The translations under genes were made by a program, and so were the position numbers. From assembly GCA_028875655.1 (NCBI GenBank), contig JAPPCX010000052.1, positions 1-37,926 of the forward strand: DNA of 37,926 nt, given 5' to 3'. Origin of the DNA: Chloroflexota bacterium (GTDB lineage Bacteria; Chloroflexota; Dehalococcoidia; Lucifugimonadales; UBA3495). Below are positions 1 to 37,926 of the stretch, in pieces; the first letter of the stretch is position 1, and every line of letters starts with the position of its first letter. Under the pieces are notes generated by a model, which was not told where the DNA came from, ran no database searches, and was given only the letters and a program-made list of their open reading frames with translations.

Positions 1-103
1 TCAGCAGTTTCTCGACCCGATTTTTCAGCTTCCTAAAATCCGGGATGACTCATGTATCCAGGAAATCCCTTGCCTCCCTTACGTTCATTGAAAGAAGGAC
101 TCT

Positions 104-130
104 CTGGATTCCCGCTTTCGCGGGAATGAC
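104..130. repeat. dRS3-like palindromic repeat
   Basis: A 27-bp palindromic unit with ATTCCC and GGGAAT arms around an 8-bp centre. The same unit recurs near 3404, 23422, 26503 and (variant) 26560. It lies in the non-coding stretch 1-175 downstream of the MFS gene. I see nothing else in that stretch. The arm pattern resembles the dRS3 repeats described in Neisseria, but relatedness is not implied. Confidence 0.75.
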
Positions 131-175
131 GTTCAATCGGCATAGGATCCGACCGAGTCTGAACTGTTACCACGG

Positions 176-1495
176 CTACGGCCTCCGCCACGTCCGCGCC
201 GCCGCCATCAGACCCGCCGCCACCACCGCCACGCCGGCCAGCGCCAGGAACACCTCCCGGTACGTACCTGTGCTGTCGTAAGCGATTCCCGAAACCAACG
301 GCCCCACGGCGAAACCCAGCACCTGCGTCGCCCGTCCAACGCCGTGTATCGCGCCCAGCGACCCTCGCCCATAGTTGGCCGCCCACATCAGCGGCGCCAG
401 CGTGTTGATTCCCGTGCCGATCAATCCCATCAGGATCACCACCGCGTAGGTCTCTGCCAGCGTATCCGTCCCCACCAGCAGCATCAGTGCCGTCGCGCTC
501 ATCAGGTACAGTCCCGCCATGAGCCATCGGGGCGACCATCGGTCTGCCGCAATCCCCGCCAGCATTGCCCCTGCCGCGCCCGCCGTTGCCATTACACTGA
601 TGGCTCCCACCGCAGCCGCCACGTTCAAGCCCCGTGCCGTCAGGTACGGCACCAGGTGCAGCCCGGGGCCGGATACCGCGTTGCTGCCCAGGAACAGCGA
701 CGCCAGCGCGATCCAGAACGCCGGCGTCCGCGCCGCATCTCGCAGCGTCAGCGACCGCTCTGCCACCGCGACTTCCGCACCCGGAGTCTCCCCGTCGGCT
801 ACGACTCGCTCATGCTCGGTTACGGCCCGTTCATGTTCGCTATCAGTCCGCTCATGGTGAGCCTGTCGAACCACGAGCGGACTGTCGCCGTCCACGGCCA
901 GCCCCATGTCCTCCGGCTGCCGCCGCACCCACAGCGCGCATGGAATCACGCCCAGCGCGAACATCAACGCCGCCAGCATCAGCCACGCCGAACGCCAGCC
1001 CCACTGCCCGATCACCAGTTGCGTCAGCGGGGCCAGCACGATGACACCCACCGTTTCCACCAGGAAGACCAGGCCGGTGGCCCGTCCCCGGTAACGCTCG
1101 AACCACTTGCCGGCCGCCACCGAAGCGCCAATTTTGACTCCGCCCTGGTCGGCAATCCGCGACACTGTGAACGCCAGGTAGAACCCCACCAGCGTCTGCA
1201 TCAACGACAGGTACACGCAGCCCAGCCCGATGATGCTCCCGCCGACCACCAGCGTCAACCGCGACCCGAACCGGTCCACCAACCGCCCGATAAATGGCGC
1301 CAGCGCCGCGCCCAATATCGCTCCCAGCGTCGTCGCGCCGGCAATCTCCGTGCGGCCCCAGCCGAACTCATCGGACATGGGCACCACAAAGATGGTCAGT
1401 ATGGATATGGCCGACGCCGCGTTGGCAAACCCGATGCTCCCCGACGCGCCGGCAACCACCCACCCGTAGTACAGTGATCTCGGCCAGAGTCTCAT
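176..1495 (-). CDS. MFS transporter
   Basis: Major facilitator superfamily permease of 439 aa in the inner membrane, substrate unknown. The N-terminus (RSLYYGWVVAGASG) and the loop 2-3 motif GRLVDRFGSR are typical of the oxalate/monocarboxylate-like MFS_1 group. About 12 hydrophobic segments are visible, in two halves. The central cytoplasmic loop carries an unusual charged stretch rich in His, Glu and Arg, built from a dispersed repeat and three 7-residue tandem units (see 794-880). After it, DAARTPAFW begins the second half. I chose the ATG at 1495 because it precedes the conserved start. A GTG at 1525 is possible and neither has a strong ribosome binding site. It lies 65 bp downstream of the cyclophilin gene on the same strand, so the two may be co-transcribed. 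Confidence 0.9.
   Translation of the reverse strand: MRLWPRSLYYGWVVAGASGSIGFANAASAISILTIFVVPMSDEFGWGRTEIAGATTLGAILGAALAPFIGRLVDRFGSRLTLVVGGSIIGLGCVYLSLMQTLVGFYLAFTVSRIADQGGVKIGASVAAGKWFERYRGRATGLVFLVETVGVIVLAPLTQLVIGQWGWRSAWLMLAALMFALGVIPCALWVRRQPEDMGLAVDGDSPLVVRQAHHERTDSEHERAVTEHERVVADGETPGAEVAVAERSLTLRDAARTPAFWIALASLFLGSNAVSGPGLHLVPYLTARGLNVAAAVGAISVMATAGAAGAMLAGIAADRWSPRWLMAGLYLMSATALMLLVGTDTLAETYAVVILMGLIGTGINTLAPLMWAANYGRGSLGAIHGVGRATQVLGFAVGPLVSGIAYDSTGTYREVFLALAGVAVVAAGLMAAARTWRRP
794..880 (-). repeat. In-frame dispersed repeat plus three 21-bp tandem units
   Basis: Inside the MFS gene. Positions 794-814, 815-835 and 836-856 are three degenerate 21-bp units encoding HERTDSE, HERAVTE and HERVVAD (in protein order). 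They abut 857-880, which encodes VVRQAHHER. That peptide is, from memory, a common translation of a short dispersed repeat found in many genomes. All units keep the reading frame and fall in the central cytoplasmic loop. Confidence 0.7.
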
Positions 1496-1560
1496 ACTGC
1501 ACAAAACGCAAAGGGGCAGGCACACAGCCCACCCCTGCAGCGAGTTTCAACCCCCCGAGA

Positions 1561-2097
1561 CTAGCCGATGTCGGTCTCGGTGATCTCGATGTTCTGGATG
1601 GCCAACCGCTCGGTGGGCTGGCTGTTCTCGCCGCCGCGACTCTGGCGCACCGGAGACGTCGCCAATGCCTCCAGCACGTCGTCGCCTTCCGTCAGCATAC
1701 CGAAAATCGTGTAGTTGGGCGGCAGGCCCACGTCGGCCCCGTGCACGATGAACCACTGGCTGCCGTTAGTGTTCGGCCCGGCGTTGGCCATCGCCAGGGT
1801 GCCCCGCGTGTACGAGCGCGTGACCTCCTCGTCGCGGAACCGGTAGCCGGGGCCGCCCGTGCCGTCGCCGCGCGGGCAGCCGCCCTGGATCATGAACCCG
1901 TTGATGACCCGGTGGAACTGGTTGCCCTCGTAAAAGCCGTCACGGGCCAGGAAAACGAAATTGTTGACCGTAAGCGGCGCGACCTCCGACAAAAGCTCGA
2001 TGGTCATGTCGCCTTTGTCGGTTTTGACCACGGCATGGTAACGCTTGGTCGCCTCGATCACGAGGCCGGGCGGGTTTTCGTACTGCTTTGGAGGCAT
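1561..2097 (-). CDS. Peptidyl-prolyl cis-trans isomerase, cyclophilin type
   Basis: Cytoplasmic cyclophilin of 178 aa catalysing cis-trans isomerisation of Xaa-Pro bonds. No signal peptide is visible. The family core is present: the FHRVI-GFMIQGG segment with the catalytic Arg, then TLAMANAGPNTNGSQWFI, then the FGMLTEG segment. The start at 2097 is favoured by an AGGAG about 8 nt upstream and by the absence of family sequence further upstream. It is transcribed divergently from the dehydrogenase at 2289. A TATAAT on the minus strand at 2146-2141 is a likely -10 element. The MFS gene follows on the same strand. Confidence 0.93.
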   Translation of the reverse strand: MPPKQYENPPGLVIEATKRYHAVVKTDKGDMTIELLSEVAPLTVNNFVFLARDGFYEGNQFHRVINGFMIQGGCPRGDGTGGPGYRFRDEEVTRSYTRGTLAMANAGPNTNGSQWFIVHGADVGLPPNYTIFGMLTEGDDVLEALATSPVRQSRGGENSQPTERLAIQNIEITETDIG

Positions 2098-2140
2098 TGA
2101 TTTGTTCTCCTGAAGTTGATAATGCGGATTAACTGCGGGG

Positions 2141-2186
2141 ATTATACCCCAACCTGTCCAGAGCAACCGGTACCATGTTTTATAAT
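2141..2186. promoter_or_regulatory. Divergent promoter pair (-10 elements)
   Basis: Two perfect TATAAT hexamers sit back to back in the divergent intergenic region: minus strand at 2146-2141 for the cyclophilin, plus strand at 2181-2186 for the dehydrogenase. I see no convincing -35 at 16-18 bp for either, so the assignment rests on the -10 boxes and the position. Confidence 0.5.
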
Positions 2187-2288
2187 AGTAGTAGAGGTGA
2201 GCATCTCTAAGTGCGGCAACCCCGCCGGCATCCGCCGGAGCGGGCCGCCCCGATCTCCGACGCACCTCTGGATACAGGAGGCGATACT

Positions 2289-3356
2289 ATGAAAATCCTC
2301 AATAAGATGACCGAATACGGACACGAGCAGGTCGCCATGTACAACGACCCCGAATCGGGCCTGCGCGGCATAATCGCGATTCACGATACCACGCTCGGCC
2401 CCTCCTGCGGCGGCACCCGAATGTGGCCCTACGCCTCCGAAGCCGACGCGCTGGCCGACGCGCTGCGCCTGTCCCAGGCCATGACCTACAAGTCGGCGGC
2501 GGCCGGCCTGAACCTGGGCGGCGGCAAGGGCGTCATCATCGGCGACCCCCGGTTCGATAAGACCGAGGGCCTGCTGCGAGCCTGGGGTCGGTTCGTCGAT
2601 ACCTTGGGTGGCCGCTACCTGACCACGACCGACGTCGGCACCACTGGCCGCGACCTGGAATCCGTCCATCAGGAAACCCGGCACGTGGTCGGCCTGGACA
2701 CAACTCTCGGCGGCAGCGGCGATACGTCCATCATGACCGGCCTGGGCATCTACATGGGTATGCGCGCCTGCGCCGCCCACGCCTGGGGCTCCGACTCGCT
2801 CCGGGGCAAGACCGTCGCCATGCAGGGATTCGGCAAGGTGGCTACCCACACCGCAGAGCATCTGCTGGAAGACGACGCGCGGATTTTCGCCACCGACATC
2901 AGCGAGGCCGCGCTGGACAAGGCCCGGCAGATGGGCGTCCAGGTGGTGTCGCCGGACGAAATCTACGACGTGGAGTGCGACATATTCGCGCCCTGCGCCC
3001 TGGGCGGCGTCATCAACGCCGAAACCATCGACCGCCTGCGTTGCAGCATCGTGGCCGGCGGCGCCAACAACCAGCTGGCAACCCCCGAGGACGGCGAGGA
3101 GCTGCACCGCCGGGGCATTATCTACGCCCCCGACTTTCTGATCAACGCTGGCGGCATCATCAACGCCGCCGCCGAGATCGGCCAGCCGTACAACCCCGAC
3201 CGTTCCCGCCAGCAGACCGAGCGCATCTACGAGCAGATGGCCGCCGTCCTCACCACCTCCAGCAAAAAGGAAATCTCCACGGCGAGGGCAGCCGACCTCC
3301 TCGCGGAAAAGCGACTCGCCTCCGTGCGCGGCATCCGCCACGTCTGGCGCGGCTAA
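2289..3356 (+). CDS. Leucine/valine-type amino acid dehydrogenase (Glu/Leu/Phe/Val family)
   Basis: NAD-dependent branched-chain or aromatic amino acid dehydrogenase of 355 aa, which interconverts L-amino acids and 2-oxo acids plus ammonia. The substrate-binding half shows GGTRMWPY and the catalytic-lysine segment YKSAAAGLNLGGGKGVI. The Rossmann half shows VAMQGFGKVATHTAEHL and ends with VAGGANNQL and a typical INAGGIINAAAE segment. Length and motifs match the leucine/valine dehydrogenase subgroup. Substrate preference cannot be read. The start at 2289 has a perfect AGGAGG (2276-2281) 7 nt upstream. It is a single-gene unit with its own promoter, probably serving amino acid catabolism. Confidence 0.9.
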   Translation: MKILNKMTEYGHEQVAMYNDPESGLRGIIAIHDTTLGPSCGGTRMWPYASEADALADALRLSQAMTYKSAAAGLNLGGGKGVIIGDPRFDKTEGLLRAWGRFVDTLGGRYLTTTDVGTTGRDLESVHQETRHVVGLDTTLGGSGDTSIMTGLGIYMGMRACAAHAWGSDSLRGKTVAMQGFGKVATHTAEHLLEDDARIFATDISEAALDKARQMGVQVVSPDEIYDVECDIFAPCALGGVINAETIDRLRCSIVAGGANNQLATPEDGEELHRRGIIYAPDFLINAGGIINAAAEIGQPYNPDRSRQQTERIYEQMAAVLTTSSKKEISTARAADLLAEKRLASVRGIRHVWRG

Positions 3357-3403
3357 AAACACCCCGACACTCCCCCACAACCCTGTTGTCCGCGCACAAC
3401 CCC

Positions 3404-3455
3404 GTCATTCCCGCGTAGGCGGGAATCCAGTAGGGGCGGGTTTCAAACCCGCCCC
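3404..3455. repeat. dRS3-like repeat fused to a GTAGGGGCGGG palindrome
   Basis: Two different palindromes lie head to tail. The dRS3-like unit at 3404-3430 (ATTCCC/GGGAAT arms) shares its last base with a 26-bp GTAGGGGCGGG palindrome at 3430-3455 whose arms are GGGGCGGGTTT and AAACCCGCCCC. The second type recurs at 11102. They sit between the dehydrogenase stop and the DUF3179 tail remnant and may also act as a bidirectional terminator. Confidence 0.75.
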
Positions 3456-3465
3456 GTTTATTGCC

Positions 3466-3517
3466 CCCGATACACCACCGTATCCGGCCTGTACACGGCC
3501 CACGAGAACCAAGAATG
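3466..3517 (-). pseudogene. Remnant of a DUF3179 C-terminal tail (duplicate)
   Basis: On the minus strand this stretch translates as WFSWAVYRPDTVVY, identical to the last residues of the DUF3179 gene that ends at 3965. Over 41 bp (3471-3511 against 3975-4015) only three bases differ, and each falls in a third codon position with no change of residue. The copy reads on without the stop seen at 3965. Upstream it joins directly to the stop codon of the aspartic protease gene. It is best explained as the surviving tail of a second DUF3179 copy or of a partial duplication. Confidence 0.75.
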
Positions 3518-3901
3518 CTAACTGCCAATCACCCGAAAGCCTCTGAGTCGGGTTGCCGGGAGCCTGTGAAGCGTCTGGTTGTGCGGATCCACTTCAATGC
3601 CCACCGATTCGAGGGCGGTCACGCCTAACAACGGCTCAGCGTTTTCATCACCGAACACGATAGTTCCCCAGGTGGTTTCTCCCATGAACTCGATTTTCCC
3701 GCCGGCAATGTCCAAGCGGATTTCGCTCCCGTCGGCCTGGCCGTATCTCCGCTGTGCTTCCGGAACCAGGCCAATGGCCTCAAGGTGGGGCCTGGGAACG
3801 AGACAATCGGTAGCTCCGGTGTCAACCAGGAAAAGCCCTTCCCATACTCGTTCAGGATCGGATGGATTCCGTATTGCCACGGTTACGCGTGTTGCGCCCA
3901 T
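3518..3901 (-). CDS. Clan AA (retropepsin-like) aspartic protease family protein
   Basis: A 127-aa single-domain protein with the retroviral-type aspartic protease signature: LVDTGAT at about residues 25-31 (catalytic Asp27) and the LLGVTALESVGIEVDP segment near residues 91-106. No signal peptide or membrane segment is visible. Bacterial members are thought to work as homodimers and their substrates are mostly unknown. The ATG at 3901 is preceded by a GAGG-type site. The gene lies between the complete DUF3179 gene (63 bp upstream) and a duplicated DUF3179 tail. Its final codons and stop appear to be at the join with that tail, so it may have been inserted there. Confidence 0.8.
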   Translation of the reverse strand: MGATRVTVAIRNPSDPERVWEGLFLVDTGATDCLVPRPHLEAIGLVPEAQRRYGQADGSEIRLDIAGGKIEFMGETTWGTIVFGDENAEPLLGVTALESVGIEVDPHNQTLHRLPATRLRGFRVIGS

Positions 3902-3964
3902 TTTGTGCCTCTAGTCAGGTAGCTCGGTTGGTCCGGCTATCATCCTAACACAGCGCGGTTGTAT

Positions 3965-5326
3965 TCATCTCATGTACACCACCGTATCGGGTCTGTACAC
4001 CGCCCACGAGAACCACAACTGCCCAATGCGCCCCGGCACCGGCGTCAACTGCGTTCCCGCCAACGGGCCGCTCGTGGCGTGCCCGAATATGTTCCACGCG
4101 CTGCCTGTTTGCGTATCAGTGATGATCCCCTCGGCGTCTGCGCCGAACGTCAGCCTCTCTCCGTCTGGCGTTACCGGCGAAAAGACGCCGGCCGTACCCA
4201 CGTCTCTCCCCCGTGACACGGTGCCGGCGTCCAGCGCCGAGGCAGTGCCGGGCGTCCAGAACACCACGATGTCCTCTCCGCCCACGCTGGCCGACACCAC
4301 GCGCTCCTCGGCAAGCGCAGTGAACGACACCGCCCACGCATCGCCGCCCCGCTCAATGGCCACCACGCGCTCCACGGCCGGCAGGCGGGGGTCCTCCTCA
4401 CCCTCGAACAGGAAGGGCGATCTGCCTGGGCGGTCATACCCCGCGTAGGGGTTGCTGCCGTAGGGCCTACCGGAATTCGGACGCGAAAGCACCTTGCCAT
4501 CCGGGAACATGGCCTTGAAATCGCCCCACGATGCTATCGACAGGTAAAGCTGCTCCAGCTTATGCCCCGCGTAGTGTCCGATGACGCCCTCGCCGCCGAA
4601 TTCCTGCCACCAGGATTCGGTCTGCCGGTCGTACATCAGCAGGTTGCTGTCCCGCAGCGCTCCCGTCGTCCCGAAGTCCAGTATCTCGCCCTCAACCGTC
4701 CGCCTGAACACGAAGGCGGTATTGCACAGTGGTCAATACGTTATGACCACCGGCTCGCCGCCAACGGTGTCGTTGACCAGCTCGTGCCACACCATCACTT
4801 GCACCGGGTAGGCCCGTGCGTCGCCGTTCAGGTCCGCTATCTGGACCGCCTCCAGGTCGTCGAGCCACTCGTCGGCGTCCGTCACGGACTCAAACGTGGG
4901 GTTGTCGATGGCCGGAATACCGTCCTTGGGCGGTCCGCCCGTCATTATCTCGTTGAATGAGATGGTGGTGCGCGTGAAGTCGGTGGCCCAGGACGCTCGC
5001 AGCAGACTCTCATACTTGGAACGGGTTCGTGCCGCCTGTTCAGCATCCACCGTCATCACGCCTACCTCCCTGGCTATCGGAATCGACGTAGCCGTTGGCA
5101 GCATGGTAGCGGCTGATTCCACTCGCGCAGTGGCCAACGGCGTCGCAGCATTGCCTAACTCTGCTGTGGGCAGCGCGGTCGCCGGCGCAAGGGTCGGCGC
5201 GACGGCGTCCGTAGGCGCCAAAGGTGCGGCTAACGATCCCGCGCTCGGCGATTCCTGCGTCGGCGCGCAGGCCCATACCACCGGCACCACTAAAAGCAGT
5301 ATAACCAGCACGGCTGTGCGGGGCAT
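3965..5326 (-). CDS. DUF3179 lipoprotein with in-frame TGA at the conserved Cys (candidate selenoprotein)
   Basis: A 453-codon reading frame interrupted only by TGA at 4735-4733. The N-terminus is a lipoprotein signal (hydrophobic residues 4-18, then VVWAC) followed by a Thr/Ala/Pro-rich linker to about residue 85. The rest is DUF3179. Before the TGA comes MVWHELVNDTVGGEPVVITY and after it PLCNTAFVFRR, then DFGTTGALRDSNLLMYDRQT. From family knowledge the interrupted position is Cys in Y-C-P-L-C-N, so reading TGA as selenocysteine gives a U-x-x-C motif at residue 198. The flanks stay in the same frame with no other lesion. A hairpin at 4700-4719 could serve as a SECIS. The alternative is a Cys-to-stop mutation producing a 197-aa fragment. 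A GTG at 5338 with GGAG 8 nt upstream is an equally possible start. It follows the permease gene by 47 bp, so it is probably the last cistron of the ABC importer operon. DUF3179 function is unknown. Confidence 0.8.
4700..4719 (-). promoter_or_regulatory. Candidate bacterial SECIS hairpin
   Basis: In the mRNA sense, a perfect 6-bp stem CCGCCU/AGGCGG closes an 8-nt loop UCGUGUUC. The stem begins 14 nt after the UGA codon and the first loop G is 22 nt after it. Bacterial SECIS elements are short hairpins just downstream of UGA with a G/U in the apical loop, so distance and shape fit. The stem also encodes protein and GC-rich DNA forms such stems by chance, so this is suggestive only. Confidence 0.4.
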
Positions 5327-5373
5327 CGTGCTGGTCACATGTGGCACTCCGACCGTACGTGTCGCCGTCAATC

Positions 5374-6282
5374 CTACCGGCCGCGCAGGCGCGGGTCGAA
5401 TACGTCCCTCAACGCGTCGCCCAGCAGGTTGAATCCCATCACCACCAGGAAAATGGCCAGGCCGGGGGATATGGCCAGCCACGGGCCGGCTTTGACGTGG
5501 GCCGAAGCCGCGCGAACTAACATCCCGCCCCAACTCGGCTGGTCGGGCGGAGTGCCCACGCCCAGGAAAGACAGCGACGATTCAATGATGATGGCGAACC
5601 CCAGGTAGTACGTCGCCAGCACCAGGTAAGTGGCGAAACAGTTGGGCACGATGTGTCGCATGATAATCCGCCAGGGCGGAGCGCCGATTGCCGTCGCAGC
5701 CGTCACGTAGTCCAACTCCCGCAACGACAACACTTGCGAGCGCACCGTTCTGATCACGGGCGCGACCATCCCGATCACGATGGCCAGGATCACGGTGTTC
5801 AGCGACGGCGTGACCACCGCCATAATCGCTAGGGCGATCAGCAGGCCCGGCAACGACATCAGGGCGTCCACGATGCGCTGCGAAACGGTGTCCACTATGC
5901 CGCCGATGTAGGTGAGGGCCACTCCGATGATGAAGCTGCCGGTGATGCCCACAACCACGCTGCCCAAGCCAACGTACAAAGAGATACGCGCGCCGTAGAT
6001 CAGCCGGCTCAATACGTCCCGGCCCACGTAGTCGGCGCCGAGCAGGTAGTTGGCATTGGGCGCCTCCCAGGGCAAAGCGGGCGTGGACCTAGGGTCGTAA
6101 GGCGCCAGCACCGGCGCCAGCGCAGCCACTACTACGAGCAGCACAACAATCAAACCGCCCACCGCGCCCAGTGGCTTCGTGCGAACGAAACGCGTGAATC
6201 CAGTCCATGAACGCGCTGCCAACCCGGGGGCCGGAAGACCCTCGCGGGTTAGAGTTGCCTGTTCGGTGGTTTGATCAATCAT
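5374..6282 (-). CDS. ABC transporter permease, DppC/OppC type
   Basis: Inner-membrane permease of 302 aa in the peptide/nickel importer family. A cytoplasmic N-tail of about 35 residues precedes the first hydrophobic segment, followed by the family block LLGADYVGRDVLSRLIYGAR. The binding-protein-dependent transport domain carries the EAA loop around ATAIGAPPWRIIMRHIVPN, which contacts the ATPase. The end (GDALRDVFDPRLRG) is characteristic. It pairs with the DppB-type permease 51 bp upstream and the substrate-binding protein further up. No ATPase genes occur in this cluster, so the importer must use ATPase subunits encoded elsewhere. Confidence 0.93.
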   Translation of the reverse strand: MIDQTTEQATLTREGLPAPGLAARSWTGFTRFVRTKPLGAVGGLIVVLLVVVAALAPVLAPYDPRSTPALPWEAPNANYLLGADYVGRDVLSRLIYGARISLYVGLGSVVVGITGSFIIGVALTYIGGIVDTVSQRIVDALMSLPGLLIALAIMAVVTPSLNTVILAIVIGMVAPVIRTVRSQVLSLRELDYVTAATAIGAPPWRIIMRHIVPNCFATYLVLATYYLGFAIIIESSLSFLGVGTPPDQPSWGGMLVRAASAHVKAGPWLAISPGLAIFLVVMGFNLLGDALRDVFDPRLRGR

Positions 6283-6333
6283 GGCAACACCTGCCGATGG
6301 GAACTTGCTGTCGTCTGCGTTGGGGACCCGCGG

Positions 6334-7293
6334 CTACGAGTAGCGGATCCGCGGGTCCAGGATGCCGTAGAGCATATCGATGAGCAGGTTGAGCAACAGG
6401 ACTACCGCCGCGGTCATCAGGATAACGCCCTGGATCACCGGGAAGTCCCGGTGGTTGATGGCGTCGATCAAGAAGTTGCCCACGCCGGGGACGACGAAGA
6501 TCTGCTCAACGATAATCACGCCGCCCAGCAAACGCCCGAACTGGTAGCCGGACACCGTGACCACCGGAAGCAGGGCGTTTTTCAGCGCGTGGCGACCCAC
6601 CACGACCCACTCGCGCAATCCCTTGGAACGCGCCGTCCTCATGTAGTCTTCGCGCATCACTTCCAGCATCGCCGATCTCGTGACGCGGGCGGTGAACGCC
6701 ATGTCATGGAAGCCGATCACTGCCGCCGGCAGCACCATCAACTTCAGGTTCTGTATCGGGTCTTCCCATAAATGGGCGTATTCCAGCGGCGGCAGCCAGC
6801 CCGTCCCATACACCAGCGCGTAAATGACCAGCACCCCGATCCAGAAGGTCGGCATGGCGATGCCCAACAGCGCGATGACTCGGCTGGCGTAGTCCATGCC
6901 GGAGTCTTGCTTCATCGCCGACAGGATACCTAGTGGCACGGCGGTGACGAAGGCCATCACGATAGCCAGCACCGCCAGCTCGAAGGTTCTGGCGAAGCGC
7001 TCCACCAACTCCAGGCCGAACGGCTGGCCATAATAAAGGGATATGCCCAGGTCGCCGCGGACGACGCCCCACAGCCAGTCGGCGTATTGCACGTAGATTG
7101 GACGGTTGAGGCCCAGGTCCTCGCGCAAACGCTCGAAGTCCTCGGTGGTGACCGTCCCGCTGGCGTCCTCGCCGGTGAGCAGGAAAACGGCAGCGTCCCC
7201 CGGCACTATGGAGAACAGCCCGAACACCAGGATGGTGGCCAGCAGCATAGTGGGAATGAAGAGGAGAAATCTTCGAATCAGGTACTGAGACAT
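6334..7293 (-). CDS. ABC transporter permease, DppB/OppB type
   Basis: Inner-membrane permease of 319 aa, partner of the DppC-type protein. It opens with MSQYLIRRFLLFIPTMLL and a first membrane span, then the periplasmic IVPGDAA segment. It has about six membrane spans and an EAA loop in the segment MRTARSKGLREWVVVGRHAL. It ends with LLIDMLYGILDPRIR, the usual DppB terminus. It lies 120 bp downstream of the substrate-binding protein gene, with a hairpin between them that may lower permease expression relative to the binding protein. Confidence 0.93.
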   Translation of the reverse strand: MSQYLIRRFLLFIPTMLLATILVFGLFSIVPGDAAVFLLTGEDASGTVTTEDFERLREDLGLNRPIYVQYADWLWGVVRGDLGISLYYGQPFGLELVERFARTFELAVLAIVMAFVTAVPLGILSAMKQDSGMDYASRVIALLGIAMPTFWIGVLVIYALVYGTGWLPPLEYAHLWEDPIQNLKLMVLPAAVIGFHDMAFTARVTRSAMLEVMREDYMRTARSKGLREWVVVGRHALKNALLPVVTVSGYQFGRLLGGVIIVEQIFVVPGVGNFLIDAINHRDFPVIQGVILMTAAVVLLLNLLIDMLYGILDPRIRYS

Positions 7294-7346
7294 TCCTCAA
7301 CTCCTGCCGGCGTTACCAGCAAAGCGATTCTCGTTATTATGCACAG

Positions 7347-7379
7347 TTGGCCGGCCCTTTACGGATGAGAGCCGGCCAA
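7347..7379 (-). terminator. Intercistronic hairpin between binding protein and permease
   Basis: A perfect 9-bp inverted repeat (TTGGCCGGC at 7347-7355 and its complement at 7371-7379) around a 15-nt loop, 35 bp after the stop of the substrate-binding protein. There is no T-run after it, so it is better read as an mRNA-stabilising or attenuating stem than as a full terminator. Confidence 0.5.
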
Positions 7380-7413
7380 GCGTTTATGGTTGGTTAGCCA
7401 AGCGTGGACTGGC

Positions 7414-9351
7414 CTACGGCCGGTAACCCCGGTCGGCGTTGGCGCCGTGGTCGCAAGCGGAGGCTTCACCGCCAGCCCACCAGACGTGGTCCCACTTCTT
7501 GACGAGCTGAACCGTGGGCGGGTAGTGGTAATTCTTGATACGGCAGTCAAACGCCCCGCCGCTGGAGTACCACAGTACCGGCAGCCAGTGGCTTTCGCCC
7601 TGGTGCAGGATTTCCGCCAACGCTTCCAGGTGCCCCTGCCTTACCGCCGGGTCAACTTCCTCGTTTTGCAACTTAATCAGCTCGTCAACGTCGTCGTTCT
7701 GCCAGTTGTGCGGGTTGCGCAGCACGTCTTGCAGGTAGAACTGGTTGATGATGTCGCCGGGGTCGCGCAAGATAACGCCCGTTCCAACACCGTCAAAGTT
7801 GGCCACGCCGTCCCGCAACCCGACGTACATCGTGGCCAGGTCGGTAGGCTGAATGACGATGTTGATGTTGAGGTCTTCCCGCAGCTGTGGCGCCACCGTC
7901 TCCGCTGTGGACAGGGAGGGGTTGGAGTTCACCACGTTGTGGGTAATCTCAAATCCGTCGGGATAGCCGGCCTCGGTGAGCAACTGCCTGGCCTCGGCCA
8001 ATGCGGCATCGCGGTCGCCGAAGGCCGGGTTGTTGGCGCGCAGGTCTTCCAGGTCTTCCACGACGCCGGGAGCGAAGAAGGTGCCGGGCTGGCCAAAGCC
8101 CAGGATGGCCTTCTCAACCGCGTTGTCCCGGTCAATGCCCAGGTACATCGCACGACGCACCCGCGGGTCGTCAAACGGGGGCTTCTGGTGGTTCAGGAAG
8201 AAAGCCTGTACGCCGGAAGCTTCCAGGATGACGGCGCGGACGCGGCCGTTGGTGTCCTCTTCCAGGCGGGCCATGTCTTCTGGGCGGTTGCTGCCGGTCA
8301 CCGGCTGGTAGGAACCGTAAACCTGTCCGGCCTGCAACGCCGACAGGCGCCGCGCGGTGTCCCGAATCAGGAATATCTTCAGGCCGTCAAAGAAGGGCCG
8401 ACCTTCCTTGAAGTAGTTGGGGTTGCGGTCGTAGGAATAACCGGAGTCCTTCTCCCATTCGCGCAGCATCCAGGGGCCGGAACCGATCAGGCTGTCGGGC
8501 GTGCCCGCGTTGATGGCGGCCAGAGCCTCGACCTGGGTCTTGCCGGTGTTGGCCTGCTCCTGGGTCAGGTTCTCGCCCACGTGCTTAGGATAAACCTTCA
8601 TGTAATCGGAGGCCAAGTTGGGCAGGAAGCCAGCAGCCGGGAACCGCAGCGGAATCTTCACCGTCTTGGCGTCGATGACCTCGGCGGTCCCATGCACCAC
8701 AAAGTTGTTGAGGAAGCCGGTGCGGGCGCGCAGCACGCCTTCTTCGACCTGTCCCAGGGTGATGCGGTCAATGGAGAATGCTACGTCCTCGGCTTCAACC
8801 GGGTGGCCGTCGGAGAAGGTGGCGTCCGGATGCAGGTTGAAGACGTAACCCACCTCGCTGCCGTCGTCGTAGAACTCCCAACTCACCGCCAGGTCGCCGA
8901 TGATCTCGTTGGGGTTGACCGGGTTGTATTCCAGGATCTGGTTGAACCGCGGACCCGAGGGAATCAGCACGGTGTTCATGGAACCGCCGTAGTGAACGTC
9001 CCAGAAGCCCGGGTTGCTGGTGGCCACCAGCGGGAAGTCTCCCCGATAGTGTTGGGCTTCGCCTTCCTGCCACCAGTCCGGTCGCTGGTCAATCGCCACG
9101 ACGGCGGTGGGCACCGGCACTGCCGTCGGGGCCACGTTCAGCGGAGCGGTCGGTGTCGGCTCCACTGCGCCCGCGAAGGGGTTCAGTGTCGGAGTCGCCG
9201 CAGCCTGCTGCGGAGCGGTCCCGCCGGTGGAGGCGTCGCCGGTGGTTGCCGGCGTAGTGGCTGTGCCACCGCAGGCGACAATCACCACGGTGAGCGCCAG
9301 CGCGCCGAGCGCGAGCAAGGTTCGTGGATGCCAAAGTCTTCGCAAATCCAT
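7414..9351 (-). CDS. ABC transporter substrate-binding lipoprotein, SBP family 5
   Basis: Extracytoplasmic solute-binding protein of 645 aa for a peptide/nickel/opine-type importer. A lipoprotein signal runs to about residue 27 (hydrophobic core, then VIVAC). A Thr/Ala/Pro-rich linker to about residue 90 follows, then the family 5 fold with segments such as FNLHPDATFSDGHPVEAEDV and GSGPWMLREWEKDSGYSYDR. Ligand cannot be predicted. It is the first gene of the run, with a good promoter 98-126 bp upstream, and is followed by both permeases and the DUF3179 lipoprotein. The Thr-rich linker resembles that of the DUF3179 protein, suggesting that both are exposed at the cell surface. Confidence 0.93.
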   Translation of the reverse strand: MDLRRLWHPRTLLALGALALTVVIVACGGTATTPATTGDASTGGTAPQQAAATPTLNPFAGAVEPTPTAPLNVAPTAVPVPTAVVAIDQRPDWWQEGEAQHYRGDFPLVATSNPGFWDVHYGGSMNTVLIPSGPRFNQILEYNPVNPNEIIGDLAVSWEFYDDGSEVGYVFNLHPDATFSDGHPVEAEDVAFSIDRITLGQVEEGVLRARTGFLNNFVVHGTAEVIDAKTVKIPLRFPAAGFLPNLASDYMKVYPKHVGENLTQEQANTGKTQVEALAAINAGTPDSLIGSGPWMLREWEKDSGYSYDRNPNYFKEGRPFFDGLKIFLIRDTARRLSALQAGQVYGSYQPVTGSNRPEDMARLEEDTNGRVRAVILEASGVQAFFLNHQKPPFDDPRVRRAMYLGIDRDNAVEKAILGFGQPGTFFAPGVVEDLEDLRANNPAFGDRDAALAEARQLLTEAGYPDGFEITHNVVNSNPSLSTAETVAPQLREDLNINIVIQPTDLATMYVGLRDGVANFDGVGTGVILRDPGDIINQFYLQDVLRNPHNWQNDDVDELIKLQNEEVDPAVRQGHLEALAEILHQGESHWLPVLWYSSGGAFDCRIKNYHYPPTVQLVKKWDHVWWAGGEASACDHGANADRGYRP

Positions 9352-9448
9352 TGAGTGAGCCCTCCCTGAATATCGCTCTTGTACTGATACGGCGTGGCGC
9401 CGGGGTCAAATGTAAACACACGGCGGCGCAGGCCGCCGGCGTTGCACG

Positions 9449-9477
9449 ATGCTACTTATGCCGGGAGTGATTGTCAA
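9449..9477 (-). promoter_or_regulatory. Promoter of the ABC importer operon
   Basis: On the minus strand a perfect -35 TTGACA (9477-9472), a 17-bp spacer and TAGCAT (9454-9449, four of six -10 matches). An imperfect AT-rich dyad, ATTG-CAAAT / AATTTG-CAAT, at 9470-9492 overlaps the -35 and could be an operator. Confidence 0.6.
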
Positions 9478-9556
9478 ATGGCAATTTGCAATACTCCTTC
9501 GTCTCTAACATCGCATCTGCGGATGATTGTTCGTTTGACGCGCCCGCTGCCCCAAC

Positions 9557-9585
9557 CTGACGGATTCTCCGAAACCGTCTATAAT
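9557..9585 (+). promoter_or_regulatory. Promoter of the amidohydrolase-VOC pair
   Basis: CTGACG (9557-9562), a 17-bp spacer and a perfect TATAAT (9580-9585), 82 bp before the amidohydrolase start. The 315-bp gap 9352-9666 holds this and the divergent importer promoter. I see nothing else in it. Confidence 0.6.
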
Positions 9586-9666
9586 CCATGCGAATCACGA
9601 CCGACCGGGTTGCGTTAGTCAACAAACCATGTCGGTCATAGCAGAATAGGAGGGAGACACCACAAT

Positions 9667-10638
9667 ATGGCAGTAAGAGTCCTGGACGTTCATGCTCATA
9701 TCACCCCCGGCAGCGCGCTGCGGGCGATGCAGAGCGGCGACAACTGGTTCGGCATCAGCGCGCCCGCTCTCTATAATCAGCATCGCTATAACCCCCGCAC
9801 CTTCTGGACCCCGGAGCAGCGCATCGCTGACATGCAGTCCCTCGGGGTGGACCTGCACGTCCTGTCCAGCAACGCCAGTTTGTACTTTTACGACCTGGAC
9901 ACCGACCAGACCATGGCCATGCACCGCGAGTGCAACGACTACGTGGCCCAGCTTTCCGAGGAGTACCCCGACCGTTTCGCCGGCCTCGCCCACCTGCCCA
10001 TGCAGGACGTTGGCGCCGCCATCGAGGAACTCACCCGCTCCGTCGAACAGCTTGGGCTCAAGGGCGCAATGATCGGCGACCAGGTCAACGGGCGCACCTT
10101 CGACGACCCATACTTCAACCCGCTGTGGGCCACCGCCGAACGCCTGGGCGCGATGTTCCTCATCCACCAGGGCGGAGACACCGTCGTTTCCTCGCGCCTG
10201 GATCGTTACCACCTGCCCAACACCATCGGCAACCTCGCCGACCGCGCCGTAACCTTCGCCTCCTTCGTCTTCGGCGGCGTCATGGATCGCTATCCCGACC
10301 TCAAAATCTGCCTGTGCCACGGCGGCGGCTACGCCTGTTACGGCATCGGACGCATGGATCGGGGCTGGCAGGTTCGCCCCGAGGCCCGCACCCACATCGA
10401 CCAGCCGCCCAGCGCCTACCTCAGCCGTTTCTACTACGACTGCCTCACCCACAGCGAGGAGGGCCTGCGCATGCTGATCGACATGGTAGGCATCGAGCAG
10501 ATCGTCTTCGGCACCGACTGGCCCTTCGATATGTGTACCGACTGGCCTGTCTCCTGGCTGCTGGGGCTCGAAAGCCTCTCCCGAGAGGAAAAAGACGCCA
10601 TCCTCTTCGCCAACCTGGAGCGCCTGCTCAACATCTAG
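9667..10638 (+). CDS. Amidohydrolase family protein (amidohydrolase 2 / ACMSD-like)
   Basis: Metal-dependent hydrolase or decarboxylase of 323 aa with a TIM-barrel fold. Metal ligands are visible as DVHAHI (His9 and His11), LIHQGGD (near residue 165), CHGGGY (near 219) and FGTDWPFD (near 282). The set matches the aminocarboxymuconate-semialdehyde decarboxylase-like group, which acts on ring-cleavage products and related acids. The exact substrate cannot be read. An AGGAGGG lies 12 nt upstream of the ATG. The VOC gene follows after 44 bp and is probably co-transcribed, consistent with a small aromatic-degradation unit. Confidence 0.88.
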   Translation: MAVRVLDVHAHITPGSALRAMQSGDNWFGISAPALYNQHRYNPRTFWTPEQRIADMQSLGVDLHVLSSNASLYFYDLDTDQTMAMHRECNDYVAQLSEEYPDRFAGLAHLPMQDVGAAIEELTRSVEQLGLKGAMIGDQVNGRTFDDPYFNPLWATAERLGAMFLIHQGGDTVVSSRLDRYHLPNTIGNLADRAVTFASFVFGGVMDRYPDLKICLCHGGGYACYGIGRMDRGWQVRPEARTHIDQPPSAYLSRFYYDCLTHSEEGLRMLIDMVGIEQIVFGTDWPFDMCTDWPVSWLLGLESLSREEKDAILFANLERLLNI

Positions 10639-10682
10639 CCCAAATTTGAACGACGGCAGCAACTCACACGGAGGTAAACCCC

Positions 10683-11078
10683 ATGGGACTCATCGCCGAC
10701 AACATCCGCCTCAAGGCCATCAACCACATCACCTATAACGTCCGCGACAAGGACATCGCCCTCAAGTGGTACCAGGAAGTCCTGGGTGTCAAGCAGATTC
10801 CCAAGATGGTGGACAGCGACAACCTCTACTGGCTCCAGCTGCCCAGCGGCGCCATGGTCCACATCATCGAGAATCCCGACGCGCCTTCCGCTCCCTCACA
10901 TCACACCGCCTTCGAGGTGGACGACATCTCCGCCGCCCGCGACGAATTGCAGAACATCGGCGTGGAATGCACCGACATCCAGACCCGCCACGATGGACAG
11001 CAGGCCTTCTACTTCCACGACCCCGACCACAACCGCCTGGAAATCTGCACCAAGTCCGGCTTCGGCGTCCTCGTCTAA
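10683..11078 (+). CDS. VOC family protein (glyoxalase/dioxygenase fold)
   Basis: A 131-aa vicinal-oxygen-chelate protein with two beta-alpha-beta-beta-beta modules. Likely metal ligands are a His in INHITYNV (about residue 17), a His in PSHHTAFEV (about 74) and a Glu in DHNRLEICT (about 122). The fold covers glyoxalases, extradiol dioxygenases and isomerases, so the reaction is unknown. GGAGGT lies a few bases upstream of the ATG. It follows the amidohydrolase, suggesting a shared pathway. Confidence 0.88.
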   Translation: MGLIADNIRLKAINHITYNVRDKDIALKWYQEVLGVKQIPKMVDSDNLYWLQLPSGAMVHIIENPDAPSAPSHHTAFEVDDISAARDELQNIGVECTDIQTRHDGQQAFYFHDPDHNRLEICTKSGFGVLV

Positions 11079-11101
11079 ACCGCCTGGCAACCCGAGCGTG
11101 C

Positions 11102-11127
11102 GTAGGGGCGGGTTTGAAACCCGCCCC
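11102..11127. repeat. GTAGGGGCGGG palindromic repeat
   Basis: A 26-bp palindrome nearly identical to 3430-3455, differing only in the centre. It lies between the convergent VOC gene and the 106-aa gene and could terminate both. Confidence 0.75.
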
Positions 11128-11179
11128 ATGCAGTTAACCCATCGCCTCCGGGATACGATTGATATTCTGCGCTTGCGTT

Positions 11180-11500
11180 CTACAGGATCTCTGAAAGCCT
11201 GTACTCCTCAGCGTATTCGCTCAATAGGGCTAATCCGGGTTCCGCGTTGTCCATTAACTCCGGCAGCATCTTGTCCACAGCTGGGGTTTCAAGAATAAAG
11301 TCACGCAGGTTTTCCAGCGCGCGATAGTAATCGCCTCGTTGCATGACATGCAGAACACTGATTCTCGATACCGCGATATAGTCATCCCGTTCCAGTATTT
11401 CAAACAATCGGATAGCGCGCCGGTTTAGGATAGCCACAACGTCCTCGTGGATTTCCACCAACAAGGCTCGTTCAGTTTGCCAGACCTCCTCCTGATTCAT
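11180..11500 (-). CDS. Hypothetical protein, 106 aa, second gene of a small pair
   Basis: I do not recognise the family. The product is acidic and mostly helical, with no membrane segment and no signal peptide. It starts at ATG 11500, 9 bp after the stop of the 61-aa gene, so it is probably translationally coupled to it. Together the two have the size and spacing of a toxin-antitoxin or effector-regulator pair, but no known motif is visible and this reading is inference. Confidence 0.65.
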   Translation of the reverse strand: MNQEEVWQTERALLVEIHEDVVAILNRRAIRLFEILERDDYIAVSRISVLHVMQRGDYYRALENLRDFILETPAVDKMLPELMDNAEPGLALLSEYAEEYRLSEIL

Positions 11501-11509
11501 GCCGGCGGC

Positions 11510-11695
11510 TCAGGACTGGACAGCCTGTTCTGCGTGAGCTGTTCCCAGTCGCTTCGCTCGACTCTCGTGGAATTTCGCGATTAGGCGATCAATTTCCTCG
11601 GCTTTTGCCTTGCCGAACGCCTCCAACTGTGCTATCTCGTCCGCGTGCTTGATCAGCAGGGCGTCGATTTTGGGATCACCGGTCAATTCTGCCAC
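11510..11695 (-). CDS. Hypothetical small coiled-coil protein, 61 aa, GTG start
   Basis: The start is placed at GTG 11695 because a perfect AGGAGG lies 7 nt upstream and a TATAAT -10 box lies at 11726-11721. No in-frame ATG fits. The product is charged and helical (DEIAQLEAFGKAKAEEIDRL), probably a short coiled coil. Family unknown. It precedes the 106-aa gene by 9 bp. Confidence 0.6.
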   Translation of the reverse strand: MAELTGDPKIDALLIKHADEIAQLEAFGKAKAEEIDRLIAKFHESRAKRLGTAHAEQAVQS

Positions 11696-11720
11696 AACAT
11701 CACCTCCTTTCGGGGTCCTA

Positions 11721-11726
11721 ATTATA
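11721..11726 (-). promoter_or_regulatory. -10 box of the 61-aa/106-aa gene pair
   Basis: Minus-strand TATAAT, 26 bp upstream of the GTG start. I see no good -35. It suggests that the pair can be expressed apart from the AlbA_2-ParA operon upstream. Confidence 0.45.
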
Positions 11727-11757
11727 CTGTACTTGATTGCAAGAGATGAGACAGTAA

Positions 11758-12072
11758 CTACGGCCGCCCCATCGAATACCGATTCAGTATCCCCAGGTAA
11801 GCCCGCTGACCCTCCACGGCGATGGCCGTGCGGTCGGCCTGGTACTCCGCCCATACCGATTGCGTCAGCGCCGTAGCCTTGGCGGAAGGCTTGTATGGGT
11901 TGGCCGGGTCCAGCCCCGCGTACGCCTGCATCCGCGCGCCGATGGACTTCAGGCTGCGCTCCAGCGCGGCGGCCAGCGCCGCCACCTCGCGGCTGTCATG
12001 CGCCACCTTGCCGCGATACAAGTGCAGCACCGCCAGGTCTTCAATCCGTTCCCATTTGCGTGCTACTGGCAT
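11758..12072 (-). CDS. Hypothetical protein, 104 aa, third gene of AlbA_2-ParA operon
   Basis: A soluble, helical protein (MPVARKWERIEDL...) with no motif I recognise. The start at 12072 has GGAG 6 nt upstream and overlaps the end of the ParA gene by 32 bp, which indicates translational coupling. In such operons the small third protein may be a partner or regulator of the ATPase. That is inference from position only. Confidence 0.7.
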   Translation of the reverse strand: MPVARKWERIEDLAVLHLYRGKVAHDSREVAALAAALERSLKSIGARMQAYAGLDPANPYKPSAKATALTQSVWAEYQADRTAIAVEGQRAYLGILNRYSMGRP

Positions 12073-13117
12073 GATATTCTCCGGCTGCGGGGACGAGATT
12101 GATTCGGGCGATAATTTTCTCGGCCAGTGTTCGAAAGTCGGCCCGGGCATCCACAACCGCAGCAGCGTGGCTGCCGAAAGCACCGTCGGCCGTAGTTAAC
12201 TTGAAAATCGGCTTGCGACGCTCTTGTGCCATCGGCACCAAGCTGCGGTAGTGCTTCATCGTAGCCAGTGCATTTTCCGTATCTTCCTGCGGAGTAGCGG
12301 CATACGGGCCATCGGCATTCTCCAACAAGTTGCTGGCATATTCCCTTGGCATACGGTTCACCCACTTATCATAGGCTCTTACGGGGCGACTGAGTCTAAC
12401 GCTGTGCTGTTGAACCACGTAGCCGATGGGCTGCATACCTCCTGCTGGCAGAGCAAAATCTGGTTCACTCCAGTTGTCACGCCGCCTTTGCCAGTCTTGT
12501 CGCCATCGCTGCAAGGTAGGGCCCAAGTTACGCAATCCTTGTAGCGAAAACAAATCTGCCCCCAGCGGCACTACCACGTAGTCGGTTGCGATGAGAGCGG
12601 AACGGTTGATAGCACCCAAGTTGGGGCCAATGTCAGCAAGTATTATTGCAGCATCGGCCTGGACAGCAGCGTATTGCATTATGGTCGAAAACGCCGTTAA
12701 TATCCGAAACGGCCGGTACAAATTGGTAGAGTCCAGCGCGTTAGGCCATTCCGCTGCTAGGGTGTCCTCAAACCCGGCCAGAGACAGATCGCCCGGTATT
12801 AGGCTGATATTGCCGTGAATCATCAACTGGCGGTTAACTTGCTGGAGTAACGGATACCTCAAATCCCCCACCTGCATTAGTGGCTTGACACATTCGAATA
12901 TGGTGGCGTCGGGCGTTGTAGCGTTGGCCCCTTCATCCCAAAGCGACTCCAGTCGCTCCTCATCCAGAAAGGCGGCCGTCAGGTTGGCTTGCGGGTCTAG
13001 GTCGCAAGCCAGCACATTGTAGCCCAGATCCGACAGCATCCAGCCCAGATGATAAACCAGCGAGGTTTTACCCACCCCGCCTTTGTTGTTAAAGAAAGTC
13101 AGCACCGGAACGGGCAT
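12041..13117 (-). CDS. ParA/MinD-family ATPase
   Basis: A 358-aa P-loop ATPase of the ParA (Soj) type. The deviant Walker A is NNKGGVGKTSLVYHLG near residues 10-25, the switch/Walker A' region is ACDLDPQANLTAAF, and the Walker B-like segment is ILADIGPNLGAINRSAL near 158-174. The C-terminal half is longer than in chromosomal ParA and has a basic, Arg/Gln/Trp-rich stretch. No ParB or centromere-like repeats lie nearby, so a partition role is not supported. It starts 7 bp after the AlbA_2 gene and overlaps the 104-aa gene, forming a three-gene operon. Confidence 0.88.
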   Translation of the reverse strand: MPVPVLTFFNNKGGVGKTSLVYHLGWMLSDLGYNVLACDLDPQANLTAAFLDEERLESLWDEGANATTPDATIFECVKPLMQVGDLRYPLLQQVNRQLMIHGNISLIPGDLSLAGFEDTLAAEWPNALDSTNLYRPFRILTAFSTIMQYAAVQADAAIILADIGPNLGAINRSALIATDYVVVPLGADLFSLQGLRNLGPTLQRWRQDWQRRRDNWSEPDFALPAGGMQPIGYVVQQHSVRLSRPVRAYDKWVNRMPREYASNLLENADGPYAATPQEDTENALATMKHYRSLVPMAQERRKPIFKLTTADGAFGSHAAAVVDARADFRTLAEKIIARINLVPAAGEYHASSTQMGTD

Positions 13118-13124
13118 GAGACAG

Positions 13125-14342
13125 TCACTCCTGCGCCACTTTGATTATCACCGACACATAATTGGCTTGAACCGTGAATTCCGGTTCGGGGTGTCCCGCG
13201 TCTCGCAACTGCCGCTTGGCTATTGGGATGCCAGCTCCGAAACGCTGTACGAAGCCAACGGTTCTCATCGCGTCCGCCAAATTGGGGTTGCGATAGTCTG
13301 TCAGCCCCGGTTGCCCAAAGTTATCGGTGTTTACAGTTCCATAAGGCCCACCTGGGCTGATAACCTCAATGCGATCATTAAACCAGTTCACCCGAATCGG
13401 GGCGTTGGTGGCCTCGTAAGTACGGTGCATAACCGCGTTGCGGGTAATTTGTTGCAATGCCCCCAACGGGTAAAGTTCAGTTCGTAGTTCCGTTGGCGAG
13501 GAAGTAATATCAACCCCGATTCTATTGTGCGCTTGCAATTTGTCGCCCAGTCGGCGTAACACGTCAGAAACATCGCCGCCGATTGTTTCACTGTCAATAA
13601 TATTATCTGACAATTCTAGCCCATCAATGCGTAGAAACTGCAAGTATGCTCCGGGCAGGAAATCTTGTGGACTTTTTCCAATAACCAGTAGGCCCATTAC
13701 CGTTGCTATCGGACTATCTGCTGCCGCAATCATCTTTGTCGCTGCCAGCCGTTCCTCAATCGTGCGGTCATTGGCAGTCAACACATCGTCTGAAAAGGCT
13801 CGCGGAAGATACTCGTTCTCAAATTGCACCAGGTTCAAATCCCGCAATCCCGCCGTCGGAACAGGCTGTAAGTCGAAAGGCCGGTCGCCGAAGCGCCGTC
13901 GCTCGTTGAGGATCCGTTCGTCCTGCGCTGTGGCAATCCCACGACGTGGGCCAATGCGTATTTGAATTCGACCGCGATAGCGAACTGGTGGTGAATCAGA
14001 GGGCAGAACCGTAACAACAGCCACATCTCGATCTCGCAATGTCTTCTTCTCAACCTGAATGGACGGCAAAGGCAGAATGTTGCCGTCAGTTTTCATGTCC
14101 GCCAAGTTTCGGAGCATTTCGTCCGAAACCTCAGTCCCGACGATACAGCGGTCCGGGTCACGTACTCCAATGACTACCAAACCTGGAACACGGTGATCAG
14201 GCAGGTCGTTGGCGAAGGCGCAGATTGCTTCGCGGATTTCGTTAGCCCCACTGCGGGATAATGTCTCCTTGAACTCGACACGGTCAGCTTCCCCGTAGTC
14301 GATCAAATGCAACAGGTCTGAGTCGGCTAAGGAAACCATCAT
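13125..14342 (-). CDS. AlbA_2 (Schlafen-like) DNA-binding domain plus GHKL-type ATPase
   Basis: A protein of about 405 aa. The N-terminal 130 residues match the Schlafen AlbA_2 domain: VEFKETLSRSGANEIREAICAFAN and GLVVIGVRD. The C-terminal third matches the HATPase_c_4 group with the N-box-like QITRNAVMHRTYE and later RFGAGIPIAKRQL. Related proteins are usually annotated as ATP-binding or RecG-related regulators, and AlbA_2 proteins recur in defence islands. A GTG at 14348 and ATGs at 14342 and 14339 are all possible starts. None has a well-spaced ribosome site, and a large palindrome abuts the start. AT content is visibly higher than in neighbouring metabolic genes. It is the first gene of the operon with ParA and the 104-aa protein. 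Confidence 0.85.
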   Translation of the reverse strand: MMVSLADSDLLHLIDYGEADRVEFKETLSRSGANEIREAICAFANDLPDHRVPGLVVIGVRDPDRCIVGTEVSDEMLRNLADMKTDGNILPLPSIQVEKKTLRDRDVAVVTVLPSDSPPVRYRGRIQIRIGPRRGIATAQDERILNERRRFGDRPFDLQPVPTAGLRDLNLVQFENEYLPRAFSDDVLTANDRTIEERLAATKMIAAADSPIATVMGLLVIGKSPQDFLPGAYLQFLRIDGLELSDNIIDSETIGGDVSDVLRRLGDKLQAHNRIGVDITSSPTELRTELYPLGALQQITRNAVMHRTYEATNAPIRVNWFNDRIEVISPGGPYGTVNTDNFGQPGLTDYRNPNLADAMRTVGFVQRFGAGIPIAKRQLRDAGHPEPEFTVQANYVSVIIKVAQE

Positions 14343-14348
14343 CCTCAC

Positions 14349-14394
14349 TAAAGTCGCGGCTTCAGATTGCCATCATGCTGAAGCCGCGACTTTA
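14349..14394. terminator. Perfect 17-bp inverted repeat
   Basis: Arms TAAAGTCGCGGCTTCAG (14349-14365) and its exact complement (14378-14394) enclose a 12-nt loop. It lies 11 bp past the GMC gene stop and touches the first possible codon of the AlbA_2 gene. The AAAG...CTTT stem ends fit a bidirectional terminator. Because it abuts the operon start, an operator or recombination site is also possible. Confidence 0.65.
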
Positions 14395-14405
14395 CAGTTT
14401 GTCGC

Positions 14406-15956
14406 TTACCTTCCTTCCTTGATGAACTCGGCGACGCGCTCGCCGATGGTCATGGATGTGACGTTGGTGTTGGCGCGGATGCAGTCGGGCATCACGCTGG
14501 CGTCGGCGACGCGCAGGTTGGTAACGCCCTTGACCTTGCCGAACTGGTCCACCACGGCCATGGGGTCGCTGTCCGGCCCCATCTTGCACGTTCCGGAGAT
14601 ATGCTGCGACGTAGTCACCTCGCGGGCAACCCAGGCGTCCAGCGCCTCGTCAGTTTCCAGGGCATCGGCCGGCGGCTCGATGCACTCCTGAATCAGGTTC
14701 TGGAATTCAGGGTGCTCGGCCAGTTGCATGCACAGGCGCACCGAGTCCCGAAGCCGCACCCGGTCCGACTCCTCCTGAAGGTAGTTGTAGTCCAGGAAGG
14801 GCTGCTGGTAGGGGTCGGTGGACTGCAACCGCATGTGTCCCGCGCCCGCCGCCAGCTGAATACCCGTGCTCATGCGGATGCCCAGCGGCACCATGCGGTC
14901 GCCGCCCCGGTTGATGCGCTCGGTGGCGAAGGACTGCATGCTGATCTTCATGTCGTTGCGCAGGTCCGAGCCGTCGGCGGTGTAGCGCAGGCACAGTTGC
15001 GAGCGCGGCGCAAAGCCGTCCAGCTCAACCTCGGGCTTGGTGCGCCAGGTACACCAGACGGTGGGATGGTCCCGCAGGTTCTGGCCCACGCCCGGCGCAT
15101 CCTGGATAACCGGTATCCCCATCTCGCGGAGGTGGTCCGCCGGCCCGATGCCCGACAGCATCAGGATGTGCGGGGACCCGATGGCGCCGCTGCTCAGGAT
15201 TATCTCGTCGGCCTCGGCGGTGAAAACCTCGCCGCCCGATTCCAGCTGCACGCCGGTGGCCTGGTTGCCTTCGAACAGGATCCGGTGCACGTGGCAGTTG
15301 GCCTTGATGGTGAGGTTGAGCCTGTGCCGGGATTCCGACAGGTAGCCCAGGTTGGTGCTCATGCGGATGCCGTTGGGGTTGTTGAACGGGGTCGGCCCAA
15401 CGCCATAGGAGTCGGGATGGTTGTGGTCCCAAGTCTCGGGGAACCCGGCGGCCACGCAGGCGGCGCTGAAGGCGTTCTGCGCCGGAAGCCACGTCTCGCG
15501 TCCGAAGCGGTGCATCACGATGGGCCCGTCGCCGCCGTGGAAGTCGTCGTTGCCGTAGTCGGTGTCGGTCTCGATGCGGCGGAAAATCGGCAGCAACTTG
15601 GTGTAGTTCCACTCGTCGTTGCCCTCGGCGGCCCAGCCGTCGTAGTCCTCCGGCACGCCGCGCAGGAACACCTGCCCATTGATGGCGCTGGACCCGCCGG
15701 TTACCTTGCCGCGCGGCACCATGATCTCATGGGATGTATCAGTCCCCTTGCCGACGAACTGCCAGTTGTGGTCGCTGACCATGATGTCGATTTCGGTGTT
15801 GTAGCCGAACTTGACCTCTTCCGGCAGGTGCTCGAACTCGGGATAGTCCGGCCCCGCCTCGATCAACAGCACGTGCTTGCTGTGGTCCTCGGTCAACCGA
15901 CTGGCGATAATCGACCCCGCCGACCCGGCTCCAATCACGATGTAGTCGTATTTCAT
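14406..15956 (-). CDS. GMC family FAD-dependent oxidoreductase
   Basis: A choline-dehydrogenase-like alcohol oxidoreductase of 516 aa. The FAD-binding Rossmann motif is YIVIGAGSAGSIIASRL at residues 5-21. GMC signature 1 is near GKVTGGSSAINGQVFLRG and signature 2 near SSGAIGSPHILMLSGIG. The catalytic region is SQHISGTCKMG (active-site His), followed by ANTNVTSMTIGERVAEFI. It oxidises an alcohol to an aldehyde; substrate unknown. The ATG at 15956 has AGGAG about 10 nt upstream and precedes the FAD motif directly. It is followed by the 17-bp inverted repeat. Confidence 0.93.
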   Translation of the reverse strand: MKYDYIVIGAGSAGSIIASRLTEDHSKHVLLIEAGPDYPEFEHLPEEVKFGYNTEIDIMVSDHNWQFVGKGTDTSHEIMVPRGKVTGGSSAINGQVFLRGVPEDYDGWAAEGNDEWNYTKLLPIFRRIETDTDYGNDDFHGGDGPIVMHRFGRETWLPAQNAFSAACVAAGFPETWDHNHPDSYGVGPTPFNNPNGIRMSTNLGYLSESRHRLNLTIKANCHVHRILFEGNQATGVQLESGGEVFTAEADEIILSSGAIGSPHILMLSGIGPADHLREMGIPVIQDAPGVGQNLRDHPTVWCTWRTKPEVELDGFAPRSQLCLRYTADGSDLRNDMKISMQSFATERINRGGDRMVPLGIRMSTGIQLAAGAGHMRLQSTDPYQQPFLDYNYLQEESDRVRLRDSVRLCMQLAEHPEFQNLIQECIEPPADALETDEALDAWVAREVTTSQHISGTCKMGPDSDPMAVVDQFGKVKGVTNLRVADASVMPDCIRANTNVTSMTIGERVAEFIKEGR

Positions 15957-16098
15957 GCGGATGCGCTCCTTGCTCCGCCGTACCCCGGCACACCGTACCC
16001 CGGTACAGATGTTAGGCGACGGCAATGGATTCAGCCGCCATGATATACAGGGCACTGTAACGGCGCAAGCGGGAGTGAGAACGCCGGACGGTTCCCCG

Positions 16099-16398
16099 TT
16101 AAGACGCTTGCCGCAGAGTTGCAGCCGGCTGGATTCCGGCGGTAAGGCTTTGCTTTTCCCGGTTCAACTCGCGGAAGTCGTATTCGGCTTGTAGCCCATG
16201 CCAGAATTGCTCGGACTGGCCGAAAAACGTGCCGAATCGAATCGACATCGCCGGCGTGATCGAGCGCTTGCCATGGACGATTTCGTTGATGGCGCGCGGG
16301 GCTACGCCAATCGCGCGGGCCATGGCATTTTGCGAGATGCCCATAGGCTTCAGGTATTCTTCCAAAAGGATTTCGCCGGGTGTGATCGGATTATCCAT
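16099..16398 (-). CDS. HigA/VapI-family HTH antitoxin, orphan
   Basis: A 99-aa XRE-type helix-turn-helix protein with the HigA hallmarks: [26 protein letters not shown], the [19 protein letters not shown] stretch and the terminal [11 protein letters not shown]. HigA normally follows the HigB toxin. Here the gene upstream is a complete SDR whose stop lies 7 bp before this ATG, and no HigB-like frame is present. It may now regulate its own operon (MBL-SDR-HigA) or neutralise a toxin encoded elsewhere. The ribosome site is weak, suggesting coupling to the SDR. Confidence 0.88.
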
Positions 16399-16405
16399 GC
16401 TCGGC

Positions 16406-17188
16406 CTAGTGCATCACCAATCCGCCGTCCACGTTGATGGTCTGGCCCGTGATGTTGCGCGCGCCGGGGCTGGCCAGGAACGCCGCCATCGCCGCGATGT
16501 CCTCCGGTTCGTTGGCCCGCCCGATGGGTATGTTCGATGCCCGCTGCGCCTGCAACTCGTCCACCGATAAGCCGGCCTCAGCCGCCCGCTGCTCCATCGT
16601 GGTGGTGGACATTGCGGTGATGGTTGAGCCCGGGCAGATGGCGTTCACGTTGATGTCGTAGCGCGCCAGCTGGTGGGCGGCGATCAATGTCATCGAGATT
16701 ACCGCGCCCTTGCTGGCGGCGTAGGCCGCGTTGGACGTGCCCCGATAGCCCTTGCCCGCGATGGACGCGATGTTCACGATGCGGCCGCCCTCGCCCTGGT
16801 GGATCATCTGCCGGGCCGTCCGCTGCATCACGAAGAACGCGCCCCGCGCGTTCACCCGGTGGATGCGGTCCCAGTCCGCCTCGGTGATGTCCATGATGTC
16901 CAGGTAACGGGTGACGCCGGCGTTGTTCACCAGGATGTCCACCCTGCCCAGCGAGCTTACCGCCTCGGCGATCACCCGGTCGATGTCGTCGCCGTCGCCG
17001 ATGTCGGCGGCAATGGCCACGCTCTGCCGCCCGGTTGCCCGCACGTCCGTCGCAGTTTCCTCCACGTTGTCGGCCATGATGTCCGTAACGGCGACGTTCG
17101 CCCCATCGTTCGCTAGCGCCAGAGCCGTGGCCCGACCCATGCCGCGCCCCGCGCCGGTAACCAGGGCTACCTTTCCTTCCAGAGACAT
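16406..17188 (-). CDS. SDR family oxidoreductase
   Basis: A classical short-chain dehydrogenase/reductase of 260 aa. The NAD(P)-binding motif TGAGRGMG is at residues 11-18, the NNAG motif at 88-91, catalytic Ser142, Tyr156 and Lys160 (YAASK), and the C-terminal [12 protein letters not shown]. Asp36 after the second beta strand (VAVTDI) suggests NAD preference. Substrate unknown. It sits 16 bp downstream of the MBL gene and 7 bp upstream of the HigA gene in one minus-strand operon. Confidence 0.93.
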
Positions 17189-17204
17189 GACATTTCCTCC
17201 AAAT

Positions 17205-18338
17205 CTACAACGTCCGCAGCAAATCCTGGTAGTTCTCCCGGCCCGTGCGCCGCAGCCGGTGGTCGTCGGTAACCTCCATGTCGCCGGAGTCCTCCAGCAG
17301 CTCGATGTGCGCCACCACTTCGGTCAGTGCCGCGAAGAAGTTGCCTCCCTCCAGCTTGCGCCGCTCAAACGTGAGCCGCGTCACGTCCTCCAGCGGCTGC
17401 GGCTCCGGCCCTGCTGTTACCAATATGCGACCCAGCCGGCGCGCGTGGAACCGTATCAGGTCCGCCGCCCGCTGCGTGGTCTGGAAGTTGAACTTGTGGT
17501 TGTTGTACAGCCGGTGCGCCGGCAGCACCGCCACCTCCGGCCCCAGGTCGGCCACCCGCTGCAACGACTTCAGGTAGGTGAGCAGCCCAAAGGAATCGTC
17601 CGGGTCCTGATAATGGACCGGCAGGCTGCCGAGCACCGCCCGGTTGAACGCCGTTTTCATCGTCGGGTGCGGGCTGATCTCCGGCAGCACGTGGTCGCCG
17701 GTGAACACCATGCCGCTGCCCGGCCCGTTGTCGATCACCGCGCAGATCTCGTCGGGCGAATGACCCGGCGCGTGCATGTACTTCAGCTCGCCCTGCTGCT
17801 CGCCATGCCCGATGTGATGCCCCACCTGGTGAGTGCGCCGCGACGCCATGTAGCGTTCGCGCTCCTCCGAGTTCGACGGGCTGAACCCGTTGGCCTTCGC
17901 CGTTTCCCACATCGCCTGGTGGATGGGCGACGACGCCATGAATTGCAGATCTCGCGGATCAAATGGCAGCAGCGGCTGGTAGATGTCGTGGGCCCACAAT
18001 TCCGCGCCCGACTGCTCGATCACCCGCGCCACGCCGCCATCGTGGTCGGCATGGCCGTGGGTGATGATGACCCGCTCGATGTCGCTGACTTCCAGGCCGC
18101 CCAACGCCATGCCCGACTTCAGCAGGTCAAACGACACTTCCGCTCCCGGGTCGATGAGGGTCAGTCCCTCGTTCTCGAAGATGTACGCCCAGGTCGGCCC
18201 GGTATGGGAATGTCCTTCCTGCGGCACCGCCACGGTGTGAATCGTTCGGCCGTGAGCATCCGTGAGGCGCAGGGTCATGCCGTTGCCGGCCGAATCGCCG
18301 TTGCGGAGGACATCCACCTCCGTGAAGTAGTCGGGCAT
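17205..18338 (-). CDS. MBL fold metallo-hydrolase
   Basis: A metallo-beta-lactamase-fold hydrolase of 377 aa, cytoplasmic. The metal-binding motif HGHADHDG is at residues 94-101, with further ligands likely in HAPGHSPDE and in the GDHVLPE segment. The long C-terminal helical region (about residues 280-377) resembles the winged-helix LACTB2-like extension found in thioesterase-type members. It opens the MBL-SDR-HigA operon; a TATAAT lies 54 bp upstream. Confidence 0.9.
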   Translation of the reverse strand: MPDYFTEVDVLRNGDSAGNGMTLRLTDAHGRTIHTVAVPQEGHSHTGPTWAYIFENEGLTLIDPGAEVSFDLLKSGMALGGLEVSDIERVIITHGHADHDGGVARVIEQSGAELWAHDIYQPLLPFDPRDLQFMASSPIHQAMWETAKANGFSPSNSEERERYMASRRTHQVGHHIGHGEQQGELKYMHAPGHSPDEICAVIDNGPGSGMVFTGDHVLPEISPHPTMKTAFNRAVLGSLPVHYQDPDDSFGLLTYLKSLQRVADLGPEVAVLPAHRLYNNHKFNFQTTQRAADLIRFHARRLGRILVTAGPEPQPLEDVTRLTFERRKLEGGNFFAALTEVVAHIELLEDSGDMEVTDDHRLRRTGRENYQDLLRTL

Positions 18339-18391
18339 CTGGGCTTTCCTCCTCTGGAATCCCGTGCTTGTGTCAGGGAATCCGGGACAGC

Positions 18392-18453
18392 ATTATACTC
18401 GGTAATCGCCGGCGGCGGGGCGCGCCGGCAACTATCCAGCCACCTGCTATAAT
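18392..18453. promoter_or_regulatory. Divergent -10 boxes for MBL operon and SDR gene
   Basis: Minus-strand TATAAT at 18397-18392 faces the MBL operon. Plus-strand TGCTATAAT (extended -10, hexamer 18448-18453) faces the SDR at 18498. Neither has a clear -35. Confidence 0.5.
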
Positions 18454-18497
18454 GCCGCCCAACAGGATCCGTGCGGCGTCAGTACAGGAGGTCCCAC

Positions 18498-19268
18498 ATG
18501 CGGTTGGAAGGCAAGGTTGCACTCATCAGCGGAGCGGCCAGCGGCGTTGAAGGCGAGTTGATGGGCTTCGGCGGCGCGGCGGCCCGCATGTTCTGCGACG
18601 AAGGCGCCAAGGTCGTCTTGGGCGACATCAACGCCGAGAGCGGCGAGCGTACCGCCGAGCAGATTCGCGCCGCCGGCGGCGACGCCACGTTCGTCAAGTT
18701 GGACGTCACCAACGAACAGGACTGGATCGACGCCGTCGCCGCCACCGTGTCCGCCTACGGAACCCTCAACGTGCTGGTCAACAACGCCGGCACCGGCGCC
18801 CGCTACACCGTTGAGGAAACCACCGAGGATGCCTGGGACGGCCAGATCGACGTCCACGCCAAGGGCACTTTCCTGGGCATCAAGCACGGCGTGCCCGAGA
18901 TGCTGAAGGCCGGCGGCGGTTCCATCGTCAACATATCCTCAATCTACGGCATCGTGGGCAGCCCAACTTCCACCGCGTACCACGCCGCCAAGGGAGCCAT
19001 CCGCCTGCTCACCAAGTCCGCAGCCATGCAGTACGCCGGCGACAACATCCGCGTCAACTCCATCCATCCCGGCTACTGCCACACGCCGCTGACCACCCGC
19101 AGCTACGACAACGAGCGGCATTTCGCCTGGATCAACGAGCGCATCCCCATCGGGCGAGTGGGCAACGCCGACGACATCGCCTACGGCATCGTGTTCCTCG
19201 CCTCCGACGAATCCTCGTACATGACCGGTTCCGAACTGGTCATCGACGGCGGCACCACGGCGCAGTAA
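18498..19268 (+). CDS. SDR family oxidoreductase with enlarged glycine-rich loop
   Basis: A short-chain dehydrogenase/reductase of 256 aa: NNAG at 95-98, catalytic Ser147/148, Tyr161 and Lys165 (YHAAK), and C-terminal MTGSELVIDGG. The cofactor loop is unusual. Instead of the compact TGxxxGxG it reads SGAASGVEGELMGFGGAAA, an insertion of about six or seven residues, matched by the shifted catalytic numbering. Asp43 suggests NAD. The start at 18498 has AGGAGG 6 nt upstream. It is monocistronic, downstream of an extended -10. Confidence 0.92.
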   Translation: MRLEGKVALISGAASGVEGELMGFGGAAARMFCDEGAKVVLGDINAESGERTAEQIRAAGGDATFVKLDVTNEQDWIDAVAATVSAYGTLNVLVNNAGTGARYTVEETTEDAWDGQIDVHAKGTFLGIKHGVPEMLKAGGGSIVNISSIYGIVGSPTSTAYHAAKGAIRLLTKSAAMQYAGDNIRVNSIHPGYCHTPLTTRSYDNERHFAWINERIPIGRVGNADDIAYGIVFLASDESSYMTGSELVIDGGTTAQ

Positions 19269-19279
19269 AACCCATCACC

Positions 19280-19356
19280 GTCATTCCGGCGAAAGAACAG
19301 CCTGCCCCGTGCCTGACACGGGGTCACCCCGTAATTGATACGGGGCCGGAATCCAG
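19280..19356. repeat. Composite nested palindromic repeat
   Basis: Outer arms GTCATTCCGG and CCGGAATCCAG resemble the dRS3-like family but lie far apart. Between them are two further hairpins with CCCCGT...ACGGGG stems (centred near 19313 and 19335). It fills most of the gap between the SDR and the membrane protein gene. Confidence 0.6.
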
Positions 19357-19392
19357 AATTGTCTGAGTTGCAAGACACGGAGCATATTCATA

Positions 19393-19860
19393 ATGGCGGT
19401 ATCCAAAGAAAGAGTGCTGTTCAAAGAGCACGGCGCGCTGGTCACCTACGAGCGGTTCATCGAGCCCCAGGGCAAGGAATACCGTATCGAGGACATCCTG
19501 TCCGTCGAGATGGAGATCGTCGAGGAGGAATCCGACCGCCCGCCCATCCGCTGGTGGCGCACCGTGGGCGGCGGCGGAATCATCGGGTTCGCCGTGGCCG
19601 CCGTTGGCGGATTCGCCGGCGCCTGGCTCACCATGGGCATCTTCGTGGTGCTGGTGGCGGTCGCCGTCACCTGGTGGGGCAACCGCATCCGCTCCAACAA
19701 GTTCAAGGTATATCACGTCATCGTAACCCTGCCCACCAACCGGGAAGACCGGCAGGAGCACCGCATCGTATCCTCCACCAGCCGCTTCTTCAGCGAACGC
19801 CTGAAAGTGGCGCTGGAACGCGCCATGATCGAACGCCCCGCACGCTACGAAAACCGGTAA
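19393..19860 (+). CDS. Small membrane protein, DUF6232-like
   Basis: A 155-aa protein: a soluble N-terminal beta-rich region of about 55 residues, two adjacent hydrophobic segments at about 59-95, and a C-terminal soluble region with another predicted beta domain and helix. The arrangement of an Ile/Tyr-rich opening, two membrane spans and a second PH-like half resembles DUF6232, with moderate confidence. Function unknown. Its stop codon is immediately adjacent to the stop of the convergent oxidoreductase gene (19860 against 19861). Confidence 0.75.
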   Translation: MAVSKERVLFKEHGALVTYERFIEPQGKEYRIEDILSVEMEIVEEESDRPPIRWWRTVGGGGIIGFAVAAVGGFAGAWLTMGIFVVLVAVAVTWWGNRIRSNKFKVYHVIVTLPTNREDRQEHRIVSSTSRFFSERLKVALERAMIERPARYENR

Positions 19861-20832
19861 TCAGCTCACGTCGATAACAACCTTCCCCACCGTGGCCGCC
19901 CGCACTGCCTCGTGCGCGCCGGCCGTATCCTCCAGCGGGAAGTGTGGCCCGTCCATGCCCACCAGTTCGCCCGACGCCAGCCAGCGGTTGGTGTCCTCTA
20001 CGCCGGCGGTCTTGGCCTCTTCCGGCATGTCGTACACCAGCACGTGGCGCACGTTGACGTTGCTCACGGGAAACTGGAACGGCGGCGCCGGCCCGTCTCC
20101 GGCCGCGTAAATGGTGATGCTGCCGCTCCGTTTGATGATCCGCTGGCTCACCGCGAAGTTGCCCGAGTAGTCCACCTCCACGATCAGGTCAACTCCCTCG
20201 CCATCCGTAAGCTCCAGGATGCGCGCGGCGGTGTCCTCGGTGCGGTAGTTCACGGTGTGGTGCGCCCCCGCCTGCCGCGCGATTTCGGCCTTGGCGTCGC
20301 CGCTCACCGTGCTGATGATGTTGGCCGCGCCGCCGTTCCGCGCCATCTGCAACGCCATGTTGCCCACGGCTCCCGCGCCGCCGGGCACCAGCACCGTCTT
20401 GCCCGCCACCGGCCCGTCGGCGAACACGCAGCGGTGCGCCGTCAGCGCCGGCACGCCCAGACCGGCGGCCAGGGTGAAGTCCACGTTGTCGGGCAACGGC
20501 GCCGCTCGGTTGGCCGGTTGCACCGTGTACTCGGCGGCGGTGCCAAAGGGCCGGCCGAACTGCGACTGGTACAGCCACACCCGCTCGCCGATGCGACTTT
20601 CCGGCACGCCGTCGCCCACCTGGTCGATGACTCCCGCGCCGTCCTGGTTGGGAATGACGCGGGGAAAGGCGGTGCCCGGGCCGGCGACCTGCCGGCGTTT
20701 CCAGTCCGACGGGTTCACGCCCGACGTTACGACGCGGACGCGCACCTCGCTCGGCCCCGGTTCCGGATCAGCCATTTCACCGAACTGGAGCACCGAAGCG
20801 TCCCCGTTTTCCTCATACCAGACTGCGCGCAT
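19861..20832 (-). CDS. Zinc-independent quinone oxidoreductase-like MDR protein
   Basis: An NADPH:quinone-reductase-like medium-chain dehydrogenase/reductase of 323 aa. The N-terminal GroES-like domain has SGVNPSDWKRR and NQDGAGVIDQVG. The Rossmann domain has VLVPGGAGAVGNMALQMA. The structural and catalytic zinc cysteines are absent, as in the QOR group. The ATG at 20832 has AGGAG 6 nt upstream. Likely role: reduction of quinones or enones; substrate unknown. Confidence 0.9.
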   Translation of the reverse strand: MRAVWYEENGDASVLQFGEMADPEPGPSEVRVRVVTSGVNPSDWKRRQVAGPGTAFPRVIPNQDGAGVIDQVGDGVPESRIGERVWLYQSQFGRPFGTAAEYTVQPANRAAPLPDNVDFTLAAGLGVPALTAHRCVFADGPVAGKTVLVPGGAGAVGNMALQMARNGGAANIISTVSGDAKAEIARQAGAHHTVNYRTEDTAARILELTDGEGVDLIVEVDYSGNFAVSQRIIKRSGSITIYAAGDGPAPPFQFPVSNVNVRHVLVYDMPEEAKTAGVEDTNRWLASGELVGMDGPHFPLEDTAGAHEAVRAATVGKVVIDVS

Positions 20833-20884
20833 GAAATCTCCTCTGTTCACCTGAAGAAGTGCGGATAAGAATACACGAACTCAC

Positions 20885-20911
20885 GTAGGGGCGAATAATC
20901 ATTCGCCCTTA
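20885..20911. repeat. GTAGGGGCGAA palindrome overlapping a stop codon
   Basis: A 27-bp near-palindrome with arms GGGGCGAATAA and TTATTCGCC-type sequence, a variant of the GTAGGGGCG family. It overlaps 20899-20911, so it supplies the last codons (KGE) and the TGA stop of the zinc peptidase gene. Confidence 0.65.
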
Positions 20912-22368
20912 CTACGCCGCCGCCGTATCAACGCCAACGCAACCAAACCCGCCGGCGCAGCCAGCAGCGCCAGGGATGCCAATTGTGTCGGGATGCCGCT
21001 TGACTGCTCAGGCGCCGCTCCGCAGCCTCCGCCCGACGACATGGCCGGGGCCGATTGAGTCGGCGGCGGCTTGGGGGTGTAGGTGGGTTCCGGCGCCGCG
21101 GTCGGCGTGGGCCGGCGTGTCGATTCCTGGGGCGTTGCGGCGGGACCCTGTGCCATCGCCGGCGGAGTCGTCGGCGTGGGCCGGCGCGTTGGCAGAACCT
21201 GCAGCGGCGGCGGCGGCGGTGTGGACAAATCCCTCGGCGCCAGGCCCACGCTCTCGCGCCATTTGTTGTCCAGCTCGGGTACGCTGACTCCGTACACGGC
21301 GATCAGCGCCTTCTCGAAATTGTGCGTGGTTCGGATGGTTGCGAAGAGCTCCGCCATCAGCCCGTGATCGTAGGTTTCCAGCATGTACGACGCTACGGCA
21401 TGGCCCTGGCCGTAGGCTCGCAGCGTTTCCTGCGGCGTCCCGGCGAACGTCCGCAGTCCGGCCAGCGGCGGCACTTGGTCGTTTTCCACCGCGAAGTCCA
21501 TGTAACGCTCGAACTCGCTGCTGGGCTGACGCTCCGAATACACCGCCAGCCCTTCGTTCAACCACAGGTGAACTTGAGAGTACGCGCTGCCGGCGGCGTC
21601 GGCCACCAGCAGGTGCGTGAATTCGTGCGCGGCGGTGGTCAGCGTGTTGTCGCCCAGGAACAGGTCTCTCTCTCCGTCCACCAGCAGCGTCCTTTCGTCG
21701 GCGAAGGCTTGGCCCAGTGTTCGTAGATGGCGGGCGGCGACTCGGGACGAGGGTCTCAGCGCCTCTCGCATATGATCGTAGTTCGAATAGACGACGATGC
21801 TCATGGGCTCGGTGAGTTCCACGCCCAGAATCGGGCCCATGTGCTGGTAGGTCTCGTCGGCCACCATGAGCACCGCATCGGCCCGAACCTCGGACAACTG
21901 GTCATACTGGTAGTAATAGACGTTGATCAGCCCCGATGATTTAACGTCCCAATCCAGGCCGGTGTTCAGATACACCAGGGTTTCCGGCTCGGTCTCAAAC
22001 TGCTCGCCGTCCACGGTGCGGATGTCGAAGTGATATTCCAGCCGGGTGCCGGTTGGAATGTACTCGTTGGATGTCTTGCTCTGAAACACCGCCTCCCCGG
22101 AGATGGAAGCGCCCGGCTCGAATTCCACCGTCCGGTACGTTCTCCGGCTGGACTGTCCCAGCTTCCGCACGTACACCCGTATCTCATCGATGTCGCTGGC
22201 GCTTTCCGCTTCGATGTAAAACCGCAGGCCATCGGGAAACCGGTTCTCAACCCCTTGCGTGCTAACTGTGATGGCGCCCTGCGCCGCCGATGGCAGCGGC
22301 AGCGCCAGGTAGAGGCACACGGCAAGGACGGCGCCGAGCGCGACGAGGGGGATTATGGGCTTCTTCAC
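20899..22368 (-). CDS. Surface-anchored MA-type zinc metallopeptidase
   Basis: A gluzincin-type peptidase of about 489 aa. A GTG start at 22368 is preferred: it gives MKKPIIPL, a standard signal peptide ending near LPSAAQG, and has AAGGA about 9 nt upstream. An ATG at 22389 would add seven residues. After a beta-rich N-terminal domain comes TTAAHEFTHLLV with the zinc-binding HExxH, and then LNEGLAVY with the third ligand Glu, 20 residues on. The C-terminus has a Pro/Thr-rich spacer, a GGGCG segment, a hydrophobic anchor and the basic tail RRRRSKG, suggesting attachment to the cell envelope. Its last codons are provided by a dispersed repeat. Confidence 0.87.
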   Translation of the reverse strand: MKKPIIPLVALGAVLAVCLYLALPLPSAAQGAITVSTQGVENRFPDGLRFYIEAESASDIDEIRVYVRKLGQSSRRTYRTVEFEPGASISGEAVFQSKTSNEYIPTGTRLEYHFDIRTVDGEQFETEPETLVYLNTGLDWDVKSSGLINVYYYQYDQLSEVRADAVLMVADETYQHMGPILGVELTEPMSIVVYSNYDHMREALRPSSRVAARHLRTLGQAFADERTLLVDGERDLFLGDNTLTTAAHEFTHLLVADAAGSAYSQVHLWLNEGLAVYSERQPSSEFERYMDFAVENDQVPPLAGLRTFAGTPQETLRAYGQGHAVASYMLETYDHGLMAELFATIRTTHNFEKALIAVYGVSVPELDNKWRESVGLAPRDLSTPPPPPLQVLPTRRPTPTTPPAMAQGPAATPQESTRRPTPTAAPEPTYTPKPPPTQSAPAMSSGGGCGAAPEQSSGIPTQLASLALLAAPAGLVALALIRRRRSKGE

Positions 22369-22502
22369 GCTGAACGTTCCTTGTGTCATTGCTTGCGGTT
22401 GTCGGTTATACGCGCCGCGACAAGTTCCGGACTTGCCGGCCGGATCCCGGCGGCGCCTGCGCTATTTCCAACGGTGTTGCGCGCCCGCTCGCGAGTCGTT
22501 CC

Positions 22503-22531
22503 TTGACCGGCGCAATGGCCCGCCCTACAAT
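22503..22531 (+). promoter_or_regulatory. Promoter of the MqnA-like/MetF-like genes
   Basis: TTGACC (22503-22508), a 17-bp spacer and TACAAT (22526-22531), 84 bp before the MqnA-like start. Confidence 0.55.
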
Positions 22532-22614
22532 CTTACCGTCGCAACGTCCCGATGTGTAGTGTTGCCCGGATGCAGGTCGTTGCCGATTACTCCAAGAACC
22601 GTGGTGGCTGTACC

Positions 22615-23385
22615 ATGCCCATAAGAGTCGGCCGTGTGCCGTACCTGGAAGCCGAACCTTTCTATTTCGATATGGAGCGACGGGGGATCGAGTTGCGGCA
22701 AACCACGCCCCGCGAACTCGGCGACGCCCTGGCTAACGGCGAACTGGACGCAGGCCCGGCCCACCTCTCCGACGCATTCCGTCTGGAAGACCGTTTCGAG
22801 CCGGTCAGCGGGTTCTGCTTCTCCACCCAGTCCCGCGCCGTGAGCGTATCACTGTATTCGCAACTCCCCATGGCAGAGCTGGGCGGCGTCGCCATCGGTG
22901 TTTCCGACGAGGACGTCACCGCCGCCAAGCTGCTGGAAGTCTTGCAGCGCCGCAAGTACGGCGTGGAACCCGGCGAGTTCGCCGTCCGGCCCGGCGACGT
23001 CATACGACCCGACGAATCCTTTGACGCCTTCCTGCTGATTGGCAACCGCGCCCTGCGTCGTCGTCGGGGCGCCCGCGGTTTCCCCCACCGCTTCGACCTG
23101 GGCGCCGAGTGGACCCAGTGGACCAACCTGCCCTTCGTGTTCAGCCGGTGGGTGATGCGTAAGGACATGGACGCCCGTGAAAAGGCGACCCTGGAAGACT
23201 CCCTGTACGTAGGCCTGGAGGAAGGCGTGGACGGCTTGTACCACCTCAACGAGCCCCGCGACGAGCTGCTGATGCTGCCCCGCGACGTGGTCGAATACGT
23301 CCAGGGCATCCGCTACTACGTGGGCCGGTCCGAGCAGCAGGCCATCGCCCGTTTTCGTGAGTACCTCGATGAATTAAACCACTAG
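22615..23385 (+). CDS. mqnA: MqnA/MqnD-like menaquinone biosynthesis protein
   Basis: A 256-aa protein that resembles chorismate dehydratase MqnA of the futalosine menaquinone pathway: IRVGRVPYLEAEPFYFDM at the start, LANGELDAGPAHLSDAF, then a periplasmic-binding-protein-like second half including LPFVFSRWVMR. MqnA converts chorismate to 3-[(1-carboxyvinyl)oxy]benzoate. I cannot fully separate MqnA from its relative MqnD without alignment. The ATG at 22615 is chosen because family sequence starts there; the ribosome site is weak. It is followed by the MetF-like gene after 87 bp. No other mqn gene is in the window. Confidence 0.8.
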   Translation: MPIRVGRVPYLEAEPFYFDMERRGIELRQTTPRELGDALANGELDAGPAHLSDAFRLEDRFEPVSGFCFSTQSRAVSVSLYSQLPMAELGGVAIGVSDEDVTAAKLLEVLQRRKYGVEPGEFAVRPGDVIRPDESFDAFLLIGNRALRRRRGARGFPHRFDLGAEWTQWTNLPFVFSRWVMRKDMDAREKATLEDSLYVGLEEGVDGLYHLNEPRDELLMLPRDVVEYVQGIRYYVGRSEQQAIARFREYLDELNH

Positions 23386-23421
23386 GCTTGTGACAAATAC
23401 CGTCATTCCCACCACCCCACC

Positions 23422-23448
23422 GTCATTCCCGCGAAAGCGGGAATCCAG
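23422..23448. repeat. dRS3-like palindromic repeat with upstream half copy
   Basis: A complete 27-bp unit, preceded at about 23400-23411 by a truncated copy (CCGTCATTCCCA). It lies 25 bp before the MetF-like start codon, so it would be part of any read-through mRNA. Confidence 0.75.
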
Positions 23449-23472
23449 GAAATTCCACGTCAGCTTCGGACG

Positions 23473-24327
23473 ATGGCAAAGGTAACCGACCGCATCAGCG
23501 CGGCAACGGGCCGTCGTGCTTTCATCTGCGACTATTCTCCACCCCGTTCCGGCCGTCCCGAAGACGTGCCAGCGCCTCCGGCTAACGCCGATTTCGTATC
23601 CGTTGCCTATAATCCCGGCCGGGCGGTGCGGGTCAACTCGGTACCGATGGCCGCAGTTCTGCTAGACCAGCACAGCGCAGACCCCATCTTCACCCTGGCC
23701 ACCCGGGACATGAACCGCCTGGCGCTGGAATCGCTGTTGCTGGGGGCGCAGGCCCTCGGATTGGAAAACGTCATAGTCGTGGCCGGAGACCCTTTCGGCC
23801 CGCGCGACGTGGCGGCTCCGGTCAACGACTACCTCGCCACTGAACTCATCGCGGCCATCGCCAACCTCAATCAAGGAGTTGACCACCGGGAACGTCCGCT
23901 CAGGGCGGCTACCGATTTTTGCATCGGCGCTACGGTGGACCTGGGACGCGGCATCGAGCGGGAAGCGCGCCTGGCCGTGCGTAAGATTGCATCCGGAGCG
24001 CACTTCCTCATCACTCAGCCCGTGTTCGACCCCGACGACGTGGGGCGATTCGCCGACGCCTGCGCCCGCGCATCCGGCGAAGCATTGGCCGTCCCTGTGT
24101 TCTACGGCGTGGGACTCATCGAACCGGACGGCGTTTCCTTCGCCAGCGTGCCCCAATGGGTTACGGACGATCTGGCCAACGGTCGCTCCGGCGTGGACAT
24201 CGCGCTGCAAGTGTGGTCAACATTGCAATCAGCGGGCGTCGGGGATTGCTACGTCGTCCCGCCAGTACGACGCAGCGGCGCCAGAAACTACGCAGCCGCC
24301 CGCGAATTTATCCAACGGGCGGCCTGA
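23473..24327 (+). CDS. Methylenetetrahydrofolate reductase-like protein
   Basis: A 284-aa TIM-barrel protein of the MetF family, which reduces 5,10-methylene-THF to 5-methyl-THF with FAD. Visible segments are YSPPRSG, ADFVSVAYNPG, PIFTLATRDMNRLAL, a GLENVIVVAGDPFG segment, ATDFCIGATVDLG and GAHFLITQPVFDPD. The last is the strongest family signature. It is in the usual length range and likely co-transcribed with the MqnA-like gene. GlyA at 31664 is a further folate-linked enzyme in the window. Confidence 0.85.
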   Translation: MAKVTDRISAATGRRAFICDYSPPRSGRPEDVPAPPANADFVSVAYNPGRAVRVNSVPMAAVLLDQHSADPIFTLATRDMNRLALESLLLGAQALGLENVIVVAGDPFGPRDVAAPVNDYLATELIAAIANLNQGVDHRERPLRAATDFCIGATVDLGRGIEREARLAVRKIASGAHFLITQPVFDPDDVGRFADACARASGEALAVPVFYGVGLIEPDGVSFASVPQWVTDDLANGRSGVDIALQVWSTLQSAGVGDCYVVPPVRRSGARNYAAAREFIQRAA

Positions 24328-24351
24328 GAGTAGATAATCGTCATTAGCGGG

Positions 24352-24708
24352 TTATCCCGAATCTCCCGCTCCGTTCAACTTGCTGAGCACTTCCGGCGGC
24401 ATCTGCACGTCATGCTCCTTCAGCAACGCAACGATTTCCGCCCGTCCAGCCGCACGGCCTTCCTTACGACCTTCCTCAAGGGCCTTCGCCCTGGCCTTCT
24501 CGTCCCTGGCGCGGGCCCATCTCTCAGCGGCGTCTTTGGCAGCGAAGAACATGAACACACCTCCGAACATGAGCGCCGCAGTAGGAAACAACAGCGCAGT
24601 CGCTACGATGATTATACCAGTTTCGTTGGTGGCCAGCCGGTTGAGGAAGCCGAGCAATGGCCACCCGACGCACGTTGAGCATTGGTTCAGCCCAATTGCA
24701 AACCACAT
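24352..24708 (-). CDS. Hypothetical membrane protein with charged coiled coil
   Basis: About 118 aa if started at ATG 24708; the frame stays open upstream into the ThDP enzyme gene, so the start is uncertain. One long hydrophobic region (GIIIVATALLFPTAALMFGG) is followed by a very charged helix rich in Ala, Arg, Glu and Lys, and then VALLKEHDVQMPPEVLSKL. The layout suggests a single- or double-spanning inner-membrane protein with a cytoplasmic coiled coil. I do not recognise a family. Confidence 0.6.
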   Translation of the reverse strand: MWFAIGLNQCSTCVGWPLLGFLNRLATNETGIIIVATALLFPTAALMFGGVFMFFAAKDAAERWARARDEKARAKALEEGRKEGRAAGRAEIVALLKEHDVQMPPEVLSKLNGAGDSG

Positions 24709-24802
24709 GCTTACGCTGATTGATATTGTCCCGTCAAAAAACCGCCAGTTCAGCAGGCGTCCGCCACGATTTACAGTTTGCGGTTCAGTTTGCACAGCGT
24801 AC

Positions 24803-26476
24803 TTAGGGACCCCACGGCGGCGCGGCGGCAACATCCCCGTCGCTCACGATGTCCACTACCGCCGGACGGTTCGCGCTGACGGCCTGGTCCAGCGCCAAAT
24901 TGATCTGGTTGGGATCGGTCACCCGGATACCCAGCGCGCCCATGGACTCTGCGATCCGCGCGAAGTTGGTATCGGTGAACCGCCACAGATCGGCGGAGTT
25001 GTCGTTCTCTCTGCCGGCGTAAGCGGCCTCGTCGCCCCGGCGGTCCTGGTTCAGCCCGCCGTTGTTGTGCACCACGATCACCGCGTTGATGCCGTAGCGC
25101 ACGGCAGTCTCCAGCTCGCCGATGTGGTACCACATCCCGCCGTCTCCGGTCCAGCACACCACCGGGCGGTCCGGCACGCCGCACTTCGCGCCCAGCGCGG
25201 CCGGCAGCCCCCAGCCCAGCGAGCCGGCAGCCCGCAGGTATGACTGCCCGGGATGGTGCAGCTCCACCATGCTGCCCGTCCAAATGCCGGCGTGTCCCGT
25301 GTCGGCGATCAGCACGGCGTCGGAGGGCAGGAAGTTGGTCAACTCCTGGCACAGCCGCTCCGGGCGAATCGGCACCGCGTCGGAGGTGAGCACGTCATGG
25401 TGTTCGTCCCGCCAGTTCTGCACGTGTTCCTGGGCACGGGAAACCCAGCCGGCGTTGCCGCCCGTGGGCTCCAGCACGTCGATGAGCCGTTCCAGCGTCC
25501 GCTTGGCGTCGCCCAGCAGCCCATAGGCGCCCTGATACGAACGCCCCAACTCGCTGGCGTCAATGTCAATCTGGATGGTCGGCGTACCCTCGGCCGGCAA
25601 GCGCCAGTCCAGCGTCACCTGGCTCCCGGTGTGGCTGCCGATGAACAACACCAGGTCGGCCTCCGACACCACCCGGTTGGCCGACCAGCGCGAGTAGCTG
25701 CCCACCACGCCCACTGACAGCGGGTGATTCTCGGGGATGCAGCCCTTGGCGTTCAACGCCGTCGCCACCGGAATATTCAGCATCTCGGCCAGCCGTACCA
25801 CCTCGGCCTCCGCGCCCGACGCGGTCACGCCGCCGCCGGCCACGATCACCGGCCGCTCCGCCTGCGACAGGATGCGCGCCGCCTCGCGGACTCGCTCCGG
25901 CTCCGGCTCGGGACGGAATGCTGGCCGCTGCGTGAACGGCTCCTCAACTATCACGTCAATGTCCAGCTCGCCGTCGGTAATCACGTCGCCGGATATGCCG
26001 GAAAAGTCCAGATGCGCCGGCAGCGTCTGCCCGGTGGTCACCTCGCGGAACGCCTGCCGCAGCAGGTGCGGCAGCTGGTCCACCGTCTCTACCTCGACGC
26101 TGTACTTGGTAACCGACGCGAAGGGACGGGAGTGCTCGATCTCCTGGTACGAGTTGCGGTGCCGGTGCATGGGCGGGCGGTGTCCCGTGATGGCGATGAC
26201 CGGCGAAACGCCCAGGTAGGCATCCTGCAAGCCGGCGGCCAGGTTGGCCGCGCCCACCGACTGGGCAAAGCACAGGCCCGGCTTGCCGGTGACGCGCGCG
26301 TAGGCGTCGGCCATGTACGCCGCCGATTTCTCGCCGTGGGAGATGACGCGCTGGATGCCAACGTCCTCCATCTCAACGAGGGCGCGGCGGATGATAGCAG
26401 GAACAAAGAAAACGTGGGTAACGCCGTACTCGCGCAGCGTTTCGGCGAGGAATCGGGCGCCGGTCATTCTGGGCAT
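24803..26476 (-). CDS. Thiamine-diphosphate-dependent enzyme, acetolactate-synthase-like
   Basis: A 557-aa ThDP enzyme with the three-domain layout of acetolactate synthase. The pyrimidine-binding domain carries the catalytic Glu49 in SHGEKSAAYMADAYAR. The central domain has PVIVAGGGVTASGAEAEV. The diphosphate-binding domain has the GDGGMWYHIGELETAVRYG...NN motif. FAD use cannot be decided. Decarboxylation or ligation of a 2-oxo acid or oxalyl-CoA-like substrate is likely; the exact reaction is unknown. An AGGAGG lies 6 nt before ATG 26476. It is downstream of the CMD-like gene on the same strand. Confidence 0.9.
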   Translation of the reverse strand: MPRMTGARFLAETLREYGVTHVFFVPAIIRRALVEMEDVGIQRVISHGEKSAAYMADAYARVTGKPGLCFAQSVGAANLAAGLQDAYLGVSPVIAITGHRPPMHRHRNSYQEIEHSRPFASVTKYSVEVETVDQLPHLLRQAFREVTTGQTLPAHLDFSGISGDVITDGELDIDVIVEEPFTQRPAFRPEPEPERVREAARILSQAERPVIVAGGGVTASGAEAEVVRLAEMLNIPVATALNAKGCIPENHPLSVGVVGSYSRWSANRVVSEADLVLFIGSHTGSQVTLDWRLPAEGTPTIQIDIDASELGRSYQGAYGLLGDAKRTLERLIDVLEPTGGNAGWVSRAQEHVQNWRDEHHDVLTSDAVPIRPERLCQELTNFLPSDAVLIADTGHAGIWTGSMVELHHPGQSYLRAAGSLGWGLPAALGAKCGVPDRPVVCWTGDGGMWYHIGELETAVRYGINAVIVVHNNGGLNQDRRGDEAAYAGRENDNSADLWRFTDTNFARIAESMGALGIRVTDPNQINLALDQAVSANRPAVVDIVSDGDVAAAPPWGP

Positions 26477-26502
26477 GGGGAGCCTCCTGATTAAATTTGA
26501 CC

Positions 26503-26586
26503 GTCATTCCCGCGCAGGCGGGAATCCAGTCCGCCAGAGGCGGATTGTCGCAAGGGCTTCTGGATTCCGGCTTTCGCCGGAATGAC
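26503..26586. repeat. Two opposed dRS3-like units
   Basis: A unit at 26503-26529 and a variant in opposite orientation at 26560-26586 form an 84-bp inverted pair. A small hairpin (TCCGCC-AGA-GGCGGA) lies between them. It fills the gap between the CMD-like gene and the ThDP enzyme gene. Confidence 0.75.
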
Positions 26587-26626
26587 GGGGTTAGCGGGGA
26601 CGATGTAGGTGAGATGACTGGAGTGG

Positions 26627-26947
26627 CTAGACGCCGCGCTCGTCAAATACTTCCTTGGCCACGCGCACCGCATTGGCCGCCACCGGCCAGCCGGCGTAAA
26701 ACGCCATGTGCGCAATTACCTCGGAGATCTCCTCGCGAGTGACGCCGTTGTCCAGCGCGCGCCCGATGTGGCCGCGCAGCTGGTCGGTGCGATACAGCGC
26801 GGTCAGGGTCGCCACGGTGATCAGGCTGCGGTCGCGCTTGGACAGTTCGGGTCTTTCCCAAACGTCGCCAAACAACACGTCGGCCGATAGCTCGGCCAGT
26901 TTGGGGGAAATTTCCTGCATCACGGTTCGGGCTGCGGGCTGCGTCAT
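26627..26947 (-). CDS. Carboxymuconolactone decarboxylase family protein
   Basis: A 106-aa all-helical protein of the CMD/AhpD superfamily. The family segment is RDRSLITVATLTALYRTDQLRGHIGRALDNGVTR-like, followed by EEISEVIAHMAFYAGWPVAANAV. It lacks the CxxC of AhpD peroxidases and so resembles PcaC, which decarboxylates 4-carboxymuconolactone in protocatechuate degradation. Many stand-alone homologues have unknown roles. The start at 26947 has AGGAGG 5 nt upstream. Confidence 0.9.
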   Translation of the reverse strand: MTQPAARTVMQEISPKLAELSADVLFGDVWERPELSKRDRSLITVATLTALYRTDQLRGHIGRALDNGVTREEISEVIAHMAFYAGWPVAANAVRVAKEVFDERGV

Positions 26948-27279
26948 AACGCCTCCTGTATTGGGCTTGGCTTGGGGTATGGATAGCGCGGCAGCGCACA
27001 TTATGTCGCCACCGCCTCCGGCAGTATAGTACGTAACCGACCGGATTGGGTAGGGGCGCACAATGGCACCTGTCGTAGGACAACCTCAAAGGAGAAAGCC
27101 CTTCGAAACGCCATAGCCAAGCTGACCAACCGAAAACCCCTCCATGCAGTGAAAGCGTTTGACACGAAAGGGGCGCGGACACTACAGTTGAAACGATGGC
27201 TCAAGTTCCGCCTGCGTCTGCCCAGGCCCGGCGGGACTGTCGAGTCACGAGACCATTGATTGCGCGAGGGAGCCTGTTC
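26948..27279. other. 332-bp divergent intergenic region
   Basis: It holds a half copy of the GTAGGGGCG repeat (27050-27060) and a candidate plus-strand promoter, TTGACA (27159-27164), 18 bp, TACAGT (27183-27188), 92 bp before the LLM gene. A plus-strand frame is open over about 27060-27256 but has no start codon with a ribosome site and no family I recognise. Confidence 0.5.
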
Positions 27280-28404
27280 ATGGCATTACAGTTTGGAGTA
27301 TTCGACCACATCGAGCCTATTCCCGGTGTACCACTGGACCGGATTTACCGGGAACGGCTGGACCAGATTGAGATGCTGGAGGAGGCCGGGTTCTATTCCT
27401 ACCACCTGGCCGAACACCACACGCCGGCGGTCCACAGCCTTGCGCCGTCTCAGAACGTGTTCCTCGCCGCCGCCGCCCAGCGCACGAAGACCATGCGGCT
27501 GGGCCCCTGCGTGTACGTGCTGCCCCTCCACCATCCCGTGCGGCTCATCGAGGAAATCTGCATGCTGGACAACCTCAGCGACGGGCGCATGGACATCGGT
27601 GTGGGTCGCGGGGGCATCATCGAGGCCTACTTCTGGGGCCAGGAAGGGGACGTGGAGATGAACTACGCCCGCTACCTGGAGACGCTGGACGTGGTCAAGG
27701 CGGGGCTGGGCAACGACTCGCTGACCTATCGGGGCGAGTTCTACAACTTCGACGACCTGCCCATGCGATTGCGGCCCAAGCAGGACCCATACCCGCCCCT
27801 GTGGTACATGCGCAACGTGGAGACATCGGCCGTCAACGGCATGCACTCCATCATCGTGGGCAACCTCGGCTCATTCCAGGCCAACGTGGAGCGCTACTTC
27901 CAGCTCTGGGATGAGCACCAGGGCCCCGGGGCCCTCAACGCCCAGGGCGAAGCGCCCAAGATCGGGTTGGTCAACCACCTCTACCTTGCCGAGACGGACG
28001 CGGAAGCGGCCAGGATTGCCCAACCCGCCTGGGAACAGTACAAGTGGAACCTGGCCGCTCCCCGACGGCTCGAGGCGGAGCGCCGCGGCCTGACCCAGTT
28101 CATGGGCAGCGAGGCCAATCCCCGGCCGTCCAACCTGCCCGACCGGGAGGCCCAGACCGCCCAACCCGCCGCAACCCGCCGCTCCGGTTCCGCCGCGCTC
28201 GAGGAGCACGCCGCTCCGGGAGGCGGCGGGTTCAACGTCGTTGCCGGCTCCCCGGATTCCATCCGGCATTACATGGACGACTATCTGGAGACCGGCGCCA
28301 ACTACTTCGTAGCCGGCTTCCAGTGGGGCCACCTGTCCCACGAAGACACCATGCGCTCGATAGAGCTGTTCGTGTCTGAAGTGATGCCACACTACACCCC
28401 GTAA
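27280..28404 (+). CDS. LLM class flavin-dependent oxidoreductase
   Basis: A luciferase-like monooxygenase-fold protein of 374 aa that uses FMN or F420. Visible signatures are FGVFDHIE at the start, GFYSYHLAEHHTP, RLGPCVYVLPLHHPVRLIEE and GRMDIGVGRGG. A low-complexity Ala/Pro/Arg insert lies at about residues 290-325, before the final GSPDSIRHYMDDYLETGANYF. The start at 27280 follows a GAGGGAG site. It probably oxidises an organic substrate with oxygen. It is co-transcribed with the DUF3500 gene 13 bp downstream. Confidence 0.92.
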   Translation: MALQFGVFDHIEPIPGVPLDRIYRERLDQIEMLEEAGFYSYHLAEHHTPAVHSLAPSQNVFLAAAAQRTKTMRLGPCVYVLPLHHPVRLIEEICMLDNLSDGRMDIGVGRGGIIEAYFWGQEGDVEMNYARYLETLDVVKAGLGNDSLTYRGEFYNFDDLPMRLRPKQDPYPPLWYMRNVETSAVNGMHSIIVGNLGSFQANVERYFQLWDEHQGPGALNAQGEAPKIGLVNHLYLAETDAEAARIAQPAWEQYKWNLAAPRRLEAERRGLTQFMGSEANPRPSNLPDREAQTAQPAATRRSGSAALEEHAAPGGGGFNVVAGSPDSIRHYMDDYLETGANYFVAGFQWGHLSHEDTMRSIELFVSEVMPHYTP

Positions 28405-28417
28405 GGAGAACGACAAT

Positions 28418-29425
28418 ATGACCACAGCCCATACCCATGACCATCCCCATGCTCACCCGCAGGCGGCCGGCGACATGCGGGGCGCGGCCTTGGCCCTGCT
28501 GAACAGCCTCGACGCCAACCAGAAGTCCGCCATCAACTTCAGCTACTACGACGGCGAGCGGATCTTCTGGTACTACCCGCCGCTGAACCGCCACGGCCTG
28601 CAACTCCGCGACATGAACGAGGAACAGCGCAAACTGGCCTACGCCCTCATGGCCACCGGCCTCACCGAGGACTCCAACCGCAAGGCTCAGCTCATCATCG
28701 AGCATGAAGCCGTCCTCGGCCCGCTGGAACAGGAACGGGGCCGCGTAACCTTCGTGCGCGACCCCCTGCTCTATGCCTGGACTATCTTCGGCGACCCCGC
28801 CAACGATGGAGAACCCTGGGGCTGGCGCGTGGAGGGACACCACGTTTCCCTGCACTACAGCGTCTGGGGCGACCGCGTGCTGTCCATGACTCCCTTCTTC
28901 TTCGGCGCAAACCCCGCCGAGGTGCCCAAGGGACCCAAACAGGGCCTCCGCATCCTGGGCGACAGCCAGGACATCGCCCTGGAGCTCATGGAGAGCCTGG
29001 ACGCCGGCCAGAAGAGCCGCGCCATGATCTACGACGAGGCCCCCGCCGACATCATCACCTTCAACTCCTCCCGCGCCTCGCTGCCCAAAGAGGAGGGCCT
29101 GCCCGCGTCGGCCATGTCCGGCACGCAGCGCGAGATGCTGATGGCCCTGGCCAGCGAGTACGTCACCCGCATCCGCGCCGACCTCGCCGAGGACAAGCTC
29201 ACCGCCCTGCGCGAGGGCGGCCTGGAAAAGATCCACCTGGCCTGGGGCGGCCCCGTTGACCGCAGACAGCCCCACTACTACCGGCTGCACGGCGGCGATT
29301 TCGTCGTCGAGTACGACAACCGGCAGAACGGCGCCAACCACATCCACTCCGTCCTCCGCGACGTCAACAACGACTTCGCCGCCGACGTAATGCGCGACCA
29401 CCTCCTCATGTACCACGTCCTGTAG
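28418..29425 (+). CDS. DUF3500 domain protein
   Basis: A 335-aa protein with a His-rich N-terminus (HTHDHPHAHPQ), which may bind metal, followed by the DUF3500 domain: LLNSLDANQKSAINFSYYDGER, WGWRVEGHHVSLHYSVWGD, and near the C-terminus YYRLHGGDFVVEYDN and GANHIHSVLRD. It has no signal peptide. Biochemical function is unknown. AAGGAG precedes the ATG. The close spacing to the LLM oxidoreductase suggests a shared pathway. Confidence 0.88.
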   Translation: MTTAHTHDHPHAHPQAAGDMRGAALALLNSLDANQKSAINFSYYDGERIFWYYPPLNRHGLQLRDMNEEQRKLAYALMATGLTEDSNRKAQLIIEHEAVLGPLEQERGRVTFVRDPLLYAWTIFGDPANDGEPWGWRVEGHHVSLHYSVWGDRVLSMTPFFFGANPAEVPKGPKQGLRILGDSQDIALELMESLDAGQKSRAMIYDEAPADIITFNSSRASLPKEEGLPASAMSGTQREMLMALASEYVTRIRADLAEDKLTALREGGLEKIHLAWGGPVDRRQPHYYRLHGGDFVVEYDNRQNGANHIHSVLRDVNNDFAADVMRDHLLMYHVL

Positions 29426-29455
29426 GCCGCGCAGAGTCGCGCCGACCCTAGTATT

Positions 29456-29488
29456 GGGGAGTGGTCATGCGCCGCTCCCCCTTATAAT
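29456..29488 (+). promoter_or_regulatory. Hairpin plus -10 box before the toxin gene
   Basis: GGGGAGTGG (29456-29464), a 7-nt loop and CCGCTCCCC (29472-29480) form a 9-bp stem with one G-T pair. A perfect TATAAT (29483-29488) follows after 2 bp and lies 7 bp before the toxin ATG, so a transcript from it would be leaderless or nearly so. The hairpin may also end the DUF3500 transcript. A matching hairpin lies at 30156. Confidence 0.6.
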
Positions 29489-29495
29489 CACTGCA

Positions 29496-29783
29496 ATGGA
29501 AATCCGCACTACCGACACCTACGCCCGCTGGTTCAGGCGACTACGCGACCGGGAGGCGAAAAGGATTATTGATACACGCATAGCCAGGTTGGCGACGGGC
29601 AATCCGGGCGACGTCGCGCCGGTGGGTGGTGGCGTATCAGAACTGCGAATTGACTACGGGCCGGGCTATCGGGTGTATTATGTGCAACGCGAACGGCGGT
29701 TGATTATCCTGTTGGCTGGTGGCGACAAAGACGGCCAGAACCGTGATATTGTTCGAGCGCGCAACTTGGCGCGCGAGTTGTGA
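29496..29783 (+). CDS. RelE/ParE-superfamily addiction-module toxin
   Basis: A 95-aa protein of the HigB-like addiction-module killer type (the TIGR02683 group, from memory): RRLRDREAKRIIDTRIARLATGNPGD, then VGGGVSELRIDYGPGYRVYY and LLAGGDKDGQNRDIVRA. Such toxins are small mRNA interferases or related ribonucleases. It precedes its antitoxin, with 15 bp between. No ribosome site is visible before ATG 29496, in line with the -10 box only 7 bp away. Confidence 0.9.
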   Translation: MEIRTTDTYARWFRRLRDREAKRIIDTRIARLATGNPGDVAPVGGGVSELRIDYGPGYRVYYVQRERRLIILLAGGDKDGQNRDIVRARNLAREL

Positions 29784-29798
29784 TTTGAGGAGGCAGCA

Positions 29799-30116
29799 AT
29801 GACAAAGGTCAAAACGTATCCGTGGGATCCGGCAGAGCACATCACGGACGGAGAGCATGTTATAGCTTACCTCCACGTTATCACGAAAGAGGAATACGAC
29901 CCGTATGTAACGCCTTATTTCTTGGACTGCATCGCCCGCTCCAGGGGTGTGGCCGAGATTGCCGGCCTGGTTTGCCACGAATCCGACGACGGAAACCGCT
30001 CCATAACCATCACCACCATAAGCGGCGCGGAGACAACCATAGCCATCGCGCCCGAGGTTGATGTGGATAGCATCCGCAGGGCTCTCACTCCGGCGCCCAC
30101 GCCTGCCTCTCCTTGA
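29799..30116 (+). CDS. Cognate antitoxin with atypical C-terminus
   Basis: A 105-aa protein. Residues 1-50 (TYPWDPAEHITDGEHVIAYL and the following IARSRGVAEIAGL) match the partner of the addiction-module killer toxins. In that family a helix-turn-helix with S-R-E-S-L-Y-K normally follows. Here it is replaced by a beta-like segment (NRSITITTISGAETTIAI) and a Pro-rich tail. The other two frames do not restore the usual motif, so a simple frameshift is not evident. AGGAGG lies before the ATG. Confidence 0.78.
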   Translation: MTKVKTYPWDPAEHITDGEHVIAYLHVITKEEYDPYVTPYFLDCIARSRGVAEIAGLVCHESDDGNRSITITTISGAETTIAIAPEVDVDSIRRALTPAPTPASP

Positions 30117-30155
30117 ACCCCGTCAGTTTCCTATCGCACATATGACACGACCTTG

Positions 30156-30180
30156 GGGGAGCGGATTTATGCCGTTCCCC
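30156..30180 (+). repeat. Second copy of the toxin-flanking hairpin
   Basis: GGGGAGCGG, a 7-nt loop and CCGTTCCCC, with the same 9-7-9 geometry as 29456-29480 and similar flanks (CGACC before it, a GATAAT at 30192 after it). It lies between the antitoxin and the glutamine-synthetase-like gene. Confidence 0.6.
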
Positions 30181-30227
30181 TCTCGTTTTGCGATAATGCT
30201 CTGCCACAACTCTGTGCAGAGGTCATC

Positions 30228-31583
30228 ATGGAAGCCCAGGAAATCGTCCGACAGGCCCGCGACGCCGGGGTCAAGCTGGTCATGTTCGCCTACTGCGACA
30301 ACAGCGGCATCATCCGCGGCAAATCTACCCACGTCTCCGGCCTCGAACGTCGCCTGACCTCTGGTATCGGCGTCACCACGGCCATGCAGGCCATGGGCGA
30401 CATGGATCGGTTGCAGGTGATGGACGGCATGGGGCCGGTGGGCGAGTTTCGCATGATGCCCGACCTGGATACTTTCACGCTCCTGCCCTACGCCCCAAAG
30501 CGCGCCCTGGTCCTGGTGGACATGATCACCATGGACCAGGAACCCTGGGCGGCCTGCCCTCGCAATTTTCTCAAGCGGATGCTGGCGCAAGCTGAGTCCA
30601 TGGGCATCACCTTCCAGGCCGCGTTTGAACCGGAGTGGTATCTGGCCCGCCGCGATGGCGATACGTTCGTCCCCATGGACGAGAGCCTGGACAACTCCAC
30701 CCTCGGCGCGGCCATCGCCCGCGAGGTCGTTGACGACGTGGTGGACGCGCTGGAAGCCCAGGGTCTGGCAATCGAGCAGTACCACACCGAGGTCGGACAC
30801 GGCCAGCAGGAACTCAGCATCACCCACGCCGACGCCCTCCGCGCCGCCGACAACCACGTCATCTACCGCGAAACGGTGCGCAACGTCGCCTGGCAACACG
30901 GCTGGCTGGCGTCCTTCGCGCCCAAACCCTTCCCCGACCAGGCGGGCAACGGCAACCACACCCACATCAGCGCGTGGGACGCCGCCGGCGAGCGCAACCT
31001 GTTCTACGACCCCGACGATGCGATGCAGCTCAGCGAGCTGGCCTACCATTTTATCGCCGGTATCATGGATCATCTGCCGGGTCTCACTTTGCTCACCGGC
31101 CCCAGCATGAACAGCTACCGCCGCATCTCGCCCGGTTCGTGGAGTACCGCCTACGTCTGTTATGGGCCAGACAACCGCGAAGCCGCGCTGCGGGTACCCT
31201 CCCGGTTCTGGGGTTCTGAGATGGCGTCCACCAACCTGGAGTTCCGGCCGGCCGATTCCAGCTCCAACCCCTACATCGCCCTGGCCGGAATCATCGCCGC
31301 CGGTCTCGACGGCATCCGGCGCAGCCTGCCCTCCGCCGACGGCCTCCTCATCGACGTGGACCCGGCACGCCTGACACCCGACGAATTGACGGCCCGCGGC
31401 ATCAAGCGGCTACCGTCAACCCTGCTGGAAGCCATCCACGCGCTGGAGACGGACACCGTGCTCACCGACGCCATGGGCCCGCTGCTATCCGACTCATACC
31501 TCACCGTCCGAAAAGCCGATTGGGAACTGTTTTCTCAGCGCGACGTGGACTTTGAAATCCGCCATCACTTCTACAAATACTGA
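30228..31583 (+). CDS. Glutamine synthetase-like ligase
   Basis: A 451-aa member of the glutamine synthetase family, which ligates glutamate (or a related acid) and an amine with ATP. The N-terminal beta-grasp domain includes [16 protein letters not shown]. Catalytic-domain segments are [54 protein letters not shown] and [16 protein letters not shown]. The HTHIS variant and the absence of an adenylylation-site Tyr motif place it with catabolic or amine-specific relatives (GlnT/PuuA-like), not canonical GlnA. AGAGGT precedes the ATG at 30228. Confidence 0.88.
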
Positions 31584-31595
31584 AATGGAACGGGC

Positions 31596-31623
31596 TTGTT
31601 GCGTCGATTTGTTATCATATAGT
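31596..31623 (+). promoter_or_regulatory. Promoter of glyA
   Basis: TTGTTG (31596-31601), a 16-bp spacer and TATAGT (31618-31623), 41 bp upstream of the glyA start. Confidence 0.5.
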
Positions 31624-31663
31624 TGCGCATTCCAAAAATGACCCGCAGCAGGAGCCTCCCAAC

Positions 31664-32914
31664 ATGTCCACCATTCTCGATCGCATTGACCCCACCGTTG
31701 CCGACGCCATCCAGAACGAGAACCGCCGCCAGCGCGATTCCATCGTCCTGATCGCATCGGAAAACTACGCCAGCAAGGCCGTGCTGGAAGCCCAGGCGCA
31801 GTTGATGAACAACAAGTACGCTGAGGGCTATCCCGGCCGGCGCTACTACGGCGGCTGCGAGTTCGTGGACGTGGTGGAAACCCTGGCCATCGACCGCGCC
31901 AGGGAACTCTTCGGCGCGGAGCACGCCAACGTACAGGCCCACAGCGGCGCTCAGGCCAACATGGCCGCCTACTTCGCCGTGCTGGAGCCGGGCGATACCG
32001 TCATGGGAATGCAACTGGACATGGGCGGCCACCTCACCCACGGGGCCGGCGTCAACTTCTCGGGCAACCTCTACCAGTTCGTTCCCTACGGCGTCGATCA
32101 GGAAACCGAGACCATCGACTACGACCAGGTTGAGCGCCTGGCCAAGGAGCACAACCCCAAGCTCATCGTCGCCGGATGCAGCAGCTACTCCCGGGTGCTG
32201 GACTTTCCCCGCTTCCGCGCCATCGCCGACTCCGTGGGCGCGCTGCTCATGGTGGACATGGCGCACATCTCCGGCCTCGTCGCCGGCGGCGCCCACCCGT
32301 CGCCCTTCCCCCATGCACAGATCGTGACGTCAACCACGCAGAAGACCCTGCGGGGGCCGCGCGGCGGCATGATCCTGACCGAGGAGGAGCTGGGCCGCAA
32401 GGTTGACTTCGCCGTGTTCCCCTACATGCAGGGTGGCCCGTTCATGCACGTCATCGCCGCCAAGGCCGTCTGTTTCGGCGAGGCTCTGCAACCCGACTTC
32501 GCCCGCTATGCCCGCCAGGTGGTCGCCAACGCCCAGGTCATGGCCCAGGAGCTTTCCGAGGCCGGTGTGCGCCTGGTGGCCGGCGGCACCGACAACCACC
32601 TGATGTTGGTGGACCTGACTCCCCTGGGCATCACTGGACGGCAGGCGGAGCGGGCCCTGGAATCCGTGGACATTGTGGCCAACAAGAATGCCATCCCTTA
32701 CGACCAGTTGCCGCCGCGCACCGCGTCCGGCCTGCGCCTGGGCACCCCGGCCATCACCAGCCGGGGCATGAGTGAGGAGGACACGCGGGAGGTTGCCAAG
32801 CTCATCGTCCGCACTCTGGGCAGCATCGGCGACGAAACCGCCATGTCGCAAATCCGCGACGAGGTGCGCCAGTTGAGCAACCGCTTCCCAGTCCCGGGGC
32901 TGGACGAAGATTAG
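31664..32914 (+). CDS. glyA: Serine hydroxymethyltransferase
   Basis: A PLP enzyme of 416 aa that interconverts serine and glycine with tetrahydrofolate. Motifs are [34 protein letters not shown] (Asp198 and His201) and the PLP-lysine motif [14 protein letters not shown] with Lys227. The residue before the lysine is Gln; most family members have His there (THKTL). All other landmarks are present, so it should be active. AGGAG lies upstream of ATG 31664. Confidence 0.96.
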
Positions 32915-32922
32915 GTCTGAAT

Positions 32923-33335
32923 CCCCTCTCCCTCGATGGGAGAGGGTTAGGGTGAGGGTGAAGTCTGACCCTGCAACATCGCTGAAATAGCCTCGCAAAC
33001 CCCATCCGTTTCGCTCAAAACCTGGTTGTTCCACAATCTCAAGACCCTGAAACCTCTGGACTCTAACCACCGCGTGCGTTGCTCATCATATTCCGCTTGC
33101 GCTTGGTGCTGCCCACCATCAACCTCTACGACGACCTTTTTCGCAAAACATACGAAATCAACAATGTAACTTCCAATAGGAACTTGCCGCCGGAATTTAT
33201 AGCCGGCCAGCTGACGGTTGCGCAGGATTGACCAGAGTTTACGCTCTGCATCAGTCGATTGGTGGCGCAGTTCGCGCGCCTTCTGACTTGCGTCCATCAC
33301 CCTCACCCCAACCCTCTCCCATCGAGGGAGAGGGA
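32923..33335. mobile_element. Inverted-repeat unit carrying a DUF559 nuclease gene
   Basis: A 413-bp unit bounded by 39-bp inverted repeats at 32923-32961 and 33297-33335, identical except for two bases. Each repeat holds a palindrome (CCCTCTCCC/GGGAGAGGG) and a GGTGAGGGTGA tail. The DUF559 gene fills the interior: its TAA stop lies in one repeat and the first base of its ATG is the last base of the other. No target duplication was found. Mobility is inferred from the structure. Confidence 0.6.
32947..33297 (-). CDS. DUF559 endonuclease-like protein (Vsr/restriction-nuclease fold)
   Basis: A 116-aa PD-(D/E)XK-type protein. It opens with RELRHQSTDAERKLWSILRNR, then YKFRRQVPIGSYIVDFVCF, VVVEVDGGQHQAQAEYDEQR, and FRVLRLWNNQVL. 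The conserved Asp of IVDF and Glu/Asp of VEVDGGQH are likely catalytic. The family is related to very-short-patch repair nucleases, with unproven function. The ATG at 33297 is chosen because the homology starts there; the purine-rich end of the inverted repeat (GGTGAGGGTG) is directly upstream and could act as the ribosome site. Confidence 0.88.
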   Translation of the reverse strand: MDASQKARELRHQSTDAERKLWSILRNRQLAGYKFRRQVPIGSYIVDFVCFAKKVVVEVDGGQHQAQAEYDEQRTRWLESRGFRVLRLWNNQVLSETDGVCEAISAMLQGQTSPSP

Positions 33336-33367
33336 GCAATTGGAAGTTGCCTGCCCTTGTCAGCTTG

Positions 33368-34126
33368 TCAGGGAAGAGGAGGCTTCCTTCCCACAAACAG
33401 GTTCCCGCCAAACCCACCCTCGTAGGCGTTGGTCTGGATGTATTCGGCGTCCAGGCCGGCCGTCTTCAGCAGGTTCAACCAGGTCTCGGCCGCGAACAAC
33501 CCGCCCCTATGCCGGTCCACCTCCACCTGTAGCTCGCCGCCTTCGTCGATTACGAAGATGAAAACCGACTCGACGCTGGTTAATCCGGGCTGCGGCTTCC
33601 CCACGTACTCGATGAAAGTAACCGACCGGTCTTCGGCTTCACGGGTCCATTCCACCACGCGCGGGCCGCTGAACGTTTCCTGAACGCAGTCCGGCGCCAG
33701 CAACAACAACCCGCCCGTATTCAAATGCGCTGCGGCGGTCTCAATCGCCGCCCACAGGTCATCCTCGGTGATCATGTAGTTCACGGCGTCGTGGATCGCG
33801 ACCACGTCAAACTCTCGCCCCAGCCGGATGGTGCGCATGTCCCCAACGTGGTGCAGCGTCTGCGGGTTGAGCCGCCGCGAAATCTCCAGCATCTGCGGCG
33901 ATAAGTCCACCGCCTCGGTGATGAAATACGGCGTCAGATGGGAGAGCAGGTGCCCACCGCCGCAGCCCAGTTCCAGTAGCGTCGGCAGGGTTTGTCCGGG
34001 ACTCGGCGCGACGTCAAGACGGTCCCGGATTACGTCCAGCCATTCCTGCGCCTCGACCAGATATTCCTCAGGCGGGCTGATGACGGGCCAGAGGTGGGCA
34101 AGGTCACTATAGAGGCGAAGTGTCAT
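33368..34126 (-). CDS. SAM-dependent methyltransferase
   Basis: A class I methyltransferase of about 252 aa. SAM-binding motif I is LLELGCGGGHLL near residue 50, followed by AVDLSPQMLEISRRL, VGDMRTIRLGREFDVVAIHDAVNYM, and LLLLAPDCVQ. It has the layout of small-molecule methyltransferases of the Methyltransf_25 type; substrate unknown. ATG 34126 lies 7 bp after the 80-aa gene. A TTG at 34159 is possible but overlaps that gene. Confidence 0.9.
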   Translation of the reverse strand: MTLRLYSDLAHLWPVISPPEEYLVEAQEWLDVIRDRLDVAPSPGQTLPTLLELGCGGGHLLSHLTPYFITEAVDLSPQMLEISRRLNPQTLHHVGDMRTIRLGREFDVVAIHDAVNYMITEDDLWAAIETAAAHLNTGGLLLLAPDCVQETFSGPRVVEWTREAEDRSVTFIEYVGKPQPGLTSVESVFIFVIDEGGELQVEVDRHRGGLFAAETWLNLLKTAGLDAEYIQTNAYEGGFGGNLFVGRKPPLP

Positions 34127-34133
34127 CCGAAAA

Positions 34134-34376
34134 TCATGCAGCCCTTGCGCCGATGCCAAGGGTGTCGATGTACAAGTATTCCCGCACCCGCGCCAGCCAG
34201 ACGCCGGGATGCGGTGGATTATTGTACAACCAACGCTCCAGGTTGCTGATCACCACGCCCGCTTCCAACTCTACAAATGGACAGCCCAGCTCGTACCAGC
34301 GATCAATCATGCGCCCGGCGTCTGACGGCAGGCCCCATGCCGACGGTTCAGCGAGAGTTGCAATGTTGTCTATCAT
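34134..34376 (-). CDS. Hypothetical protein, 80 aa
   Basis: A small soluble protein (MIDNIATLAEPSAWGLPSD...), Trp- and Pro-containing, with no motif I recognise. Expression is well supported: AGGAGG 7 nt before ATG 34376 and a promoter with TTGCAT, 17 bp and TACAAT just upstream. The methyltransferase starts 7 bp after its stop, so the two form an operon and may act together. Confidence 0.75.
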   Translation of the reverse strand: MIDNIATLAEPSAWGLPSDAGRMIDRWYELGCPFVELEAGVVISNLERWLYNNPPHPGVWLARVREYLYIDTLGIGARAA

Positions 34377-34404
34377 CCTGCGACCTCCTGTTCTATATCG
34401 CACG

Positions 34405-34433
34405 ATTGTACGAAACAAACGGACGCAATGCAA
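34405..34433 (-). promoter_or_regulatory. Promoter of the 80-aa/methyltransferase operon
   Basis: Minus strand: TTGCAT (34433-34428), a 17-bp spacer and TACAAT (34410-34405), 28 bp before the 80-aa gene. Confidence 0.6.
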
Positions 34434-34574
34434 CCTCGGATTCCCTCCCTATGCTGAGCCTCCGGCTATTGCCTCACGCGTTCCCGGTTGCGCCTGCCCC
34501 GACGCTGCGCCATAATGCGCACATCCGGGATAATCTGAGCGGTCCGCTGCCGGCGGACACGGGAGGGACGCCAA

Positions 34575-35528
34575 ATGCCGCAAGCCGGGATTCCATCGGA
34601 ACAGGAAGTGCTGGGCTGGTTCGACAGTCTGTCCAACTGGGGGCGCTGGGGCGACGATGACGAGCTGGGCACACCGAACCTCATCACCCCGGAGAAAACC
34701 CGCGCCGCCCTGGCCACGGTGCAGGAAGGCCACTGCGTTTCACTGTCCCGCGAACTCACCTGGGACCCCGCCGTGGACGTGCCGGCCCCGCCCGTGCATT
34801 ACATGATTGAAAGCGGCGAGGGTTGGGCCTCCGGCGACAAAGTGTCCAACCGCGCGTCCGCCGTGGCTATGGACTACATCGGAATGATCTTCCACGGCGT
34901 CACCGTTACCCACGTGGACAGCCTGGCCCATTTCTTCTGGGACGGCAAAACCTACAACGGCAAGCCGGCCCACATGGTGTCCACCAGCCTGGGCGCCACC
35001 GTCTGCTCGGTCGAGCAGGCGCACAAGGGATTCATCACCCGGGGCGTGCTGGTTGATGTGCCCTACGTGCGCGGCATCGACTGGGTTGAGCGCGGCGAGG
35101 GCGTCATGCCCGACGACATCCTGGCCGCCGAGGAACGCTGCGGGTTCCGCATCGAATCGGGAGACGTCCTGCTCGTGCGAACCGGCCAACTGCATCGGCG
35201 TAACGTGGAGGGGCCGGTGCCCCGGGAGGCCGGGTCAACCGCCTGCCAGGCCGCGTGCCTGCCCTTGTTCCGGGAGCGGGACATTGCCGTGCTGGGTTCC
35301 GACACCGGCAACGACGTGGGCCCGCCTCAGTACCCCGGCCAACTTACCAACCCGATTCACCAGGTTTCCATCGTCGCCATGGGCCTGTGGATTCTGGACA
35401 ACGCCAACCTGGAGGACGTCGCCGAAGCCTGCCGGGAGCGCAACCGCTGGACCTTCATGGTCAGCATCAACCCCTTGCGTATGCAGAACACCACCGGCTC
35501 CCCGGTAAATCCCGTGGCCGTGTTTTGA
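34575..35528 (+). CDS. Cyclase family protein (kynurenine formamidase-like)
   Basis: A 317-aa metal-dependent hydrolase of the cyclase/KynB group. The signature THVDSLAHFFWDG gives His113, Asp115 and His119 (HxDxxxH). Further landmarks are NWGRWGDDDELGTPN at the start, SGDVLLVRTG, LGSDTGND and the C-terminal RWTFMVSINPLRM. Substrate unknown; relatives hydrolyse amides or lactones. GGGAGGG precedes the ATG. It lies 12 bp upstream of the small GatC/AtzG-like gene, probably in one operon with the amidase. Confidence 0.92.
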   Translation: MPQAGIPSEQEVLGWFDSLSNWGRWGDDDELGTPNLITPEKTRAALATVQEGHCVSLSRELTWDPAVDVPAPPVHYMIESGEGWASGDKVSNRASAVAMDYIGMIFHGVTVTHVDSLAHFFWDGKTYNGKPAHMVSTSLGATVCSVEQAHKGFITRGVLVDVPYVRGIDWVERGEGVMPDDILAAEERCGFRIESGDVLLVRTGQLHRRNVEGPVPREAGSTACQAACLPLFRERDIAVLGSDTGNDVGPPQYPGQLTNPIHQVSIVAMGLWILDNANLEDVAEACRERNRWTFMVSINPLRMQNTTGSPVNPVAVF

Positions 35529-35540
35529 GGAGGTGCGTAT

Positions 35541-35744
35541 ATGGCGGAAACTGGTGAATCAACCGTCTCTATGGAGGACTTTCGCGCCCTTGTCCGCATC
35601 GCCGGCCTGCCTTTGGATGACTCGGAATTGGAAGAGCTGCTGCCCTTGTACCAGTTTCTGAAGAACCGGGTTGACATGCTCCATGAGGCCGACCTGCCCC
35701 TGGGCGGCCAGGCGATGACCTTCCCGGCGGACTGGAGCAAGTAG
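35541..35744 (+). CDS. Small GatC/AtzG-like protein preceding an amidase
   Basis: A 67-aa acidic helical protein: SMEDFRALVRIAGLPLDDSELEELLPLYQFLKNRVDML. The pattern of two amphipathic helices and the position directly before an amidase resemble GatC and AtzG (DUF4089-like), small subunits that wrap their amidase partners. The similarity is by pattern, not by alignment. GAGGAGG precedes the ATG. The amidase starts 31 bp downstream. Confidence 0.7.
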   Translation: MAETGESTVSMEDFRALVRIAGLPLDDSELEELLPLYQFLKNRVDMLHEADLPLGGQAMTFPADWSK

Positions 35745-35775
35745 GGTTCCCCACCCGGCATTTGAGGTGATTGGC

Positions 35776-37179
35776 ATGGCCTTGTCCAGCGAGTTGCACT
35801 ACCTGACTATCGGCGAAGCGGCGCCGCTGATCGCTTCCGGAGAACTCTCCCCGGTTGAACTGACGCGCGCGTACCTGGCCCGCATCGCCGCCGTCGATGG
35901 GCAGCTCGATTCATTCGTCACCCTCACGCCGGACTTCGCCCTCTCTCAGGCTCGGCAGGCGGAAGCCGAAATCCGCGCCGGCAAGTACCGGGGGCCGCTG
36001 CACGGCATTCCCATCGCCCTGAAGGACCTGTACGATACCGCCGGCATTAGGACCACCGCCATGTCCCGCGTAACGCCCGACCGCGTGCCCGACGAGGATG
36101 CCACCACCGTCGCCAGGCTCTACAAAGCCGGCGCGGTGCTCCTGGGTAAGCTGGCGATGCACGAGTTCGCCCTCGGCGGCCCCGACTTCACCAGCCTGTT
36201 CCCGCCGGCGCGCAACCCCTGGAACACCGCGCACATGCCCGGCGGCAGCAGCAGCGGCTCGGGCGCGGCGGTCGCCGCCGGTCTGTGCATGGGCGCGTTG
36301 GGTTCGGACACGGGCGGCAGCATCCGGGGGCCGGCCTCCATGTGCGGCATCGCCGGCATCAAACCCACCTTCGGGCGGGTCAGCAACTTCGGCGTGGTGC
36401 CATTGTCATGGTCGCAGGACCACTGCGGCCCCATGACGTGGACCGTGGAGGATTGCGCCATCATGCTCCAGGCCATCGCCGGCTATGATCCTAAGGATCC
36501 CACCACCGCCGACGTTCCGGTGCCGGACTACCTGGCCGCTCTGCGCGAAGGCGTGCGCGGCCTCACCGTCGGCGTGCCCCGGGAGTATTTCTACGAGGAG
36601 GCCCCGGGCGTGGACGTCCAGGTGATTCAGGCTGCTGAACGCGGCCTGGAAACCCTGTCCGAATTGGGCGCGGAGATACAGGACGTGGAAATCCCCCACA
36701 TCAAGTACGCCCAGACCGCCAACCAGGTCATCATGATGTCCGAGGCTTACTCGTTCCACGAGGCCAACCTCAGGACTCGACGGCACGACTACGGCAACCT
36801 GGTACGCAACCGTTTCCTGCTCGGCGGCCTGCTGTCGGCGTCCGACTATAACCAGGCCCTGCGGATGCGCCGCGTCATCAAGGACGAAATGGCCGAGGCC
36901 CTGCACCAGGCCGACGTTCTGGTGACCCCCACCTACGCGTCACCCGCTCCGCAAATCGAGGGTTACGCCGGGGCCACTACCCTGACCCAGCCCAGCTTCA
37001 CCGGCCCGTTCAACGTGTCCGGCCTGCCGGCTGTATCAACACCCAGCGGACTGTCCGATGCCGGGCTGCCCATGGGTCTTCAAATAGTGGGCCGGCCATT
37101 CGACGAAGCGACGGCTTTGCGCGTGGCCCACGCCTACGAACAGGCTGCCGGATTCATTGACCGTCGCCCGCCGGTGTAG
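35776..37179 (+). CDS. Amidase signature family hydrolase
   Basis: A 467-aa amidase of the GatA/AtzE superfamily. The Ser-cisSer-Lys triad is visible: Lys83 in PIALKDLYDT, the cis-Ser in MPGGSSSGSG (about 158-159) and nucleophile Ser182 in GSDTGGSIRGPAS. It hydrolyses a carboxamide or carbamoyl bond; substrate unknown. ATG 35776 has GAGG 8 nt upstream; an upstream GTG at 35767 overlaps that site. The GatC/AtzG-like gene before it suggests a two-subunit enzyme like AtzEG. Confidence 0.93.
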   Translation: MALSSELHYLTIGEAAPLIASGELSPVELTRAYLARIAAVDGQLDSFVTLTPDFALSQARQAEAEIRAGKYRGPLHGIPIALKDLYDTAGIRTTAMSRVTPDRVPDEDATTVARLYKAGAVLLGKLAMHEFALGGPDFTSLFPPARNPWNTAHMPGGSSSGSGAAVAAGLCMGALGSDTGGSIRGPASMCGIAGIKPTFGRVSNFGVVPLSWSQDHCGPMTWTVEDCAIMLQAIAGYDPKDPTTADVPVPDYLAALREGVRGLTVGVPREYFYEEAPGVDVQVIQAAERGLETLSELGAEIQDVEIPHIKYAQTANQVIMMSEAYSFHEANLRTRRHDYGNLVRNRFLLGGLLSASDYNQALRMRRVIKDEMAEALHQADVLVTPTYASPAPQIEGYAGATTLTQPSFTGPFNVSGLPAVSTPSGLSDAGLPMGLQIVGRPFDEATALRVAHAYEQAAGFIDRRPPV

Positions 37180-37226
37180 CGCCGGGTTGATGGGCGGCAA
37201 AAATTACATAAACTGCTCAAACCGTG

Positions 37227-37256
37227 TTGACGAACCGGCAAGGATTGGAGTAAAAC
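37227..37256 (+). promoter_or_regulatory. Candidate promoter of the 66-aa gene
   Basis: TTGACG (37227-37232), 18 bp and TAAAAC (37251-37256), 115 bp upstream of the 66-aa gene. The -10 is poor. Confidence 0.35.
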
Positions 37257-37370
37257 AGTTTAGCACTTCCGGGGCGACGTGCTCCAGGCGGCAAAGCTGA
37301 TCGCGATGCCACTGAGAAAATCCTCGCTCTGGTCGGCGTGATACCCACCTCGTAATAAGGAGAGGAAATT

Positions 37371-37571
37371 ATGGAATGGCCCCTGCAAGCCTACTCGGTC
37401 AAGCTCAAGCGGAAGGTTGACATCGCGGAGGGCTCCATGGAGTTGGTCACGATGAAGAACGGCCGCCACGCTCTCAGGGGCGTAGCCGTTGAGGACCCGA
37501 CCATCAACGTGTTCCGCATCCTCGGCAACGCCGAAGTTGAAGAAGTGCGAGCCAAATTGGCCGGCCAATAA
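37371..37571 (+). CDS. Cysteine-free DUF5679-like small protein
   Basis: A 66-aa protein with AAGGAGAGG just before the ATG. The sequence LQAYSVKLKRK ... VTMKNGRHALRGVAVEDP ... VFRILG follows the pattern of DUF5679 zinc ribbons (A-Y-C-V-K-C ... TMKNGRPA ... GVCPVCG ... FRIG, recalled from the family). The four expected zinc cysteines are replaced by Ser9, Leu12, Ala39 and Asp42, and the protein has no Cys at all. The TMKNGR core is retained. Function unknown. The match is by pattern recognition, so confidence in the family is moderate. Confidence 0.7.
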   Translation: MEWPLQAYSVKLKRKVDIAEGSMELVTMKNGRHALRGVAVEDPTINVFRILGNAEVEEVRAKLAGQ

Positions 37572-37609
37572 GGCAACGTTCAGCCAAATCGGCCCACCCT
37601 TGGTGACGG

Positions 37610-37926
37610 CTAACGGCTCAACCACCACAGGACGCGCCCGGTAGGGCCCCGTGTCAACCCTTTGAGGTATGCATCCCAACCCACTTGCTGGTTGCCTACC
37701 GCCAGGGACGGATACGATTGCATCAATTGGGCAATATCGCCCATCTTCAGGCCGCGGGCGGCGGCAATGGCCCAGCCTTGCAGCGCTTCCGCGGCCTGGA
37801 GTCCCACCACCGTCGCGCCCAGCACAGTCCCGTTGCGCCGATACACCACCTTGATGAATCCATCGGTGGCATTGTCGATAACCGCCCGGTCAACGGACTC
37901 CATCGGCAGCGTTGCCACCCGCGCCT
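37610..37926 (-). CDS. Pyridine nucleotide-disulfide oxidoreductase family protein, C-terminal part
   Basis: The gene's 5' end lies beyond the window. The visible 100 or so residues match the dimerisation domain of the lipoamide dehydrogenase/mercuric reductase group: DGFIKVVYRRNGTVLGATVVG, then AAEALQGWAIAAARGLKMGDIAQL and SYPSLAVGNQQ. The usual HPxxE catalytic motif of disulfide reductases is not present (SYPSL), suggesting a non-disulfide member. It is convergent with the 66-aa gene. Confidence 0.8.
   Translation of the reverse strand, partial: ARVATLPMESVDRAVIDNATDGFIKVVYRRNGTVLGATVVGLQAAEALQGWAIAAARGLKMGDIAQLMQSYPSLAVGNQQVGWDAYLKGLTRGPTGRVLWWLSR

Follow-up and report, generated by a model that had tools for sequence, protein, structure and literature searches.

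Selenocysteine very probably encoded by an in-frame UGA in a DUF3179 lipoprotein gene of Dehalococcoidia

Here, we report a DUF3179 lipoprotein gene in which UGA codon 198 very probably encodes selenocysteine (Sec), a conclusion to which the comparison of related sequences leads with little room for doubt. The gene lies on the minus strand of the window, by which we mean the whole stretch of 37,926 nt that was analysed and to which all coordinates refer unless another locus is named. SelA, SelB, SelC and SelD of the host would decode this UGA as Sec, directed by a hairpin that begins 16 nt after the start of the codon. The features of the gene are as follows.

3965..5326 (-): DUF3179 lipoprotein gene, putative selenoprotein; 453 codons, residue 198 being Sec; GTG at 5338 as an alternative start
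4733..4735 (-): in-frame UGA, very probably read as selenocysteine, the U of YUPLC; same codon TGA in relatives
4724..4726 (-): codon 201, for the putative resolving Cys at the end of UxxC, a position occupied by Cys in 43 of 44 homologues
3983..4927 (-): DUF3179 domain, predicted as a tandem duplication of one Rieske-like fold, with Sec in the first copy only (profile match and predicted model)
5267..5326 (-): putative signal peptide of a lipoprotein, ending in the lipobox-like VWA-C20 (from sequence)
4700..4719 (-): candidate SECIS hairpin, CCGCCU-UCGUGUUC-AGGCGG, spanning 16-35 nt downstream of the first UGA base (from comparison with relatives)

The reading frame and selection past the UGA

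Direct reading of positions 3965-5326 (-) gives a frame of 453 codons plus a terminal TGA (3967-3965), and the frame is otherwise intact apart from one internal TGA (4735-4733), just as the preliminary description of this DNA had it. The same description placed DUF3179 on both sides of this TGA without a change of frame, which agrees with a profile search where PF11376 (DUF3179) covers the raw DNA from end to end (E 8.4e-96, flagged '1 TGA'). With U read as Cys, the protein matches positions 1-292 of the 292 in this profile (E 1.9e-97; 326.6 bits, cut-off 27). Residue 198 is found in the context VITY-U-PLCNTAFVF, and the alignment of YUPLC to the YCPLC of homologues confirms that the TGA takes the place of the first Cys in the motif Y-C-P-L-C-N. 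Only three positions in the first half have a conserved Cys or His, namely His181, residue 198 (Cys or Sec) and Cys201. At the other end of the gene, a GTG start at 5338 with GGAG upstream is, from the sequence, no less plausible than the ATG at 5326, and a hydrophobic stretch leading to VVWAC (residues 16-20) was recognized by eye as a putative lipobox.

The estimated dN/dS downstream of the UGA is 0.05-0.17 and similar to that upstream, by which measure purifying selection is going on beyond the codon. Recoding of UGA competes with termination, and this general background is what favours programmed termination, in which the UGA would usually stop translation to leave a short lipoprotein that contains only a portion of the first domain while readthrough is rare or regulated by selenium. 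We hold this to be very improbable, as the cut would fall within the first predicted domain and selection is equally strong before and after the UGA.

Same-site TGA, the hairpin and the decoding machinery

The host genome (3.45 Mb, 97% complete) is a draft assembly of 123 contigs and a single base change is enough to turn TGC or TGT into TGA, so that a pseudogene, point mutation or assembly error in one copy had to be considered; a point mutation of this kind was also the null hypothesis of the preliminary description. The hypothesis was not borne out. The same TGA is found in 14 other assemblies and a TGA paralogue resides within the same genome, purifying selection persists and the codons of the hairpin are frozen, and the probability that remains for an error in one copy is in our view negligible. 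The 14 assemblies are among the 16 closest relatives retrieved in a scan of named genomes, all of them MAGs of Dehalococcoidia/Chloroflexota and one labelled SAR202; the remaining two have TGC (L107) and SPIS (L108) at the site. The latter gene (L108:3001-4023), from deep Lake Baikal, is sister to the Sec clade of the window and has SPIS for UPLC, both putative redox residues being replaced by Ser.

The search of homologues for the same in-frame TGA that had been recommended gave, among the sequences read, 40 others with TGA at the Sec site of the window gene. Among the matches listed, all class homologues retrieved for one in-frame TGA carry this codon where the motif has its first Cys, and the position of the TGA is therefore far from chance. 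The only TAG-bearing class homologue retrieved had its stop elsewhere than at the motif Cys. A phylum-wide draw showed, among the matches listed, no in-frame TGA besides that of the window gene, and TAG in two matches. DUF3179 was present in 113 of the 294 genomes of the class surveyed, and the host genome has three matches: the window gene, the TGA paralogue (YUTLC, C98) and a WCPRC copy (C106). The paralogue (L002, G000:C98:27921-28844) belongs to a Sec clade other than that of the window gene. Adjacent DUF3179 genes occur in several other genomes, and one frame (L062, G005:C117) harbours two DUF3179 regions, the second of which contains an in-frame TAG.

The presence of a SECIS-type hairpin 3' of the UGA in the Sec genes is strongly supported by sequence comparison. 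A stem of 6-7 pairs that begins 16 nt downstream of the first UGA base was found in 37 of 41 Sec genes versus 2 of 43 Cys genes, by a register rule that was set after the folded structures had been inspected, and the other four Sec genes had stems of at least 6 pairs in nearby registers. Less dependent on this rule are the comparison of folding energy at +9..+45, with -12.0 kcal/mol for Sec versus -8.0 kcal/mol for Cys genes (p about 1e-8), and the covariation counts. Sec genes outside the clade of the window, including the paralogue in its own genome, displayed compensatory double changes at 6 of 7 stem pairs, and in relatives of the other Sec clades covariation was 0.502 as against 0.168 when shuffled (0/500). 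In the window's own clade the stem is invariant, and six conserved degenerate codons in the stem-loop, two of them for Arg, are each represented by one codon in 15/15 genes. This unvarying stem is informative because the degenerate codons are frozen there, synonymous-site invariance being 6/6 for the stem-loop codons versus 6/89 for such codons elsewhere. The register of the window hairpin is one base longer than in most other Sec genes. Folded by itself the window hairpin is no more stable than its shuffles (z -0.28), and the case for a SECIS thus rests on comparison.

All four genes that the preliminary description had suggested looking for, selA, selB, selD and selC, are present in the host genome. 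The first three scored 553, 361 and 378 bits, respectively, each above its curated cut-off, and the tRNA-Sec (selC), with anticodon UCA (TCA in DNA), was found by two programs. A second tRNA-Sec match (L005) has the anticodon GUA and is not selC. The selD of the host is a selenoprotein gene too, with TGA at GUAAKLS (L024, G000:C89, frame 1165-2448 (-)). Across the class, selA was found in 24 of 25 genomes with a TGA-bearing DUF3179 gene versus 64 of 88 other DUF3179 genomes (p 0.008), where the former count is a lower bound (at least 25) and a few of the 88 may therefore be misfiled; the one TGA genome without selA, G011, is 69% complete. Although in-frame TGA in several genes would also fit a reassignment of TGA to an ordinary amino acid in the organism or class, we give this practically no credence, as TGA is the terminator of the window gene itself and of 12 of 33 Sec genes, stands in-frame only at a Cys site in a genome with complete Sec machinery, and is outside SECIS contexts largely only a stop.

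Predicted fold and possible role

The AlphaFold2 model of the window protein has a pLDDT of 95, and homology links the two halves of the DUF3179 domain (E 6.7e-28). For the first half of the predicted model all 50 VIA-align rows listed were Rieske proteins, the top one reaching Z 9.2 with 94 of 104 residues aligned at an rmsd of 3.0, and the list for the whole model named Rieske proteins for both halves with Z up to 6.8. Prediction thus supports two duplicated Rieske-like beta domains without [2Fe-2S] ligands. Each half is predicted to be alike in fold to Rieske ferredoxins and domains (3gce, 5cxm, 1fqt), which differ from DUF3179 in having CxH...CxxH cluster ligands; these were found in 0 of 44 DUF3179 sequences versus 8 of 8 Rieske proteins from the same genome used as control. 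As profile comparison by hhalign with the host's own Rieske proteins gave a probability of 1.5% and no likeness at the sequence level, homology to Rieske proteins is not claimed. A Foldseek search of the predicted model returned no E-value below 0.001, sequence searches of the PDB no match and NCBIfam no model for the window protein. A likeness of CPLC/CPLH to loop 2 of Rieske proteins was dropped, the aligned ranges and strand order rather suggesting that UxxC lies in a turn that precedes the cluster region.

The protein is probably an exported selenenylsulfide redox lipoprotein located in the envelope. Sec198 and Cys201 would most likely act together as a selenenylsulfide/selenol-thiol redox pair in the first Rieske-like domain, with the conserved His181, Glu182, Asn185 and Asp186 near Sec198 in sequence. 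As a rival for the role only, and not for Sec coding, Sec and Cys could instead be ligands of a metal such as copper or zinc together with His181, Glu182 and Asp186. The conserved His-Glu and Asp that stand before CxxC/UxxC in 43-44 of 44 homologues would suit such ligands. Sec that takes the place of Cys typically marks a redox site (PMC9312934), no Pfam metal family matched above noise, and metal binding is to us the distinctly less likely role, at a chance that is not small. The substrate of the putative redox lipoprotein may perhaps be linked to a neighbouring peptide-type ABC importer, identified in the analysis of the neighbourhood.

5374..6282 (-): OppC/DppC-type ABC permease, upstream of the window gene; neighbour kept in 12 of the 13 Sec orthologues that allow the test
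6334..7293 (-): OppB/DppB-type ABC permease
7414..9351 (-): solute-binding protein (family 5) belonging to the same ABC importer

In 12 of the 13 Sec relatives where the region is visible, the OppB-OppC type importer lies upstream of the DUF3179 gene and on its strand, and with a gap that ranges from about 50 bases to more than 1 kb the claim is limited to a conserved neighbourhood. Directly downstream of the DUF3179 gene is a small gene for a retropepsin-like aspartyl protease (3518-3901 (-); weak Pfam match), present also in L096. Elsewhere in the window (12041-14348 (-)) a ParA/MinD-like ATPase adjoins a Schlafen AlbA_2 / HATPase_c_4 protein.

Origin of Sec and relation to the known family

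In a quick tree of the Dehalococcoidia DUF3179 proteins, made with the Sec column masked and the root not inferred, the Sec rows fell into three separate clades and strongly supported branches forced at least three changes, related MAGs being non-independent events. The clade of the window is nested among Cys proteins, and the sequences nearest to it in the rest of the phylum likewise have Cys, which makes Cys to Sec the simplest change; the sequences thus indicate that Sec in this lineage most likely arose from Cys-x-x-Cys DUF3179 ancestors. The Cys-type proteins (YCPLC), the nearest with about 50% identity to the window protein, share the conserved His-Glu, Asn-Asp and Cys but have Cys in the place of Sec and no SECIS hairpin. 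A wider proposal, to which we assign somewhat less than an even chance, is that DUF3179 is a duplicated cluster-less Rieske-like fold with a new CxxC/UxxC site in a turn between two strands away from the cluster loops, and that Chloroflexota adopted Sec on separate occasions, with SECIS registers that differ.

In the reviews PMC9312934 and PMC13188914, DUF3179 (pfam11376, UxxC/T) is already tabulated as a prokaryotic selenoprotein family and credited to Zhang & Gladyshev 2007, from a deltaproteobacterial symbiont of Olavius algarvensis. The window gene is therefore a new example and not a new kind, and of the 'candidate new selenoprotein' in the preliminary description the Sec at the TGA codon is strongly supported, by relatives, SECIS and machinery, while the novelty is not upheld. 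The symbiont family shares the Pfam family over its full length and the same UxxC position class, whereas the window gene derives from Dehalococcoidia/SAR202-type Chloroflexota, and the SECIS, the separate Sec clades and the predicted fold come from the present analysis. Within an incomplete coverage of the literature naming DUF3179, none was found that joins it to Chloroflexota or to the Rieske fold, nor was an earlier description met with of three separate Sec clades in Dehalococcoidia or of a duplicated Rieske-like model without ligands and with Sec in a predicted new site.

Automatic annotation would split the window gene in two at the UGA. Read through, it adds Dehalococcoidia/SAR202-type Chloroflexota to the range of a selenoprotein family that has been little studied, with Sec and Cys forms in several clades there and the SECIS made visible by covariation, and it leads to a hypothesis on the fold of this family of unknown function. 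If true, the duplicated and cluster-less Rieske-like DUF3179 would be a new scaffold for a selenol redox enzyme.
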